64,000 nt of DNA from Ornithinimicrobium tianjinense (GTDB taxonomy: Bacteria > Actinomycetota > Actinomycetes > Actinomycetales > Dermatophilaceae). The stretch lies in NCBI RefSeq assembly GCF_014636495.1, contig NZ_BMEM01000006.1, positions 23,803 to 87,802 of the forward strand. Direction: 5' to 3'. Under the pieces are notes generated by a model that searched no databases, had not been told where the DNA came from, and saw only the letters and a list, made by a program, of their open reading frames with translations. Shown piece after piece: positions 1-64,000 of this stretch; position 1 is the first letter of the stretch, and each line of letters opens with the position of its first letter. A program made the translations under genes and the position numbers.

Positions 1-128
1 TGCCAACCCGGACCGACCGGACAGGCGGTAGTGCCAACCCGGACCCGACCGGACAGGCGGTAGGTGCCAACCCGGACCCGACCGGACAGGCGGTAGGTGC
101 CAACCCAGACCGACCGGACAGGCGGTAG
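1..128. repeat. Tandem array A (4 units of 31-33 bp)
   Basis: Four head-to-tail units start at 1, 32, 65 and 98, each beginning TGCCAACCC and ending GACAGGCGGTAG(G). Units 2 and 3 look identical; units 1 and 4 are 2 bp shorter. The array meets the window edge, so it probably continues to the left. Each unit carries the reverse complement of the core of array B (148-411). There is no spacer diversity, so it is not CRISPR. No convincing gene overlaps it. Confidence 0.95.
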
Positions 129-149
129 TGCCAGCCTTGACCCCTGGCA
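129..149. repeat. Inverted repeat at the junction of arrays A and B
   Basis: TGCCAG at 129-134 is the inverse of CTGGCA at 144-149 with a 9-nt loop. It sits exactly where the forward array ends and the inverted array begins, so it forms the tip of a potential large hairpin made of both arrays. Confidence 0.7.
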
Positions 150-411
150 GCAACGGGTGTCCGGTCGGGCAGGAACGCGTGTCCGGTCCGGCAGCAACGC
201 CCGTCCGGTCGGGCAGCAACGCCTGTCCGGTCGGGCAGGAACGCCTGTCCGGTCGGGCAGGAACGCCCGTCCGGTCGGGCAGGAACGGGTGTCCGGTCGG
301 GCAGGAACGCCCGTCCGGTCGGGCAGGAACGCCTGTCCGGTCGGGCAGGAACGCCCGTCCGGTCGGGCAGGAACGCCTGTCCGGTCCGGCAGGAACGCCT
401 GTCCGGTCAGG
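148..411. repeat. Tandem array B (12 units of 22 bp)
   Basis: Twelve contiguous 22-bp units follow the pattern CAGSAACGCCYGTCCGGTCG with minor variants (CGGGTG for CGCCTG in units 1 and 7; CCGG or CAGG at some ends). The core CGCCTGTCCGGTCGGG is the exact reverse complement of a 16-nt stretch in array A. Across unit borders CCTGTCC can pair with GGGCAGG (one G-U pair, 4-nt loop), so a transcript would carry serial hairpins. The last unit contains the stop codon of xseA, so the array lies directly in its 3' end. A role in termination, RNA stabilisation or protein binding is only inferred. Confidence 0.95.
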
Positions 412-1642
412 CCACGACCGGGCGCACGGCGAAGTCGCCCCTGGCCACGGTCACGCGGAGCAGCTCGTCCGCGTCGACCTCCGCGCGGTCGCGGACGATG
501 GTGCCGTCCGGGTGGCGGACGACGGCATACCCGCGCTCGAGGGTGTGCTGGGGCGAGACGGCGCGAAGGTGGCGCAGGAGACCGTCGCTGCGGTCGCGCT
601 CCCGGGCCAACCGGTCCTGAAGGCGGGAGCGGCCGCGGGCGTGCAGCGTCTCGATCTCGGCCCGGTGCTGGGCGACGATCGCGGCGCGGTCGGCCATGAC
701 CGGCCGGCTCATCAGCACAGCGAGCCGCTCGCGCTCGGAGGCGATCCGCCGGTGCACGGCCGCACGGCTGCGCCGACGCACGGTCGCGAGCCCTCGCAGC
801 TCGTCCGCCACGTCCGGAACGATCGCGGCGGCGGCGTGCGTCGGGGTCGACGCGCGCAGGTCGGCGACGAAGTCCAGCAGCGGGGTGTCAGTCTCGTGCC
901 CGATTGCCGAGACCACGGGGGTGAGGGCCTCGGCCACGGCGCGGACGAGCGTCTCGTTGCTGAACGGCAGGAGGTCCTCGAAGGAGCCGCCGCCGCGGGC
1001 GATGACGATGACGTCGACGTCGGCCAGCCCGTCGAGCTCGCGCAGGGCGGCGGTCACCGCCGGCACCGTGTCCGTGCCCTGCACCGCGACCTGGCGCACC
1101 TCGACGCGGGCCGCGGGCCAGCGCCGACGCACCCCCGCCAGCACATCGCGCTCGGCCGCCGTCGCACGCCCCGTGATCAGCCCGATCCGTCTGGGGAGGA
1201 AGGGCAGGGCCTTCTTGCGCGACGGCTCGAAGAGGCCCTCGCTGCGCAGCAGCTGCTTGAGGTGCTCCAGCCGGGCCAGCAGCTCGCCGACCCCGACGTG
1301 GCGCATCTGGCGAGCCTCGAGCTGCAGGGTGCCCCGCTTGGTCCAGAAGCTCGGCTTGGCGTGCACCACCACGCGCGCGCCCTGCTGGGGCGGGGTGGGC
1401 ATCGCGTCCAGCGCCCCCGTGGGGATGGTCACGGACAGCGACATGTCGACGTCGGTGTCGCGCAGGGTGAGGAACGCCGTCGACATCCCCGGGCGCCGGT
1501 TGAGCTGGACGACCTGGCCCTCAACCCACAGCGGCGACATCTTGTCGACGTAGTCGCTGATCTTCATCGACAACGTCCGCACAGGCCACGGGGTGGAGGC
1601 GGTGGTCTCCCGGGCGGTCGGCGGCAGGGAGGGCGAGGTCAC
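407..1642 (-). CDS. xseA: Exodeoxyribonuclease VII large subunit
   Basis: 411 residues. XseA with XseB forms cytoplasmic exonuclease VII, which degrades single-stranded DNA from both ends. The N-terminal OB-fold is at about 25-125 and the catalytic domain at about 145-400, with family motifs RGGGSFEDL (216-224), GHETD (248-252) and RASTPTHAA (263-271). The GTG start at 1642 has no Shine-Dalgarno; TAGGCT lies 6 nt upstream, so the mRNA is probably leaderless. The gene is divergent from the hydrolase gene across only 18 bp. XseB usually lies directly downstream, but here arrays B and A follow; xseB, if present, is beyond the window edge. Confidence 0.96.
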   Translation of the reverse strand: MTSPSLPPTARETTASTPWPVRTLSMKISDYVDKMSPLWVEGQVVQLNRRPGMSTAFLTLRDTDVDMSLSVTIPTGALDAMPTPPQQGARVVVHAKPSFWTKRGTLQLEARQMRHVGVGELLARLEHLKQLLRSEGLFEPSRKKALPFLPRRIGLITGRATAAERDVLAGVRRRWPAARVEVRQVAVQGTDTVPAVTAALRELDGLADVDVIVIARGGGSFEDLLPFSNETLVRAVAEALTPVVSAIGHETDTPLLDFVADLRASTPTHAAAAIVPDVADELRGLATVRRRSRAAVHRRIASERERLAVLMSRPVMADRAAIVAQHRAEIETLHARGRSRLQDRLARERDRSDGLLRHLRAVSPQHTLERGYAVVRHPDGTIVRDRAEVDADELLRVTVARGDFAVRPVVA

Positions 1643-1647
1643 CTGGC

Positions 1648-1654
1648 TAGCCTA
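1648..1654. promoter_or_regulatory. Overlapping divergent -10 elements for xseA and the hydrolase gene
   Basis: The plus strand reads TAGCCT (1648-1653), 7 nt before the GTG at 1661. The minus strand reads TAGGCT (1649-1654), 6 nt before the GTG at 1642. Both fit TANNNT at leaderless spacing and share five positions, so the two promoters cannot easily be occupied together. Confidence 0.55.
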
Positions 1655-1660
1655 AGGAAG

Positions 1661-2458
1661 GTGACCGACAGGCCAGGCCAGGCGCGCCTCGTCCTCGTCC
1701 ACGGGACCCGGATGAGCGCCCGCCAGTGGGCTCCCTACCCGGCGCTGCTCCCGGACGCCGAGGTCGTCAGCGTCGACCTGCCGGGTCACGGCACCCGCAC
1801 GGACGAGCCGTTCACCCTCGAGGGGGCGCTCGCCACCATCGGGGCGGCGGTGGGCGGCCGGGCGCCAGGACGGCCCGTGGTCCTCGCGGGGCACAGCCTC
1901 GGCGGTTACCTCTGCTCCCTGTATGCCGCGGCTCACCCGGACGCGCTCGACGCCCTCGTCCTGATCGGGGCCACGGCCGACCCCGCCAACCGCCTCGCCG
2001 TCGTCTACCGGGCCTTCGCCCGGGTCCTGCCCTACCTCGGTGCGGACCGGATGGGGCGGGTCGCCAACCGGGTGGTCCGCCTGCTGGGGGTGCGCGGAGG
2101 GGCGGCGGACGCCCTCCCCGACGGCACGTCATACGCGGCGCTCCCCGCAGCCTGGGAGGCGGTGATGGAGCACTGCGGGCCCGACCTGCTGCAGGGGGTG
2201 CGGTGCCCGGTCTACCTGGTCAACGGGCAGTTCGACCAGATGCGCCTGGACGTCGCGAGGTATGCCGCGGCGTGCGCCGCTCCGCACGTGGTCACGATCC
2301 CGCGCGCCACCCACTTCGTGCCCTTGACGCACCCGGAAGCGGTCGCGGAGGTGCTGGTGACGGTGGTCCGGGACGCCGTGACCGGGGCCGCCGGCACGGG
2401 CCCGTCCCCTGCGCCACCCAGGAGCGACCCAGGGGCGCCGCCTACCATGGGGGAGTGA
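1661..2458 (+). CDS. Alpha/beta-fold hydrolase
   Basis: 265 residues from GTG 1661; the next ATG (1711) would remove the oxyanion-hole HGT at 14-16, so I take the GTG. The fold is clear: nucleophile elbow GHSLGG with Ser79, an acid in NGQFDQ and the catalytic His in [11 protein letters not shown] near the C-terminus. No signal peptide is visible, so it is probably a cytoplasmic esterase or similar; the substrate cannot be read from the sequence. AAGGAAG abuts the GTG, too close for a normal ribosome site, and TAGCCT 7 nt upstream suggests a leaderless mRNA. It overlaps ispH by 4 bp (GTGA), so the two are probably co-translated. Confidence 0.88.
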
Positions 2459-3525
2459 CCACGACGCCTGACACCCGACCGACCACTGTCGACGTGCCCG
2501 CCGCCCCTGGTGACAAGCGCGTCCTGCTGGCCGCCCCACGCGGTTACTGCGCGGGCGTCGACCGGGCCGTCGTGACGGTCGAGAAGGCGCTGGAGCTGTA
2601 CGGCCCGCCGATCTACGTGCGCAAGGAGATCGTCCACAACAAGCACGTCGTGCGCACCCTGGAGAAGCGCGGCGCGATCTTCGTCCAGGAGACGGACGAG
2701 GTGCCCGAGGGCGCCCGGGTGATCTTCTCGGCCCACGGCGTCAGCCCTGCGGTCCACGCCGAGGCGAGGGCGCTGAGCCTGCAGACCATCGACGCCACCT
2801 GCCCGCTGGTGACCAAGGTCCACCGCGAGGCCGTGCGCTTCGCGGGGGAGGGCTCCACCATCCTGCTCATCGGCCACACCGGCCACGAGGAGGTCGAGGG
2901 CACCGCCGGCGAGGCACCCGACAGCACCATCGTCGTCGAGAGCCCCGAGCACGCCGCTGTCGTGGAGGTCCCGGACCCCGAGCGGCTCGTCTGGCTCTCG
3001 CAGACCACGTTGTCGGTCGACGAGACGATGCAGACGGTGGCCGTGCTGCGCGACCGGTTCCCGCACCTGCAGGACCCGCCGAGCGACGACATCTGCTACG
3101 CCACCCAGAACCGCCAGGTCGCCGTGAAGCAGATGGCCGAGCAGTGCGACCTGATGATCGTCGTCGGCTCGCAGAACTCCTCCAACTCCAAGCGCCTCGT
3201 GGAGGTCGCCCTGGAGTACGGCACGCGGGACGGGCACCTGGTCGACTACGCCGACGAGATCGACGAGAGCTGGCTGGAAGGGGTGACCACGGTCGGCGTC
3301 ACGAGCGGCGCGAGCGTGCCCGAGGTGCTCGTGCGTGACGTCCTCGACTGGCTCGCCGAGCGCGGCTACGGCGACGTGAGGGCGGTCACCGCCGCCCAGG
3401 AGTCGCTGCTGTTCGCCCTGCCCAACGAGCTGCGCCGCGACCTCAAGGCCGCCGGCGTCGAGGCCGCGAAGGTCCGCCATGACCCCGGCGCCATCCCGGC
3501 CGCGGGCGGCGACCAGCTGCACTGA
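2455..3525 (+). CDS. ispH: 4-hydroxy-3-methylbut-2-enyl diphosphate reductase
   Basis: 356 residues from a GTG inside the stop of the preceding gene. IspH is the last enzyme of the MEP isoprenoid pathway; its 4Fe-4S cluster reduces HMBPP to IPP and DMAPP. The three cluster cysteines are present: Cys32 (PRGYCAGV), Cys116 (DATCPLV) and Cys214 (ICYATQNRQ). The conserved HNKHVV (from 61), SAHGVSP and SSNSKRL motifs are also present. Length is normal. A near-perfect terminator palindrome follows within 15 bp. Confidence 0.98.
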
Positions 3526-3536
3526 GCGCACCACCC

Positions 3537-3580
3537 ACGACGAAAGGGCCGGCACCCGCGGGTGCCGGCCCTTTCGTCGT
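3537..3580. terminator. Bidirectional terminator between ispH and the trypsin-like gene
   Basis: Two 21-nt arms (3537-3557 and 3560-3580) are exact inverse copies separated by 2 nt, nearly a perfect 44-bp palindrome with a CCGCGG centre. Flanking A-rich and T-rich ends (GAAAGGG / CCCTTTC) let it work on either strand. It separates two convergent genes. Confidence 0.9.
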
Positions 3581-3591
3581 CGCTGACGCGG

Positions 3592-4509
3592 TCAGCCGAT
3601 GAACTGGCCGAGCCAGGCGAGGTCGTCCACGGTGTCGATGCGGTAGACGCCGCTGGAGCCCGCGCAGGTCTCGTTCATCCCGAACGAGGTGACCGCCACG
3701 ACGGTGGTCGTGTCCTCGACGAACGTCGGGCCGCCGGAGTCGCCGGAGCAGGTGCCGCCGGTGTGGGCGTTGCTGCTCAGCACGACGTAGCTGTCCTGGC
3801 CGGGACCGGCGCCGAACTGGCGGTTGTTGACCAGCACGCCGCCCGCCTTGTACTTGACCCAGTCGGCCTGGTCCAGCCTTGCCTGGTTGTTGACAGAGGG
3901 GTCGGAGTCCCCGCGCGTGGGCATCGCCCACTGCAGGCCGTAGCCGACGGTCTCGTAGGAGTCGCGCGCGTTCTTGGTCAGGGCGAGCTGCTCGTCCCAG
4001 TAGCCGAGCTCGGGCAGCTCGCCGTAGGTCTCGAAGGTGGTGCCCTCCGCGAGCGTCATCTGGTCGACCACCCCGACGTCGTGCAGGTAGAAGGCAGCGT
4101 CGTCGTACTCCGGGTGGTAGATCGCGTCGTAGCTCCAGGCGTCGGCGGCGAGCGCGCTGCTCTGGTCGATCGCGCCGGCCAAGGTCACGAACTCACGCCC
4201 GAGGCGGACGTCCTGGAGGTTGTCGCCGTACCAGACCGCGACGGCGTCGGCGCCGAAGGTGCAGTGGCCGGCGGTGAGGAAGGTGTCGGCGTCCATCTGG
4301 GTGCCGGTGCAGCGCCAGCCGGCGAACAGCTCGTCGTCGGTCTGGACGGTGTCGCCGTTCACGTCGTTCCAGGTGTAGGCGACCATGAGGCCCACGTAGG
4401 GGTGCTCGCCGGCGTCGAGGTCGCCGTACTTGATGGCCGAGGCCGGGAAGGCGGAGGTGGCGACGGCGGCCAGGCCGGCGGCTGCCGCGACAAGGGTGCG
4501 CATACGCAT
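3592..4509 (-). CDS. Secreted trypsin-like (S1 family) serine protease
   Basis: 305 residues. A signal peptide (about 1-25: MRMR, alanine-rich core, PASA) directs it to the Sec system. The chymotrypsin-fold triad is visible: His82 in LTAGHC, Asp144 in YLHDVGVV and Ser258 in GGTCSGDSGGP. Cys67/Cys83 and a cysteine pair around the active serine probably form disulfides. The mature start IKYGD differs from the usual IVGG and there is no long propeptide, so zymogen activation, if any, is atypical. GAAAGGA lies 12 nt before the ATG. Probably an extracellular endopeptidase; specificity not assigned. Confidence 0.9.
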   Translation of the reverse strand: MRMRTLVAAAAGLAAVATSAFPASAIKYGDLDAGEHPYVGLMVAYTWNDVNGDTVQTDDELFAGWRCTGTQMDADTFLTAGHCTFGADAVAVWYGDNLQDVRLGREFVTLAGAIDQSSALAADAWSYDAIYHPEYDDAAFYLHDVGVVDQMTLAEGTTFETYGELPELGYWDEQLALTKNARDSYETVGYGLQWAMPTRGDSDPSVNNQARLDQADWVKYKAGGVLVNNRQFGAGPGQDSYVVLSSNAHTGGTCSGDSGGPTFVEDTTTVVAVTSFGMNETCAGSSGVYRIDTVDDLAWLGQFIG

Positions 4510-4581
4510 CGTTGCGTGGTCCTTTCACGGGTGGTCTGCACGGGGTGTGTCCGCAACCTAACCCGACGGCTCGCGCTCCCG

Positions 4582-5832
4582 CTACCCCAAGGAGCGCTCG
4601 CGGCCCGTCTGCCTGTCCGCGCGCTGAGGGTGGGTGGCGGCGTAGGTGCGCTCCATCTCCAGCTCGTCGGAGACGTGCTGGTCGGTGATGAGCTGGTCTG
4701 TGACGAGCTGGTCGGTGATGAGCTCCGCGGAGGTCAGCGGCCGGGGCGCGACGTCCAGCGGGAGCGGGCCCGGGACGGGCGCCTCGACGAGACCGAGCTC
4801 GTGCATGCGCCGGCTGGTCACGAGCACCCGCGACTCCAGCGTGCCGACGAGCTGGTTGTAGGTCTCGACCGAGCGGCGCAGCGCCCCGCCCATCGTGGAC
4901 AGGTGCCGCCCGACGGTGCCGAGCCGACGGTGGAGGTCGTCGCCCAGGCGCAGCAGCTCCTGGGCGTGGGTTGTGAGCGCGTCCTGCTGCCAGGCGAGGG
5001 CGGTGGCCCGCAGCATCGCGAGCAGCGTGCCGGGGGAGGCCAGCACCACCCGACGGGACTGGGCGTGGTCGTAGAGGTCCGGCTCGGCCCGCAGCGCCGC
5101 CGCCAGCACCGCGTCGCTGGGCACGAAGCAGACCACGAGCTCCGGGGAGGAGGGGAAGGCGCTCCAGTAGGCCTTCGCCGCCAGGGTCTCGACGTGTCCG
5201 CGCAGTGCCGCGGCATGAGCGCGCAGCAGCCGCGCGGCCTCGTCGGCGGACACGTCCTCGCCCTGCGCGCGCAGGAAGGAGGTCAGGGGCGCCTTGCTGT
5301 CGATGACGAGCGTCTTGTCTCCGGGGAGGCGGACGATCGCGTCCGGGCGCACCCGGGCGTCGTGCCGGGTCACGGCGGCGACCTGCTCCTCGAAGTCGCA
5401 CCGCTCCAGCATGCCTGCGTGCTCCAGGACGCGGCGCAGCTGCACCTCGCCCCAGGTGCCCCGCGTGCCGCTGGAGTTGAGGGCGCCCGACAGCGCCGCG
5501 GTCTGGCGGTGCAGGGCTCGGGTCTGCTCGGCGACGTCAGCCAGCTGCGCGCCGACCTGGCCGAACTGCTGCGAGCGGTCGCGCTCGAGGACCCTGACCT
5601 GCTCCTCGACCCGCCGCAGTGCCTGGCTCATCGGCGCGAGCTGGGCGGCCGCCTCCCGGTCCTCGACCAGGGACTCCTCCAGGGCGTGGGCCTGGCGCGC
5701 CCAGCCGTCACGCTCGGCCTCCGCCCGCGCCAGCGCCACCGCTCCTCGACCGCGCGCGAGGAGCCAGCCGGTCGCCATACCGAGCAGGGCGGCGAGGCAG
5801 AGGAGGAGGGCGAGCTGCCACGAGAGGTCCAT
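4582..5832 (-). CDS. rmuC: DNA recombination protein RmuC
   Basis: 416 residues. RmuC family proteins limit DNA inversions between short repeats and carry a nuclease-like fold. One N-terminal membrane helix (about 5-25) is followed by a coiled-coil (about 30-120) and the RmuC core (about 130-360; GTRGTWGEVQLRRVLEHAGM, VIDSKAPL, NQLVGTLESRV). The C-terminus has a degenerate five-residue repeat (ITDQL, VTDQL, ITDQH) encoded by 15-bp repeats at 4678-4722. Divergent from the liv operon over 167 bp. Confidence 0.93.
   Translation of the reverse strand: MDLSWQLALLLCLAALLGMATGWLLARGRGAVALARAEAERDGWARQAHALEESLVEDREAAAQLAPMSQALRRVEEQVRVLERDRSQQFGQVGAQLADVAEQTRALHRQTAALSGALNSSGTRGTWGEVQLRRVLEHAGMLERCDFEEQVAAVTRHDARVRPDAIVRLPGDKTLVIDSKAPLTSFLRAQGEDVSADEAARLLRAHAAALRGHVETLAAKAYWSAFPSSPELVVCFVPSDAVLAAALRAEPDLYDHAQSRRVVLASPGTLLAMLRATALAWQQDALTTHAQELLRLGDDLHRRLGTVGRHLSTMGGALRRSVETYNQLVGTLESRVLVTSRRMHELGLVEAPVPGPLPLDVAPRPLTSAELITDQLVTDQLITDQHVSDELEMERTYAATHPQRADRQTGRERSLG
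4678..4722. repeat. 15-bp in-frame repeats in the rmuC C-terminus
   Basis: Three tandem copies of CTGGTCGGTGATGAG, the middle one with two changes, encode the minus-strand pentapeptide LITDQ/LVTDQ. Because the unit is a multiple of three, copy number can change without frameshift. Confidence 0.8.
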
Positions 5833-5913
5833 GCCAGGACCCTGTCACCGACCACCGACAAGCCCGGTCCACCACGCCCGAGCCGACCGTGACCGGATCG
5901 TGACCTCGAGCCG

Positions 5914-5974
5914 TTGACACCGGCGCGAAGCCGTCGCTACGGTCGGACCGAAATCTGAATCACCTTTCAGTTTT
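5914..5974 (+). promoter_or_regulatory. Promoter and operator-like repeat of the liv/acyl-CoA ligase operon
   Basis: TTGACA (5914-5919) and TACGGT (5938-5943) are separated by 18 nt, a good housekeeping promoter. Just downstream, around the expected start of transcription, CTGAA (5955-5959) and TTCAG (5966-5970) form an inverted repeat extending to AATCTGAA/TTCAGTTT with one mismatch in eight. This is a typical repressor position, and the operon encodes a TetR protein, so autoregulation is the likely reading. Confidence 0.65.
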
Positions 5975-5999
5975 ATTCGGCCCACGAAGGAGTGCCCCG

Positions 6000-7232
6000 A
6001 TGTCCCGCTCTACCGCCCTCGCGCTGTCGCTGGCGACCGCGCTGTCCTTGGCCGCCTGCGCGCCCAGCCAGTCCGAGCAGTCGAACACCGGCGGCTCGAC
6101 GACCGACACGTCGAGCGGGACCGCCGGCGGCGCCGCCGGCGGTGGCGACCCGTTCCAGGTCGGGATCATCTACTCCGAGACCGGGCCGCTGGCGGCCTAC
6201 GGCAAGCAGTACCGCGAGGGTCTGGAGGCGGGCCTCGACTACGCGACCGGCGGTACCGGCGAGATCGACGGACGGCCCGTCGAGATCACCTACCGCGACG
6301 ACGCCGGCGCCCCCGACACCGCCGTGGCCGCGGCCAAGGACCTGATCGGCCAGGACTTCAAGGTGCTCGGCGGCACCGTGGTCTCGGGCATCGCCGTCGC
6401 TATGGCCGAGCAGGCCGCGCAGAACGAGATCCTCTACATCTCCGGTCCGGCCGCCACCGACGCGATCAGCGGGGTCAACGACTACACCTTCCGGTCCGGG
6501 CGCCAGAGCCTGCAGGACGTCGCCACGGCCGGCGCGATGCTCGACGACGAGGGTGGCAAGGTGGTGGTCCTCGCGCAGGACAACGCCTTCGGCCAGGGCA
6601 ACCTCGCCGCGGTCGAGGCGATCATCGGGGCCCAGGGCGCCGAGGTCGACAGCGTGCTCGTCCCCGAGAGCGCCACGGAGTTCACCGGCTTCGCGCGGCA
6701 GGTCGTCGAGGCCGACCCCGACCTGATCTTCGTCGCCTGGGCGGGTGCGACCGCGGGCAGCATGTGGCAGTCCCTCGACCAGCAGGACGTGTTCGAGGCC
6801 GCGCCGGTCGTCACCGGCCTGGCCGACAGCGCCACCTTCGGCGCCTACGGCCCGATCGGCGAGAAGATCAGCTTCCTGTCGCACTATTTCCCGGGCGCGG
6901 CGGACAACGAGGCCAACCAGGCCCTCGTCGACCACGTGACCGAGGCGGGCGGCACCCCCGACCTGTTCACCAACGACGGCTTCGTCGCGGGCCAGATGAT
7001 CGTCCAGGCCCTGACCGAGGGCGGGGACGACGTCAACGCCATGATCGACGCCCTCGAGGGCTGGCAGTTCGACGGACCCAAGGGCTCGATGACCATCCGC
7101 GAGGGTGACCACGCGCTGCTCCAGCCGATGTTCAGCGCCACGCTGAAGCAGGACGGCGACACCTGGGTCCCCGAGCTCGTCGACACCTTCGAGCCCGACG
7201 AGGTCGCGCCGCCGGAGGCGTCGGGCCGGTGA
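6000..7232 (+). CDS. LIV-type ABC transporter substrate-binding lipoprotein
   Basis: 410 residues. The lipobox SLAAC gives a lipidated Cys20, anchoring the protein outside the membrane. The rest is the two-lobed Peripla_BP_6 fold of LivK-type binding proteins (VGIIYSETGPLAAYG, ALDYATGG, GGTVVSGIAVAMAEQ). Such proteins bind branched-chain amino acids, amides, urea or aromatic and aliphatic acids. With an acyl-CoA ligase downstream, an organic acid is more likely than an amino acid, but this is inference. GAAGGAG is 7 nt before the ATG. First gene of an eight-gene coupled operon; the next gene overlaps its stop (GTGA). Confidence 0.93.
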   Translation: MSRSTALALSLATALSLAACAPSQSEQSNTGGSTTDTSSGTAGGAAGGGDPFQVGIIYSETGPLAAYGKQYREGLEAGLDYATGGTGEIDGRPVEITYRDDAGAPDTAVAAAKDLIGQDFKVLGGTVVSGIAVAMAEQAAQNEILYISGPAATDAISGVNDYTFRSGRQSLQDVATAGAMLDDEGGKVVVLAQDNAFGQGNLAAVEAIIGAQGAEVDSVLVPESATEFTGFARQVVEADPDLIFVAWAGATAGSMWQSLDQQDVFEAAPVVTGLADSATFGAYGPIGEKISFLSHYFPGAADNEANQALVDHVTEAGGTPDLFTNDGFVAGQMIVQALTEGGDDVNAMIDALEGWQFDGPKGSMTIREGDHALLQPMFSATLKQDGDTWVPELVDTFEPDEVAPPEASGR

Positions 7233-8023
7233 CCTCGACGACCCCGGCCGGTGCGGGGGTGGGCCCGTCGCCCACCCCCGCGCTGGAGGTCCGCGGACTG
7301 TCGCTGCGCATCGGCGGCGCGCAGATCCTCGAGGACATCAGCTTCGTCGTGCCGACCGGCCAGGTCGTGGGCGTCATCGGCCCCAACGGCGCCGGCAAGA
7401 CGACGCTGTTCAACCTCGTCTCCGGCGTGCTCGCCCCCACGGGCGGGCAGGTGCTCCTGGACGGCGCCGACGTCACGGGCCGCACCATCACCCAGCGTGC
7501 CAACGCCGGCCTGGGCCGCACCTTCCAGACCTCCTCCCTCTTCCCGGGCCTGAGCGTCGAGGAGAACGTCCGCCTCGCGTCGCAGGTGCACGAGGGCGGG
7601 GCGATCAGCCTCGTGCGTTTCCCCCGCCCGGGCGACCCCGCGTCCCGCCGGGCCCGCGACCTGCTCGGCAGCGTCGGCCTCGGCGACCGCCTGCGCCACC
7701 GCGCCGGCGACCTCCCGCACGGCGACAAGCGCAAGCTCGAGATCGCCATGCTGCTGGCGACCGACCCCTCGGTCGTCCTGCTCGACGAGCCGATGGCCGG
7801 GGTCGCGTCCGGCGACGTGCCCGGGCTCACCGACGTGATCCGCAGCCTCCATCGCGACCACGGGTGCACCGTGCTCATGGTCGAGCACCACATGGAGGTG
7901 CTCCTGGGCCTGGTCGAGCGGGTCGCCGTGCTCCACTTCGGCCACCTGCTGGCGATCGACACCCCGGAGGCCGTCATGGCCGACCCGACCGTCCAGAGCG
8001 CCTACCTGGGGGAGCCCGCATGA
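7229..8023 (+). CDS. LIV-type ABC transporter ATP-binding protein (LivG-like)
   Basis: 264 residues from a GTG overlapping the previous stop. Walker A GPNGAGKTT (51-59), Walker B VVLLDEP (182-188) and the switch histidine (His220, VEHHMEV) are intact. The signature reads LPHGDKRKLE (162-171) in place of the commoner LSYGEQRRLE. The LivG-type extension between Walker A and the signature is present. It powers import together with the second ATPase and the two permeases. The extra 18 N-terminal residues before ALEVRGLS are low complexity. Confidence 0.92.
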   Translation: MTSTTPAGAGVGPSPTPALEVRGLSLRIGGAQILEDISFVVPTGQVVGVIGPNGAGKTTLFNLVSGVLAPTGGQVLLDGADVTGRTITQRANAGLGRTFQTSSLFPGLSVEENVRLASQVHEGGAISLVRFPRPGDPASRRARDLLGSVGLGDRLRHRAGDLPHGDKRKLEIAMLLATDPSVVLLDEPMAGVASGDVPGLTDVIRSLHRDHGCTVLMVEHHMEVLLGLVERVAVLHFGHLLAIDTPEAVMADPTVQSAYLGEPA

Positions 8024-8790
8024 GCCAGCACACGGCATACCCGGAGAAGAGCGCGAGCGGGACGGCCGCGGCACCGGTCCTCGTGGTCCGAGGGCTCCGC
8101 GCGCACGTCGCCGGGCAGCAGGTCGTCGAGCACGTCGACCTCGAGGTGGCGGCCACCGGCGTCACCGCGCTCCTGGGGCGCAACGGCGTGGGCAAGACGT
8201 CGACGATCAAGGCCGTCATGGGGCTCATCGGTCGCGAGGGGGGCATCACCCTGGACGGCCAGGACATCAGCCACCTCCCGACCCACCGGGTCGCGCAGCT
8301 GGGTGTCGGCTACGTGCCGGAGGACCGCGAGGTCTTCTCCGGCCTCACCGTCACCGAGAACCTCCGACTGGCCGAACGACGCGGGTCCGAGCACCGCTAC
8401 GACCTCGTCTACGACCTCTTCCCCGAGCTGCGCGAGCGTGGGCAGCAGGCAGCGGGCACGCTCTCCGGCGGCCAGCAGCAGATGGTCTCCCTCGCGCGGG
8501 CGCTGCTCAACGACAACCGGGTCCTCCTCGTCGACGAGCCGACCAAGGGACTGGCTCCCCGCCTCGTCCAGGAGGTCGCCCGGGTGCTGGCGCACGCCGC
8601 CGAGGTGGTCCCGATCCTGCTCGTGGAGCAGAACCTCCAGGTGGTCCGCACGCTCGCGCGCGACGCCGTCGTGCTGACCGACGGCCGCAGCGTCCACCAC
8701 GGCCCCGCGGCCGAGTTCCTCGACGACCCCGTCGCCACCCAGCGCCTCCTCGGCGTCCACGGCGGCACCGACCCGGCAGGAGCCGTATGA
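8020..8790 (+). CDS. LIV-type ABC transporter ATP-binding protein (LivF-like)
   Basis: 256 residues from ATG 8020, overlapping the previous stop (ATGA). Walker A GRNGVGKT (53-60), signature LSGGQQQM (148-155) and Walker B VLLVDEP (168-174) are intact. VGYVPEDREVF, typical of LivF, follows the Q-loop region. The first 18 residues precede the conserved VLVVRGLRA and are probably disordered. It forms the ATPase pair with the preceding gene. Confidence 0.92.
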   Translation: MSQHTAYPEKSASGTAAAPVLVVRGLRAHVAGQQVVEHVDLEVAATGVTALLGRNGVGKTSTIKAVMGLIGREGGITLDGQDISHLPTHRVAQLGVGYVPEDREVFSGLTVTENLRLAERRGSEHRYDLVYDLFPELRERGQQAAGTLSGGQQQMVSLARALLNDNRVLLVDEPTKGLAPRLVQEVARVLAHAAEVVPILLVEQNLQVVRTLARDAVVLTDGRSVHHGPAAEFLDDPVATQRLLGVHGGTDPAGAV

Positions 8791-9660
8791 GCACCGCGAT
8801 CCTCCTCCTGATCACCGGGATCGGGCTGGGAGCCATCTACTTCCTCGTGGCCTCCGGGCTGAGCCTCATCTACGGCCTGATGGGCGTGCTCAACTTCGCC
8901 CACGGCGTCTTCCTCTCCCTGGGGGCCTTCCTCGGCTACGAGGTGGCGACCCGGCTCGGCAGCTCGACGTGGGGCCGGCTTCGCGGCCTCGCTGCTGGTC
9001 GGTGCGCTGGCCGGCGCCCTCTTCGCCGCCGTGACCGAGCGCCTGCTGGTCCAGCGGCTCTACGAGCGGCACATCGAGCAGGTCCTCGTCACGGTCGGCC
9101 TGGCGCTCGCGACCGTCGCCCTCTTCGACGGCATCTGGGGGACCGACCCGCGCTTCCTCACCGGGCCGGCCTGGATGGAGAGCACCACCCGGATCGCCGG
9201 CGCCAACGTGCCCAACGACAGGTTCATCGCGATCCTGGGAGCGCTCGTGGTCCTGGCGGCCATCGTGCTCTTCCTGCAGCGCACCCGCTTCGGGATGATC
9301 ATCCGCGCCGGCGTCGAGAACAGGTCCATGGTGACCGCGCTGGGGATCGACGTCCGCAACGCCTTCACGCTGGTCTTCACGATCGGCGGCGCGGCGGCTG
9401 GCGTAGGTGGCGTCCTGGCCTCGCACTACTTCGGCTACGTCTCGCCGCTGCTGGGGCAGACCCTGCTCATCTTCGCCTTCATCGTCACGGTCATCGGCGG
9501 GCTCGGTTCGCTGATCGGGGCGGCCGTCGCCTCGGTGCTCGTCGCCGTCCTGCAGCAGTTCGCCAACTACTACCTGTGGGGCACCGGCGACCTGGCGGTC
9601 GTGGTCCTGCTGGCGGCCGTCCTGCTGGCCCGTCCCTCCGGCCTCCTCGGGAGGCAGTGA
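8787..9660 (+). pseudogene. LIV-type ABC permease (LivH-like), split by a one-base frameshift
   Basis: Starts at ATG 8787 (ATGA overlap) with a normal LivH N-terminus (GIGLGAIYFLVASGLSLIYGLMGVLNFAHG) but loses frame after GSSTW near 8972. The rest is open one frame over and ends at 9660 (from SLLVGALAGALFAAV through VIGGLGSLIGAAVASVLVAVLQQ to LLGRQ). Removing one G from the GGGG at 8971-8974 joins the parts as TWAGFAASLL and yields about 290 residues, the normal family length. Either a real inactivating mutation or a homopolymer error. Neighbours are intact and still coupled, which favours an error or a recent event. Confidence 0.9.
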
Positions 9661-10745
9661 TGCGCGCCCCCCTGCTCCGGTATGCCGTGCCGGTCGCCCT
9701 GGCGGTCCTGCTCGCCTGCTTACCGCTGCTCGACCTGAGCCTGCCCGGCGTGCTGCCGGGCGCGACCTACACCCCCGGGACGCTGCACCTGCTCGCCCTG
9801 GCGATGGTGATGGCCTCGCTCGCGCTGTCCTACCACCTGCTGTTCGGCGTCGCGGGCCTGCTGTCCTTCGGTCACGCGCTGTGGTTCGGCCTCGGCGCCT
9901 ACGGGCTCGGCATCGCGCTGCGCGAGCTGGGCCTGGGGATCGTGCCCGGCGCCCTGCTGGTGCTCCTGGCCGCCGTGGTGCTCTCCACCCTGCTGGGGGC
10001 GGTGAGCCTGCGGGTGAGCGGCATCCCGTTCGCCATGGTCACCCTGGCCTTCGCCCAGGCCGCGGCCGTGCTCGTCAGCCGGGACCCCGGCCGCGTGACC
10101 GGCGGCGAGGAGGGCCTGCGCCTGGAGACCGAGCGCGTCCCGGACTGGCTGGTGGGCGTGGCGGACACCCGCAACATCTACTGGCTGGCGCTCGCCGCGC
10201 TGGTGCTGACCTTCGTCGTCGTCACCTGGGTCCAGCACAGCCGGGCGGGCCACGTCGCCGAGGCCGTCCGGGAGAACGAGCTGCGCGTGCGCGTCCTCGG
10301 CATGCGCCCCTTCCTGGTCAAGCTGGCGATCTTCGTGGTGGCGTCGGTGATCGCCGTGGCGGCCGGCATGGTCCACCTGATCCTCAACTCCGGTGCGGTG
10401 CCGCACGCGGTGAGCGCCGACCTGACGATCTCGTTGCTGCTCATGGTCGTCCTGGGTGGGGTCGGCTCCCGCTGGGGCGCGGTGCTGGGCGCCGTGGTCT
10501 ACGTCCTGCTCAGCCAGCGCCTGGCCGTCCTCGCTCAGTCGCCGACCATCCTGGACCTGCCGCCCGTGCTGCGGATCCCCCTGTCAGAGCCGTTGTTCAT
10601 CCTCGGGGCGATCTTCGTGCTCGTCGTGCTCTTCCTGCCCGGAGGGCTGGCGGGCATCGCGACCCGGCTGCGCGCGCGCCGACGCGGCCGGCCGGCCGAG
10701 GTGCGCACCCCAGGCTCGGTCCTCGTGGAGGATGAGACCTCGTGA
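9660..10745 (+). CDS. LIV-type ABC transporter permease (LivM-like)
   Basis: 361 residues, sharing TGATG with the preceding gene. About ten hydrophobic segments and the LivM hallmarks (LLSFGHALWFGLGAYG, GIPFAMVTLAFAQ, VRENELRVRVLGM, VLGGVGSRWGAVLGA) identify the second membrane subunit. The EAVRENE loop is the usual ATPase coupling region. A charged C-terminal tail ends in a GTGA overlap with the ligase gene. Confidence 0.92.
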   Translation: MRAPLLRYAVPVALAVLLACLPLLDLSLPGVLPGATYTPGTLHLLALAMVMASLALSYHLLFGVAGLLSFGHALWFGLGAYGLGIALRELGLGIVPGALLVLLAAVVLSTLLGAVSLRVSGIPFAMVTLAFAQAAAVLVSRDPGRVTGGEEGLRLETERVPDWLVGVADTRNIYWLALAALVLTFVVVTWVQHSRAGHVAEAVRENELRVRVLGMRPFLVKLAIFVVASVIAVAAGMVHLILNSGAVPHAVSADLTISLLLMVVLGGVGSRWGAVLGAVVYVLLSQRLAVLAQSPTILDLPPVLRIPLSEPLFILGAIFVLVVLFLPGGLAGIATRLRARRRGRPAEVRTPGSVLVEDETS

Positions 10746-12307
10746 CCTTTCAGGACGGCCCGCACACCCTCGGCCGGTGGCCCGCCGACCGGGCCCGCCT
10801 GCACCCCGACCGGGTGGCGGTCGTGGACCGCGGCGTCGAGCTGACCTACGCCGAGCTCGAGCGGCGGGCGAGGACGCTCGCCCGGGCCTTCGCGCGCGCG
10901 GGCTACGCGCGCGGCGACCGGGTCGCCACCCTCGTGGGCAACAGCGCCGACCACGTCGTGGCCTTCTTCGCCTGCGCGCGTGCCGGACTGGTGCTCGTGC
11001 CCCTCTCGTGGCGGCTCACGTCGGCCGAGCTGGCCGACCAGCTGGTCCTGGCCGACCCGGCGGTCCTGCTGGTCGAGGAGGAGACCGCGACCCTGGCCCG
11101 CACCGCGCTGGCGAGGACCGGGGAGACCGTGCCCGTGCCCACGGCATACCTGGGGGAGGACGGCGCCGAGCGCGCGCTCCCGGCGCCGCGCCACGGGAGC
11201 CAGGGGGCGCCCGCGCTGCCCGCCGGGCCGGTCGCCGACGACGACCCGGTGCTCATGGTCTTCACCTCCGGCAGCTCGGCGCGGCCCAAGGCCGCCGTCC
11301 TGAGCCACGCCAGCTGCTACTGGACCAACCTGTCGCTGTCGCGCACCCTGGAGCTGGACGAGTCCGACGTGGTGCTCAGCGTCATGCCGCAGTTCCACGT
11401 CGGCGGGTGGAACGTCCAGCCGCTGCTGGCGTGGTGGACCGGCGCCACCGTCGTGCTCGAGCGTGGCTTCGACCCCGGACGCGTGCTGCGCCTCGTGGAG
11501 GAGCGGAGGGTCACGACGATGATGGGCGTCCCCACCCACTACGCGCGGCTCGCCGACCACCCGCGTTTCGGGATGGCCGACTTCATCTCGCTGCGCAGCG
11601 CCGTCGTCGGGGGCGCCCCGATGCCCGCGCCGCTGCTGCGGATCTTCCACGCGCGGGGCGTGGCCCTGACGCAGGGCTACGGCCTGACCGAGGCCGGCCC
11701 CAACGTGCTGTGCGTGCCACCGCGCGAGGCGCTGGACCGCGTGGGCTGGGCCGGTGTTCCCTATCCCCACGTCGACGTCCGCCTCGCCGACCCCGTGACG
11801 GGCGAGGAGGTGGCCGGGGCCGGGTCCGGTGAGCTGCTGGTCCGCGGACCGGGGATGTTCACCGGCTACTTCCGCGATCCGGAGGCGACGGCCGCGGTCT
11901 GGCGTGACGGCTGGCTCGCGACCGGCGACGTGGCCGTGCGCGACGCGTCGGGCTACCTGCGCATCGTCGACCGCCTGCGCAACATCTTCATCAGCGGCGG
12001 CGAGAACGTCGCGCCCGCCGAGGTCGAGGCCGTCCTGCAGACGCACCCGGCGGTCGAGGACGTCGTCGTCGTCGGGGTGCCGGACGAGCGGTGGGGGGAG
12101 CGCGGCGTCGCCCTCGTCGTCCGACGCGCCGGCACGGTGACCGACGAGACGGAGCTGATCGAGCACTGCCGCGAGCGGCTGGCCCCGTTCAAGGTGCCCT
12201 CCTCGGTGCACCTCGTCACGGCGCTGCCCTACCTGTCCGTGGGCAAGGTCGCCCGCGAGCAGGCGCTGCGCGCTGCGCTCGCCGCCGAGGAACTGGAGAC
12301 CCGATGA
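10742..12307 (+). CDS. AMP-forming acyl-CoA synthetase/ligase
   Basis: 521 residues from a GTG overlapping the permease stop. ANL superfamily: P-loop FTSGSSARPKA (174-184), GYGLTEAGP, GDVAVRD, IFISGGENVAPAEVE and the C-terminal lysine region SVGKVARE. It converts a carboxylic acid, ATP and CoA to acyl-CoA, AMP and PPi. The exact substrate (fatty, aromatic or branched acid) is not readable. Being between a permease and a regulator suggests that it traps the imported acid as its CoA ester. Confidence 0.92.
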   Translation: MTFQDGPHTLGRWPADRARLHPDRVAVVDRGVELTYAELERRARTLARAFARAGYARGDRVATLVGNSADHVVAFFACARAGLVLVPLSWRLTSAELADQLVLADPAVLLVEEETATLARTALARTGETVPVPTAYLGEDGAERALPAPRHGSQGAPALPAGPVADDDPVLMVFTSGSSARPKAAVLSHASCYWTNLSLSRTLELDESDVVLSVMPQFHVGGWNVQPLLAWWTGATVVLERGFDPGRVLRLVEERRVTTMMGVPTHYARLADHPRFGMADFISLRSAVVGGAPMPAPLLRIFHARGVALTQGYGLTEAGPNVLCVPPREALDRVGWAGVPYPHVDVRLADPVTGEEVAGAGSGELLVRGPGMFTGYFRDPEATAAVWRDGWLATGDVAVRDASGYLRIVDRLRNIFISGGENVAPAEVEAVLQTHPAVEDVVVVGVPDERWGERGVALVVRRAGTVTDETELIEHCRERLAPFKVPSSVHLVTALPYLSVGKVAREQALRAALAAEELETR

Positions 12308-12966
12308 CCGCCACCGCACCCCGCCCCGCCCGGACCCCGCGCGGCGCCAGGACCCGGGCCCGGCTGCTCGAGGCGGCCGAGCACGTCTTCGAGACCGTCG
12401 GCTACCACGAGGCCTCCATCGTCAAGATCACCGAGGAGGCGGGCGTCGCGCTCGGCACCTTCTACGTGCACTTCAGCGGCAAGAAGGAGATCTTCGACGA
12501 GGTCGTCGGCGACCTCTCGCACCGGGTGCGGCAGGCGATGAGCGAGGCCTCCAGCGCGGTCCCCGACCGGATCGGAGCCGAACGTGCGGGCTTCCGCGCC
12601 TTCTTCCGCTTCACCGCCGAGCACCCGGCCCTCTACCGGATCATCCGCCAGGCGGAGTTCGTCTCGCCCGAGGCGATGCAGGCGCACTACGCCAACATCG
12701 TCGACGGGTATGCCGCAGGCCTCGCCGCGGCGCGCGGGCGCGGCGACATCAGGCCGGTCGACCCGACGGTCGCCGCCTGGGCGCTGATGGGCGCCGGCGA
12801 GCTCATCGGGATGCGCTGGATCCTGTGGGAGCAGGCCGCCGACATCCCCGAGGACGTCTACGAGGCGCTCATGGACGTGGTCCAGGGCGCGCTCGCACCC
12901 ACGACCAGGACGGCGGGTCCGAGCCTGCCGTCGGCCACCACCACCGACACGAGGCCTGACCTATGA
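12304..12966 (+). CDS. TetR-family transcriptional regulator of the liv operon (predicted)
   Basis: 220 residues from ATG 12304 (ATGA overlap with the ligase). The N-terminal HTH (about 15-62; RARLLEAAEHVFETVGYHEASIVKITEEAGVALGTFYVHFSGKKEIFDEVV) is typical. The C-terminal ligand domain probably senses the acid or its CoA ester. Encoded within the operon, so it probably binds the inverted repeat at 5952-5974; that pairing is inferred from position only. Confidence 0.9.
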   Translation: MTATAPRPARTPRGARTRARLLEAAEHVFETVGYHEASIVKITEEAGVALGTFYVHFSGKKEIFDEVVGDLSHRVRQAMSEASSAVPDRIGAERAGFRAFFRFTAEHPALYRIIRQAEFVSPEAMQAHYANIVDGYAAGLAAARGRGDIRPVDPTVAAWALMGAGELIGMRWILWEQAADIPEDVYEALMDVVQGALAPTTRTAGPSLPSATTTDTRPDL

Positions 12967-13910
12967 GCGACGCCGCCACCCACCCCGACGCGCTGCCCGA
13001 GTCCGTCCAGGCGGTCGTGGGTGAGCGTCACCGCACGCTCGACGTCCCCGTCCGCGGCGGCACCATGCGGGTCGGCCTGTGGGAGCCGGAGGGCGACGCG
13101 TCGGTCGCGCCGACCGTCGTCGCGGTCCACGGCATCACCTCCTCGCACGTGGCGTGGGCCGAGCTGGCCCGGGCCATGCCCGACGTGCGGATCGTCGCTC
13201 CGGACCTGCGCGGCCGCGGCCGCTCGCGGGACCTGCCCGGTCCCTACGGCATGCCGACGCACGCCGACGACGTCGCCGCCGTGCTGCACCATCTCGGGCT
13301 CACGCAGGCGGTCGCGGTCGGGCACTCGATGGGCGGGTTCGTCTCGGTCGTCCTCGCCCACCGCCACCCCACGCTCGTCACCTCGCTCGTCCTCGTCGAC
13401 GGGGGTATGCCGCTCCTCCCGCCGCCCGGCGTCGCCCCAGACCAGATGGCGGCGGCCGTCCTGGGGCCGGCCGCCGACCGGCTGGTGATGACGTTCGCCG
13501 ACCGTGCGGCCTACCGCGAGTTCTGGCGCGACCACCCGGCTATCGGGGCGGAGTGGACGGACCTGACGACGGCCTACGTGGACTACGACCTCGTGGAGGA
13601 GGGCGGCGCGTGGCGTGCGGCCACGCGGGTCGAGGCGCTCCAGGAGGACATCCGCGAGCTCGTCGACGGCGACTCGGTCGCGCGCGCGCTGGCTGCGCTC
13701 GAGCACCCGACGACCTGGATGCTGGCGCCGCGCGGGCTGATGGACGAGGTGCCGCCCCTCTATCCCGACCCGGCACGGGCACGCTGGACGGGCGAGCACC
13801 CCGAGATGCGGGTGGTCGACGTGGACGACGTCAACCACTACTCGATCGTCCTGCTGCGGCGCGGTGTGGAGCAGCTGGTGCCGGTCGTGCGCGAGGCGCT
13901 GGGGCGGTGA
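12963..13910 (+). CDS. Alpha/beta hydrolase, last gene of the liv operon
   Basis: 315 residues, ATGA overlap with tetR. Nucleophile elbow GHSMGG, oxyanion HGITSS, catalytic acid near PTTWMLAP and His in DDVNHYSIV. The N-terminal 35 residues form a small extra beta region. Members cleave esters, thioesters or C-C bonds; here it may release the transported acid from an ester or hydrolyse its CoA derivative. That is context-based only. Transcription probably ends before ychF, which has its own promoter. Confidence 0.88.
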   Translation: MSDAATHPDALPESVQAVVGERHRTLDVPVRGGTMRVGLWEPEGDASVAPTVVAVHGITSSHVAWAELARAMPDVRIVAPDLRGRGRSRDLPGPYGMPTHADDVAAVLHHLGLTQAVAVGHSMGGFVSVVLAHRHPTLVTSLVLVDGGMPLLPPPGVAPDQMAAAVLGPAADRLVMTFADRAAYREFWRDHPAIGAEWTDLTTAYVDYDLVEEGGAWRAATRVEALQEDIRELVDGDSVARALAALEHPTTWMLAPRGLMDEVPPLYPDPARARWTGEHPEMRVVDVDDVNHYSIVLLRRGVEQLVPVVREALGR

Positions 13911-13946
13911 CCGGGCGCCGAGGGCGGGAGCACGGCATACCGCGAC

Positions 13947-13952
13947 TAGACT
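13947..13952 (+). promoter_or_regulatory. -10 element of ychF
   Basis: TAGACT lies 9 nt before the GTG of ychF, giving a leader of zero to a few bases. No ribosome binding site is present between them. Confidence 0.5.
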
Positions 13953-13961
13953 GCTGACCCC

Positions 13962-15047
13962 GTGGCTCTCACCATCGGTATCGTCGGCCTGCCCAACGTG
14001 GGCAAGTCCACCCTCTTCAACGCCCTGACCAAGAACTCCGTGCTCGCGGCGAACTACCCGTTCGCCACCATCGAGCCCAACGTCGGGGTGGTCCCGCTCA
14101 AGGACGCGCGGCTGGACCGACTGTCCGAGATCTTCGGGTCGGCCCGCATCCTGCCCGCGACCGTGAGCTTCGTGGACATCGCCGGCATCGTGCGCGGCGC
14201 GAGCGAGGGGGAGGGGCTGGGCAACAAGTTCCTCGCCAACATCCGCGAGGCGGACGCGATCTGCCAGGTCGTGCGCGCCTTCCGCGACGACGACGTCGTG
14301 CACGTCGACGGCAAGGTGAGCCCGCGCGACGACATCGAGACCATCAACACCGAGCTGGTGCTGGCCGACCTGCAGACCCTCGAGAATGCGGTCCCGCGCC
14401 TCGAGAAGGAGGTCAAGGGCAAGCGCGCCGACAAGGAGGTCCTCGACACCGCGCTCGCCGCGCAGAAGGTGCTCGAGGCCGGTGACACGCTGTATGCCGC
14501 CGGCGAGGCCGGCGGTGTCGACCTGGCGATCGCCAAGAGCCTCGGGCTGCTGACGACCAAGCCCTTCATCTACGTCTTCAACCTCGACGAGGACGGGCTG
14601 ACCGACAGCGAGCTGCACGACGAGCTCGCCGCCCTCGTCGCGCCCGCCGAGGCGGTCTACCTCAACGCCAAGCTCGAGGCTGACCTGGCGGAGCTGGACG
14701 AGGAGGAAGCGCGCGAGCTGCTGGAGTCCGTGGGTGTGACGGAGCCCGGCCTGGACCAGCTGGCCCGCATCGGCTTCGACACCCTCGGTCTGCAGACCTA
14801 CCTCACCGCGGGGCCCAAGGAGTCGCGGGCCTGGACGATCCGCAAGGGCTGGACCGCTCCCCAGGCCGCCGGCGTCATCCACACCGACTTCGAGCGCGGC
14901 TTCATCAAGGCCGAGGTGGTCTCCTTCGCCGACCTCGACGCGGCGGGCTCGATGGCCAGGGCCAAGGAGGCCGGCCGGGTCAGGATCGAGGGCAAGGACT
15001 ACGTGATGGCCGACGGCGACGTGGTGGAGTTCCGGTTTAACGTCTAG
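13962..15047 (+). CDS. ychF: Ribosome-binding GTPase/ATPase YchF
   Basis: 361 residues from GTG. YchF (Obg-related) is a universal translation-associated nucleotidase. G1 GLPNVGKST (9-17), the VDIAGIVRGASEGEGLGNKFL G3/helix, a helical coiled-coil domain in the middle and the C-terminal TGS domain (RKGWTAPQAAGVIHTDFERGFIKAEV, GKDYVMADGDVVEFRFNV) are complete. The final codons CGG TTT AAC GTC TAG are unlike local codon use, and a more typical version of this 26-bp end recurs at 16007-16032. Integration at the gene's 3' end with replacement of its last codons is the likely cause; the protein is unchanged. Confidence 0.97.
   Translation: MALTIGIVGLPNVGKSTLFNALTKNSVLAANYPFATIEPNVGVVPLKDARLDRLSEIFGSARILPATVSFVDIAGIVRGASEGEGLGNKFLANIREADAICQVVRAFRDDDVVHVDGKVSPRDDIETINTELVLADLQTLENAVPRLEKEVKGKRADKEVLDTALAAQKVLEAGDTLYAAGEAGGVDLAIAKSLGLLTTKPFIYVFNLDEDGLTDSELHDELAALVAPAEAVYLNAKLEADLAELDEEEARELLESVGVTEPGLDQLARIGFDTLGLQTYLTAGPKESRAWTIRKGWTAPQAAGVIHTDFERGFIKAEVVSFADLDAAGSMARAKEAGRVRIEGKDYVMADGDVVEFRFNV
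15019..15044 (+). repeat. Direct repeat, left copy (ychF 3' end; putative att site)
   Basis: ACGTGGTGGAGTTCCG, then a 10-nt tail (GTTTAACGTC). 24 of 26 positions match the copy at 16007-16032. It encodes DVVEFRFNV of YchF. The pair brackets about 960 bp that include the toxin-antitoxin genes. Confidence 0.85.
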
Positions 15048-15293
15048 GCGTCACGGCCCTCCGGTGAATCCCAGGACTCGGCCAGATCGGGCGGCAGGGA
15101 GACCCCCAACTTCCCCGCCAGACCCTTGACCCAGAAGTCGACGCCCCCGGTCGTGATCCACCGATGCTTGTCGGCATCGTTGTAGGTGGGTCCAGAGCCC
15201 TTTGTAAATCTGAACAGTAGGGCATCGGACCCAACTGGTGGTCGAGGGTGCTCTTGTGCTTTACCGCCACCACTCGTAATGTAGGTACATACC
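15044..15293 (-). pseudogene. 3' fragment of an unrecognised foreign gene
   Basis: The minus strand is open from about 15293 to a TAG at 15044-15046, which overlaps the ychF stop on the other strand. It encodes about 82 residues ending GVSLPPDLAESWDSPEGRDA, with a protein-like middle (LLFRFTKGSGPTYNDADKHR). No ATG, GTG or TTG lies in frame and the upstream end runs into the antitoxin operator, so it is probably a truncated C-terminus. AGA, TTT, ACA, AAA and CTA codons are unlike the host. Family not recognised. Confidence 0.5.
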
Positions 15294-15298
15294 TACAT
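15279..15298. promoter_or_regulatory. Antitoxin operator palindrome
   Basis: ATGTAGGTA and TACCTACAT are perfect inverse 9-nt arms around CA, 14 bp before the antitoxin start. Phd/YefM-type antitoxins repress their own operons at such palindromes, so this is the expected autoregulatory site. Confidence 0.75.
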
Positions 15299-15311
15299 GG
15301 AGGTGGTCAGC

Positions 15312-15551
15312 ATGACGACGATGAGTGCGCGGGAGTTCAATCAAGACGTGAGCGCAGCGAAGCGTGAGGCCGGGCACGGACCGGTGGTGATCACCGATCG
15401 TGGCGAGCCGGCCTTCGTGCTGCTCTCGATCGAGGAGTACCGCCGGCTGGGTGAGGACGGCGCGGACCTTGTCGATCGCTTGAGCATGGACGACGACATC
15501 GACATCGAGTTCGAGCCGGTGGGGATGGAGTTCGAGGTGCCCGAGCTGTGA
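15312..15551 (+). CDS. Phd/YefM-type antitoxin
   Basis: 79 residues from ATG 15312, chosen because GGAGGTGG is placed well before it and family members begin MTT(M/L)S(A/S)REFNQD. The N-terminal DNA-binding fold (MSAREFNQDVSAAKREAG, GPVVITDRGEPAFVLLSIEEYRRL) is followed by an acidic C-terminus (DDDIDIEFEP) that would cover the toxin. It neutralises the PIN toxin encoded next and represses the operon. The toxin GTG overlaps its stop. Confidence 0.92.
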   Translation: MTTMSAREFNQDVSAAKREAGHGPVVITDRGEPAFVLLSIEEYRRLGEDGADLVDRLSMDDDIDIEFEPVGMEFEVPEL

Positions 15552-15976
15552 GCTACCTCCTCGACACGAACGTCATCAGTGAGTTGCGCCGGTCGAAGCG
15601 ACAGGCTATCCCCGAGGTGCGGCGGTGGGTGTCAGGGCGCAAACCGTCCGACCTCTACCTCTCCGCCATCACTGTGCTTGAGGTCGAGCTCGGCATCGCC
15701 CGTCTCGGACGGCGGGACGCAGTGCAGGCCGAACGCCTCCAGACCTGGTTTGAGGACGACCTGCTCGCAGTGTTCGGCGGGCGCGTCCTCCCGGTCGACG
15801 TGCCGGTGGCTCGACGCGCAGCGCGGCTCCATGTGCCCGATCCTCGGCCCGAGCGGGACGCACTCATCGCGGCGACCGCTGTCGTGCACAGTCTGACCGT
15901 GGTCACGCGGAACACCGCGGACTTCGAACCGATGGGCGTGGCCCTCATCAACCCCTGGGACGACCTGCGAATCTGA
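15548..15976 (+). CDS. PIN-domain toxin ribonuclease, VapC/FitB type
   Basis: 142 residues from GTG (GTGA overlap). PIN acidic residues are in place: Asp6 (LLDTNVISEL), Glu in LEVELGIARL, Asp in RDALIAATA and Asp in TRNTADF. These bind Mg2+ and cut RNA when not held by the antitoxin. Length is normal, so the toxin looks functional. It lies between two copies of the ychF 3' end. I recall that M. tuberculosis also has a VapBC pair (VapBC32) right after ychF, so the site may be a repeated target. Confidence 0.93.
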   Translation: MSYLLDTNVISELRRSKRQAIPEVRRWVSGRKPSDLYLSAITVLEVELGIARLGRRDAVQAERLQTWFEDDLLAVFGGRVLPVDVPVARRAARLHVPDPRPERDALIAATAVVHSLTVVTRNTADFEPMGVALINPWDDLRI

Positions 15977-16006
15977 CGCCGGAATCAGATGGCCATCCGT
16001 GCCGGA

Positions 16007-16032
16007 ACGTGGTGGAGTTCCGCTTCAACGTC
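16007..16032 (+). repeat. Direct repeat, right copy (ychF 3' end without the gene)
   Basis: ACGTGGTGGAGTTCCG, then CTTCAACGTC, matching 15019-15044 in 24 of 26 positions. Here it encodes the YchF ending VVEFRFNV out of context. CGC TTC AAC GTC is the codon choice expected for the host, so this may be the original ychF end displaced by insertion. Confidence 0.85.
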
Positions 16033-16120
16033 CAATCGCCCGCCACCGTGGAGACGTCAATTCGACGTATGTCGACCGTGTCTGTGGGGGGGCATGCCGC
16101 TGGCGCTGCGTCGATCGGGA

Positions 16121-16596
16121 TCGGCCAGAGCTCGCTGGTTCGACGACTTCGTCCGAGCGTCCGTCGAGCGCGACGCGGTCGAACTCAGCAGGATCCGCGA
16201 CCGTCAGGCGCTGGCAGACCTCCTGGGGTATGTCACTGCGCAGACGGGGCAGTTGCTGAACGTGACTGCGGCAGCGGAGAAGCTGGGCATCAGCAGGCTG
16301 GCTGCCCGACTGCTCCGACTGGTTCCGGAAAAGCTCAGCGGTATTGACCCAACCTCGCTCACCGACTTCGGCCTCCTACGGGAGACCTTCGTCGTCGGGG
16401 AACTGCGGAAGCAGGCGTCATGGCTCGACGATCCCGTCGCGCTGGGGCACTGGCGCACGAGCGACGGTGCGGAGGTCGACCTCGTCGTCGAGTACGACGA
16501 CGGGCGGGTCGCCGCATTCGAGGTCAAGGCCAGCGAACGAGCCCCCGGGGAAGGAGTTCCGCGGTCTGGCCAGGCCGTCCTCACTACCCCTCGTGC
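16121..16596 (+). pseudogene. Decayed C-terminal part of a DUF4143-type AAA ATPase
   Basis: From about 16130 the plus strand encodes ARWFDDFVRASVERDAVELS, TAQTGQLLNVTAAAEKLGIS, then LAARLLRLVPEKL, FGLLRETFVVGELRKQASWL and DGAEVDLVVEYDDGRVAAFEVKA. This is the DUF4143 half of archaeal-type ATPases that look like mobile or defence-associated genes. The ATPase half is missing, roughly 40 residues are deleted after KLGIS, and a frameshift near 16545 moves the continuation (PGKEFRGL) to another frame. It is cut off at the stop of the next convergent gene. Confidence 0.8.
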
Positions 16597-17261
16597 TCGG
16601 GCATCAGGTCGACGAACCGGGCGTCGTCGCAGCCGTGGCCGCAGACCGGGTCGTCGTCCCAGCCGGGTGGTCGAGGGTCGTACCAGTGCTGCGCTTCATG
16701 GCGGTAGCCGTGGTCGGACTCGAACCGCTCGTCGAGCCAGGCGTGCTCGTCCGCCAGACGTACGGCCCGGTCGACGAGGAGGCGTCCCACGCGCGCCTCG
16801 AGCTGCTCGACGAGACGGATGTCCCGCTCGATCCGGCCCATGACCTGCGTGCGGATCTGCCGTCCCCCGTGCGGCAGGAGCGCGAGCAGCTCTGCGACGG
16901 CCAGCAGCTCGTCGGTGCGCAACCCCTCGACGCCCTCCCGGCGGTAGACGCGGTGCTCCACGGGCGCGGGCGGTGCGGAGCGGACCATCGCCGCGTCCCA
17001 GTCGTAGTCGGGGTCGCGCAGGTGCTCGGCCAGGCGATGCAGCGCGCGGTCGCGCGGCAGGCCTCGCTCGTCGACGGGCAGCATCCGTCTGGCGCGGTCC
17101 ATGACCGTCGCCGCGGTGCGCCCGAGAGCGGCGGCGATCGTCTCCGCGTCCTGGGCCTGCCGGCACAGCTCGACGAGTGTCTCGTAGTCGTCCTGTTCCC
17201 AGGGTTGTCCGGAGCGGGGCGCTCGGCCGACGCCGTGGCCGTTGACGAGATGAAGGTTCAT
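16584..17261 (-). CDS. Hypothetical protein with N-terminal HTH-like segment
   Basis: 225 residues, not recognised. Residues about 20-60 (WEQDDYETLVELCRQAQDAETIAAALGRTAATVMDRARRML) look like a SANT/Myb or resolvase-type helix-turn-helix. The middle is helical, with KR-rich and acidic stretches, and the C-terminus is rich in His, Trp and Asp with CGHGC, a possible metal site. Its ATG overlaps the stop of the DUF2786 gene (ATGA), so the two are co-translated. Its 3' end abuts the DUF4143 remnant, placing it at the edge of the accessory region. Confidence 0.75.
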   Translation of the reverse strand: MNLHLVNGHGVGRAPRSGQPWEQDDYETLVELCRQAQDAETIAAALGRTAATVMDRARRMLPVDERGLPRDRALHRLAEHLRDPDYDWDAAMVRSAPPAPVEHRVYRREGVEGLRTDELLAVAELLALLPHGGRQIRTQVMGRIERDIRLVEQLEARVGRLLVDRAVRLADEHAWLDERFESDHGYRHEAQHWYDPRPPGWDDDPVCGHGCDDARFVDLMPEHEG

Positions 17262-18577
17262 GAGGCCCGCCCGTCGATCCGGCCCGACGTGCCGAGGTCC
17301 GCCCGGTCCGCCGCGGCGCGCCCCTGCATGAACCCGCCGTAGTCGCTGACCTGCCGGGCGCGCGTGGACTTCAGGACGGGGAAGAGCTCGCGCGTCCGCT
17401 CCTTGACGGCGACGTCACGCCGTTGGAGGACAAGCTCCAGACCAGGGGCGGGTATGCCGCGGCTCTCCTCGCCCTCGACCGTCCCCCTGGAGCTGCCGCC
17501 CGCGATCTCCTGCGCGGCGTGGGCCTCCTCGGCGCGGCTGGCCTCCTGGAGGCGTTGCCCGATGCGCGTGGCGAAACCGAGGAGGAAGGAGGACCGGAAG
17601 CCCCGGCTGCGGGACCTCTCGCCGCTCAGCTCACCCTCCCGCTGCATCGCGCTCGTGGCCTGCACGAGCAGCGAGGTGTACAGCAGCTCGACGGCGCGGC
17701 GGTCGCTCTCGAAGCCGATCACCGTGGCGAACCCGGCCGGCTGGCTCCACACCGACCGGCACCGGTTCGCGGTGCAGATCTGGTGGAGCAGGTGCATCTT
17801 GGGGCTCTCGTACGGCCGGTCCACCCCGATCCGGACCGCGTCGGGGCGCCGGTCCGTCCGCTCGGGGTCGCGACTCTCGAGCATCGCCCGGTCGATGCGG
17901 TGCCGTGCCATGAGCTTCTGGGCCGCCTCGGTGAACGCCTCCGCCTCGGCCTCGTAGGGCGTGCCTTCCGCCTGCGCCAGCAGACGGCGCACCTTGGACA
18001 GGAGCCGGTCGTCGACCTCGCTGTCCTCCCTGGCCGGCCGGGCGTGCTGGTGCTCGCCGGGGAGCGCTCCCAGCACCGTGATCCTGGGCAGCCGCTCGAC
18101 CAGCACGAGGGCCGTGAGGGTCGCGGCGCTGGTCTCCTGCCAGGCCCGGACCGGGTTGTCCTGACCCAGGCGACGACCTGGGACCGACGGCTGGGTGGGC
18201 AGCTCGTCGACCTGCTCCCACCACCTGGGCTCCACCGTCGCCCTCGCGTAGGTCGCGAGCTCGGCACGGATCCCGTCGGCCAGCGCCAGGACGATCGCGT
18301 CCTTGTGCTCACGCCGGGCGGCGCGCTCGAGGTCCGCCGGCTGCCAGCCGCGCGACCACGCCGACGTGATCGCCCGCGCCAGCGCCTCGGCCAGCAGCAT
18401 CGTCACCGCCCCGCGGAGGGCGGGGTCGTGGACGGTCTCGAGCTCACGGGCCGTGTCCATGGCGGTGCGTGCTGCGGGCCGGCCCCACCCCGAGCGCGCC
18501 CTGGACAGCATCCTCTGGACCAGCCCGGCGGCCTCGTCAGCCACCGACGCGGTCCCCGTCTCCCCGACGCCTTCCAT
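17258..18577 (-). CDS. DUF2786-domain protein
   Basis: 439 residues from ATG 18577, preceded by GGAGGGGAGAG; an upstream GTG extension is low-complexity and unlikely. The DUF2786 motif (LLSKVRRLLAQAEGTPYEAEAEAFTEAAQKLMARHRID) is in the middle, and flanking parts are helical and Arg-rich. Function is unknown; the domain is also common in actinophages and plasmids. No signal peptide or membrane segments. First gene of a two-gene unit; the MFS gene upstream is in the same direction but 104 bp away. Confidence 0.8.
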   Translation of the reverse strand: MEGVGETGTASVADEAAGLVQRMLSRARSGWGRPAARTAMDTARELETVHDPALRGAVTMLLAEALARAITSAWSRGWQPADLERAARREHKDAIVLALADGIRAELATYARATVEPRWWEQVDELPTQPSVPGRRLGQDNPVRAWQETSAATLTALVLVERLPRITVLGALPGEHQHARPAREDSEVDDRLLSKVRRLLAQAEGTPYEAEAEAFTEAAQKLMARHRIDRAMLESRDPERTDRRPDAVRIGVDRPYESPKMHLLHQICTANRCRSVWSQPAGFATVIGFESDRRAVELLYTSLLVQATSAMQREGELSGERSRSRGFRSSFLLGFATRIGQRLQEASRAEEAHAAQEIAGGSSRGTVEGEESRGIPAPGLELVLQRRDVAVKERTRELFPVLKSTRARQVSDYGGFMQGRAAADRADLGTSGRIDGRAS

Positions 18578-18681
18578 CCGTCTCTCCCCTCCTGGAACGT
18601 GTGGGCTCCAGCCTGTCAGGCTCGGCCCGACCCGCCTCCCGTTTGTCCACAGGGGCCCGCGCGCCCCACGCACGACGGGCT

Positions 18682-19908
18682 TCAGCGCCCGGCGAGCTCG
18701 TCGTCCACGAGCGACGGACGGCTGACCCTCAGCCCGGCGACCGCCATGGCGACGCCTGACGCCATGAGCAGGACGAGGACCACGTGCCACCCGCCGGTCA
18801 GGTCGTGAAGGACCCCGACCACGAACGGCCCGACCGCTGCGAACCCGTAGCCGATCGGCTGCACGAACCCGGACAGGCGGGCCGTCACCCGTGGGTCACG
18901 GGAGCGGGCGGTGATCAGGGCGATCGCGGTGGGGAAGGCGAACCCGGAGAGCCCGAGAAGGGAGGCCCACAACCACGGGAGGGCGGCCGGGGCGGTGAGG
19001 AGACCGGCATACCCGAGGATCAGCAGGAGGGCGAAGCCGACCACCCAGGGCGCGAGCGTCCGGGCGCGCGCGATGACCGTCGGCATGAGGAGCCCGCCCG
19101 CGATCCCGATGGCGGTGAGCAGCGAGAGGAGCAGCCCGGCGGCGGTGGGCGAGATGCCGGCGTCGCGGTAGACCTGGGGCAGCCACCCGAACTGGATGTA
19201 GGCGTTCATCGACTGGAGTCCGAAGAGGAGCATGAGCCACACGGCCGTGGGGGAGTGCCACAGCCCGCCGCCGCCGGACGTGTCACCGGCCCGGTGGTCG
19301 CCAGGATCGAGGTGCTCGCGTCGTGCGACGAGCGTCCACGGGAGGAGGGCCGCGACGGCGATCAGGCCCCACACGCCCAGCGCGGCGCGCCAGCCGAGCG
19401 CGGAAGCGGTGGGGGCCGACACGGCGGCCGACAGCGCGCCGCCGGCCGTGAGGCCCGCGCTGTAGAGGGTCATGAGCGCCACCCCGCCGTCGGTGGCGTG
19501 GCGCTTGATCCACGCCGGCACGAGGACGTTGCCGATCGCCATCCCGGCCAGGGCGAGCGTGGTCAGGAGCAGGAAGAGCACGGTGGACGTGGTGAGCGAG
19601 CGGCCGAGCAGTCCGACCACCACGGCCAGGATCCCGAGGCTGACCGCGACCGTCATCCCGAGCCGTCGGGCCAGGCCGACCGCCAGGAGGCCCACGGCCC
19701 CGAAGCACAGCCCGGGGAGGGCGGTCACCAGGCCGGTGGCGGCCGCAGGCATGGCCAGGGCCTGCCGGACCTCCGCCAGGACCGGGCCGACGGAGGAGGC
19801 GCCGGGACGCAGGTTCACGGCGATCAGCGCGACAGCCGCCACCGCGAGAGCACCGCCGACGCCCGGCCGGGGCGTCCGCGCGGGGCGGTCCTGCGAGCGA
19901 CTGGTCAC
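18682..19908 (-). CDS. MFS transporter, CynX/NimT family
   Basis: 408 residues from GTG 19908. Twelve predicted membrane helices; NLRPGASSVGPVLAEVRQALAMPAAATGLVTALPGLCFGAVG is the characteristic first-helix region of the cyanate/nitroimidazole transporter family, and the second half repeats the fold (FGLQSMNAYIQFGWLPQVYRDAGIS). It probably exports a small organic compound; substrate unknown. TAGGAC six bases before the GTG on the minus strand may be its -10. Divergent from the BNR gene. Confidence 0.88.
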   Translation of the reverse strand: MTSRSQDRPARTPRPGVGGALAVAAVALIAVNLRPGASSVGPVLAEVRQALAMPAAATGLVTALPGLCFGAVGLLAVGLARRLGMTVAVSLGILAVVVGLLGRSLTTSTVLFLLLTTLALAGMAIGNVLVPAWIKRHATDGGVALMTLYSAGLTAGGALSAAVSAPTASALGWRAALGVWGLIAVAALLPWTLVARREHLDPGDHRAGDTSGGGGLWHSPTAVWLMLLFGLQSMNAYIQFGWLPQVYRDAGISPTAAGLLLSLLTAIGIAGGLLMPTVIARARTLAPWVVGFALLLILGYAGLLTAPAALPWLWASLLGLSGFAFPTAIALITARSRDPRVTARLSGFVQPIGYGFAAVGPFVVGVLHDLTGGWHVVLVLLMASGVAMAVAGLRVSRPSLVDDELAGR

Positions 19909-19966
19909 CAGAGAGTCCTACCAGTGAGGCCGGCGACCGGCCTCACGCGGGTCGCCAGGGCGGCGG

Positions 19967-19972
19967 TAGCCT
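19967..19972 (+). promoter_or_regulatory. -10 element of the BNR-protein gene (leaderless)
   Basis: TAGCCT with a 6-nt gap to ATG 19979 and no Shine-Dalgarno. Confidence 0.5.
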
Positions 19973-19978
19973 CCGGGC

Positions 19979-21619
19979 ATGCGCAATCTTCTGATCGCGT
20001 TGGGGGCATGGGTCCTGGGGCCTCTGGCGAGCATGTCGATGGCAGCGGCGGCGCCGTCGCAGTCCGGCTGGGAGGAGCCCTTCGAGCGGGCGAGGAGCGA
20101 GGTGGTGCACGCCAGGTCACTGGCGCAGCTGGAGAGCTCGACCTCGGCCACAGGGGGCTCGCCGCGTCGTGTGCGCCTCGTCAACCACTCCGCGTGGTCG
20201 TGGTACATGGACCCGCGAGTGCTGGAGACCCAGACGTCCACCCTCGTCGGTGGCGTGAGCACCTCCGGCTCGGTGACCCTGACCCGGTTCGCGCACTCCA
20301 GCGGGACGGTGACGCGCACGACGCTGCAGTCGGGCATGAACGACGACGACCACAACGCCCCGGCGCTCATGGAGCTGCCGGACGGGCGGATCATGGCGAT
20401 GTGGAGCGGGCACGGCCGCCATCCGCTGCGCTACCGGATCACCAGCAGCAAGGACTCGCTCACCAGGATGTCGGGGGCCACCCCGCTCCGGGGCTCCGGC
20501 CTGGAGTCGACCGGGGCCAGCTACGCCCACCTGCTGCGGCAGGACGGCCACCCCCGGCCTTACATCGCGCTCACGCGGCGCAGCAGCGACGACATGTGGG
20601 TGATGACCCGCAGCGCCGACCTGGTCACGTGGACGCCCGCGGTCCAGCTGCTGGCGCGCGTGCACGAGCAGGACCAGCATCATCCCTACCTGAAGTTCGC
20701 GATCCACGCAGATGCCATCCACGTGCTGGCGACGGATCGCCACCCGTTCCGGGGCTCGACCTCCCTCTACCACTTCGTGCTGCGGGGCGAGCGGGTGGAG
20801 CGGACCGACGGGTCGCTCATCATGACTCTGCCCGAGCTGGAGGCCGGCCGACCGGTCACCGTGTCGGAGGCCACGCTAGTGTACGACGGTTCCTCTGCCG
20901 ACGGGCGACCCCGCGTCTACGACATCATGGTGGGTGCGGACGGGATCCCCCGGATCGGGGTCACGACCTCGGCCAGCTCCACCTTCACCTTCAAGTGGGG
21001 GATCCCCAAGGAGCAGGGCACCGGATGGAAGCTGCGCACCCTGGCCCGTCAGTCCGGCACCCTCCCGGCGGGGATGAGCCTGGACTCCGGCGACCCGACG
21101 CGGGTGCTGCTGGCCCGGATGCTCGACAAGCCCGGTCTGGTGGAGTACCGCACGCCCGACGAGGGGGACACCTGGACCGCCAGGGTCGTCACGAAGATGT
21201 CCGGGCTGCGTACGCCCACCACGCCGTACGGGAGCGGAGGTCCGATGAGTGCTCTGTGGATGGGCGGCCGCTACGACAGGTACGACGACTACGACACCCA
21301 GGTGTGGGGTCTGACCACGGGCGTGGCCCCCGTCCAGCTGGTCTCGACCTGGTCCCGCAGCTGGGACGACGGCGGTGCGGTCGTCGTCAAGCTGCGGGCG
21401 GGCGTCAGCGGCCCCGACGTGCGCGATCGCCTCGTCAGGCTGATGGTCCGGCTGCCCGGCGGCGCTGAGGAGACCGTGCGCACGGCCCGGACCGATGCGT
21501 ACGGCAACGCGCGGCTGACCGTGCCCGACCTCCCCGTGGGAGCCAGGGCGCGGGTCATGCACGCCAAGAGCGACGGATGGGGCTACGCCACCTCGAGCAC
21601 CCGCACCGCGGACAGCTAG
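19979..21619 (+). CDS. Secreted BNR-repeat protein, polysaccharide-lyase/sialidase-like propeller
   Basis: 546 residues. A signal peptide (about 1-26, ending AAAAP) exports it. DDDHNAPALMELPDGRIMAMWSGHG resembles the BNR_4 propeller families that include several polysaccharide lyases, and several Asp-box-like repeats follow (SSDDMWVMTRSADLVTWTP, DEGDTWTARVV). The last 90 residues look like an Ig-type beta domain (VVKLRAGVSGPDVRDRLVRLMV). Catalytic residues cannot be assigned. It could bind or cleave an extracellular glycan; sialidase activity is less likely because the RIP motif is not seen. Confidence 0.72.
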   Translation: MRNLLIALGAWVLGPLASMSMAAAAPSQSGWEEPFERARSEVVHARSLAQLESSTSATGGSPRRVRLVNHSAWSWYMDPRVLETQTSTLVGGVSTSGSVTLTRFAHSSGTVTRTTLQSGMNDDDHNAPALMELPDGRIMAMWSGHGRHPLRYRITSSKDSLTRMSGATPLRGSGLESTGASYAHLLRQDGHPRPYIALTRRSSDDMWVMTRSADLVTWTPAVQLLARVHEQDQHHPYLKFAIHADAIHVLATDRHPFRGSTSLYHFVLRGERVERTDGSLIMTLPELEAGRPVTVSEATLVYDGSSADGRPRVYDIMVGADGIPRIGVTTSASSTFTFKWGIPKEQGTGWKLRTLARQSGTLPAGMSLDSGDPTRVLLARMLDKPGLVEYRTPDEGDTWTARVVTKMSGLRTPTTPYGSGGPMSALWMGGRYDRYDDYDTQVWGLTTGVAPVQLVSTWSRSWDDGGAVVVKLRAGVSGPDVRDRLVRLMVRLPGGAEETVRTARTDAYGNARLTVPDLPVGARARVMHAKSDGWGYATSSTRTADS

Positions 21620-21654
21620 ACCGCCCCCGACCCCTGGAGGGATCGGAGGCGGTC
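21619..21654. terminator. Terminator between the BNR gene and icd
   Basis: GACCGCCCCCGACCC pairs with GGGATCGGAGGCGGTC around CTGGA with one bulge and one mismatch. It sits at the 3' ends of two convergent genes. Confidence 0.7.
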
Positions 21655-21671
21655 GTCGCGGAGGTATGCCG

Positions 21672-23951
<2,280 letters not shown>

Positions 23952-24011
23952 CTAGGATGCGAGAGACGGTTCCCGCCACCGACGGGGGTGCGCGGGGTGT
24001 CGCGCTGAGAG

Positions 24012-24929
24012 GTGGAGATGGGTGTGACCGACGGCACGCAGAGCAGGCGCCCCGTGGTGGTGGGTGCCGACGGAGGCCGGACCGACGGCTCAGCGGTGCG
24101 CTGGGCCGCGAGGCACGCGCAGCGCACGGGCCGCCCCTTGATCGTGGTCCACGCCAGCGAGCCCGAGGCGCTCGCCGCGCAGGCGGTGGGAGCGGGCGCG
24201 ACCGGCATCACCGCGCTGCTCGAGGCGGAGAAGGAGCGCACCGACGCGATGGCCGTCGAGGTCGAGGACCTCGGGCGGGAGCTCGGCATCGTGGCCACAC
24301 TGGAGCTGCACCGTGGGTCACCGGTCCGCGCCCTGCTCGAGCACGACGACGAGGCGGTCCTGATCGTCGTGGGCACGGGGCGCAAGGGGGCGCTGCGTGA
24401 GTGGGTCCTGGGGACCACGTCCCTCGGGGTGGCCGCGCACGCCCGCTGCCCGGTGGTGATCGTCAACCCCGAGGTCGAGGTCGGCGGCCTGATCCACAAC
24501 CGCATCGGGGTGGCGATCGACGGCAGCCCCGACAGCCGCGTCGCCGCGCGGCTCGCGGTCGCCTACGCCGCCGCGGTCGGCACGTCGGTCGTCGCGGTGA
24601 ACACCTGGTACCTCGAGGTCGTCGACGGGTATGTCGTGACCGAGCCGGAGAGCCCGGAGTGGAAGGCGCTCGTGGCCGAGCGCGAGGCGATGCTCGACGA
24701 GGTCATGCAGCCCGCGCGCGAGCACCACCCCGAGGTCGAGGTCACCCTGGAGGTGCGTCGCGGCTCCACCGTCCAGGCGGTGCTCGAGGCGGCGGCGGAC
24801 TGGGACATGATCGTCGTCGGCAGCCGCGGCCTGGGCGGCGTCCAGGGCCGCCTGCTCGGCTCGGTCAGCCACCGCCTGATGCGCCAGGCGCCCTGCCCGG
24901 TGATCGTGGCCGGCGGTCCGCGGCAGTAG
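24012..24929 (+). CDS. Tandem universal stress protein (UspA x2)
   Basis: About 300 residues in two UspA domains. Each has the ATP-binding G-2x-G-9x-G(S/T) motif: GTGRKGALREWVLGTTS and GSRGLGGVQGRLLGSVS. Two-domain Usp proteins are common in actinobacteria and linked to hypoxia or stationary phase. The start could be GTG 24012, ATG 24018 or GTG 24024; GGTGGAG fits the last best. TAGGAT at 23953-23958 is a candidate -10. Convergent with the antiporter gene. Confidence 0.93.
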   Translation: MEMGVTDGTQSRRPVVVGADGGRTDGSAVRWAARHAQRTGRPLIVVHASEPEALAAQAVGAGATGITALLEAEKERTDAMAVEVEDLGRELGIVATLELHRGSPVRALLEHDDEAVLIVVGTGRKGALREWVLGTTSLGVAAHARCPVVIVNPEVEVGGLIHNRIGVAIDGSPDSRVAARLAVAYAAAVGTSVVAVNTWYLEVVDGYVVTEPESPEWKALVAEREAMLDEVMQPAREHHPEVEVTLEVRRGSTVQAVLEAAADWDMIVVGSRGLGGVQGRLLGSVSHRLMRQAPCPVIVAGGPRQ

Positions 24930-24958
24930 CACAGCCAGGGCGAGGACGGCGATCGGGC

Positions 24959-26545
24959 TCAGGACCGGTCGGCGAGCGCCTCGGCCGCCTGCTCGGCGAT
25001 GCTGGCCCCGGCGCCCTCGTAGAGGTGGACGACCACGTCGGCCCCGAGCTCGTGGTACTCCGCGGCGTCGTCGTCGTACTGCGCGACGGCCGCGACCACG
25101 CCGGTGTAGCCGATCTTCGAGAGCTCCGCGAGGGCGAGGCGGCTGGCGCCGTGGAAGGGCATCGCGAGGACGACGATCTCCACCTGGCGCGTCGACTCGA
25201 GCCGCGACCAGAAGTCTCCGTCCGCCGCGTCGGCCTCGACGATGCTCAGGCCGGCCTCGGTCAGCTCCTGCACCCGGGAGGGCAGGTTCTCCACGCCGAG
25301 CACGTCGAGGCCGTAGGTCGCGGCGAGCTCGGTGTAGGCGGACCGGCCGATCCGGCCCATGCCCATCACGACCGCCCGGGCGTTGCCGAAGGAGATCGGC
25401 TTCTCGTGCGGATGCACGTCCGTCGGCGGGTGCATCGGCATGATGCGGCGCGCCAGACCCAGGAGCTGGTCGGAGTAGGTGTTGACGACCGACGCCACCA
25501 CGAAGCTCGAGGCGACGGAGACCGACATCACGACCAGCCAGATCTCGTCCAGCAGGCCCTGCGTCACCGCCACCGAGACGACGATGAGCCCGAACTCGGA
25601 GTAGTTGCCCAGCACGAGACCGGCCTTGACCGACGTGCGCCGGCGCAGCTTGTGGCTGTCGAGCAGCCAGATGTAGGTCAGCACCTGCACCGGCAGCAGG
25701 AGGAGCAGGACCAGTCCGACCGACACGGCGGCCCCCTCGACCCGCCCGCCGAAGCCGATGGAGATGAAGAACCCGACGAGCAGGAGGTCCTTGAGCAGGA
25801 ACAGGTGGTGGGAGAGCTGGGTGGCGGCCTTGTCGCCCGCCAGGATCATCCCCATCATCAGGGCGCCGAGGTCGCCCTTGAGCCCGACGGCCTCGAACGC
25901 GGCATACCCCGGGCCCAGCGCCATCGCCAGGCCGAACAGCGCCTGCATGTCCCCGTGCGGGACGTGGTCCCAGAGCCTGCGCGCCACCCAGCCGAGCGGG
26001 GCGAGACCCACGGCGAGCAGGATGGCCCACGGGCTGGGCAGCTCGCCCCCGACGACGGTCATGAAGATCACGGCGGCGAGGTCCTGCATGACCAGGATGG
26101 CGATCGCGACGCGACCGTAGAAGGACTGCAGCTCGGACTGCTCCTCGAGGACCTTGATGACGAACACGGTCGAGGAGAAGGCCAGCGCGAACGCGACCAT
26201 CGCCAGGGTGCGCACGTCCAGCCCCTGGAGCAGCGGGAAGCCCAGCAGACCCAGCACCCACAGGAACCCGGTGCCGACGGCCACCGAGAGCGCCAGGTGC
26301 CCGCCGGTGGTGATCCAGACCTCCCGCGCCAGCAGGCTGCGGACGTCGAGCTTGAGCCCGATCCCGAACAGCAGCAGCGCCACCCCCAGCTCGGCCACGA
26401 AGTCGAGGTAGGGCAGCTCCTCCACGCCCAGGCCGTTGAGGAGGAACCCGGCCGCCAGGAAGCCCAGCAGGGCCGGCAGGCGCACGAGCGACATCACCAG
26501 CCCGGCGGCGAACGTCGCCGCGAGGAAGAAGGCGATGTCGGTCAT
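24959..26545 (-). CDS. CPA2-family cation/proton antiporter with RCK domain (KefB/YbaL-like)
   Basis: 528 residues from ATG 26545 (GTG 26548 is also possible). About twelve membrane helices make the CPA2 exchanger (1-375; LPALLGFLAAGFLLNG, FGIGLKLDVRSL, SSTVFVIKVLEEQ). The cytoplasmic C-terminus is a TrkA-N/RCK nucleotide-binding domain (AVVMGMGRIGRSAYTEL, then DVLGVEN and VEADAADGDFW). It probably exports K+ or Na+ in exchange for protons under redox or ligand control. Confidence 0.9.
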   Translation of the reverse strand: MTDIAFFLAATFAAGLVMSLVRLPALLGFLAAGFLLNGLGVEELPYLDFVAELGVALLLFGIGLKLDVRSLLAREVWITTGGHLALSVAVGTGFLWVLGLLGFPLLQGLDVRTLAMVAFALAFSSTVFVIKVLEEQSELQSFYGRVAIAILVMQDLAAVIFMTVVGGELPSPWAILLAVGLAPLGWVARRLWDHVPHGDMQALFGLAMALGPGYAAFEAVGLKGDLGALMMGMILAGDKAATQLSHHLFLLKDLLLVGFFISIGFGGRVEGAAVSVGLVLLLLLPVQVLTYIWLLDSHKLRRRTSVKAGLVLGNYSEFGLIVVSVAVTQGLLDEIWLVVMSVSVASSFVVASVVNTYSDQLLGLARRIMPMHPPTDVHPHEKPISFGNARAVVMGMGRIGRSAYTELAATYGLDVLGVENLPSRVQELTEAGLSIVEADAADGDFWSRLESTRQVEIVVLAMPFHGASRLALAELSKIGYTGVVAAVAQYDDDAAEYHELGADVVVHLYEGAGASIAEQAAEALADRS

Positions 26546-26653
26546 CACGGGCGGCGGCCTCCCTCGTCTGGGTTCGTCCCTGAATCTTCCCATCCGGGAG
26601 CGTTGCGCGGCAGGGTATGGCGCGCCGCCCGCCTCGTGCGCCGCCCCGGGGGG

Positions 26654-27358
26654 TCAGCCGCCGGTGACGACCCGGCCGAACCGCCGGACGAGCCTCGCCC
26701 ACGCCCGGTGCAGCTCGGTCTCCCGCCGGCGGAACTCCTCGATCTGGACCAGCTCGGCGTCACGGTCGGCGCCGGGGGACCAGCCGGCGACGATGTCCGG
26801 GTCCACCTCGGGGTGGAACTGCACGCCCCAGCCGCGCGGGCCGAACCTCGCCGCCTGGACCGACCCGTCGGGTGCCTCGGCCAGCAGCGTGGCCCCGGGT
26901 GGCAGCTCGACGACGACGTCGTTGTTCCAGTGCAGGACCGTCGTGTCCGCGGAGGTGTGCGCGGTCAGCGGGTCCGTCCGCCCCTCGTCGGTGAGACGCA
27001 GCGGCGCCAGCCGGTGCAGCGGGCCCCGGGGATTGCGCCGCACCGCGCCGCCGAGGGCCACCGCACCCAGCTGGTGGCCGAGGCACACGCCGAGGAAGGG
27101 CAGACCCGCGGCCACCGTCGACGCGATCAGCGCGCGCGTCGGCGCCAGCCAGTGGTGCTGCGCGTCGTCCTGCGCCCCCATCTCGCCACCGAGCACGACG
27201 AGACCGTCGTGCTCGGTGAGTGTCGCGGGGACCGCCTGACCGTCGTGCGCGCGCAGGATGTCGACGCCCACGCCGGCCTCCTCGAGCCAGGGCTCGATCA
27301 TGCCGACCGGACAGTCGTCCTCGTGCTGGATCACCAGCACCCGAACCTGAGATGCCAT
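26654..27358 (-). CDS. Type 1 glutamine amidotransferase
   Basis: 234 residues. The class I triad is complete: Cys92 in GVCLGHQL, His182 and Glu184 in QFHPEV. Free-standing proteins of this kind (GMP-synthase-like or gamma-glutamyl-hydrolase-like) act on glutamine or gamma-glutamylated compounds; the partner is unknown. No synthetase subunit is adjacent. Downstream comes the dpp operon in the same direction after 44 bp, with no shared start/stop. Confidence 0.88.
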   Translation of the reverse strand: MASQVRVLVIQHEDDCPVGMIEPWLEEAGVGVDILRAHDGQAVPATLTEHDGLVVLGGEMGAQDDAQHHWLAPTRALIASTVAAGLPFLGVCLGHQLGAVALGGAVRRNPRGPLHRLAPLRLTDEGRTDPLTAHTSADTTVLHWNNDVVVELPPGATLLAEAPDGSVQAARFGPRGWGVQFHPEVDPDIVAGWSPGADRDAELVQIEEFRRRETELHRAWARLVRRFGRVVTGG

Positions 27359-27401
27359 GGGGCGCAGGCTAACCGCCGTGCTGTGGGGACGTTGCGTCAG
27401 G

Positions 27402-28568
27402 TCACGGCAGGGTGTCGGTCAGCCCCTTGGCGCCGAGCGTGGTGTCGACCGGCCCGGCGGTGAGCGTCTGGTCGGTGAGCTCCATGTCCACGTCGTGCGG
27501 GCGCAGCTCGCCGCTGGCGATCTGCTCGGCCCAGTGGCAGGCCACGCGGTGACCGGCGGGCGTGCCGGGCAGGTCGACGACCCGCAGCTGCGGACGCTCC
27601 GTGTCGCACCGCGTCGCCTGACGCCACGGGCAGCGGGTGTGGAAGCGGCAGCCGGAGGGCGGGTTGGCGGGGGAGGGCAGGTCGCCCGCGAGCAGGATCT
27701 GCTCCCGGGTGTCCTCCACGGTGGGGTCCGGGACCGGCACGGCGGAGAGGAGGGCACGGGTGTAGGGGTGCAGGGGGGAGGTGTAGAGGTCGTCGGCGTC
27801 CGCCTCCTCCACGAGGGCGCCGAGGTACATCACCCCGATCCGGTCGCTGATGTGGCGCACCACGGCGAGGTCGTGGGCGATGACGAGGTAGGTGAGCCCG
27901 AACTCCTCCTGCAGGTCCTCCAGCAGGTTGACCACCTGCGCCTGCACCGAGACGTCGAGGGCGCTCACCGGTTCGTCCGCGACGATGAGCTTGGGGTCGA
28001 CCGAGAGGGCCCGGGCGATCCCGACGCGCTGGCGCTGGCCGCCGGAGAACTCGTGGGGATACTTGGACAGGGCGTTCTTGGGCAGCCCGACGGCATCGAG
28101 GAGCGCGCTGAGGCGGGCGCGGGCAGCCTTGGCGTCGTCGGCCAGACCGTGGGCGCGCATCCCCTCGAGCAGCAGCTGCTCGACGGTCTGCCTCGGGTCG
28201 AGGCTGCCGAGCGGGTCCTGGAAGACCATCTGCATGTGGCGCCGCTGCCTGCGCAGCGCCTCGCCCCTCAGGCTCGCGAGGTCGGTGCCGTCGAAGAGCA
28301 CCTCTCCCTCGGTCGGCTCCTCCAGCTGCAGCACGGCCCGGCCGAAGGTGGACTTGCCGCAGCCGGACTCCCCGACGAGCCCGTAGGTCTCGCCACGCCG
28401 GATCTGCAGGTCCATCCCGTCGACGGCGTAGACGTGGCCGACGGTCCGGTCGATCAGCACGCCCTTCTTGATCGGGAAGTGCACCTTGAGCCCGCGCACG
28501 TCGAGCAGCACGTCCTCGTCCGGCAGCGCCTGGTCGGCGGTGGGCTGGGTCGGGGTCGAGGTCGTCAT
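27402..28568 (-). CDS. dppF: Dipeptide/oligopeptide ABC transporter ATP-binding protein
   Basis: 388 residues from ATG 28568, overlapping the stop of dppD (ATGA); this start follows AGGAGAG. Walker [10 protein letters not shown], signature [15 protein letters not shown] and Walker [13 protein letters not shown] are intact. The oligopeptide-specific C-terminal extension has the cysteine cluster [16 protein letters not shown], which binds an iron-sulfur cluster in some members. It energises peptide import with DppD. Last gene of the operon. Confidence 0.95.
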
Positions 28569-29638
28569 GCGCCGCTCTCCTCGGTGGTCGGTGCGTCGTC
28601 CAGCGGGTTCGACTCCAGCGGGTTGTGGCACCGCAGCAGCCGGTCCGCGCCCAGCTCGGGGCGGTCGGGCACGAGCTCGGGGGTGCGTTCACGGCATACC
28701 CCGATCTCGGAGGCGCAGCGCGGGGCGAAGGCGCAGCCGTGGTCCCAGGGGATGTTGTCCGCCACCGACCCCGGGACGGGCGTCAGCCGTCGCCCGCGCT
28801 CCTCGGTGAGCCGGGGGATCGAGGCGAGCAGACCGCCGGTGTAGGGGTGACGGGGGCGGGCGAAGAGGTCGTGCCGGCCGGCGCGCTCGACGATCCGCCC
28901 CCCGTAGAGCACGTTGACCTCGTCGCACAGCCCGGCGACGACGCCCAGGTCGTGGGTGATCATGATCAGCGCGGTGCCGCTGTCCTGGACGAGCTCCTTG
29001 AGCAGGGCCAGGATCTGGGCCTGGATCGTCACGTCGAGCGCGGTGGTCGGCTCGTCGGCGATGAGCAGGCGCGGCTCGCAGGCCAGCGCCATCGCGATGA
29101 GCGCACGCTGGCGCATGCCGCCGGAGAGCTGGTGGGGGTACTCCTTGAGGCGGCGCGTCGGGTCGGGGATGCCGACCTTGTCGAGCAGCTCGGCAGCCCG
29201 CTTCTGGGCAGGTGCGTTCTTCATGCCCTTGTGCCGTTGCAGCACCTCGGCCACCTGGGTGCCCAGCGGGACGACGGGGTTCAGGGAGGACAGCGGGTCC
29301 TGGAAGATCATCGCCAGGTCGCGCCCGCGCCGGTCCCGCATCTGGGCGTCGCTGAGCGAGAGCAGGTCCTCGCCGGCGAAGCTCACCGTGCCGCTGACCG
29401 TGTTGCCCCGCGAGGGCAGCAGCTGCATGATCGCGAGCGAGGTCACCGACTTGCCGCAGCCGGACTCGCCGACGAGGCCGACGGTCTGGCCGGGCTGCAC
29501 GTCGAAGCTGACGTGGTCGACCGCGGTGAAGGCGCGGCCCCCGCGCCCGAAGGTCACCGTGAGGTCGCGCACCGAGAGGAGGGGCTCGCCGCCGCCCGCC
29601 CCGGAGGGGTATGCCGTGGTGCTGGCCTGGGTGGTCAT
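28565..29638 (-). CDS. dppD: Dipeptide/oligopeptide ABC transporter ATP-binding protein
   Basis: 357 residues. Walker [10 protein letters not shown], signature [15 protein letters not shown] and Walker [13 protein letters not shown] are present, with the C-terminal extension [15 protein letters not shown]. Ten bp separate it from dppC. Pairs with DppF as the motor of the importer. Confidence 0.95.
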
Positions 29639-29648
29639 CGTCGCCTCC

Positions 29649-30695
29649 TCAGCGCCGGGACTTGGGATCGAGGGCCTCGCGCAGCGACTCGCCCATGAGC
29701 GTGAAGCCGAGGGCGACGACGATGATGCAGAGCGCGGGGTAGACCGCGATGTGCGGATAGGTGTTGAAGAACGTCTGCGCCTTGCCGAGCATCTGACCCC
29801 ACTCCGGGATCGAGTCGTCCGGGTTGCCCAGGCCGAGGAAGGACAGGGCGGCCGCGTCGATGATGGAGACGGCCAGCACGAGGGTGCCCTGCACGATGAC
29901 GGGGCCCAGGGAGTTGGGCAGCATGTGCCGGAAGACGATCGCGGGACGGCGCACGCCGAGCGCGCGGGCGGCGAGCACGTGGTCGCTGTGCCGCTGGGCC
30001 ATCATCGAGCCGCGCAGCAGCCGGGCGAAGATCGGGATCTGGATGATCGCGATGGCGAGGATGACCGTCCACTGGCTGGGCCTGGCGAACAGCGCGGCGA
30101 TCGAGAAGGCCATGAGCAGGCTGGGGATCGAGAGCATGACGTCGACGATGCGCATGACGATGGTGTCCACCCAGCCGCTGATGCCGCCCGCGAGGGTGCC
30201 CAGGACCAGGCCGCCCGCCAGCCCGCCCAGGGTGGCGAGGACACCGACGATGAGGGTCTGGCGTGAGCCGACGATGAGGCGGGAGAGCATGTCGCGGCCG
30301 GCGTTGTCCCCGCCGAGCGGATAGCCCGGCTGCGGCTCGGGGATCGGCGTGGCGGGCGTGACCTGCCCGATGAGGTCACGGGCCCGCGGGTCGTGGGGGG
30401 CGAGCCAGGGAGCCAGGATCGCGACGAGGACGAAGAGCAGCACGATCACGGCGCCGATGAGGAAGACCGGGTCGCGGCGCAGCCGGCGCCAGGCGCTCTG
30501 CCAGAGGCTGACGCCCTCCTCCGAGGAGATCGTGCCGGCCTCGGCGAGGGCGTCGATCCGCTTCTTCTTGCGGTCGGCGAGCGCACCGAGCGCCCCGTGC
30601 CGCCGGGCGTCGGGCGTGGGGTCGGTGGTGGCGCCGGTCGTGGAGGGGGTGGGGACGCCTGGGGTCAGGTCGGGGGCGGGGCCGGGGTTGGTCAT
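29649..30695 (-). CDS. dppC: Dipeptide/oligopeptide ABC transporter permease DppC
   Basis: 348 residues from ATG 30695. The first 90 residues (Pro/Thr-rich, then LADRKKKRIDALAEAG) are cytoplasmic and longer than usual. The core has six helices with the OppC N-terminal helix (RRDPVFLIGAVIVLLFVLVAILAPWLAPHDP) and the coupling segment HVLAARALGVRRPAIVFRHMLPN. Eight bp after dppB. Confidence 0.94.
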   Translation of the reverse strand: MTNPGPAPDLTPGVPTPSTTGATTDPTPDARRHGALGALADRKKKRIDALAEAGTISSEEGVSLWQSAWRRLRRDPVFLIGAVIVLLFVLVAILAPWLAPHDPRARDLIGQVTPATPIPEPQPGYPLGGDNAGRDMLSRLIVGSRQTLIVGVLATLGGLAGGLVLGTLAGGISGWVDTIVMRIVDVMLSIPSLLMAFSIAALFARPSQWTVILAIAIIQIPIFARLLRGSMMAQRHSDHVLAARALGVRRPAIVFRHMLPNSLGPVIVQGTLVLAVSIIDAAALSFLGLGNPDDSIPEWGQMLGKAQTFFNTYPHIAVYPALCIIVVALGFTLMGESLREALDPKSRR

Positions 30696-30703
30696 GGCTC
30701 TCC

Positions 30704-31711
30704 TCACAGCCTCACGCGGGGATCGATGACCGCGTAGGCGATATCGACGAGCAGGTTGACGACGATGTAGATCAGGGCGGCCATCATGATGAGGACCTGC
30801 AGCACGGGGTAGTCGCGCAGCTCGAAGCCGATGGCCAGGGCCTGTCCGATGCCTTGGAAGGCGAAGACCTTCTCCGTCAGCACCGCGCCCGCGAGCAGCG
30901 CGCCGATCTGCAGGCCCACGATCGTCACCACGGGGATCAGCGCGTTGCGCATGATGTGCCGTCCGCGGATGGTGCGTGCCGTGAGTCCCTTGGCCCGGGC
31001 GGTGCGCACGTAGTCCTCGTCCATGACGTCGATGACGGCGGCGCGGGTGATCCGGAAGACCACCGCGAAGGGGATGGACGACAGCGCCAGGGCGGGCAGC
31101 ACGAGGTGCTTGAGCGCGTCCCAGGCGGCGTCCCACTCGCGCGTCATGAGCGCGTCGAGGACGTAGAAGTTGGTGATGTGCGTCGCGTTGATCCCCACCG
31201 TCTGCCGGCCCGACGGTGGCAGCAGGCCCCAGCGGACCGCGAACAGGTACTTCAGCACGTAGGCCAGGAAGAAGACCGGCACGGCGACCCCGACGAGGGA
31301 GAAGACCACGCTGCCGGTGTCGAGCACACCGCCCCGGCGGCGGGCCGCGAAGTAGCCCAACGGGATCGCGAAGGTCAGCGCGATGAGGATCGCGAAGAAG
31401 CTGAGCTCGATCGTGGCCGGGAAGCGCTGGGTGAACACGTCCAGCGCGGGCTGGCCACGGTAGACCCCGTTGGAGACGCCGAAGTCGCCCTGGACGGCTC
31501 GCTCCAGGAAGCGCCAGTACTGGACGGGGATAGGGTCGTCGAGACCCAGCTGGGCCCGCAGCTTCGCCGCGGACTCCGGGGTGCCGCGCTCCCCGAGCAG
31601 GGCGCTGACGACGCCTCCGGGCAGCGAGCGCAACCAGGCGAAGAGCAGCACGCTCAGCACGAACAGGGCGATCAGCGCCTGCAGCAGGCGGCGGACGATG
31701 AACCTCAGCAC
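30704..31711 (-). CDS. dppB: Dipeptide/oligopeptide ABC transporter permease DppB
   Basis: 335 residues. Six membrane helices; starts MLRFIVRRLLQALIALFVLSVL, typical of DppB. The coupling motif is DYVRTARAKGLTARTIRGRHIMRNALIPVVT and the C-terminus DIAYAVIDPRVRL matches the family. 176 bp separate it from dppA, room for an attenuating hairpin or a second promoter, though I see no clear one. Confidence 0.95.
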   Translation of the reverse strand: MLRFIVRRLLQALIALFVLSVLLFAWLRSLPGGVVSALLGERGTPESAAKLRAQLGLDDPIPVQYWRFLERAVQGDFGVSNGVYRGQPALDVFTQRFPATIELSFFAILIALTFAIPLGYFAARRRGGVLDTGSVVFSLVGVAVPVFFLAYVLKYLFAVRWGLLPPSGRQTVGINATHITNFYVLDALMTREWDAAWDALKHLVLPALALSSIPFAVVFRITRAAVIDVMDEDYVRTARAKGLTARTIRGRHIMRNALIPVVTIVGLQIGALLAGAVLTEKVFAFQGIGQALAIGFELRDYPVLQVLIMMAALIYIVVNLLVDIAYAVIDPRVRL

Positions 31712-31887
31712 TGGGGTTCCTCCTGGGCACGGGGTCGGGGGCGGAGCAGGTGCGGGCGGACGGACGGCTCGGGGCAGGGTATGCCGATTCTCGTCCGGGA
31801 GCCCAGCGCCGCGCTCGGCGACGGCGGGCCGGGTGTCACCACCCGACCCGCCGTCGGTCGCACGTCAGCGTGAGCTCGGGGTGAGGC

Positions 31888-33588
31888 TCACTCCGTGATG
31901 GTCACGGTCGAGAAGTCCTCGGCCGTGAGCGGGCTCGGCTGCATGCCCTGCACGTTGGCCGCGACCACGAGCGCCGGCGGGCTGTGCGAGATCGGCAGGC
32001 CGGGCAGCCACTCGGGGCTCATGATGTTGGTGTTGAGCTCCTTGTACAGCGCCTCGCGCTTGGCCTCGTCCGCCTCGGCGTCAGCGGCCCTGATGGCGTC
32101 CTGCAGCTCACCGTGCCAGTCGTAGGCGGAGGTGCCGAACTGGTTGTCGTCGCCGCAGAAGAAGGCGCACAGGAAGTTGTCCGCGGAGTTCAGGTCGCCG
32201 GTCCAGCCCAGGAAGAAGGCGGGGGCGCGGCTGGCCTGGGTGTCGTCGATGTACCCGCCGGCCCACGGCTTGGTGACGGTCTCGACGGTGATGCCTGCGG
32301 CCTCCCAGTCAGACTTGACCTGGTCGTAGACGCGCTGGGGGTCCGGCATGTACGGGCGCGAGACCTCGGAGGGGTACCACAGCTCGATGGTCAGGTCGGA
32401 CTTGCCGGCCTGCTCGAGGAGCTGCTTGGCCTTCTCGGTGTCGTACTCGTACGCCGCGATGCTGTCGTCCCAGCCGGTCACCGTGCTCGGCATGAACTGC
32501 GTGGCGACCTCGGCACCCTCGGGCAGCTGGGAGGTGACGAACTGGTCGCGGTTGAGCGCGTGGTACAGCGCCTGGCGGACCAGCGGGTCCTCCAGCTGCG
32601 GGTCGGCGACCGGGTTCAGGGCGAGGTAGAGGATGTTGAACGGGTCGCGGATGAGCACCTGGTTGCCCGCGTCCTTCAGCGCCTGCCAGTCGACGGGGTT
32701 GGGCAGGTCGTAGCCCTGGATGGTGCCGGCCTCCAGCTCCTGACGGCGCGCGGCCTCGTCCGGGATGATCTTGAAGACGAGCGAGGCCACGCCGGCCTTG
32801 TCGCCCCAGAAGTCCTCGTTGCGCGCCAGGGTGACGGTGCCACCGGCGTTGTCGTAGGACTCGAAGGTGAACGGGCCGGTGCCGGTCGGGTGCGACGTGG
32901 CGTACTCGGGGAAGACGAACGCCTCACCCTCGAGCTTGATGTCGTTGGCCTTGTACTGGTCCATCGCGGTGGGCGACTGGATGGCGTAGGACGCCTGCGA
33001 GAGCACCATCGGGAACTTGCCGGTGACGCGGGAGACGGTCACCTGCGCGGTGAACTCGTCGGTCGCCTCGCAGGACTTGTAGAGCGAGTCCTCGCCGAAG
33101 CCGAAGTCGTTGCCGAAGTAGTAGGCGCCGGAGGGGCTCTGACCTGCCTCGTTCTGGTCGGCCCAGCGCTCGAAGTTGGCGCAGACGGCCTCGGCGTTGA
33201 GGTCGGTGCCGTCGTGGAACTTGACGCCCTCCTGGATGGTGAAGTCCCAGACCAGGCCGTCCTCGCTCGTCCACTCCGTCGCCAGCTCGGGCACCGCCTC
33301 GGTGCCACCGGGCTGGATGCCGATGAGGTTCTGGAAGATCTGTCGGGTCACGCGGAAGGTCTCGCCGTCGCTGGCGTAGAACGGGTCGAAGGTCGTCGGG
33401 GCGCCGGCAGCGCCGAAGACGAACGTGGCGTCGGACGCTTCCGCGCCGCCTCCGGCGGACTGGGTGCCGGTGGCGCCGTCGCCGTTGTCGCCGGCGTCGT
33501 CGGTCTCACGCTGCGACTGGGCGCAGGACGTGAGGAGCAGGGCGAGCGCGGCGGTTGTCGCCAGCGCACCGACCGAACGGTTCTTCAT
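31888..33588 (-). CDS. dppA: Dipeptide/oligopeptide-binding lipoprotein
   Basis: 566 residues from ATG 33588 with GAGGAGG well placed; longer readings are non-coding. A signal peptide with lipobox LLTSC (Cys about 22) is followed by a Gly/Asp-rich linker. The SBP_bac_5 fold is plain (LATEWTSEDGLVWDFTIQEGVKFHDGTDLNAEAVCANFERW; LVRQALYHALNRDQF). It captures peptides for the DppBC channel. First gene of the five-gene operon; divergent from mutT across 159 bp. Confidence 0.95.
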   Translation of the reverse strand: MKNRSVGALATTAALALLLTSCAQSQRETDDAGDNGDGATGTQSAGGGAEASDATFVFGAAGAPTTFDPFYASDGETFRVTRQIFQNLIGIQPGGTEAVPELATEWTSEDGLVWDFTIQEGVKFHDGTDLNAEAVCANFERWADQNEAGQSPSGAYYFGNDFGFGEDSLYKSCEATDEFTAQVTVSRVTGKFPMVLSQASYAIQSPTAMDQYKANDIKLEGEAFVFPEYATSHPTGTGPFTFESYDNAGGTVTLARNEDFWGDKAGVASLVFKIIPDEAARRQELEAGTIQGYDLPNPVDWQALKDAGNQVLIRDPFNILYLALNPVADPQLEDPLVRQALYHALNRDQFVTSQLPEGAEVATQFMPSTVTGWDDSIAAYEYDTEKAKQLLEQAGKSDLTIELWYPSEVSRPYMPDPQRVYDQVKSDWEAAGITVETVTKPWAGGYIDDTQASRAPAFFLGWTGDLNSADNFLCAFFCGDDNQFGTSAYDWHGELQDAIRAADAEADEAKREALYKELNTNIMSPEWLPGLPISHSPPALVVAANVQGMQPSPLTAEDFSTVTITE

Positions 33589-33610
33589 CGTGCCTCCTCG
33601 AAAGGGTCGT

Positions 33611-33628
33611 CCGGACGTCGGCGTCCGG
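33611..33628. promoter_or_regulatory. Inverted repeat upstream of dppA
   Basis: CCGGACG and CGTCCGG, exact inverse arms with a 4-nt spacer, 23 bp before the dppA start. It could be an operator or a leader hairpin; nothing identifies the binding protein. Confidence 0.4.
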
Positions 33629-33747
33629 CTAGCAAACGACCCCATCACATTCCTGACCCGCTTGGCTACCGTTCGCGGAAAGTCGTGACCGCACCGTGAC
33701 CTGGCACCGTGGTCCGCCGCCTCGGCCGGTGCGGGCAGGATGGGGGT

Positions 33748-34179
33748 ATGCCGAGCCCCTCGCCCCGCCGCGCCGTCGCCGCCGTCGCCCTCGTCGACGA
33801 CCTCGAGCGACCCACCCGGCTGCTGGCCGCGCGGCGCTCCGGACCGCCGGCGCTCGCCGGCGGGTGGGAGTTCCCGGGAGGCAAGGTGGAGCCGGGGGAG
33901 CGGCCCCGCGACGCGGCGGCGCGGGAGGCGCTGGAGGAGCTGGGGGTGCGCGTGCGGCTGGGGACGCAGGTGGGCGGTGCCTGGCCGCTCGGGCAGACCT
34001 ACGAGATGCATCTGTGGTGGGCGGTGGCGGAGCCGGGTGAGCCGGAGCCGGCGCCGCTGGAGGACCATGACGAGCTCCGGTGGCTGAGCGCCGGCCAGCT
34101 GCTCGACGTCGCGTGGCTGCCCGCGGACCTGCCGGTCGTGCAGCACCTGGGCGGGCTGCTGCATACCGCGTCCTCCTGA
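33748..34179 (+). CDS. Nudix hydrolase, MutT/8-oxo-dGTPase type
   Basis: 143 residues from ATG 33748. The Nudix box is complete: G-x5-E-x7-REALEELG from Gly45 to Gly66 (GGKVEPGERPRDAAAREALEELG). Length and the GGWEFPGGK opening fit MutT-like enzymes that clear oxidised dGTP. CAGGAT lies 6 nt before the ATG, consistent with a leaderless mRNA. Not coupled to typA (70 bp gap). Confidence 0.92.
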   Translation: MPSPSPRRAVAAVALVDDLERPTRLLAARRSGPPALAGGWEFPGGKVEPGERPRDAAAREALEELGVRVRLGTQVGGAWPLGQTYEMHLWWAVAEPGEPEPAPLEDHDELRWLSAGQLLDVAWLPADLPVVQHLGGLLHTASS

Positions 34180-34249
34180 CGGCCTCCTGCTGACCTCCTG
34201 CTGACGACACCTTCTGACGACGCAGAAGGACCCCCTCGGACCTGAGAGA

Positions 34250-36184
34250 ATGAGGGACATGCCCCAGAACGAGACCGGACCCGGCGTGCGCGCCGAGCGC
34301 CAGGACATCAGGAACGTCGCCATCGTCGCCCACGTCGACCATGGCAAGACCACCCTCGTCGACGCGATGCTGACGCAGGGCGGCGCCTTCGCCGGCCACC
34401 AGAAGGAGGGCACGGAGGTCGAGCGGGTGATGGACTCCGGCGACCTCGAGAAGGAGAAGGGCATCACGATCCTGGCCAAGAACACGGCCATCCGCTATAC
34501 CGGTGCCCACGCCCCCGAGGGCGGCATGACCATCAACATCATCGACACCCCCGGTCACGCCGACTTCGGTGGCGAGGTCGAGCGCGGCCTGTCGATGGTC
34601 GACGGCGTGGTCCTGCTCGTGGACGCCTCCGAGGGCCCGCTGCCGCAGACCCGGTTCGTGCTGCGCAAGGCGCTCGCCGCGCACATGCCGGTCGTGCTGT
34701 GCATCAACAAGGTCGACCGTCCCGACAGCCGGATCACCGAGGTCGTCGACGAGGTCTACTCCCTCTTCATGGACCTGCTCGACGAGCACGACCAGGCGCG
34801 CATCGACGAGGCGCTGGACTTCCCGATCGTCTACGCCTCCGCCAAGGCCGGGCGCGCCTCGCTCGAGGCGCCCGCCGACGGCGGCCTGCCCCAGGACGAG
34901 GACCTCGAGCCGCTCTTCAAGACCATCCTGGAGACGATCCCGGCCCCTACCTACACCCCGGGTGCCCCGCTGCAGGCGCACGTCACCAACCTCGACTCCA
35001 GCCAGTTCCTGGGCCGCCTCGCCCTGTGCCGCGTGCACGAGGGCACGATCCGCAAGGGGCAGCAGGTCGCCTGGTGCCGCCGCGACGGGTCCGTCGAGCG
35101 GGTCAAGATCACCGAGCTGCTGCTGACGGAGGCGCTGGAGCGCAAGCCGGCCGAGGAGGCCGGCCCCGGCGACATCATCGCGATCGCCGGCATCCCGGAG
35201 ATCACGATCGGCGAGACCCTCGCCGACGCCGAGAACCCCGTGCCCCTGCCGCTCATCACCGTCGACGAGCCGGCCATCTCGATGACGATCGGCACCAACA
35301 CCAGCCCGCTGGCCGGCCGCGTCAAGGGCGCCAAGGTCACGGCCCGCCTGGTCAAGGAGCGTCTCGACGCCGAGCTCGTCGGCAACGTCTCGCTGCGCGT
35401 GCTGCCGACCGACCGCCCCGACGCGTGGGAGGTCCAGGGCCGTGGCGAGCTCGCGCTGGCGATCCTCGTGGAGCAGATGCGCCGCGAGGGCTACGAGCTG
35501 ACCGTCGGCAAGCCCCAGGTCGTCACCAAGGAGGTCAACGGCTCCCTGCACGAGCCGGTCGAGCGCCTCACGATCGACACCCCGGAGGAGCACCTCGGCA
35601 CGATCACCCAGCTCATGGCCGCCCGCAAGGGCCGCATGGAGCAGATGACCAACCACGGCACCGGCTGGATCCGGATGGAGTATGTCGTGCCCTCCCGCGG
35701 TCTCATCGGCTTCCGCACGGAGTTCCTCACCGAGACGCGCGGCACCGGCATCGCCCACCACGTCTTCGACGGCTACGCCCCGTGGTTCGGCGAGATCCGC
35801 ACCCGCCAGTCCGGCTCGCTCGTCGCGGACCGCGCGGGGGCGGCGACCACCTACGCGATGTTCAACCTGCAGGAGCGCGGCACGATGTTCCTGGAGCCGG
35901 CCACCGAGGTCTACGAGGGCATGATCGTCGGCGAGAACTCCCGCGCCGACGACATGGACGTCAACATCACCAAGGAGCGCAAGCTCACCAACGTGCGGTC
36001 CTCCACGGCCGAGGTCCACGAGCGGCTGATCCCGCCGCGCGTGCTCTCCCTCGAGCAGTCCCTGGAGTTCTGCCGTGAGGACGAGTGCGTCGAGGTGACG
36101 CCCGAGGCCGTGCGGGTGCGCAAAGTCGTCCTCGACCAGACCCTGCGCGCCCGCGCCGCAGCCAGGGCCCGCAACCAGGGCTGA
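34250..36184 (+). CDS. typA: Translational GTPase TypA/BipA
   Basis: 644 residues from ATG 34250 (ATG 34259 also possible). A ribosome-associated GTPase of the EF-G family used in stress and cold adaptation. G1 AHVDHGKT, G2 KGITI, G3 DTPGHADFGGEV and G4 NKVDRP are intact, followed by domain II, the EF-G V-like domain and the BipA-specific C-terminus (NLQERGTMFLEPATEVYEGMIVGENSRADDMDVN). Nine bp before mshB. Confidence 0.97.
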   Translation: MRDMPQNETGPGVRAERQDIRNVAIVAHVDHGKTTLVDAMLTQGGAFAGHQKEGTEVERVMDSGDLEKEKGITILAKNTAIRYTGAHAPEGGMTINIIDTPGHADFGGEVERGLSMVDGVVLLVDASEGPLPQTRFVLRKALAAHMPVVLCINKVDRPDSRITEVVDEVYSLFMDLLDEHDQARIDEALDFPIVYASAKAGRASLEAPADGGLPQDEDLEPLFKTILETIPAPTYTPGAPLQAHVTNLDSSQFLGRLALCRVHEGTIRKGQQVAWCRRDGSVERVKITELLLTEALERKPAEEAGPGDIIAIAGIPEITIGETLADAENPVPLPLITVDEPAISMTIGTNTSPLAGRVKGAKVTARLVKERLDAELVGNVSLRVLPTDRPDAWEVQGRGELALAILVEQMRREGYELTVGKPQVVTKEVNGSLHEPVERLTIDTPEEHLGTITQLMAARKGRMEQMTNHGTGWIRMEYVVPSRGLIGFRTEFLTETRGTGIAHHVFDGYAPWFGEIRTRQSGSLVADRAGAATTYAMFNLQERGTMFLEPATEVYEGMIVGENSRADDMDVNITKERKLTNVRSSTAEVHERLIPPRVLSLEQSLEFCREDECVEVTPEAVRVRKVVLDQTLRARAAARARNQG

Positions 36185-36193
36185 GGCTGAGGC

Positions 36194-37063
36194 ATGGTGG
36201 CGACGGGGCGGCCCGACCTGCGCGACGGCATACCCGAGGATCTCGGGCGACCCCTGCGCGTGGTGGCGGTCCACGCCCACCCGGACGACGAGACCCTCGC
36301 CACCGGCCTGGCTCTCGCCCACCATGTCGAGGCCGGGGACGAGGTCCATGTCGTGACGTGCACCCTCGGCGAGGAGGGCGAGGTCATCACGCCGGCGCTC
36401 GCCGACCTCGGGGGCACGGAGGACCTCGGCCCGCACCGCGCCGGCGAGATCGCCCGGGCGACCGCAGCGCTGGGCGTGCGCCACCACTGGCTGGGCGGGG
36501 CGGTCCCGCGCTGGCGGGACAGCGGCATGGCGGGGTCGGCCGCCGCGGCGCACCCGCGGGCCTTCGCCGGCGCGGACGTCGAAGAGGCCGCCGGGGTGCT
36601 CGCCCGCCAGCTCGAGGACCTGGGCCCGGACGTCGTGCTGACCTACGACCCGCAGGGCGGCTACGGTCACCCCGACCACGTGCAGACGCACCGGGTCACC
36701 GTCGCCGCCGTGGCCAGGCTGGACCCGGTCCCGCGCCTCTACGTCGTCCTCACCCCCCGCTCCTGGGCCGTCGAGGACCGCGAGTGGCTGACCGCACACG
36801 TCCCGCCCGGCACCCGCAGCCCGGCCGGTGGCGTCGCCGTGGTGCCGGCGCCGCAGGATCCCTACGCCGTCTCGGTGGTCGACGACGAGCGGGTCACCCA
36901 CGCGGTGGTGGACCCGCGCGCGGTGAGCCGGCAGGTGGCTGCCCTGCGGGAGCACCCGACGCAGGTGACCGTGCACGACGGCTGGTACACCCTGAGCAAC
37001 GACGTGGCCGCGCGGCTGCCCGGTCGCGAGGGCTTTGCCCGTTGGGAGGTGTCGTCCGGGTGA
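36194..37063 (+). CDS. mshB: N-acetyl-GlcN-inositol deacetylase (mycothiol synthesis)
   Basis: 289 residues. MshB removes the acetyl group from GlcNAc-Ins, the second dedicated step of mycothiol synthesis. The LmbE fold motif AHPDDE holds zinc ligands His29 and Asp32, and GHPDHV gives the third ligand. RDSGMAGS and LGEEGEV support MshB rather than the closely related Mca amidase. The next gene overlaps its stop (GTGA). Confidence 0.9.
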   Translation: MVATGRPDLRDGIPEDLGRPLRVVAVHAHPDDETLATGLALAHHVEAGDEVHVVTCTLGEEGEVITPALADLGGTEDLGPHRAGEIARATAALGVRHHWLGGAVPRWRDSGMAGSAAAAHPRAFAGADVEEAAGVLARQLEDLGPDVVLTYDPQGGYGHPDHVQTHRVTVAAVARLDPVPRLYVVLTPRSWAVEDREWLTAHVPPGTRSPAGGVAVVPAPQDPYAVSVVDDERVTHAVVDPRAVSRQVAALREHPTQVTVHDGWYTLSNDVAARLPGREGFARWEVSSG

Positions 37064-37563
37064 GCGAGGAGCAGCTGCCCGTCGACCCCGGCCGCTTCCG
37101 CCAGGCCATGGGACGCTTCGCCACGGGCGTCGCGGTCGTCACCTCGCGGCACCGCGGCCACGACGTCGCGCTCACGGTCGACTCGCTCACCAGCGTCTCG
37201 CTGGATCCGGTGCTGCTCCTCGTCAGCCTGCACGCCGAGGCCCGCGTGCTCGAGGGCGTCGAGGCGGGGGAGGCGTGGGGCGTGAGCATCCTCACCGCCA
37301 GTCAGCGAGCGCTCGCCCAGTGGCTGGGGGAGCCGGGCCGGCCCTTGCACGACCAGCTGGCGAGGGTGCCGCACGAGCGCGGCGAGGTCACCGGCGTCGC
37401 GCTCGTGGCCGACGCGCTGTCGACCTTCGAGTGCCGCACGTATGCCGTGCACCCCGCGGGTGACCACACGCTGGTGGTCGGGGAGGTGGTGGGTCTGCAG
37501 GCGCGCCCGACGGGCGAGCCGGCGCTCGTCCATTACCGTGGGGGTCTGGGCGAGCTGCGTTGA
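37060..37563 (+). CDS. Flavin reductase-like FMN-binding protein
   Basis: 167 residues from GTG 37060. Flavin_Reduct family: FRQAMGRFATGVAVVTSRH near the N-terminus, LTVDSLTSVSLDPVLLLVSL in the FMN-binding part and the C-terminal HTLVVGEVVGLQ. Such proteins supply reduced flavin to a monooxygenase or act as small FMN reductases. No monooxygenase is next to it. Translation is coupled to mshB. Confidence 0.88.
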   Translation: MSEEQLPVDPGRFRQAMGRFATGVAVVTSRHRGHDVALTVDSLTSVSLDPVLLLVSLHAEARVLEGVEAGEAWGVSILTASQRALAQWLGEPGRPLHDQLARVPHERGEVTGVALVADALSTFECRTYAVHPAGDHTLVVGEVVGLQARPTGEPALVHYRGGLGELR

Positions 37564-37607
37564 ACGACGGGGACGGGCCCATCGCACGAGGGAAGGACTG
37601 CGCCGGA

Positions 37608-39410
37608 GTGAGCGAGCCTACGCACGGGGGACGGATGCCCGCACCTGGGTTGCCGGAGGAGGACGACCGCACCGACCAGTGGCGGACGGTCGGGCTGCGG
37701 CTCCTCGTCGCCCTGCTCGTCCTGGGCGGGGTCTACCTCGGCGTGGCGCTGTGGTTCAAGGACCGCCCACCGGCCGGGGTGAACGTCGACGGCGTGCACA
37801 TCGGGACGATGTCCCGCGACGCGGCCCGGGAGCACCTCGAGGAGTCGCTGGCCGAGCGCCTCGAGCAGCCCGTGCCCGTCAGGGTCGTCCCGGACGGTGC
37901 CGGGCCGGACCAGGCGACCACGCTCCAGCTGGACCCGTCCGAGGCCGGCCTGGGCTACGACCTCGACGCGACGCTCGACCAGGTCACCGGCTTCAGCCTG
38001 AACCCCGCCGACCTCTGGTCGCACGTCGTCGGCAGCGAGCGAGAGCTGCGGCTCGTCGGCACCGTCGACCGTGAGTCGCTGACCGCCGCCGTGCGCGCAC
38101 TGGCGGCCGACTACGACACCGAGCCCGTCGAGGGCGAGGTCTCGTTGACGGGGTCCGGGGTCGAGGTCGTCGACGCGGCCGACGGGCGGGAGCTGGACGT
38201 CGAGGAGACGGTGGAGGTCGTCGCCCGGGAGTGGCCGGCGCGCGACGAGGTGCAGGGCAGCGCCGAGGCCGTCGCCCCGCGGCTGACCCAGCAGGAGGTC
38301 GAACGCTTCACCCGTGAGGAGGTCGAGCCCGCTCTCGCCGGGCCCGTGCTCGTCACCGCGAGCCAGGGCAAGGGCGAGGACGCCGAGAAGGTCACCGCTG
38401 AGCTCGCCCCGCGAGAGATCGCGGCGCTGCTCTCGGTGGACCGTCCCGGCGACGGCTCGTTGACGCTTTCCGTCGACCAGAAGGCGCTGCTGGCGCGCCT
38501 CCGCGAGGACCTGGGGCAGCTGGAGCGCGGACCCTCCGACGCGACCGTCCGGCTCTCCGGTGGTGCGGTCAAGGTCGTGCCGGCCCGTTCCGGTGCGGCC
38601 CTGGACGAGAAGCCGTTGCTGGCCGACGTGACCGAGGCGATCTCCGCACGGGGCAAGGAGCGCAGGGTCAGCACCACGCTCAAGGCCGTGAAGCCGGAGA
38701 TCTCGACGGCCGTGGCGAAGGAGTGGACCTTCACCGAGATGGCCGAGTTCACATCGGTCTTCCCGACGGGTGAGCTCAACGCCGCCCGCACCGCCAACCT
38801 CCGCACCGGCGTGAAGCACCTCGACGGTGACGTCGTCATGCCCGGCGAGCAGTTCGCGCTCTCGAGGGCGCTGGGCGAGATCACGGAGCAGAACGGCTAC
38901 CACGAGGCGCCGATCATCGTCGACGGAGCCCTGGTCATGGGGATGGGCGGGGGCCTCTCGCAGATCTCGACCGTGATCTTCAACACGTCGTGGTTCGCCG
39001 GCGTGCAGCTGGACGCCCACACGCCGCACTCCTACTACATCCCGCGCTATCCCGCCGGACGGGAGGCCACGCTGGCCCTGCCCGGACTGGACAACGTGTG
39101 GACCAACGACACCGACAACCCCATCGTGATCCGGGCCGGCATCTCCGGCGACACGATCACCATGCGCTTCCTCGGAGACCGGCAGTACACCGTGCAGACC
39201 GTCGACGGCCCGCGGCACTCGGTCACCAAGGGGGAGAAGAAGGTGGACGACAGCCCTGAGTGCGTGCCGCAGAAGGAATCTGACGGGTTCACGATCTCCA
39301 ACGTCCGCATCCTCCTGGCCGCCGGACGCGAGGTGAGCCGCGACGAGTTCACCACCGTCTACAAGCCGGCCGACGAGATCGAGTGCTCCCACCCCGACGC
39401 CGGCTACTGA
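37608..39410 (+). CDS. Membrane-anchored VanW protein with peptidoglycan-binding-like repeats
   Basis: 600 residues from GTG 37608, preceded by AGGGAAGGA; TTG 37560 and ATG 37635 are alternatives. One membrane helix (about 29-49) leaves the rest outside. Residues about 60-360 hold tandem PG_binding_4/YoaR-like modules ([20 protein letters not shown] and similar). The VanW domain (about 385-510) contains [30 protein letters not shown] and [20 protein letters not shown]. Probably a cell-envelope protein; VanW's exact activity is not established. The stop is 43 bp before fdxA. Confidence 0.88.
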
Positions 39411-39441
39411 CCCGGTGGGAGAAGTCGTCCCCGAGACGGCA

Positions 39442-39447
39442 TACTCT
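39442..39447 (+). promoter_or_regulatory. -10 element of fdxA (leaderless)
   Basis: TACTCT with 6 nt (GTCCCC) to ATG 39454; no Shine-Dalgarno fits in this gap. Confidence 0.55.
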
Positions 39448-39453
39448 GTCCCC

Positions 39454-39780
39454 ATGACGTATGTGATCGCTCAGCCGTGCGTGGACCTCAAGGACAAGGC
39501 CTGCATCGAGGAGTGTCCTGTCGACTGCATCTACGAGGGAGAGCGCTCGCTCTACATCCACCCGGACGAGTGTGTCGACTGCGGCGCCTGCGAGCCGGTG
39601 TGCCCGGTAGAGGCGATCTACTACGAGGACGACGTCCCGGAGGAGTGGGCGGACTACTACAAGGCCAACGTCGAGTTCTTCGACGACCTGGGCAGCCCCG
39701 GCGGGGCAGCCAAGATGGGCCTGATCCCCAAGGACCACCCGCTCATCGCCGCACTGCCCCCGCAGTCGCACGACGAGTGA
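39454..39780 (+). CDS. fdxA: 7Fe ferredoxin
   Basis: 108 residues. A soluble electron carrier with one 3Fe-4S and one 4Fe-4S cluster: Cys9, Cys17, Cys21, Cys25 and Cys40, Cys43, Cys46, Cys50. The spacing C-x7-C-x3-CP marks the 3Fe-4S/4Fe-4S type of actinobacteria. The C-terminal tail ([25 protein letters not shown]) is characteristic. Start at ATG 39454 because the family begins MTYVI and a -10 box precedes it directly. Confidence 0.96.
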
Positions 39781-39822
39781 GCCTGCCCGCTCGACCGGCC
39801 AACCCCCGTACGGAGGACATGC

Positions 39823-41112
<1,290 letters not shown>

Positions 41113-41127
41113 CGACTCGACGCTCCC

Positions 41128-41164
41128 GACGGGCTCCTGCCGCGCACTGCGGCGGGAGCCCGTC
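41128..41164. terminator. Bidirectional terminator after gltA
   Basis: GACGGGCTCCTGCCGC and GCGGCGGGAGCCCGTC pair over 16 bases with one C-T change (a G-U pair in RNA) and a 5-nt loop. Lies between convergent gltA and the lysozyme-fold gene. Confidence 0.85.
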
Positions 41165-41189
41165 ATCGTCCCCGGGGGAGGCTGCCGGG

Positions 41190-42059
41190 TCAGCGCGTGA
41201 AGATGACGACCGTGGTCGCCGGCACCTCGCCCGTACCGCCGCTGCCGGCGTCGGCCCAGGAGAGCGGGTCACGGGCGGAGCGCTGCCAGGTGCGTCCCCC
41301 GACGGTGACCGCGGTGAGGTCCTCGGCCTCGGCGTGGCTCACGGCCCAGGTGCCGGCCACCCAGGCCAGTGACTCCGAGCCGAGGTCCAGGGTGACGGTG
41401 CCGGCGGCGGCGTCGACGGTGCCGTCGACGCCGAGCTGCGCGGCGAGCTTGTCGGCCACCTGCTGGGGCGAGCCGTCGCCGCCCGGGTCCTTGAGGCGGC
41501 AGCCCATCTGCGTGCCGGTGCCCTCCTGCCCGGTCAGCACCGAGGCCAGCACCCTGCCTTCCCACTCGTGGTCGGCATACGCCTCGGGGTAGGCGCTGCG
41601 CTGCACCTCCTGCGCGACCTCGGTGATCACCCCCGTCTCCCAGCCCTCGACGCGCACCAGGGCGTCGTAGAAGGCGTTGGTGGCGTACACGGGGTCCGTG
41701 ACCTGCTCGACGGTGCCCCATCCCTGGCTGGGGCGCTGCTGGAACAGCCCCTGGCTGTCCGCGTCACCGTAGGTGAGGTTGCGCAGCTTGCTCTCCTGGA
41801 TCGCCGTGCTCAGCGCGATCGTCGCGGCCCGCGGCGCCAGCCCGCGCTGCACCGAGATCGCCGCGATGGTGGCGGCGTTGGCGGCCTGCTCAGGACTCAG
41901 GGTCTCCTCCCGGTCCGCGGCGGCGAAGACGCACTCCACCGGGGCCAGGCTCTGGCCGACCCAGCGGGCGCCGACGACGGCGGCGGCCGCGGTCGCCCCG
42001 ACGAGAGCCAGCACCGCGATCGCCCGTCCGGTGGCGCGCGCTGGCGCTGTACGTGGCAC
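41190..42059 (-). CDS. Secreted lysozyme-fold (transglycosylase-like) protein
   Basis: 289 residues from GTG 42059. An N-terminal hydrophobic stretch (about 12-32) anchors or exports it. Residues about 50-165 (TIAAISVQRGLAPRAATIALSTAIQESKLRNLTYGDADSQGLFQQRPSQGWG) match the lysozyme-like domain common in actinobacteria, with a candidate catalytic Glu in IQESKL. The C-terminal half is a less conserved module. It may cut peptidoglycan, but activity is inferred. Divergent from the LOG-family gene over 55 bp. Confidence 0.8.
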   Translation of the reverse strand: MPRTAPARATGRAIAVLALVGATAAAAVVGARWVGQSLAPVECVFAAADREETLSPEQAANAATIAAISVQRGLAPRAATIALSTAIQESKLRNLTYGDADSQGLFQQRPSQGWGTVEQVTDPVYATNAFYDALVRVEGWETGVITEVAQEVQRSAYPEAYADHEWEGRVLASVLTGQEGTGTQMGCRLKDPGGDGSPQQVADKLAAQLGVDGTVDAAAGTVTLDLGSESLAWVAGTWAVSHAEAEDLTAVTVGGRTWQRSARDPLSWADAGSGGTGEVPATTVVIFTR

Positions 42060-42102
42060 CCGCCCATGGTAGGCGGGCAGGCGGGGTGATCCGGGCACCG
42101 CG

Positions 42103-42108
42103 TAGTGT
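42103..42108 (+). promoter_or_regulatory. -10 element of the LOG-family gene (leaderless)
   Basis: TAGTGT, then 6 nt to GTG 42115, with no ribosome binding site. Confidence 0.5.
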
Positions 42109-42114
42109 CGCCAC

Positions 42115-42882
42115 GTGGCTTCGACACGACGTGAGCACCAGAAGGGTCCGGTGACCCTGCGGGGGTCCAGGATGCCCGTCAGCACGACCGACCAGCGGCT
42201 GCTCGAGGGACGGGAGCCCGGCGGCTGGGTGCACTCGGACCCCTGGCGGGTGATGCGGATCCAGGCCGAGTTCGTCGAGGGCTTCGGCGGCCTCGCCGAG
42301 CTCGGACCGGCGGTCTCGGTCTTCGGCTCCGCGCGCACGCGGGCCGGCCACCCGACCTACGAGCTGGCTGAGAGCGTCGGTGCCGCGCTCGTCGAGGCGG
42401 GCTTCGCGGTGATCACCGGCGGCGGTCCGGGCGCCATGGAGGGGGCCAACAAGGGCGCCGCCGAGGCGGGCGGCACCTCGGTCGGGCTCGGCATCGAGCT
42501 GCCGATGGAGAGCGGCCTCAACGAGTTCGCCAACCTCGGGATCAACTTCCGCTACTTCTTCGTGCGCAAGACGATGTTCGTCAAGTATGCGGAGGGGTTC
42601 GTCGTCCTGCCCGGGGGCGTGGGCACGCTGGACGAGCTCTTCGAGGCGCTGACCCTCATCCAGACGGGCAAGATCACCAACTTCCCGATCGTCCTGATGG
42701 GCACGAGGTTCTGGGCACCGCTGCTGGACTGGCTGCGCGACACCCTCATGGTGGAGGGGATGCTCTCGCCGCAGGACCTCGACCTGCTGCGGGTCACCGA
42801 CGACGTGGCGGAGGCCGTGGGGTGGATCGTGACGGCCCAGGCGGAGCGTCGCCGCGTTGCGGGGTTCTCACCAGGCTCCTGA
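42115..42882 (+). CDS. LOG-family protein (TIGR00730), putative nucleoside-5'-monophosphate phosphoribohydrolase
   Basis: 255 residues from GTG 42115. The family motifs GGGPGAMEGANKGA and PGGVGTLDELFE are intact. LOG proteins release cytokinin bases from ribotides; in bacteria the natural substrate is often unclear, and mycobacterial Rv1205 is the best-known relative. The first 30 residues before VHSDPWRVMRIQAEF are extra. No overlap with the next gene (17 bp). Confidence 0.9.
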   Translation: MASTRREHQKGPVTLRGSRMPVSTTDQRLLEGREPGGWVHSDPWRVMRIQAEFVEGFGGLAELGPAVSVFGSARTRAGHPTYELAESVGAALVEAGFAVITGGGPGAMEGANKGAAEAGGTSVGLGIELPMESGLNEFANLGINFRYFFVRKTMFVKYAEGFVVLPGGVGTLDELFEALTLIQTGKITNFPIVLMGTRFWAPLLDWLRDTLMVEGMLSPQDLDLLRVTDDVAEAVGWIVTAQAERRRVAGFSPGS

Positions 42883-42899
42883 CGTGTCAGTATCTGGAC

Positions 42900-43235
42900 G
42901 TGATCATCGTCGGGCTCGTCGTGGCAGTCCTCGTCCTGGGTGGCCTGGCCGCCTGGGGCGTGAGCCGCGCCGACGTACCCGGTGTCGCCGCGCCCGTCTC
43001 GACCCAGAGCGCCAGCCCGCTCGCGCCGGGTCCGCTCACCACGGAGGACGTGCGGGGACTGCGTTTCGACCAGGCCGTCCGGGGCTACCGGATGGAGCAG
43101 GTCGACGCGGCGCTCTCCCGGCTGGCCCAGGAGCTGGTCGAGCGTGACGCCGAGATCACCCGGCTGCGGGGGGACGATCCTGCGGACGGAGCCCACGACG
43201 ACGCTGCGCCGCAGCCTGGAGGATCCAGTCGATGA
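42900..43235 (+). CDS. DivIVA-domain single-pass membrane protein
   Basis: 111 residues from GTG 42900. A membrane helix at 1-22 (VIIVGLVVAVLVLGGLAAWGV), a short linker, then a DivIVA-like segment (LTTEDVRGLRFDQAVRGYRMEQVDAALSRLAQELVERDAEI) predicted to be coiled-coil. Such proteins gather at poles or septa. Overlaps the glycosylase gene (ATGA). CAGTAT 6 nt before the GTG may be its -10. Confidence 0.82.
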   Translation: MIIVGLVVAVLVLGGLAAWGVSRADVPGVAAPVSTQSASPLAPGPLTTEDVRGLRFDQAVRGYRMEQVDAALSRLAQELVERDAEITRLRGDDPADGAHDDAAPQPGGSSR

Positions 43236-43873
43236 CCATCATTCCCCCGCACCCCGACCTCGCGGTCGGTCCCGACGGCGTCGTGCGCTGCGGCTGGCCG
43301 GGGCTCACCCATGCCGACTACCGCGACTACCACGACAGGGAGTGGGGCAAGCCCGTCCACGGTGAGACGGCGCTGCTCGAGCGGCTGTGCCTGGAGGGCT
43401 GCCAGAGCGGGCTGTCGTGGCTGACCATTCTCCGCAAGCGGCCGGCCTTCCGGACCGCCTTCGCCGACTTCGACGCCGACACCGTCGCCGCGTTCGGCGA
43501 GTTGGACGTCGACCGGCTGATGGGCGACGAGTCCATCGTGCGCAACCGTCGCAAGATCGAGGCGACGATCACCAACGCGAGGGCCACCGTCGCGTTGCGC
43601 GAGGCGGGAGGTCTGGAGGAGATGCTCTGGACGCACGCCCCCGAGCCGTCGCCGCGTCCGCGGACCTTCGCCGACGTGCCGCCGCAGACGCCGGAGTCTG
43701 AGCTGCTCGCCAAGCGGCTGCGCAAGGCGGGCTTCGTGCAGCTGGGCCCGACGACGATCTATGCCGCGATGCAGGCCTGCGGACTCGTCGACGACCACCT
43801 GGTGGGCTGCTTCCGCGCCGGTGCCTCGCGGTCCGGGTCCCGGCTGACCGGCGGGCTGCGCGCGACCTCATGA
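43232..43873 (+). CDS. tag: DNA-3-methyladenine glycosylase I
   Basis: 213 residues. Removes 3-methyladenine from alkylated DNA. The zinc site of Tag is complete: Cys20 and His34 near the N-terminus, His189 and Cys193 near the C-terminus; Glu55 is the catalytic-pocket acid (EGCQSGLSWLTIL). ATGA overlap both with the preceding and following genes. Confidence 0.95.
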   Translation: MTIIPPHPDLAVGPDGVVRCGWPGLTHADYRDYHDREWGKPVHGETALLERLCLEGCQSGLSWLTILRKRPAFRTAFADFDADTVAAFGELDVDRLMGDESIVRNRRKIEATITNARATVALREAGGLEEMLWTHAPEPSPRPRTFADVPPQTPESELLAKRLRKAGFVQLGPTTIYAAMQACGLVDDHLVGCFRAGASRSGSRLTGGLRATS

Positions 43874-45090
43874 CGCGCGTCGCGCTTCCCGTGCGGCGGC
43901 TGCTGGACGGTCGCTTCGTGCTGTCCGTCGTCGGCGTGTGGACGCTGTGCCGCCTGATCTCCACGATCATCCTGTGGCAGCTGGCCCACCACTGGCAGGA
44001 CCCGTCGATCTACGACGGCTCGGGCGTCCCGCGCTACTTCCAGTTCGCCACGCTCTGGGACGGCGCCTGGTACGAGCGGATCGCCACCGAGGGCTATCCC
44101 GACGAGCTGCCGGTCCGCGACGGCCAGGTCCGCCAGAACGCCTGGGCGTTCTACCCGATCTTCCCCCTCCTCGCCCGCGCGCTCTCGGCCGTGACCGGTG
44201 AGCCGTTCGCCGTCACCGGCACCGTGGTCGCCCTCGTCCTGGGGTATGCCGCCGCCGTCGTCGTCGCGGGGCTGCTGCGTGAGCAGGTCGGTGGCGCCGC
44301 GGCTCTCGCCGCGGTGGCGTTGCTGGGCACCTACCCCAGCGCGCCCACCTTCCAGGTGGCCTACACCGAGTCGCTGGCGCTGCTGCTGCTCGCCCTGGCG
44401 CTGTGGCTGCTCGCGCGCCGCGCCTGGGGCCCGGCCGCGGTGGTCGCGCTCCTGACCGGGCTCGCGCGTCCGATCGCCCTGCCCCTGGGCCTCGTCGCCC
44501 TCGTCGCGGTCGTGGTCCGCTGGCGCGAGCGGCATCACCACCCGATCAGCAGGGGGGAGTACGCCGGGATGGCCGCCGCGCTCGTCGGCTGCGGTCTCGC
44601 CGGTCTGATCTGGCCCACCGTCGCGTGGCGCGCGACCGGGGTGCGCGACGCCTACACGGTCACGATGTCGGCCTGGCGGGGCGGGGAAAAGGTGACGCCC
44701 TTCCTGCCCACCCTGGAGCGCGTGCAGTGGCTCTGGGGCGACCTCACCGGTCTGCTGGTCCTGGCCCTCGGCCTGGCTCTGCTGCTGCTCGCCGTCCTGG
44801 GGCCCTGGGCCCGAGGTCTCGGCGTCGAGCTGCGCACCTGGTGCCTGGGCTACGTGCTCTACCTCTTCGCCGCGCTCGACCCGTGGACGAGCCTCTACCG
44901 CTACCTGATGCTCCTCTTCCCGCTGTTCGTGCTCCTCGTGGGCGGCGGGTGGCCACGCTCCGAGCGCTGGCAGCCGACCTGGCTGCTCGTCGTGCGGACG
45001 GTGGCGATCGCGGCGGTCTTCGTGGGCTGGCAGGTGTGGTGGTCCTGGGAGCTCTTCCGGTTCGTCCCGCCGAGCGACGACCCGCCCTGA
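43870..45090 (+). CDS. Polytopic membrane glycosyltransferase, PIG-V/mannosyltransferase-like
   Basis: 406 residues, about ten hydrophobic segments. The first luminal loop (QFATLWDGAWYERIATEGYP, NAWAFYPIFPLLARAL) fits GT-C mannosyltransferases of the PIG-V type that use polyprenyl-phosphate-mannose. The Asp of WDGAWY is the probable catalytic acid. A role in making lipoglycans or glycosylating secreted proteins is inferred. Confidence 0.78.
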   Translation: MTRVALPVRRLLDGRFVLSVVGVWTLCRLISTIILWQLAHHWQDPSIYDGSGVPRYFQFATLWDGAWYERIATEGYPDELPVRDGQVRQNAWAFYPIFPLLARALSAVTGEPFAVTGTVVALVLGYAAAVVVAGLLREQVGGAAALAAVALLGTYPSAPTFQVAYTESLALLLLALALWLLARRAWGPAAVVALLTGLARPIALPLGLVALVAVVVRWRERHHHPISRGEYAGMAAALVGCGLAGLIWPTVAWRATGVRDAYTVTMSAWRGGEKVTPFLPTLERVQWLWGDLTGLLVLALGLALLLLAVLGPWARGLGVELRTWCLGYVLYLFAALDPWTSLYRYLMLLFPLFVLLVGGGWPRSERWQPTWLLVVRTVAIAAVFVGWQVWWSWELFRFVPPSDDPP

Positions 45091-45115
45091 CGGTTCATCG
45101 CTCGGCTGTCGGCCC

Positions 45116-45925
45116 TCACCGGCCGGTGAAGGTCGGTGGCTCCTTGGCGAGGAAGGCGTCGACGGCGGCGCGGTGGTCGGCGCTGGTGCCCGTGCGCGAC
45201 ATCATCTGGTCCTCGAAGTCCAGCGAGTCGGTCAGGCTGTGCCCGGCGGAGAAGGCTACGGCCCGGCGGACCGCGCCGTAGGCCAGGGTCGGTCCCGCGG
45301 CGAGGCCCCGCGCGACCTCCTCCACGCGAGCCGACAGCTGCTCGTCCGCGACGACCTCCGTCGCGAGCCCGAGCTGGAGGGCCTCCTCGGCCTTGACGGT
45401 GCGGGGGAAGAACAGCAGCTCCTTGGCCTTGGCCGGTCCGATCAGCCGGGGCAGCGACCAGGACGAGCCGGAGTCGCAGGAGAGCCCGATGCCCGTGAAG
45501 GCGAGGTTGAAGCCTGCCGAGGCGGCGACATACCGGAGGTCCGCAGCGAAGGCGAAGGCGGCCCCGGCACCGGCCGCGACCCCGTTGACGGCGGCGACGA
45601 CGGGCTTGTCCATCGTCGCGATCAGCTCGACCACCGGGTTGTAGTGCTGCGAGACCGTGGTCCACAGCTGGTCGGCCCGCTCGGCCAGCAGGCCGACGTG
45701 CTCCTTGAGGTCCTGGCCCACGGAGAAGGCCCGGCCGGTCCCGGTGAGGACCACGCAGCGCACCTCCGGGTCGCTCGCGACATCCTGGAGGGCAGAGAGC
45801 AGCGACTCCTTGGTGGCGACGTCGAGGGAGTTCATCGCGTCGGGGCGGTTGAGGGTCACGGTGGCGACGCCCGCCTCCCGGGTCACCAGCACGGGTTCGG
45901 ACGAGGACTCTGCCAGTTCGCTCAT
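45116..45925 (-). CDS. Enoyl-CoA hydratase/isomerase family protein (PaaG-like)
   Basis: 269 residues. Crotonase fold: the oxyanion hole segments FSVGQDLKE and GVAAGAGAAFAFAADLRY are intact. GLSCDSGSSWSLPRLIG resembles PaaG-type isomerases (GLxPDxGGSW) more than a classical hydratase, where two glutamates would be expected. With a PaaX regulator just upstream it may process a CoA-activated aromatic or enoyl acid; no other paa gene is here. The start at 45925 follows TAGATT with a 6-nt gap. Confidence 0.88.
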   Translation of the reverse strand: MSELAESSSEPVLVTREAGVATVTLNRPDAMNSLDVATKESLLSALQDVASDPEVRCVVLTGTGRAFSVGQDLKEHVGLLAERADQLWTTVSQHYNPVVELIATMDKPVVAAVNGVAAGAGAAFAFAADLRYVAASAGFNLAFTGIGLSCDSGSSWSLPRLIGPAKAKELLFFPRTVKAEEALQLGLATEVVADEQLSARVEEVARGLAAGPTLAYGAVRRAVAFSAGHSLTDSLDFEDQMMSRTGTSADHRAAVDAFLAKEPPTFTGR

Positions 45926-45931
45926 GGCGAC

Positions 45932-45937
45932 AATCTA
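45932..45937 (-). promoter_or_regulatory. -10 of the enoyl-CoA hydratase gene, overlapping the paaX stop codon
   Basis: On the minus strand TAGATT is followed after 6 nt by the ATG at 45925. Its TAG is also the stop codon of the PaaX gene, so the second gene can be transcribed alone as a leaderless mRNA. Confidence 0.5.
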
Positions 45938-46732
45938 CGCGGCGGAGTCGCCTGCCCTGAGCGTCCGCGCGACGTGGAGCTCGGCCGCGGGTCGCAGGGC
46001 GCCGGCCACCTCCAGGAAGCGCGCCCGAGCCTCGACCCCGACCCATCCGTCGGGCAGCACCTCGGCCGGCAGGTCGGGATCGCTGAACAGGAACTTGCGC
46101 CACGCGTGGACCACCCGCGCGCGCTCCGGGTAGGCGTCGGCCGAGGTCAGCGCGCGGACCTGGCTGGGTCCCGGAAGGGCGGCCAGGAAGTCCCGGTAGG
46201 CGCTCGCCAGGGCCTCGAGGTCCCAGACGCGCGCCGCCAGCGCTGCGGGTGAGGCGGCCCCGACGTCGAGCGGTCCACGCACGGCGGTCCAGCGCGCACC
46301 GTGACGGGCCAGCACGCCCGAGAGCTCCTCGCTGGCTCGGGGACTCACCCAGGCGCCGGGTGCGAGCCGGCCGTAGCCGAGGTAGCCCATCGAGGCGGAC
46401 ACCTGGTCGCGCCTGCGGCGCTCACCGCCGTGCTCGACGATCACGACGTGCCAGGTGCCGTCCCAGCCCCGGGGCCCGGTGGCGTAGATGCGGGCGTGCG
46501 CGCCGACCAGGCGCTCCTGGGCGAGCGGTGTCGCGGCATACCCCCGGACCCCGGCGCGCGCCTCGGCGACCAGCCACCCCTCACGGACCAGTCGGGACAC
46601 GGCCGTGCGGGCCGCCGCCGGCTGCACGTCGCAGTCTCGCGCCAGGGCGACGACACCCGCGACGGGGGCCCACCAGCCGTGCTGCCGCAGGTGGTCGCCG
46701 TAGAGGTCGACGACGGCGGAGCGGGCGTGCAT
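45935..46732 (-). CDS. PaaX-family transcriptional regulator
   Basis: 265 residues from ATG 46732. N-terminal winged helix (about 5-70; SAVVDLYGDHLRQHGWWAPVAGVVALARDCDVQPAAARTAVSRLVREGWL), then the PaaX central domain (GWDGTWHVVIVEH) and C-terminal domain (RVWDLEALASAYRDFLA). PaaX represses phenylacetate genes until phenylacetyl-CoA appears; here the only linked catabolic gene is the crotonase 9 bp downstream. CATACT 6 nt before its ATG suggests a leaderless mRNA. Confidence 0.9.
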   Translation of the reverse strand: MHARSAVVDLYGDHLRQHGWWAPVAGVVALARDCDVQPAAARTAVSRLVREGWLVAEARAGVRGYAATPLAQERLVGAHARIYATGPRGWDGTWHVVIVEHGGERRRRDQVSASMGYLGYGRLAPGAWVSPRASEELSGVLARHGARWTAVRGPLDVGAASPAALAARVWDLEALASAYRDFLAALPGPSQVRALTSADAYPERARVVHAWRKFLFSDPDLPAEVLPDGWVGVEARARFLEVAGALRPAAELHVARTLRAGDSAA

Positions 46733-46733
46733 C

Positions 46734-46803
46734 CGGCCAGTATGGCAAGGGTCGCGCGCCGGACCGATTAGGCGGCGCGTCGGCGGGGATGGGATACTGG
46801 CCG
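46734..46803. promoter_or_regulatory. Divergent promoters of paaX and the DUF3117 gene with a shared 10-bp inverted repeat
   Basis: CGGCCAGTAT (46734-46743) is the exact inverse of ATACTGGCCG (46794-46803). Each copy carries the likely -10 (CATACT for paaX, GATACT for the DUF3117 gene). A single regulator could bind both. Confidence 0.45.
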
Positions 46804-46870
46804 CAGATTTCGATCCCGCGCGCACCCGCGCACGGCAGCGGCCACACCGCGGACAAGGGAAGGGCAACTC

Positions 46871-47038
46871 ATGGCAGCAATGAAGCCTCGCACCGGAGAC
46901 GGGCCTCTCGAGGTCACCAAGGAAGGGCGTGGCATCGTGCTGCGCATGCCGCTCGAGGGTGGCGGACGACTTGTCGTCGAGATGAACGCCGAGGAAGCCA
47001 CCGCGCTCGGCGAGGCCATCAAGGAGTGCGTCGGCTGA
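46871..47038 (+). CDS. DUF3117 small protein
   Basis: 55 residues. MAAMKPRTGDGPLEVTKEGR opens a sequence that continues GIVLRMPLEGGGRLVVEMNAEEATALGEA and matches the short, nearly invariant DUF3117 family of actinobacteria (Rv1211 type). Function unknown; conserved next to tag, OMT and sigE. GGGAAGGG is 7 nt before the ATG. A perfect terminator follows 19 bp later. Confidence 0.95.
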   Translation: MAAMKPRTGDGPLEVTKEGRGIVLRMPLEGGGRLVVEMNAEEATALGEAIKECVG

Positions 47039-47057
47039 CCCAGCACCGCAGATGTCG

Positions 47058-47092
47058 CGAAGCCCCCGGACCGTCACGGTCCGGGGGCTTCG
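47058..47092. terminator. Bidirectional terminator after the DUF3117 gene
   Basis: CGAAGCCCCCGGACCG and CGGTCCGGGGGCTTCG are exact 16-nt inverse arms with a 3-nt loop. It separates convergent DUF3117 and O-methyltransferase genes. Confidence 0.9.
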
Positions 47093-47101
47093 TCGTCGGT
47101 G

Positions 47102-47734
47102 TCAGCGCTTGACGGCGACGAGGAGACCGTCGCCGACCGGCAGCAGCGCCGGCAGGAGGCGGTCGTCGTCGCGCAGGCTCTTGCCGAGGTCGCGCAGCAG
47201 CGTGGTCACCTCGTCGCGGGAGGCCGGGTCGGCCACCTTGTCGTGCCACAGCATGTTGTCCAGGACGAGGACGCCCCCGGTGCGCAGCAGGCGGATCGCC
47301 TCCTCCACGTAGACCGGGTAGCTCTCCTTGTCGGCGTCGACGAGGACCAGGTCGTAGGCGCCGTCGGTCAGCCGCCCGAGGACCTGCGCAGCGTCACCGC
47401 TGATCACGCGCGTCCGCTGGGTGGGGATCCCGGCCTCGGCGAAGGCCTCCTTCGCGGCGCGCTGGTGCTCGGGGTCGCTGTCGATGGAGGTGAGGATCCC
47501 GTCACGCGGCATACCCTGCAGCAGCCAGAGACCCGAGCTGCCCGCGCCGGTGCCGATCTCGACGACGTGCCGGGCGGCGACCGCGGAGGCGAGCAGACGG
47601 AGGGTGGCGCCGGCGGAGGTCGACACGGGCGGGGCGCCGAGCTCCTCACCACGACGCTGCGCGCGCTCGATGACCGGATGGGGGGTGATGAAGTCCTCGA
47701 CGTAGGCGATCGAGGACACCTTCGCAGCTGCCAT
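47102..47734 (-). CDS. Class I SAM-dependent O-methyltransferase
   Basis: 210 residues from ATG 47734 (GTG 47743 would add three). Methyltransf_3 family: SAM motif [20 protein letters not shown] at [14 protein letters not shown] and DNMLWHDKV. Related to catechol/caffeoyl-CoA O-methyltransferases and to Rv1220c, which likewise lies beside sigE. Substrate unknown. TATCGT 7 nt before the ATG suggests a leaderless mRNA. Divergent from sigE over 66 bp. Confidence 0.92.
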
Positions 47735-47800
47735 GGCCCCCACGATAGCCGTCGGGCGCCGTCCAGCCTCCTCTCAGCCAGCCCTGGGACGCTGGTGCGC

Positions 47801-48415
47801 ATGAGCTCGCCCGCGACGGTCCAGCCGCCGACCGAGACCCCCCAGGACTGGGCGCCGCCCACCTGGGAGGAGATCGTGCGCGAGCACTCGGCGCGGGTCT
47901 ACCGGCTGGCCTACCGTCTGACCGGCGACCCCCACGACGCCGAGGACCTGACCCAGGACGTGTTCGTCCGCGTCTTCCGGTCCCTCGACTCCTACCGCCC
48001 CGGCACCTTCGAGGGCTGGTTGCACCGGATCACCACCAACCTCTTCCTCGACCGTGTCCGACGCAGGCAGCGCATCCGCTTCGACGCGCTGACCGAGGAG
48101 CTGTCCGCGCGGCTGCCGATGCGGGCGAGCGGCACCGACCCGGAGCAGGTGTTCGAGATGACGCACCTGGACGACGAGATCACCGCCGCCCTCATGGCGC
48201 TCCCCCCGCAGTTCCGCGCCGCGGTCGTCCTGGCGGACATCGAGGGTTACTCCTACGAGGAGGTCGCCGCGACCCTCGGCGTGAAGATGGGCACGGTGCG
48301 CTCGCGCATCCACCGCGGCCGGGCGCTGCTGCGGCAGTCGCTGGAGCACCGGCGGCCGGTGCCGCGCTCGGGCGTCAGGGCGGGTCTGCCGCGGCCTGCG
48401 ACCAGCTTCGGCTGA
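47801..48415 (+). CDS. sigE: ECF sigma factor SigE
   Basis: 204 residues. Sigma-70 region 2 (about 28-95; [54 protein letters not shown]) and region 4 (about 130-182; [45 protein letters not shown]) are complete. It is the envelope-stress sigma of actinobacteria. The order sigE-htrA-tatB-mrp is conserved, but the RseA anti-sigma gene usually between sigE and htrA is missing; only 50 bp separate the two. Confidence 0.94.
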
Positions 48416-48452
48416 GCGTCACCCGTCGTCGTCCGGCACCGGCGGGTGTTGA

Positions 48453-48458
48453 GACAAT
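48453..48458 (+). promoter_or_regulatory. -10 element of htrA (leaderless)
   Basis: GACAAT, then 7 nt to ATG 48466. No Shine-Dalgarno is present, so htrA probably has a transcript separate from sigE. Confidence 0.4.
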
Positions 48459-48465
48459 CAGGGCC

Positions 48466-49632
48466 ATGACCGATCCCGCGAGCGCTCCGGCGCCCCTGCC
48501 GTCGATGCGCAGCCCGCGTCGCCGCAGCAGCGTCCCCGTCGTGCTGGCCTCCCTCGTCGCAGGCGTCGTGGGAGGCCTCGGCGGTGGGGTCCTCGCGAAC
48601 TCTCTCGACGCGCAGGAGCGGGTGGTCGCGACGGAGACCTCCCGCGCGGACGCCTCACCGTCCTCCGCAGCCGCGCCGGTCGCTCCGGTGCCCGCCGACG
48701 GGACGATCGCGGGTCTGTCGAGGGCTGTGCTGCCCAGCGTGGCGCTCATCTCGGTCGGGCCCGGTGGGCGCGACGGCCAGGGATCGGGGTTCGTCATCCG
48801 CGAGGACGGTTACCTCCTCACCAACCACCACGTCGTCGCCGCGAGCACGACCGGGGGAGGGATCACCGTCGAGCTGCCCGGGCAGGACCCGCTGCCGGCC
48901 GAGATCGTCGGCTCTGACCCGGCCTACGACATCGCCGTCCTCAAGGTGGACCGGACCGGGCTGGCCGCGCTGCCCTTCGCCGACTCCGACGCCGTGGAGG
49001 TCGGTCAGGCGGTCGTCGCGGTCGGTGCGCCCCTCGGGCTGGACAGCACGGTGACGAGCGGGATCGTCTCCGCGCTGGACCGGCCGGTCGTCGCGGGTGA
49101 GGACGACGAGCTGAGCTACATCAACGCCGTCCAGACCGACGCGGCGATCAACCCCGGCAACTCGGGCGGTCCGTTGCTCGACCTCGCCGGGCGCGTGGTC
49201 GGCGTGAACTCCGCCATCGCCCAGATGCCGACCGGGTCCTTCGGAGGACCGCAGGGCAGCATCGGGCTGGGGTTCGCCATTCCCGCCGAGCAGGCCGAGC
49301 GCACCGCCACCCAGATCATCGAGACCGGCAGCAGCGAGCACCCGGTGATGGGCGTGCACATCGACCTGCAGTACACCGGTGAGGGCGCACGGGTCCTGTC
49401 CGAGGGGCGCGACGGGGTCGAGCCGGTGATCCCCGGAGGTCCGGCAGCCGAGGCCGGGGTGCGGCCCGGCGACGTCGTGGTGAGCGTCGACGGCAGGCGG
49501 GTCACCGACGCCCAGCACCTGCTCGTGCTCCTGCGCTCGCACGCCGTGGGGGAGACCGTCGAGCTGGTCCTGCGCGGCGAGGACGGCCGGGAGCGGACCG
49601 TGGACATCACGCTGGCGGGCTCCAGCGACTAG
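48466..49632 (+). CDS. htrA: Membrane-anchored HtrA/DegP-type serine protease
   Basis: 388 residues. One membrane helix (about 23-45), a linker, then the S1C protease domain with His122 (LLTNHHVV), Asp155 (PAYDIAVLKV) and Ser233 (INPGNSGGP). One PDZ domain (about 290-385; VIPGGPAAEAGVRPGDVVVSVDGRRV). It degrades or refolds misfolded envelope proteins and is usually part of the SigE response. No zinc-finger anti-sigma part is fused to its N-terminus. Confidence 0.95.
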   Translation: MTDPASAPAPLPSMRSPRRRSSVPVVLASLVAGVVGGLGGGVLANSLDAQERVVATETSRADASPSSAAAPVAPVPADGTIAGLSRAVLPSVALISVGPGGRDGQGSGFVIREDGYLLTNHHVVAASTTGGGITVELPGQDPLPAEIVGSDPAYDIAVLKVDRTGLAALPFADSDAVEVGQAVVAVGAPLGLDSTVTSGIVSALDRPVVAGEDDELSYINAVQTDAAINPGNSGGPLLDLAGRVVGVNSAIAQMPTGSFGGPQGSIGLGFAIPAEQAERTATQIIETGSSEHPVMGVHIDLQYTGEGARVLSEGRDGVEPVIPGGPAAEAGVRPGDVVVSVDGRRVTDAQHLLVLLRSHAVGETVELVLRGEDGRERTVDITLAGSSD

Positions 49633-49684
49633 GTAAGGTAGGGCGGTCGGCACCCGAGCCGGCGTCAGGTCCCTGAGGAGGGTC

Positions 49685-50098
49685 GTGCTCAACATCGGTG
49701 GCGGCGAGGTCGTGCTCCTCGTCCTCCTGGCTCTCCTGGTCCTGGGACCCTCCCGGCTGCCCACGTATGCCGCGCTCCTGGCCCAGAACGTCCGGCGCCT
49801 CCGCGATCTCGCCGAGGGTGCGAAGTCGCAGATCAGGACCGAGATGGGCCCGGCTTTCGACGACGTCGACTGGCGCCAGCTCGACCCTCGTCAGTACGAC
49901 CCGCGCCGCATCGTGCGCGAGGCGCTCGCCACCCCGTCGGACACCCCTCGGGCAGGTTCGTCCGGGGGTCCGACGGTCCAGCACGCCACGGCGGGATCCA
50001 CGGCGGTCGGTCCGGGCTCGGCTGCCCGGCCGTCCGCGGCGACGGTCCCTGCCTTCGACCCGGCGCGACCCACGCCGTTCGACCTCGAGGCGACCTGA
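49685..50098 (+). CDS. tatB: Sec-independent translocase subunit TatB
   Basis: 137 residues from GTG with GAGGAG placed before it. MLNIGGGEVVLLVLLALLVLGPSRLP is the TatB membrane helix and hinge, followed by an amphipathic helix (YAALLAQNVRRLRDLAEGAKSQIR) and a Ser/Pro-rich tail. TatB recognises twin-arginine substrates with TatC, which is not in the window. The placement after htrA is conserved in actinobacteria. Confidence 0.93.
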   Translation: MLNIGGGEVVLLVLLALLVLGPSRLPTYAALLAQNVRRLRDLAEGAKSQIRTEMGPAFDDVDWRQLDPRQYDPRRIVREALATPSDTPRAGSSGGPTVQHATAGSTAVGPGSAARPSAATVPAFDPARPTPFDLEAT

Positions 50099-50120
50099 GC
50101 CGCAGCCGCGGCAGGTCGTG

Positions 50121-51269
50121 TCAGCGGGACAGCGTGGGGGTGATGGCCAGCTTGCGCCCGGCCAGGCCGCGTCCCCGACGGGCGAGCTGGCGGGCGATCC
50201 CGCGCAGCGCGGTCGCGGCGGGGGAGTCCGGCGATCCGACGACGACGGGCCGGCCCTGGTCGCCACCCTCGCGCAGGGTGACGTCGAGCGGGACCTGGCC
50301 CAGCAGCGGCACGTCGGCGCCGATGGACCGCGACAGCGAGTCCGCGACCGCCTGACCGCCTCCGGAGCCGAAGATCTCCTGGCGTGAGCCGTCCGGCAGC
50401 TCCAGCCAGGACATGTTCTCGATGACACCGACGAGGCGCTGGTGCGTCTGGAGCGCGATGGCGCCCGCACGCTCGGCCACCTCGGCGGCGGCCTGCTGCG
50501 GAGTGGTGACCACGATCAGCTCGCTGCTCGGCAGCAGCTGGGCGACCGTGATGGCGATGTCGCCGGTGCCCGGGGGCAGGTCGAGGAGGAGGACGTCGAG
50601 GTCGCCCCAGTAGACGTCGGCCAGGAACTGCTGCATCGCGCGGTGCAGCATGGGGCCGCGCCAGACGACCGGCTGGTTGCCCGGGACGAACATGCCGATC
50701 GAGATGACCTTGACGGGCACGCCGCCCGGCTCGGCCACCGGCGGGAGGATCATGTCGTCGACCTGGGTGGGGGGCTGCGTGACGCCGAGCATGCGGGGGA
50801 CCGAGAAGCCGTAGATGTCGGCGTCGACGACCCCGACCCGCAGTCCCTCCTGCGCGAGGGCTGCGGCGAGGTTGACGGTGACCGAGGACTTGCCGACGCC
50901 GCCCTTGCCGGAGGCGACGGCATACACGGTGGTGAGGGAGTCGGGACGCGCGAAGGGGATCTCCTTCTCCGGTGCGCCGCCGCGCAGCTGCTGGCGCAGG
51001 CCCGAGCGCTGCTCGTCGCTCATGACGCCCAGCTGCACGTCCACCCCGGTGACGCCCTCCACGGCACCCACGGCGCGCGTCACGTCGCGGGTGATCGTGT
51101 CCTTCATCGGACAGCCGGGCACCGTGAGGAGCACCGTCACCCGCACGTGGCCGGTGTCGCTGACGTCGACGGCCTCCACCATGCCGAGCTCGGTGATCGG
51201 CTTGCGGATCTCGGGGTCGTTGACCGTCGCGAGGGCGGCCTGGAGCGTCGCGGTGCTGGGGGCGGGCAT
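50121..51269 (-). CDS. mrp: Mrp/ApbC iron-sulfur cluster carrier ATPase
   Basis: 382 residues from ATG 51269 (an ATG nine bases upstream is possible). An N-terminal MIP18/DUF59 domain (about 5-85) is fused to a ParA-type P-loop ATPase with the deviant Walker A GKGGVGKSS (121-129), VVDADIYGFS and LLLDLPPGTGD. It loads Fe-S clusters on apoproteins. TACCAT 7 nt before the ATG points to a leaderless mRNA. Convergent with tatB. Confidence 0.94.
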   Translation of the reverse strand: MPAPSTATLQAALATVNDPEIRKPITELGMVEAVDVSDTGHVRVTVLLTVPGCPMKDTITRDVTRAVGAVEGVTGVDVQLGVMSDEQRSGLRQQLRGGAPEKEIPFARPDSLTTVYAVASGKGGVGKSSVTVNLAAALAQEGLRVGVVDADIYGFSVPRMLGVTQPPTQVDDMILPPVAEPGGVPVKVISIGMFVPGNQPVVWRGPMLHRAMQQFLADVYWGDLDVLLLDLPPGTGDIAITVAQLLPSSELIVVTTPQQAAAEVAERAGAIALQTHQRLVGVIENMSWLELPDGSRQEIFGSGGGQAVADSLSRSIGADVPLLGQVPLDVTLREGGDQGRPVVVGSPDSPAATALRGIARQLARRGRGLAGRKLAITPTLSR

Positions 51270-51276
51270 GCCTCCC

Positions 51277-51282
51277 ATGGTA
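51277..51282 (-). promoter_or_regulatory. -10 element of mrp (leaderless)
   Basis: TACCAT on the minus strand, 7 nt before ATG 51269. GGGAGG lies in the gap but is too close to the ATG to act as a normal ribosome site. Confidence 0.4.
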
Positions 51283-51300
51283 GGTGGCTCTCCCGGCGGG

Positions 51301-51873
51301 TCAGGACGGGGTCGGGCCGTCGTCCTCGCGGGCCGGTGAGGTGGCGGGGTCGGTGCGACGACCTCGCTCCTCGGCACGCTCCTCGAGCTCCTCGAGCAGG
51401 GAGCGCAGCTCGGAGCGGACGAAGTCGCGGGTGGCGACCTCCCGCATGGCCAGCCGCAGCGCCGCCACCTCGCGGGTGAGGAACTCGGTGTCGGCGAGGT
51501 TGCGCTCGTTGCGGGCCCGGTCCTGCTCCATCTGGACCTTGTCACGGTCGTCCTGGCGGTTCTGTGCGAGCAGGATCAGCGGTGCGGCGTAGGAGGCCTG
51601 CAGGCTGAGCATGAGCGTGAGGAAGATGAAGGCGTAGGGGTCGAAGCGGAGGCCTGCGGGAGCCACGGTGTTCCACGTGAGCCAGACGACGACGAAGACC
51701 GTCATCCAGACGAGGAAGCGGGCCGTGCCCATGAAGCGGGCGAACCGCTCGGCGAAGGCCCCGAAGCTCTCGGGGTCCATGGCGGTCTGGGGCAGCCACC
51801 TGCGCGCCTTGGCCAGCGGCTGGTCCAAACGGGAGGGGGACGGGCGGCCGGCCGGGCGGGTCCGCTCAGACAT
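51301..51873 (-). CDS. DUF1003 membrane protein
   Basis: 190 residues. Two membrane helices (about 55-75 and 83-105; WMTVFVVVWLTWNT, YAFIFLTLMLSLQASYAAPLILLAQNRQ) with the DUF1003 NRQDDRD signature, then a coiled-coil and an acidic tail. Function unknown. The ATG overlaps the last codons of the CBS gene by 8 bp, so they are co-translated; the combination is common in actinobacteria. Confidence 0.9.
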   Translation of the reverse strand: MSERTRPAGRPSPSRLDQPLAKARRWLPQTAMDPESFGAFAERFARFMGTARFLVWMTVFVVVWLTWNTVAPAGLRFDPYAFIFLTLMLSLQASYAAPLILLAQNRQDDRDKVQMEQDRARNERNLADTEFLTREVAALRLAMREVATRDFVRSELRSLLEELEERAEERGRRTDPATSPAREDDGPTPS

Positions 51874-53161
51874 CGGGCACCTCCTCCAGGCTGTCGTCGT
51901 CGTCCTCGCGCCAGTCCTCGGGCAGGATGTGGTCCAGCACGTCGTCGACCGTGACCGCGCCGAGCAGGCGTCCCTCCTGGTCCGTCACCGGAAGGGCCAC
52001 GAGGTTGTACATCGCCAGGGCCCGCGTGACCTCACCGAGCGAGGCCTCCGGGAGCACTGGGTCGATGTCGGCGTCGAGGATCGACCCGACGGGCTGGTGC
52101 GGCGGCTCGCGCAGCAGCCTCTGGATGTGGACGCTGCCCAGCAGCCGACCGGTCGGGGTCTCGTGGGGCGGGCGGGTGACGTAGACCAGGGACGCGGTGG
52201 CCGGGTGCAGCTCCTCCCTGCGGACGAGGGCCAGCGCCTCGGCGATCGTCGCCTCGGGCCCGAGGATCACCGGCTCGGTCGTCATCAGTCCGCCGGCGGT
52301 GTTCTCGTCGTAGGTGAGCAGGCGGCGGATGTCCGCAGCCTCCTCCGGCTCCATGAGCTGGAGGAGCTCCTCCTGGGTCGCGGCCGGCAGGTCGGCGAGC
52401 AGGTCGGTCGCGTCGTCGGGCTGCATGACCTCGAGGATGTCCGCGGCGCGGTCGGTCGGGAGGTGGGTCAGGATCTCCAGCCGGTCGTCGTCCGGCAGCT
52501 CCTCGAGGACGTCGGCCAGCGTCTCGTCGTCGAGGGCGTCGGCGACCTCCGCCCGGCGCTTGGGCGTCAGGTCGTGCATGGCGTCGGCGAGGTCCTGGGG
52601 CTTGAGGTCCTCGTAGGCCTCCAGCAGCGCGGTCGCGGCCTGGGCGGGGCCGGACTCGCGCAGACCGTGCACGGCTCCGGCGTCGACCAGGACCGTCTCG
52701 CCGCGGCGGCGCCGTAGGCGCAGACCCCGGGGGGAGGAGTCGGAGGCTCCCTTGCGGACGAAGATCTTGGTCAGCCGCCAGTCGCCGACGCGGTCGCGGT
52801 CCATGGCGATGTCCTCGATGACGGCCGGCACCTGACGGCCGTCCTCCTCCACGCTCACCTGACGGTCGAAGAGCTCGCCGACCACGAGGGTCTCGCCGGG
52901 CCGCTGCTGGAACCGGCGCATGTTCACCAGCCCCGTCGTGATGACCTGGCCGGCGTCGATGGAGGTCACGCGCGTGATCGGGACGAAGACCCGCCGCCGT
53001 CCCGGGACCTCCACGACCAGGCCGATCGCCCGTGGTCCGAGGGACGCGGCGCGGCCCGTGAGGGTCACCACGACGTCGCGCACCCGACCCACCTCGTCAC
53101 CCAGCGGGTCGAACACGCTCATGCCGTTGAGGCGGGCGACGAACACGCGGGGAGAGCTCAC
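51866..53161 (-). CDS. MgtE N-terminal/CBS-domain regulatory protein without channel
   Basis: 431 residues from GTG 53161. A PRC-barrel-like N-terminal region (about 1-160), the helical MgtE_N domain (about 190-290; LADAMHDLTPKRRAEVADALDDETLADVLEELPDDDRLEILTHL) and two CBS modules (about 300-420). The five-helix MgtE pore is absent and no membrane segments are seen, so it is a cytosolic Mg2+ or nucleotide sensor rather than a transporter. TATCCT 6 nt before the GTG suggests a leaderless mRNA. Confidence 0.88.
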   Translation of the reverse strand: MSSPRVFVARLNGMSVFDPLGDEVGRVRDVVVTLTGRAASLGPRAIGLVVEVPGRRRVFVPITRVTSIDAGQVITTGLVNMRRFQQRPGETLVVGELFDRQVSVEEDGRQVPAVIEDIAMDRDRVGDWRLTKIFVRKGASDSSPRGLRLRRRRGETVLVDAGAVHGLRESGPAQAATALLEAYEDLKPQDLADAMHDLTPKRRAEVADALDDETLADVLEELPDDDRLEILTHLPTDRAADILEVMQPDDATDLLADLPAATQEELLQLMEPEEAADIRRLLTYDENTAGGLMTTEPVILGPEATIAEALALVRREELHPATASLVYVTRPPHETPTGRLLGSVHIQRLLREPPHQPVGSILDADIDPVLPEASLGEVTRALAMYNLVALPVTDQEGRLLGAVTVDDVLDHILPEDWREDDDDSLEEVPDV

Positions 53162-53167
53162 CCCGGA

Positions 53168-53173
53168 AGGATA
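53168..53173 (-). promoter_or_regulatory. -10 element of the MgtE-N/CBS gene (leaderless)
   Basis: TATCCT on the minus strand, 6 nt before GTG 53161. Confidence 0.45.
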
Positions 53174-53209
53174 GCGGCACCGTCGGTGACAGGGGTCACT
53201 GATTGAGCT

Positions 53210-53238
53210 GGAATACCTGGCCTCACCTGCGCGTATAT
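53210..53238 (+). promoter_or_regulatory. Candidate ECF-type promoter of the small peptide/stress gene unit
   Basis: GGAAT (53210-53214), 18 nt, then GTATAT (53233-53238). GGAA(C/T) with a GTT-like -10 at this spacing is the pattern used by SigE/SigH/SigR-type sigma factors; here the -10 reads GTA, so the match is partial. Confidence 0.35.
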
Positions 53239-53315
53239 CATGTATGAGGGCCTGGGGAGGGCTCTCGTCCATCACCGTCTCCCCGACGTCCCCGAAAGGA
53301 ACACCGAGCTCCACC

Positions 53316-53429
53316 ATGGGTTTCCCCATCGCGTACCACCCCTCCGCCCACCGCGCCTTCCGTCACACCCTGGCCCAGGACGTCGCCCGCCGTCCGGTCC
53401 GTCCGCGGCGCCGCCTCTTCCGCCGCTGA
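53316..53429 (+). CDS. Small basic peptide, unknown
   Basis: 37 residues starting MGFPIAYHPSAHRAF and ending in an Arg-rich tail (RRPVRPRRRLFRR). All but four codons end in G or C, as in real genes here. GAAAGGA lies 15 nt before the ATG, a little far. It fills an otherwise empty 330-bp stretch between the CBS gene and the general stress gene. No family recognised; it may be a nucleic-acid-binding peptide or a leader peptide. Confidence 0.5.
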   Translation: MGFPIAYHPSAHRAFRHTLAQDVARRPVRPRRRLFRR

Positions 53430-53493
53430 CCCGCGCCGCGCCTCCGGGCGTCGGGGCGGCCACCGGTCGCCCCCGCCCGTCGCGGGCGGCACA

Positions 53494-54012
53494 ATGGCTG
53501 GCGTGACCACCCCACCCAGCAGATCTGCCGGCATCGGCCCCGGCCCGGTGCTCGCCCTCGCCTACCCGATGAGCCTGGGCGTCTTCGACGACTACGAGGG
53601 CGCGCAGCAGGCGGTGGACTACCTGTCCGACCACGAGTTCCCTGTCGAGAACTGCATGATCGTCGGGACCGACCTCAAGCAGATCGAGCGGGTCACCGGC
53701 CGTCTGACGACCGGCCGCGTCGCCCTCGGGGGCCTGCTGTCCGGGATCTGGCTCGGCCTGTTCGTCGGCCTCATCTTCTCCCTCTTCGCCCAGCCCGCCG
53801 ACGCGATCGTCATGATCCTCGGCGTGGTCTTCTTCGGCGCCCTCTTCGGTCTGGTCTGGGCGCTCCTGGGCTACGCCCTGACCCGCGGGCGTCGCGACTT
53901 CGTGTCGGTCAGCCAGGTCGTCGCCACCCGCTACGAGGTGCTCACCGAGCACAAGCTCGCCGAGCAGGCCCGCGACCTGCTGGCGGCCCGTACGGACCGC
54001 CAGCAGGACTGA
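53494..54012 (+). CDS. General stress protein-like membrane protein
   Basis: 172 residues from ATG 53494 (GTG 53503 also possible, preceded by CACAAT at leaderless spacing). A YflT-like N-terminal part (LGVFDDYEGAQQAVDYLSDHEFPVENCMIVGTDLKQIERVTGRL) is followed by two membrane helices with Gly-rich faces (about 75-125) and a cytosolic tail. Such proteins are annotated as general stress proteins; the role is unknown. Its TGA directly touches the convergent pepP stop. Confidence 0.82.
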   Translation: MAGVTTPPSRSAGIGPGPVLALAYPMSLGVFDDYEGAQQAVDYLSDHEFPVENCMIVGTDLKQIERVTGRLTTGRVALGGLLSGIWLGLFVGLIFSLFAQPADAIVMILGVVFFGALFGLVWALLGYALTRGRRDFVSVSQVVATRYEVLTEHKLAEQARDLLAARTDRQQD

Positions 54013-55545
54013 TCAGCGGGTGCCGCCGGCGCGGACCCAGGCCTCGACCTCGTCGGCGGTGCGCGGGAGCATCGCCGAGAGGTTGCGGCAGCCGTCGGCG
54101 GTGATCACCACGTCGTCCTCGATGCGCACCCCGATGCCCCGCAGCTCCTCCGGCACCAGCAGGTCGTCGGACTTGAAGTAGAGCCCGGGCTCCACCGTCA
54201 GCACCATGCCCTCGCGCAGCTCGCCCTCGAGGTAGTCCTCGCGCAGCGCCAGCGCGCAGTCGTGCACGTCGATGCCCAGGTGGTGGCTGGTCCCGTGCAC
54301 CATCCAGCGGCGGTGGTACTGGCCCGTGTCGGCGTCGAGGGTCTGCTCCAGGGTGACGCCCTCGGGCAGCAGCCCCCACTCCAGCAGGTGCTCGGCGATC
54401 ACCGTGATGGCCGCCGCGTGGATGTCCTTGAAGGTGTTGCCCGGCCGGGCGGCCGCGAGGCCCGCCTCCTGCGCGGCCAGCACCGCTTCATACACCTTGC
54501 GCTGGGCGCGGGAGAAGGTCCCGCCGACGGGCACCGTGCGGGTCACGTCCGCGGTGTAGAGCGCGTCCGTCTCCACCCCGGCGTCGAGGAGGAGCAGTTC
54601 GCCCTCACGGACCTCGCCCGTGTTGCGGTTCCAGTGGAGCGTCGTGGCGTGCTCGCCCGCGGCGCAGATCGAGTCGTAGCCGACCCCGTTGCCCGCGTGT
54701 CGCGCGTGCAGTCCGAAGACGCCCTCCACCCAGCGCTCGCCCCGCCCGCGCCGCACCGCCTCGGGCAGCTGGGCCACCACGGCGTCGAAGGCGATCGCGG
54801 TGGCCTCGACGGCCTCCTCCATCTGACGCACCTCCCAGTCGTCCTTGACCAGCCGCTGCGTGGACAGCGCCCGGGCCAGCGCCAGGTCCGCCTCCTGCGC
54901 GGCCGCGACCGTCGCCTCGTCGGTGGTGAGGCCAGCCTGCTGACGCACGGTGTCGACGAGCGCGGCGACCTCGCGGTCGGCGTCACGGACGACGCGCACG
55001 CTCACGGCACCCGGTCCGGCGTCCTTGGCGAGGGCGTCCGGCAACTCGTGCAGGTGCCGGGTGGTCACGCCCAGCTCGGCGGCGGTCGACGCGAGGGTGG
55101 GGCGCGCACCCACCCAGAACTCACCGACCCGGGAGTCGGCGAAGAACTCCTCGGTGTCCCGGTCGGCCAGGGGCAGGAAGTAGAGGACCGCCTCGTGCCC
55201 GGCCGCAGCTCCGGCGCCGTCGGTCCGGGGCTCCAGGACCAGCACGGCGTCGGGGTCGCGGTCCGCCCCGAGCCCGGTCAGGTGGGCGAAGGCGCTGTGG
55301 GGCCGGAAGACGTAGTCCGTGTCGTTGCTGCGGATCTTCAGGCCACCGGCCGGCACCACGAGACGCTCGCCCGGGAAGAGCGCGGACAGGCGCTCCCGGC
55401 GCGCGGCGGCATACCGGGCCGCCTCGGTCAGGGAGGGGACGGTGCTGTCCCGGGGGGCCCACCCGCCACCCATGAAGGCGCGGAACGCCTCGTTGGAGGG
55501 ACGCTCCCGGTGCTCGGCCTTGTGCTGCTTCTCGCTCACGTTCAC
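54013..55545 (-). CDS. pepP: Xaa-Pro aminopeptidase (M24B)
   Basis: 510 residues from GTG 55545. An N-terminal creatinase-like domain is followed by the pita-bread domain with Mn ligands in LLLDAGVETDALYTADVTRTVP (two Asp), HGTSHHLGIDVHD (His), VEPGLYF (Glu) and GVRIEDDVVITADG (Glu). It releases N-terminal residues before proline. TAGGAT 6 nt before the GTG marks a leaderless start. Divergent from the exporter gene. Confidence 0.95.
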   Translation of the reverse strand: MNVSEKQHKAEHRERPSNEAFRAFMGGGWAPRDSTVPSLTEAARYAAARRERLSALFPGERLVVPAGGLKIRSNDTDYVFRPHSAFAHLTGLGADRDPDAVLVLEPRTDGAGAAAGHEAVLYFLPLADRDTEEFFADSRVGEFWVGARPTLASTAAELGVTTRHLHELPDALAKDAGPGAVSVRVVRDADREVAALVDTVRQQAGLTTDEATVAAAQEADLALARALSTQRLVKDDWEVRQMEEAVEATAIAFDAVVAQLPEAVRRGRGERWVEGVFGLHARHAGNGVGYDSICAAGEHATTLHWNRNTGEVREGELLLLDAGVETDALYTADVTRTVPVGGTFSRAQRKVYEAVLAAQEAGLAAARPGNTFKDIHAAAITVIAEHLLEWGLLPEGVTLEQTLDADTGQYHRRWMVHGTSHHLGIDVHDCALALREDYLEGELREGMVLTVEPGLYFKSDDLLVPEELRGIGVRIEDDVVITADGCRNLSAMLPRTADEVEAWVRAGGTR

Positions 55546-55551
55546 CGGTTC

Positions 55552-55602
55552 ATCCTAGGTACAGGAAGCGTCCGGCCCACGGTCAGCCGTGACCCCTACG
55601 CT
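55552..55602. promoter_or_regulatory. Divergent leaderless promoters of pepP and the ThrE-like gene
   Basis: Minus-strand TAGGAT (55552-55557) is 6 nt from the pepP GTG. Plus-strand TACGCT (55597-55602) is 6 nt from GTG 55609. All regulatory DNA for both genes lies in the 63 bp between the starts. Confidence 0.5.
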
Positions 55603-55608
55603 GGACGG

Positions 55609-57123
55609 GTGAGCGAGCAGCCAGGTGTCCCGACCGACCAGGGCGAGGTGACCGGACCGCACCGCCTCGCCGAGACCGAGCTGGCCCCGGCACCGAGCGT
55701 GGCCCGGCTCTGGCGAGCCCGCGCCGCCCACGTCGTCCGGGGGATCGCCCCACCCACCATCGCCCTGGGCACCCGGCTCGGCGGCGACGCCGAGGTGAGC
55801 CAGCGGCAGGCGCGCGCGGTCATCGACCTCGCGCTGCGGGTCGGCGAGGCCATGCTCTCCACCGGCGCCTCGGCGTCGGAGTGCGTCGCCACGGTCCTGC
55901 GGCTCGTCGACGCCTACGGCGTCCGTTCGGCGCACGTCGACGTGACCTTCACCTCGATCACCGTGTCGATCCACCGCGGCCTGCACGAGGACCCGCTGTC
56001 GATCATGCGGGTCGTCTCGGGGCGGTCGTTGGACTACACGCGGCTCGAGGCGGTGCAACGGCTCGTCGACGACGTCGTGGGCACCTCCGACACGGGGTCC
56101 CCGCCCCTCGACGTCGACGAGGCCCGGGTCACCCTGCAGCGGGTGCTCGGGGCGCCTCACCCTTACCGGCCCTGGGTGGCGACGGGCGGCTCGGCACTGA
56201 TGGGCGTGGGGGTGGTCATGCTGTTCGGGGCCGGCCCGTTGATGTGGTTCGTGGCCGCCCTCTCCGCCACGCTCGTGGACCGGGTCCAGCGGCTGCTCTA
56301 CCGGGCCGGCGTCGCGGCCTTCTTCGCGCAGGCCGTGAGCGCCGCCGTGCCGGCCCTCATCGCCTTCCTCATCTTCTGGGGCGCTGAGCACGGCGTGTCG
56401 CTGCTGGGGGTGCGCTACCCGTCGCTGGTCGTCGTGTCCGGCATCGTGGTGCTGCTGGCGGGGCTCGGCCTGCTCGGCGCGGTGCAGGATGCCATCGACG
56501 GCTACTACGTCACGGCCGGGGCGCGCGGGCTGGAGGTGGTGTTCATGACGCTCGGCATCGCCGTGGGGGTCGGCACGGTCATGGCGCTGGCCCGCGCCCT
56601 CGAGCTGTCCATGGAGGTGGACGACACTCTGCTCCTGGGGGGAAACCCGCTCGTCGACGGCATCGGCGCGCTCCTCATCGCCTTCGGCTTCTGCCTGGCC
56701 ACCTACGCGGGGTGGCGCACCACGGCCCTGGCGATGATCATCGCGGCGCTGGGCTGGCTCGTCTTCACCGCGGGCGTCGGTCTGGGCCTGGGCGGGGCCG
56801 CGTCCACCGCGCTGGCGGCCTTCCTCGTGGGCGCTCTGGCGTATGCCGTGCACGAGCGGCTGCGGGTGCCCGAGCTCGCCGTCGCGACCGCCAGCATCGT
56901 CGCGCTGCTTCCCGGACTGGCCCTCTACCGGGCGATCAGCCTCATCCTGTCGGACAACCCGGCTGTCGTCGGCAACGCGGTCATCGAGTTCGTCAGCGCC
57001 GCGGCGACCGGCCTCGCGCTGGCCGGCGGGCTGTCGATGGGCGGGTTCTTCGCCCGCCGACGCTTCGGCATCGACCTCGCCACCCAGCGCGCGCTGCGCC
57101 GGTCGCGCGGCCGGAGCCGCTGA
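55609..57123 (+). CDS. ThrE-family threonine/serine exporter
   Basis: 504 residues from GTG. A cytosolic N-terminal region (about 60-185) holds the ThrE domain (GEAMLSTGASASECVATVLRLVDAYGV, DVTFTSITVSIHRG), and ten or so membrane helices follow. The C-terminal ThrE_2-type part (LGWLVFTAGVGLGLGGAASTALAAFLVGALAYAVHERL) is fused as in ThrE of corynebacteria. It probably exports threonine, serine or small peptides. Confidence 0.9.
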   Translation: MSEQPGVPTDQGEVTGPHRLAETELAPAPSVARLWRARAAHVVRGIAPPTIALGTRLGGDAEVSQRQARAVIDLALRVGEAMLSTGASASECVATVLRLVDAYGVRSAHVDVTFTSITVSIHRGLHEDPLSIMRVVSGRSLDYTRLEAVQRLVDDVVGTSDTGSPPLDVDEARVTLQRVLGAPHPYRPWVATGGSALMGVGVVMLFGAGPLMWFVAALSATLVDRVQRLLYRAGVAAFFAQAVSAAVPALIAFLIFWGAEHGVSLLGVRYPSLVVVSGIVVLLAGLGLLGAVQDAIDGYYVTAGARGLEVVFMTLGIAVGVGTVMALARALELSMEVDDTLLLGGNPLVDGIGALLIAFGFCLATYAGWRTTALAMIIAALGWLVFTAGVGLGLGGAASTALAAFLVGALAYAVHERLRVPELAVATASIVALLPGLALYRAISLILSDNPAVVGNAVIEFVSAAATGLALAGGLSMGGFFARRRFGIDLATQRALRRSRGRSR

Positions 57124-57138
57124 GGGGCGGACCCGAGA

Positions 57139-57804
57139 TCAGTCGGTCCAGGTCCAGGAGTCGAGCACGTCGTCCAGCAGCGGTGCCGAGGTCCTGGCCT
57201 CGGACCCGACGGTCGAGAGGGTGACGACATACAGGGTCTTGTCGTGGCTGATCCACCGCTGCGTCTGGTGCAGGGTGCGACCCTCGACCTTCCGCACGAT
57301 GGTGTAGCCGGGAGAGGTGTTGCCGTCCACCTTCGCGGGCTCGAGCATCTCGAACTCGCCGTCCTCGCCCGCCAGCTCCTTGGCGGAGCGCTCCACCGCC
57401 GAGGTGAGGTTGCTGACGTACTCCTCCTTGGTGACGAGGATGTTGGTGTAGAAGCCGTCCACCGGCTCCGGAGCGCGACCGGCGACCTGGACGGTCTTGT
57501 CGTCCACCAGGTCGGAGGCGTCGGCCCACCCCGCCGGAAGCGTCACCTCGAAGCCCTTGTCGACGGCGCGGACGGTGACGCTCTCGAGCGGGGCTGCGGA
57601 CGTGGTCGCCGCGTCGTCGGTCGTCGGCCGGGACGTGCTCGGGGCGGCCTCGGTGGAGGTGGCCGCGTCCTCGGACGTGGCGGCCGAGGTGCTGGGGGAG
57701 ACGTCCTCGGTCGGCTCCTCCTGGGCGCAGCCGGCCAGCACGCTCGCGGCGAGCAGGGCGACGACGCCCGCGCGGGCGAGCGGTCGGCGGGACGTGAACG
57801 ACAT
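57139..57804 (-). CDS. Lipoprotein of unknown function
   Basis: 221 residues from ATG 57804, preceded by GAGGAG. Lipobox VLAGC (Cys about 26), a Thr/Ser/Ala-rich linker (about 30-70) and a folded domain (about 75-220; VTLPAGWADASDLVDDKTVQVAGRAPEPVDGFYTNILV) resembling PsbP/LpqN-type lipoproteins that bind small ligands or partner proteins. The exact role is not known. Confidence 0.8.
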   Translation of the reverse strand: MSFTSRRPLARAGVVALLAASVLAGCAQEEPTEDVSPSTSAATSEDAATSTEAAPSTSRPTTDDAATTSAAPLESVTVRAVDKGFEVTLPAGWADASDLVDDKTVQVAGRAPEPVDGFYTNILVTKEEYVSNLTSAVERSAKELAGEDGEFEMLEPAKVDGNTSPGYTIVRKVEGRTLHQTQRWISHDKTLYVVTLSTVGSEARTSAPLLDDVLDSWTWTD

Positions 57805-57888
57805 ACATCTCCTCGGGTCGGGCCCGCCGGCAGGTCCGACGGCCTTGCTCTCAAGTATGCCTGCTCCGCTCGGGGGAGCAGGGGGCTC

Positions 57889-57894
57889 TAGGGT
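57889..57894 (+). promoter_or_regulatory. -10 element of the PHP gene (leaderless)
   Basis: TAGGGT followed after 7 nt by ATG 57902. Confidence 0.45.
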
Positions 57895-57901
57895 GGCGAG
57901 G

Positions 57902-58795
57902 ATGAGCGCCGTGCCCCCGCAGGCTGTGGTCGACCTGCACACCCACTCCTTGCGCAGCGACGGCCGGGAGACCCCCGCGGAGGTCGTCGCCGCTGCCGCG
58001 GCCGCCGGCGTGGACGTCATCGCGCTGACCGACCACGACGTCTACAGCGGCTGGGCGGAGGCCGACGTGGCCGGCACCCGTCTTGGGGTGACGGTGGTCC
58101 CGGGAGTCGAGGTCTCCTGCCGCTGGAGGGGGATCTCGGTGCACCTCCTTGGATACCTGCCCGACCCGACCCACCGGGGCCTGCTGGCCGAGCTGGAGGA
58201 GAGCCGGGCCAGCCGCGACACGCGGCTGCGCCGGATGGTCGACCTGCTGGCGGCGGAGGGGTATCCGATCAGCTACGAGGAGGTCCTCCAGGAGGCAGGT
58301 CCGGACGCCACGCTCGGGCGTCCGCACGTGGCCGACGTGCTCGTGCGCAACGGGGTCCTGGCCGACCGGTCGGCCGCCTTCGAGACGCTCCTGGTGCCCG
58401 GGAGCCCCTTCTACGTGTCGCACTACGCGCCCGACCCGGTGCGTGCGACCGAGCTCGTCGTGGCCGCCGGAGGGGTCCCGGTGATGGCACACCCCTTCGC
58501 GAGCACCCGCGGTCGCGTCGTCGAGGAGAGCCTGATCGAGGAGATGGCGCAGGCCGGGCTGGCGGGGCTGGAGGTCGACCACCGGGACCACGGACCGGCC
58601 GAGCACGCCCGGGCGGAGCGGACCGCGACCCGGCTGGGCCTGCTGCGCACGGGATCCAGCGACTACCACGGGTCGGGCAAACCGAACCGCCTGGCCGAGA
58701 ACACCACCCGGCCCGAGGTGCTCGAGCAGATCCTCGAGCGGGGCAGCGGCACCCCGCTCCTGGGGGCGCCGCTGGGCGCTCGCCGACGCGCCTGA
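57902..58795 (+). CDS. PHP-domain phosphoesterase (RNase AM/YciV-like)
   Basis: 297 residues from ATG 57902. The metal-binding PHP motifs are present: DLHTHSLRSDG (motif I), ALTDHD (II), VPGVEVSCRW (III), VMAHPFAS and the final GSSDYHGSGK (IV). This matches the TrpH/YciV family, which removes 5'-terminal nucleotides or acts on 3',5'-bisphosphonucleotides. Convergent with the helicase gene (10 bp). Confidence 0.9.
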   Translation: MSAVPPQAVVDLHTHSLRSDGRETPAEVVAAAAAAGVDVIALTDHDVYSGWAEADVAGTRLGVTVVPGVEVSCRWRGISVHLLGYLPDPTHRGLLAELEESRASRDTRLRRMVDLLAAEGYPISYEEVLQEAGPDATLGRPHVADVLVRNGVLADRSAAFETLLVPGSPFYVSHYAPDPVRATELVVAAGGVPVMAHPFASTRGRVVEESLIEEMAQAGLAGLEVDHRDHGPAEHARAERTATRLGLLRTGSSDYHGSGKPNRLAENTTRPEVLEQILERGSGTPLLGAPLGARRRA

Positions 58796-58805
58796 GGGGC
58801 GCGGG

Positions 58806-60323
58806 TCAGTCGGTCGTCGACGCCTTCGGCGTCCGCGTGGTGCGCCGACGCCGACGACGTGGCGCCTGCTCGGAGGTGCCTCCGGCCGCCCCGGCCGTGC
58901 CCTCGGCGCGCTCGCCCTGGCCACCTTCGCGAGCCGCCCGCCGCTCGCCGTCCTGACGGGGGCCGCGGCCGCCGGAGCGACCACCCCGGCCACCGTCGCG
59001 ACCCCCGGCGCGGCTCCCGCGCCCCGGCTCGCGACCGCCCAGGTCCTCGACCTGCTCGGCCGACAGCCCCGCGTGGGTGCGCGCGGAGCGGGGGAGGGTG
59101 CCACGGGTGCCCTCGGGGATGTTGAGCTGCTCGAAGAGGTGGGGGCTGGAGGAGTAGGTCTCCTCCGGCTCGGGGTAGCCCAGGTCCAGGGCCTTGTTGA
59201 TCAGGCCCCAGCGCGGCATGTCGTCCCAGTCCACGAAGGTCACGGCCACGCCGGTCGCGCCCGCGCGGCCGGTGCGGCCGATGCGGTGCAGGTAGGTCTT
59301 CTCGTCCTCGGGGCACTGGTAGTTGATGACGTGGGTGACGTCCTGGACGTCGATGCCCCGGGCCGCGACGTCGGTCGCGACGAGCACGTCCACCTTGTCG
59401 TTGCGGAAGGCGCGCAGCGCCTGCTCGCGAGCGCCCTGCCCCAGGTCGCCGTGGATGGCCGCGGAGGCGAAGCCGCGCTCCGTGAGCTCGTCCGCGACCT
59501 TGGCTGCCGTCCGCTTGGTGCGGGTGAAGATGATGGTGCGCCCGCGGCCCTCGGCCTGCAGGATCCGGGCGACCATCTCGACCTTGTCCAGCGCGTGCGC
59601 GCGGTAGACGAACTGCTCGACGGCCGCGACGGTGTGGCCCTCGCCGTCCTCGCTCATCGCCCGGATGTGCGTGGGCTGGCTCATGTACTGCCGCGCCAGC
59701 GACACCACGGCGCCGGGCATGGTGGCGCTGAACAGCATGGTGTGCCGCCCCGCCGGGGTCAGGGCGAGGAGCTTCTCGACGTCGGGCAGGAAGCCCAGGT
59801 CGAGCATCTCGTCGGCCTCGTCCAGCACGACGGTGCGGGCGTGCGCCAGGGTGAGGTGGTTCTTGCCGGCGAGGTCGAGGAGGCGGCCGGGGGTCCCGAC
59901 GACGACCTCGACGCCCTTCTGCAGGGCCTCGATCTGGGGCTCGTAGGCCCGACCGCCGTAGACCGTCAGGACGCGGATGCCGCGTCGTGCGCCGGCCTTC
60001 TCCAGGTCACCGGCGACCTGGACCGCCAGCTCACGGGTCGGTGCGACGACGAGGGCCTGGGGCGCACCCGGACGCTCGAGCGCGGCATACCCCTCGTCAC
60101 CGGGAGCCACGACGTTGTGCAGGACGGGCAGGCCGAAGCCGAGCGTCTTGCCCGTGCCGGTCTTGGCCTGACCGATGATGTCGTGCCGGCTCATCGCGAC
60201 GGGCAGCGTCATGGCTTGGATCGGGAAGGGGTGGGTGATGCCGTTGTCGGCCAGGGCCGCGACGACGTCGGGGTGGATGCCGAAGTCGGCGAAGGTACGG
60301 GTCTCCTGCACGGGTGCACTCAC
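58806..60323 (-). CDS. DEAD-box RNA helicase, RhlE type
   Basis: 505 residues. Q motif (FADFGIHPDVVAALADNGITHPFPIQ), motif I AKTGTGKT (53-60), PTRELAVQ, GTPGRLLD, DEAD in VLDEADEMLDLGF, SAT and the C-terminal HRIGRTGRAG are all present. An Arg/Gly-rich basic tail (about 405-505) should bind RNA. It unwinds structured RNA, for instance in ribosome assembly. A 5' leader of about 140 nt with a hairpin precedes it. Confidence 0.95.
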   Translation of the reverse strand: MSAPVQETRTFADFGIHPDVVAALADNGITHPFPIQAMTLPVAMSRHDIIGQAKTGTGKTLGFGLPVLHNVVAPGDEGYAALERPGAPQALVVAPTRELAVQVAGDLEKAGARRGIRVLTVYGGRAYEPQIEALQKGVEVVVGTPGRLLDLAGKNHLTLAHARTVVLDEADEMLDLGFLPDVEKLLALTPAGRHTMLFSATMPGAVVSLARQYMSQPTHIRAMSEDGEGHTVAAVEQFVYRAHALDKVEMVARILQAEGRGRTIIFTRTKRTAAKVADELTERGFASAAIHGDLGQGAREQALRAFRNDKVDVLVATDVAARGIDVQDVTHVINYQCPEDEKTYLHRIGRTGRAGATGVAVTFVDWDDMPRWGLINKALDLGYPEPEETYSSSPHLFEQLNIPEGTRGTLPRSARTHAGLSAEQVEDLGGREPGRGSRAGGRDGGRGGRSGGRGPRQDGERRAAREGGQGERAEGTAGAAGGTSEQAPRRRRRRTTRTPKASTTD

Positions 60324-60399
60324 GATCGGGTCGAAGGTTCCGCGCGCAGAGGTATGCCGCGCACGGGCTCTCGCGGGCCGATCGGGAAGTCTTCGTGGG

Positions 60400-60474
60400 G
60401 GTCGGGCGACGCGCCCGACCAGCAGCAGCCGCAGGTGCGCGGCCGACCGGTCACCGGTGAACGTCCTCAGGCTA
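60400..60474 (-). promoter_or_regulatory. Promoter and structured leader of the helicase gene
   Basis: TAGCCT (60469-60474, minus strand) is the likely -10, giving a leader of about 140 nt. In the leader GGTCGGGCG and CGCCCGACC (60400-60420) form a 9-bp hairpin with a 3-nt loop. Nothing else is seen between 60324 and 60510. DEAD-box mRNAs often control their own translation or decay; that is only suggested here. Confidence 0.4.
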
Positions 60475-60510
60475 CCCGAGCGGGACCGCGACCACCTACT
60501 GCAGACACGA

Positions 60511-60546
60511 CGACGGCGCGCCCTCCATGAGGAGGACGCGCCGTCG
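60511..60546 (-). terminator. Terminator after the GlsB-family gene
   Basis: CGACGGCGCGCCCTCC and GGAGGACGCGCCGTCG pair over 16 positions with a 4-nt loop; the single mismatch becomes a G-U pair on the minus-strand transcript. It lies 20 bp after the GlsB-family stop. Confidence 0.8.
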
Positions 60547-60566
60547 GCGAGTGGCGCGGGTGCGGG

Positions 60567-60845
60567 TCAGCGACCCACGGCGCGGTCGTTGCGGCCGGCG
60601 ATCGCGCCATAGGCCAGGACCACGATGATGGCACCGACGATGCCCAGGATCAGGCCCCAGAAGTTCAGCAGCCCACCCTCGTAGTTGAAGACCAGGGAGC
60701 CCAGCCAGGAGCCGAGGAGCGAGCCCACGGCGCCGAGCAGCACGGTCATGCCGACCGACAGGTTCTGGCGGCCGGGCAGGATCAGGCGCGCGAGCGGGCC
60801 GACGATGCAGCCGGCGACGAGCGCAGCGATGATGGTCTGAATCAT
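60567..60845 (-). CDS. GlsB/YeaQ/YmgE-family stress membrane protein
   Basis: 92 residues with three hydrophobic segments. GCIVGPLARLILPGRQNLSVGMTVLLGAVGSLLGSWL and the C-terminal GLILGIVGAIIVVLAYGAIAG are characteristic. A small inner-membrane protein induced by stress in several bacteria; mechanism unknown. Monocistronic, as a terminator follows and 148 bp precede. Confidence 0.93.
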   Translation of the reverse strand: MIQTIIAALVAGCIVGPLARLILPGRQNLSVGMTVLLGAVGSLLGSWLGSLVFNYEGGLLNFWGLILGIVGAIIVVLAYGAIAGRNDRAVGR

Positions 60846-60993
60846 GAGATGACCTTTCGACTATCTGTCCAACGCGGGTCTCACCCGGCTGGTGCGCCCC
60901 CGAAGGAGGCACGACGATTCAACGACGACGACGCTAGTGCCATTCCGGAGGACGTGCCAACCGAAGTGGCCGCTGACCTGCCCTGACGTGACG

Positions 60994-61221
60994 TCAGCGG
61001 GTGCCGAACCCGACGCGGCCCTTCTCCTGCGCCCCGACCTCGACATACCCGAGGGCGGTGGTCGGCACGATGACGGTGCGCCCCTTCTCGTCCTCGAGCT
61101 CGATGACGGGCGCGCCGGTGCGGACGGCCTCGGTGACGGTGTCGCGGACCTCCTGCGGCGTGCGTGCAGACTCGAAGACGACCTCGCGCGCGACGTCGCG
61201 GATGCCGATGCGGACCTCCAC
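60994..61221 (-). CDS. DUF3107 small protein
   Basis: 75 residues from GTG 61221, chosen because AGGAGG lies 5 nt upstream. Starts MEVRIGIRDVAREVVFESA and ends GYVEVGAQEKGRVGFG, the actinobacterial DUF3107 family (TB9.4/Rv3208A type). Function unknown. Forty bp after the TetR gene in the same direction, an order conserved in mycobacteria. Confidence 0.94.
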   Translation of the reverse strand: MEVRIGIRDVAREVVFESARTPQEVRDTVTEAVRTGAPVIELEDEKGRTVIVPTTALGYVEVGAQEKGRVGFGTR

Positions 61222-61261
61222 GGTTCCTCCTTGGGATGGTGGTGATGGTGTCCCGACGAGG

Positions 61262-61939
61262 TTATCCCGCGTGGAACACCGTCCCCGACCCCGCCGCCTC
61301 CTCGCCATCGGCGGCGGTCGACTGCGGCACGTGCCCGATCCCGCGCCACACGAGCGCCATGAGCAGTTCCATCGCGCGCTCCCGCGGCAACGGGGAGCCG
61401 GACTCGACCCAGTGCTGCGCCACCGCCTGGACCTGGCTGGTGATGGCCACGGCGAGCAGCTGCGACTCGTCCCCGCCGAGGTCGGTCTCGTCCTGGATGA
61501 CCTGACCGATCGCCTCGGCGCACCCGCGGCGCGCCTCGTCGATGATGGCCGCCACGGCAGGCTCTCGGCCCATGTCGCTGGCGAACACCAGGGGGTAGCC
61601 CGAGGCCGGGCGGTCCACGAACTCGAAGAACGCCGCCATGGTCGCGGCGATGCGGGCGTCGTTGTCCGGGGTGGACTCCAGGGCCGCGCGCACGGTCTCG
61701 ACGATGTCGTCGCGGACCCTCTCGGCGAGGGCGACGTAGAGCTCCAGCTTGCTGTCGAAGTGCTGGTAGAGGACGGGCTTGGACACCCCGGCCCGCTCGG
61801 CGATGTCGTCCATCGCCGTCGCGTGGTAGCCATGCTCGGAGAACGTCTCCAGTGCCGCGCGCAGCAGCATCGCGCGGCGCTCGTCCCGCGGCAGTCGGAC
61901 CCGGGACGGCTGGTCAGCTGTCTGGTCGGCCGGTGTCAC
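61262..61939 (-). CDS. TetR-family transcriptional regulator
   Basis: 225 residues from GTG 61939, with GAGGACA before it. HTH about 18-65 (RRAMLLRAALETFSEHGYHATAMDDIAERAGVSKPVLYQHFDSKLELYVALAERV). The ligand domain has a Cys and several Asp/Glu but no recognised specificity. TAAGAT near 61970 (minus strand) is a likely -10. Corresponds in context to Rv3208, upstream of DUF3107. Confidence 0.9.
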   Translation of the reverse strand: MTPADQTADQPSRVRLPRDERRAMLLRAALETFSEHGYHATAMDDIAERAGVSKPVLYQHFDSKLELYVALAERVRDDIVETVRAALESTPDNDARIAATMAAFFEFVDRPASGYPLVFASDMGREPAVAAIIDEARRGCAEAIGQVIQDETDLGGDESQLLAVAITSQVQAVAQHWVESGSPLPRERAMELLMALVWRGIGHVPQSTAADGEEAAGSGTVFHAG

Positions 61940-62015
61940 ACGGTGTCCTCTCCTCGGTTCTGGTGAGATCTTAGGGCCGGGGCGCCCTGTCGGTGGTCGA
62001 TGATGAGATGGGGGT

Positions 62016-64000
62016 ATGTCGTCCCAGGGCACCCCGCAGCCGCTCCCGCCGGAGCGCCGCACCGCCGACCCCGAGCAGCAGGCGGTGGTCGCGCACCGTG
62101 GTGGGGTCCTCCTGGTGCTGGGTGGTCCGGGGACCGGCAAGACGACCGCAGTGGTGGGCCACGCGCAGGAGCGGGTGCTGCGGGACGGTTCGTCGCCGGA
62201 CTCCTGCCTGGTGCTGGCCCCCACCCGGCAGGCGGCCGCCCGGCTGCGGAGCCGGATCGGGCAGGGCCTGGGCACGACGTTCGCCGAGCCGCTCGCCCGC
62301 ACCCCGTCCTCGCTGGCGTTCTCCGTGCTGCGGCTCGCGGCCGCCGCGGCGGGGGAGCCCCTGCCTCGGCTGCTGTCCGGCGCGGAGCAGGACGTGATCC
62401 TCCGGGAGCTGCTGGCCGGCCACGTTGAGCAGGGCAGCGGCCCGGAGTGGCCCGCGTCGCTGACGGCGGCCCTGTCGACCGCAGGATTCCGCGGTCAGCT
62501 GCGTGACCTTCTCATGCGCGCGGTCGAGCACGGGCTGGAGCCGTCGGACCTCGACCGCCTGGGCGACATTCACGGGCGGCCGGAGTGGGGCGCCGCGGCG
62601 CGGGTGCTGGCCGAGTACGACGAGGTCACTGCTCTCTCCGACCCTGGCAGCTTCGACCCGGCGTGGATCTGCACCGCTGCGGCGGACCTGCTCGAGGACG
62701 ACCCCGATCTGCTCGCCACGGTCCGGGGGCGCATCAGAGCCCTCGTCGTGGACGACGCGCAGGAGCTGACGGCGTCCGCGGCGCGTCTCGTCTCGGTGCT
62801 GCACCGGCCGGGGGCCGACCTGCTGCTGGTGGGGGACCCGGACGCGACGGTCCTGGGCTTCCGGGGAGCGGTGCCGGGCCGCTTCATCGATCTCGCGCGA
62901 CAGCTGGCCGGCGACGAAGGTCTGCGGAGCGTGGCCCTGCGCACCCGTCACCGGGGAGGCCCGCAGCTGGCCGAGGTGCAGGCCGGTGTCGCCGAGCGGA
63001 TCGGGGTCGTCGGAGGGCGGGCGCACCGTCGCCCTGCGCCGGGTGGGCGACCGGGGGAGTCGGTCGAGGTGGCGGTGGCCCGCAGCCGACCGCAGGAGAG
63101 CGCCTACGTGGCTCACTGGCTGCGCCGCGCCCACCTGATGGACGGGGTGCCCTGGGAGCAGATGGCCGTCATCGCCCGTGCCGGTGCGCAGCAGGATGCG
63201 CTGCGGCGGGCCCTGACCTCCGGCGGGGTCCCCGTGGAGGTCGACCGCGCGGGGCTGCCGCTGGGCCTGGACCCCGCCGTCGAGCCTGTCCTGGTGGCCT
63301 TCGACGTCGTGACCCGCCCTGCCGTGGGAGCGTGGGAGGTCAGGCCGGAGGAGGCGATCAGCCTGTTGACCGGTCCCTTCGGGCAGGTGGATCCGGTCCA
63401 CCTCCGCCGCCTCCGGCGACGGGTCCGCACACAGGAGCTGGCAGAAGGTGGGACCCGCACGGCCGACGAGATCCTGGCCGACCTGCTGATCGACGAGGAG
63501 CTGCGCGCGACGACCCCGGCCGAGCTGCACCCGGACCTCGCACCGCTCGTCCGGGTGGGATCGGTCCTCGACGCCGGCCGTGCCGTCGCCTCGGCCGATC
63601 CGGCGGGCTCGGCCGAGGACGTGCTGTGGACCCTGTGGCAGGCGAGCGGGCTGGCGGAGTCATGGGGGGCCCAGGCGCTCGCCGGTGGTGCGCTGGGCGC
63701 TCGCGCCGACCGAGACCTCGATGCGATCCTCGTCCTGTTCGGCGCGGCGGAGTCCTACGTCGAGCGTCTCCCCGGCAGCCGGGCCCGTGGTTTCCTCGAC
63801 CACGTCCGCAGCGCGGAGGTGGCAGCGGACACCCTGGTCGTGGGCGCCCGCACCGGGTCGGCCGTGGAGGTCCTCACGCCGCAGGCGGCGGCCGGTCGGC
63901 AGTGGAGCCATGTGGCGGTCGTCGGCGTCCAGGACGGGGTCTGGCCCGACCTGCGCCTCCGGGACACGCTGCTCGGGGCCGAGGCGCTGGTGGCCGTCCT
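62016..64000 (+). CDS. UvrD/Rep-type ATP-dependent DNA helicase, AdnA-like (partial)
   Basis: 661 residues from ATG 62016; the frame is open to the end of the window, so the C-terminus is missing. Walker A GGPGTGKTT (36-44), QAAARLRSRI (motif Ia), LVVDDAQELT as Walker B (DDAQ in place of the usual DExQ) and VGDPDATVLGFRGA (motif III) are present. The DDAQ form and overall length suggest AdnA, one half of the AdnAB helicase-nuclease that resects DNA breaks in actinobacteria; a C-terminal nuclease domain would be expected beyond the window. TGAGAT 6 nt before the ATG fits a leaderless start. Confidence 0.85.
   Translation, partial: MSSQGTPQPLPPERRTADPEQQAVVAHRGGVLLVLGGPGTGKTTAVVGHAQERVLRDGSSPDSCLVLAPTRQAAARLRSRIGQGLGTTFAEPLARTPSSLAFSVLRLAAAAAGEPLPRLLSGAEQDVILRELLAGHVEQGSGPEWPASLTAALSTAGFRGQLRDLLMRAVEHGLEPSDLDRLGDIHGRPEWGAAARVLAEYDEVTALSDPGSFDPAWICTAAADLLEDDPDLLATVRGRIRALVVDDAQELTASAARLVSVLHRPGADLLLVGDPDATVLGFRGAVPGRFIDLARQLAGDEGLRSVALRTRHRGGPQLAEVQAGVAERIGVVGGRAHRRPAPGGRPGESVEVAVARSRPQESAYVAHWLRRAHLMDGVPWEQMAVIARAGAQQDALRRALTSGGVPVEVDRAGLPLGLDPAVEPVLVAFDVVTRPAVGAWEVRPEEAISLLTGPFGQVDPVHLRRLRRRVRTQELAEGGTRTADEILADLLIDEELRATTPAELHPDLAPLVRVGSVLDAGRAVASADPAGSAEDVLWTLWQASGLAESWGAQALAGGALGARADRDLDAILVLFGAAESYVERLPGSRARGFLDHVRSAEVAADTLVVGARTGSAVEVLTPQAAAGRQWSHVAVVGVQDGVWPDLRLRDTLLGAEALVAV

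Follow-up and report, generated by a model that had tools for sequence, protein, structure and literature searches.

The 8 genes at positions 6000 to 13910 of the window, the 64,000-nucleotide stretch of DNA analyzed here, probably encode a LIV/HAAT-type importer and assimilation unit for (R)-3-hydroxybutyrate and probably also for short esters or oligomers of this acid, and the operon's own gene for 3-hydroxybutyrate dehydrogenase (BDH) appears to have been lost. To this reading, which draws on gene content and on comparisons with related loci, we assign a probability of about 75%. The features of the region are as follows.

5914..5943, + strand: promoter-like TTGACA - 18 nt - TACGGT, read from the sequence
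5951..5974, + strand: operator-like dyad with the core TGAATCACCTTTCA at 5956-5969, conserved as TGAA-N6-TTCA
6000..7232, + strand: substrate-binding lipoprotein of the LIV/HAAT type (Pfam PF13458; best PDB match RPA4397, 3n0x)
7229..8023, + strand: ABC ATPase 1, LivG-like (profile matches)
8020..8790, + strand: ABC ATPase 2, LivF-like (profile matches)
8787..9660, + strand: permease 1, LivH-like, with the frame broken near 8975-8985 (frame comparison with relatives)
9660..10745, + strand: permease 2, LivM-like (profile matches)
10742..12307, + strand: AMP-forming acid-CoA ligase, putative substrate (R)-3-hydroxybutyrate or acetoacetate
12304..12966, + strand: TetR regulator (best PDB match the acyl-CoA-sensing FadRSa, 6el2)
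12963..13910, + strand: alpha/beta hydrolase, putative intracellular esterase (Ser122 in GHSMG, His292)
12966, no strand: slot of the BDH gene in 20 of 23 ligase-type relatives, empty here

As originally predicted, the genes form a coupled operon: each of the 8 was found on the + strand, and overlaps were read from the sequence at all 7 junctions, 6 of them 4 bp long (ATGA or GTGA) and the one between the 2 permease genes 1 bp long. The neighborhood check proposed with that prediction recovered the same 8-gene order in 23 ligase-type relatives (L062 and L063, which are cut by contig ends, were left out). Furthermore, the importer, ligase, TetR and hydrolase genes were grouped in 69 of the 72 complete named loci that remained when 8 of 80 with less than 7.5 kb of downstream sequence had been set aside, and the coupling of the 8 genes is therefore not due to chance. 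The named set overlaps the first relative set, since no fewer than 13 of its 80 contigs match contigs of the first set in length. The eight-gene order without a dehydrogenase is not rare, and 17 of the 72 named loci contained the ligase, TetR and hydrolase genes with neither BDH nor a CoA-transferase pair.

The substrate is suggested by the genes that accompany the importer in relatives. A BDH gene was located between the TetR and hydrolase genes in 20 of the 23 ligase-type operons, close to the importer genes in 25 of the 31 loci compared class-wide, where 3 arrangements occurred (the dehydrogenase of L134, 28% identical, was not taken as BDH), and near the importer in 52 of the 72 complete named loci, leaving 3, 6 and 20 loci, respectively, without a nearby BDH gene. 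Both in-operon BDH proteins tested scored above the TIGR01963 cut-off of 307.05 (L052, 317; L055, 307.1), and the best PDB matches of the L052 protein were D-3-hydroxybutyrate dehydrogenases. The only BDH tested from the small genomes (L146) scored 267 against TIGR01963, under the cut-off, and 280 against NF009093, over the cut-off of 258. BDH matches were present in 30 of 30 genomes with the binding protein and in 18 of 67 without it (Fisher p 7e-13, for genomes that are related and not independent). It was also noted that the matches in one of these 30 genomes, G004, were broken pieces. All 19 searched named genomes without BDH at the locus (a count that excludes L203) had a BDH match elsewhere. 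Outside the phylum, in Mariluticola, a BDH gene (370 bits) was located directly upstream of the gene for the binding protein, and in G012 only the BDH and hydrolase genes were retained between the same flanks.

Other ketone-body genes were also linked to the importer. A 3-oxoacid CoA-transferase (ScoAB-type) pair was found in 31 of the 72 complete named loci. In the 2 loci tested, the pair exceeded the NCBIfam cut-offs, and L054 also had a thiolase. Of the 6 small genomes, 4 encoded an acetoacetate-CoA ligase within the cluster (692 vs. 521 bits in L146). Relatives contain both hallmarks of a 3-hydroxybutyrate utilization cluster, a BDH gene in the same cluster and linked acetoacetate-activation or thiolase genes, whereas the first is absent from the window copy. 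The original prediction had seen no other catabolic gene and had left the acid unnamed; both statements describe the window copy correctly, but they do not extend to the relatives, where BDH is part of most ligase-type operons and its linkage suggests 3-hydroxybutyrate. The proposal that a single class of substrates is imported, activated with CoA and handled as esters by this unit is in keeping with these data, except that the unit is not self-contained, since the operons of relatives hold BDH and often other genes.

A single BDH match was identified in the window's own genome (G000:C1:1277630-1278355), on another contig than the operon (C6) and beside a second LIV-type cluster. It scored slightly below the cut-off of TIGR01963 (301 vs. 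307) and above that of NF009093 (262 vs. 258). In a phylogeny restricted to matches with at least 220 aligned columns, which left out the split copy in L044, this BDH nested among the operon copies of the genus, and the close relative G005 retains the order ligase-TetR-BDH-hydrolase-ychF. The best reading of both observations is that the in-operon BDH, which is absent at 12966, was lost secondarily in the window lineage.

Contig C1 also encodes a CoA-transferase pair and an acetoacetate-CoA ligase (C1:548081-550039, 767 vs. 521 bits), the only one over the cut-off among the matches listed. The operon ligase is therefore not needed for acetoacetate, and the idea that its role is forced by the lack of these enzymes was discarded. 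No match to the PhaC_N and Esterase_PHB profiles was obtained in the own genome, which fits import rather than recycling; PHB synthesis or an Esterase_PHB depolymerase was accordingly rejected as the context of the operon. Of the 30 genomes that encode the binding protein, 6 had a PhaC_N match above the cut-off.

The importer combines a lipoprotein of the Peripla_BP_6 fold (PF13458, 199 bits vs. a cut-off of 31.7), 2 ATPases and 2 LIV-type permeases in one unit. We noted that permease 1 is divided between 2 frames, with approximately the first 60 codons in the frame of 8787 and the remainder in the frame of 8983-9660. Among 29 loci aligned to an intact permease 1, the window alone spans 2 frames, and the 28 relatives are single-frame; the aligned stretch in L038 includes a stop, and the L056 alignment begins at residue 18. 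The break in the present assembly is either a draft error or a real lesion, and the operon copy may therefore be inactive. An open reading frame of 652 amino acids at 8787-10745 was rejected as an artefact of this break.

The ligase matched the AMP-binding profile with 292 bits and was not over the cut-off for acetoacetate-CoA ligase (TIGR01217). Its product may be the CoA ester of 3-hydroxybutyrate or, with nearly the same likelihood, that of acetoacetate. In the hydrolase, Ser122 (in GHSMG) and His292 were invariant across 24 aligned sequences. The protein missed the cut-offs for PHA depolymerases (NF050089, 50.5 of 300 bits; TIGR02240, 24.6 of 250.6), a fold search returned generic hydrolases, and we infer that it is an intracellular esterase.

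Upstream of the operon, the TGAA-N6-TTCA dyad was present in all 23 stretches compared (the window and 22 genus relatives), flanked by CAT..ATG in 11, by CCT..AGG in 7 and by less symmetric sequences in the other 5, including the window. Where the examined stretch of a relative reaches far enough, a TTGAC(A/T) hexamer precedes the dyad; a simple promoter and terminator scan with a strict sigma-70 pattern gave no match. With up to 2 mismatches, the dyad was the sole site in the own genome, and the scan of 6 genomes identified 5 further two-mismatch sites in G027 and one in G015; the reversed control pattern matched once each in the own genome and G015. No operator was found at the own BDH locus, and the BDH gene is therefore probably outside the regulon of the operon's TetR. 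The closest solved relative of this regulator is FadRSa of Sulfolobus acidocaldarius (6el2, E 1.6e-26; also 6en8), which differs in being archaeal and in controlling a fatty-acid regulon, and for which acyl-CoA is described as the ligand (PMC6449355). The dyad, which is close to the transcription start, is probably the site of repression by the TetR protein, and an acyl-CoA product would release the regulator from it.

In the proposed pathway, the lipoprotein would bind the ligand outside the cell, and the 2 ATPases and 2 permeases, as expected from their families, would import it. The hydrolase would cleave ester or oligomer forms inside the cell, and BDH, judged by its family, would convert 3-hydroxybutyrate to acetoacetate; most relatives have the BDH gene between the TetR and hydrolase genes, and the window's genome has it on a different contig. 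Acetoacetate would then be activated by a CoA-transferase or ligase and cleaved by thiolase to acetyl-CoA.

An ordinary importer of branched-chain amino acids, urea or amides with unrelated neighbors would agree with the fold family, and the NCBIfam rows include LIV and urea transporters, but all LIV and urea rows shown for the 5 importer proteins were under the curated cut-offs (permease 1 being represented by its C-terminal part only); the binding protein, for example, scored 48 bits where 477 were required and 39 bits where 493 were required. The linkage of hydrolase, BDH and ligase also recurs across families, which makes this explanation very improbable. Permeases of such importers tend to carry the annotation of branched-chain amino-acid transporters, as was seen among relatives. 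The acidic residue with which LivJ binds the amine aligned with a non-acidic residue of the window's binding protein; 2 alignments differed in its placement, and an acid was nearby in 6 of 21 rows.

Uptake of a cinnamate- or benzoate-type acid by a LIV-type importer with a CoA ligase, the suggestion made originally, is slightly less improbable but is not the best guess. The best PDB matches of the ligase are titled feruloyl-CoA synthetase and fatty-acyl-CoA synthase, and several structural neighbors of the binding protein have 4-hydroxybenzoate, vanillate or p-coumarate bound. The ligands in such structures are aromatic acids or else amino acids, amides or urea, which counts against 3-hydroxybutyrate. 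A precedent with ABC genes, CoA ligase and TetR is described for the mbd cluster (PMC4424350). However, the closest solved binding protein, RPA4397 of Rhodopseudomonas palustris (3n0x, 3nnd; Z 43.9), is only 32-33% identical and its structure title names no ligand, and the partner genes in relatives are ketone-body genes (BDH, in many cases joined by 3-oxoacid CoA-transferase, thiolase or acetoacetate-CoA ligase), so that aromatic acids receive a low probability. No paper on the locus tag RPA4397 was found in the open-licence literature. That the substrate is some other short 3-hydroxy acid, such as 3-hydroxyvalerate or a branched hydroxy acid, or an ester of one, with an adapted dehydrogenase, is unlikely, yet the least improbable of these alternatives. 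Of the 8 plasmid relatives (34-36% identity), 4, all alphaproteobacterial, combine the importer and an unlike hydrolase with a ligase, MaoC, enoyl-CoA hydratase and a TetR regulator and have no annotated BDH within 8 kb, so another hydroxy acid is possible; the loci without BDH (20 of 72) and the sub-cut-off score of the own BDH point the same way. Against this, the in-cluster CoA-transferase, thiolase and acetoacetate-CoA ligase indicate C4 acids.

If 3-hydroxybutyrate is the substrate, a second type of importer for this acid would exist besides hbtABC, the inferred diet of many Actinomycetes would be corrected, and PHB cross-feeding would become testable from gene content. It is possible, although we suggest it with reserve, that a widespread and mislabelled LIV-type class takes up oligomers or esters of 3-hydroxybutyrate instead of amino acids and works with a dedicated esterase inside the cell. 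Bacteria that lack PHB synthase could in this way scavenge what is released when the storage polymers of others are broken down. The range of the class would span small- and large-genome Actinomycetes and one relative in Alphaproteobacteria.

No prior report of a LIV-type 3-hydroxybutyrate importer was found in the open-licence literature. The aromatic-acid LIV importers of R. palustris (4f8j, presumably of the CouP type) share the fold and LIV type of the window's binding protein but are only about 20% identical and have aromatic ligands. By description, the Azoarcus mbd operon (mbdB1-B5, mbdA, mbdR) resembles the window operon in combining ABC genes with an acid-CoA ligase, and its TetR repressor is released by the acyl-CoA product, whereas its substrate is 3-methylbenzoate, its regulator is in an operon of its own and no BDH is named in the part of the source available (PMC4424350). 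The hbtABC system of Ruegeria pomeroyi (SPO2571-2573), called in 2023 the only confirmed bacterial system for 3-hydroxybutyrate uptake, would share its substrate with the window operon, but it consists of 3 genes (PMC10130141).

The importer of the operon, which comprises a binding lipoprotein, two ATPases and two permeases, was linked to enzymes of ketone-body metabolism in three arrangements, and we propose that the imported ligand is 3-hydroxybutyrate or its esters. The window (G000:C6:23803-87802) belongs to a genome of 3.3 Mb in 12 contigs, and the features relevant here are as follows.

407-1642, 3592-5832 and 13962-15047, flanking genes, among them that for the exonuclease VII large subunit (Pfam)
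6000-13910, + strand, the eight-gene operon
12966, the slot between the TetR and hydrolase genes

The other flanking genes, with 3592-5832 and 13962-15047 among their ranges, we take to be protease-like, RmuC-like and a YchF-type GTPase; RmuC-like and YchF-like genes border the operon in many genus members too. The original prediction of eight genes in 5914-13910, overlapping at every start/stop junction, held: all genes were recovered as described by sequence reading and by gene and domain searches, and the overlaps could be read at 7 of 7 junctions, six of them 4 bp long and the one joining the two permease genes 1 bp. The stretch so described starts, at 5914, with the opening T of a TTGACA hexamer. 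The first permease gene lies in two frames with a break near 8975-8985, which comparison with an intact copy placed in the window alone among 29 loci, the 28 others showing no such break. It is either an error of the draft assembly or a recent real lesion, and in the latter case it would disable the importer.

To place the operon among its relatives, we searched for the binding protein in 97 related genomes at E ≤ 1e-40, and found it in 30, own genome included. The predicted gene order recurred in the fetched loci, most of those of the ligase type (importer-ligase-TetR-hydrolase) having an extra stretch of about 750 bases between the TetR and hydrolase genes, which encodes a short-chain dehydrogenase. 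The copy in locus L052 scored 317 bits and that in L055 307.1 bits against the TIGR01963 model for 3-hydroxybutyrate dehydrogenase (BDH; cut-off 307.05), and the top PDB matches of the former were D-3-hydroxybutyrate dehydrogenases. Among 23 relatives of the ligase type whose sequence could be read at this slot, 20 carry BDH there; L035, L036 and L053 do not, and neither does the window. A BDH match was present in 30/30 genomes with the binding protein (as broken pieces in G004) versus 18/67 without it, although the Fisher value of 7e-13 overstates the evidence because the genomes are related. It was also noted that the operon BDH gene of G004 (L044) is split over two frames, and that a second partial copy lies elsewhere in that genome.

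The window's own genome contained one BDH match at E ≤ 1e-40 (G000:C1:1277630-1278355), which was 79% identical to the L052 copy and scored 301 bits, slightly below the TIGR01963 cut-off, and 262 versus 258 for NF009093. This gene is divergent from an adjoining second LIV-type cluster (L074, G000:C1:1266000-1285900), whose binding protein shows about 27% identity; a gene for a PucR-type regulator follows at some distance. The pairing of BDH with such a cluster was found in several genus members. In the tree, BDH copies of this kind nested within the operon copies of the genus; both kinds were present in G008, G010 and G015, and the close relative G005 retained ligase-TetR-BDH-hydrolase-ychF on one contig. 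The most plausible explanation for the empty slot in the window is therefore that the gene was duplicated and the operon copy then lost. The reverse case was seen in G012, in which only BDH and the hydrolase are left between the same flanking genes.

Across the class, 35 of 393 genomes, own included, encoded the binding protein at E ≤ 1e-60, and the 31 new loci read were sorted into three types. Type I (11 loci) corresponds to importer-ligase-TetR-(BDH)-hydrolase, with BDH in 9. In most of the 14 type II loci the hydrolase follows the importer, and a PucR-type regulator and BDH lie on the opposite strand in 10, the other 4 having no such BDH. A GAF-domain PucR-type regulator beside BDH, a candidate regulator of that gene, was noted in the type II clusters L057, L058, L060, L130-L133, L135-L138, L140 and L141 (in two pieces in L138). 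The 6 type III loci are from genomes of 1.4-1.9 Mb and 45-47% GC that resemble freshwater Nanopelagicales; BDH-hydrolase is divergent from the importer in all 6 (36-41% identity), and acetoacetate-CoA ligase lies shortly downstream in 4, in L146 directly after the permeases. In L144 and L146-L148 the importer, BDH, hydrolase and acetoacetate-CoA ligase genes are near one another, so that a streamlined genome holds much of the pathway in one spot. A CoA-transferase pair was located within about 1 kb beyond the hydrolase in 9 of 55 genomes searched, and passed the ScoA and ScoB models in both loci tested; L054 also has a thiolase.

A scan of named genomes gave at least 80 loci among the best matches listed, of which at least 13 lie on contigs equal in length to ones already included here, so that the counts overlap; the nearest named relatives listed were Ornithinimicrobium and Serinicoccus. 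Among the 72 best-match loci with at least 7.5 kb downstream, the fetched stretch contained ligase and TetR in 70, hydrolase in 71, BDH in 52 and the CoA-transferase pair in 31. BDH was missing from 20 loci, among them several from Arthrobacter and Pseudarthrobacter that share the eight-gene order of the window; 19 of these 20 genomes were searched, and each encodes BDH elsewhere. A contig titled Acidobacteria MAG (L160) bears the operon start at 78% identity, and a contig of equal length in G005 (G005:C203) is assigned to the window's genus, so the title seems to be wrong.

Eight plasmid records matched, seven from outside Actinomycetes. In Mariluticola, BDH (370 bits) is immediately upstream of the binding protein gene and the hydrolase follows the permeases. 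Four other Alphaproteobacteria had the importer, hydrolase, AMP-ligase, MaoC, enoyl-CoA hydratase and TetR together, with no annotated BDH within 8 kb; compared with the window, their ligases were 34-38% identical, the two TetR proteins compared 41-46%, and the hydrolases hardly alike. A ligase producing an (R)-3-hydroxyacyl-CoA would go well with MaoC and the hydratase, which makes another hydroxy acid a possible ligand. The remaining three records had neither BDH nor this set, but other acyl-CoA genes lay nearby.

A TGAA-N6-TTCA dyad preceded the binding protein gene in 23/23 genus stretches, flanked by CAT..ATG in 11 and by CCT..AGG in 7, left and right flanks both differing between these two groups, and less symmetrically in the other 5, window included. 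Its core had one match in the own genome at up to two mismatches, and was not found at the own BDH locus. The closest solved relative of the TetR protein is FadRSa, an acyl-CoA sensor (PMC6449355), and the TetR repressor of the mbd cluster is released by the acyl-CoA product (PMC4424350). By analogy with both, repression of the operon is likely to be lifted by a CoA ester.

The binding protein model (pLDDT 85.5) best matched RPA4397 (Z 43.9, 33% identity), and the ligands of its other structural neighbours are aromatic acids, amino acids, amides or urea. For the hydrolase, the model (pLDDT 94) matched generic hydrolases; Ser122 and His292 are invariant in 24 sequences.

The hydrolase is predicted to act on esters intracellularly. 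The own genome had no match to PHA synthase (PhaC_N) or Esterase_PHB, and the ligand therefore likely comes from outside the cell. As to what the operon ligase activates, we infer that it need not serve acetoacetate, since the genome also encodes an acetoacetate-CoA ligase and a CoA-transferase pair. A 2023 paper describes hbtABC of Ruegeria pomeroyi as the sole confirmed system for 3-hydroxybutyrate uptake in bacteria (PMC10130141). No prior report of a LIV-type 3-hydroxybutyrate importer was found in the open-licence library searched; the parts themselves are of known kinds, and what is new is the proposed substrate and how widely that assignment extends.
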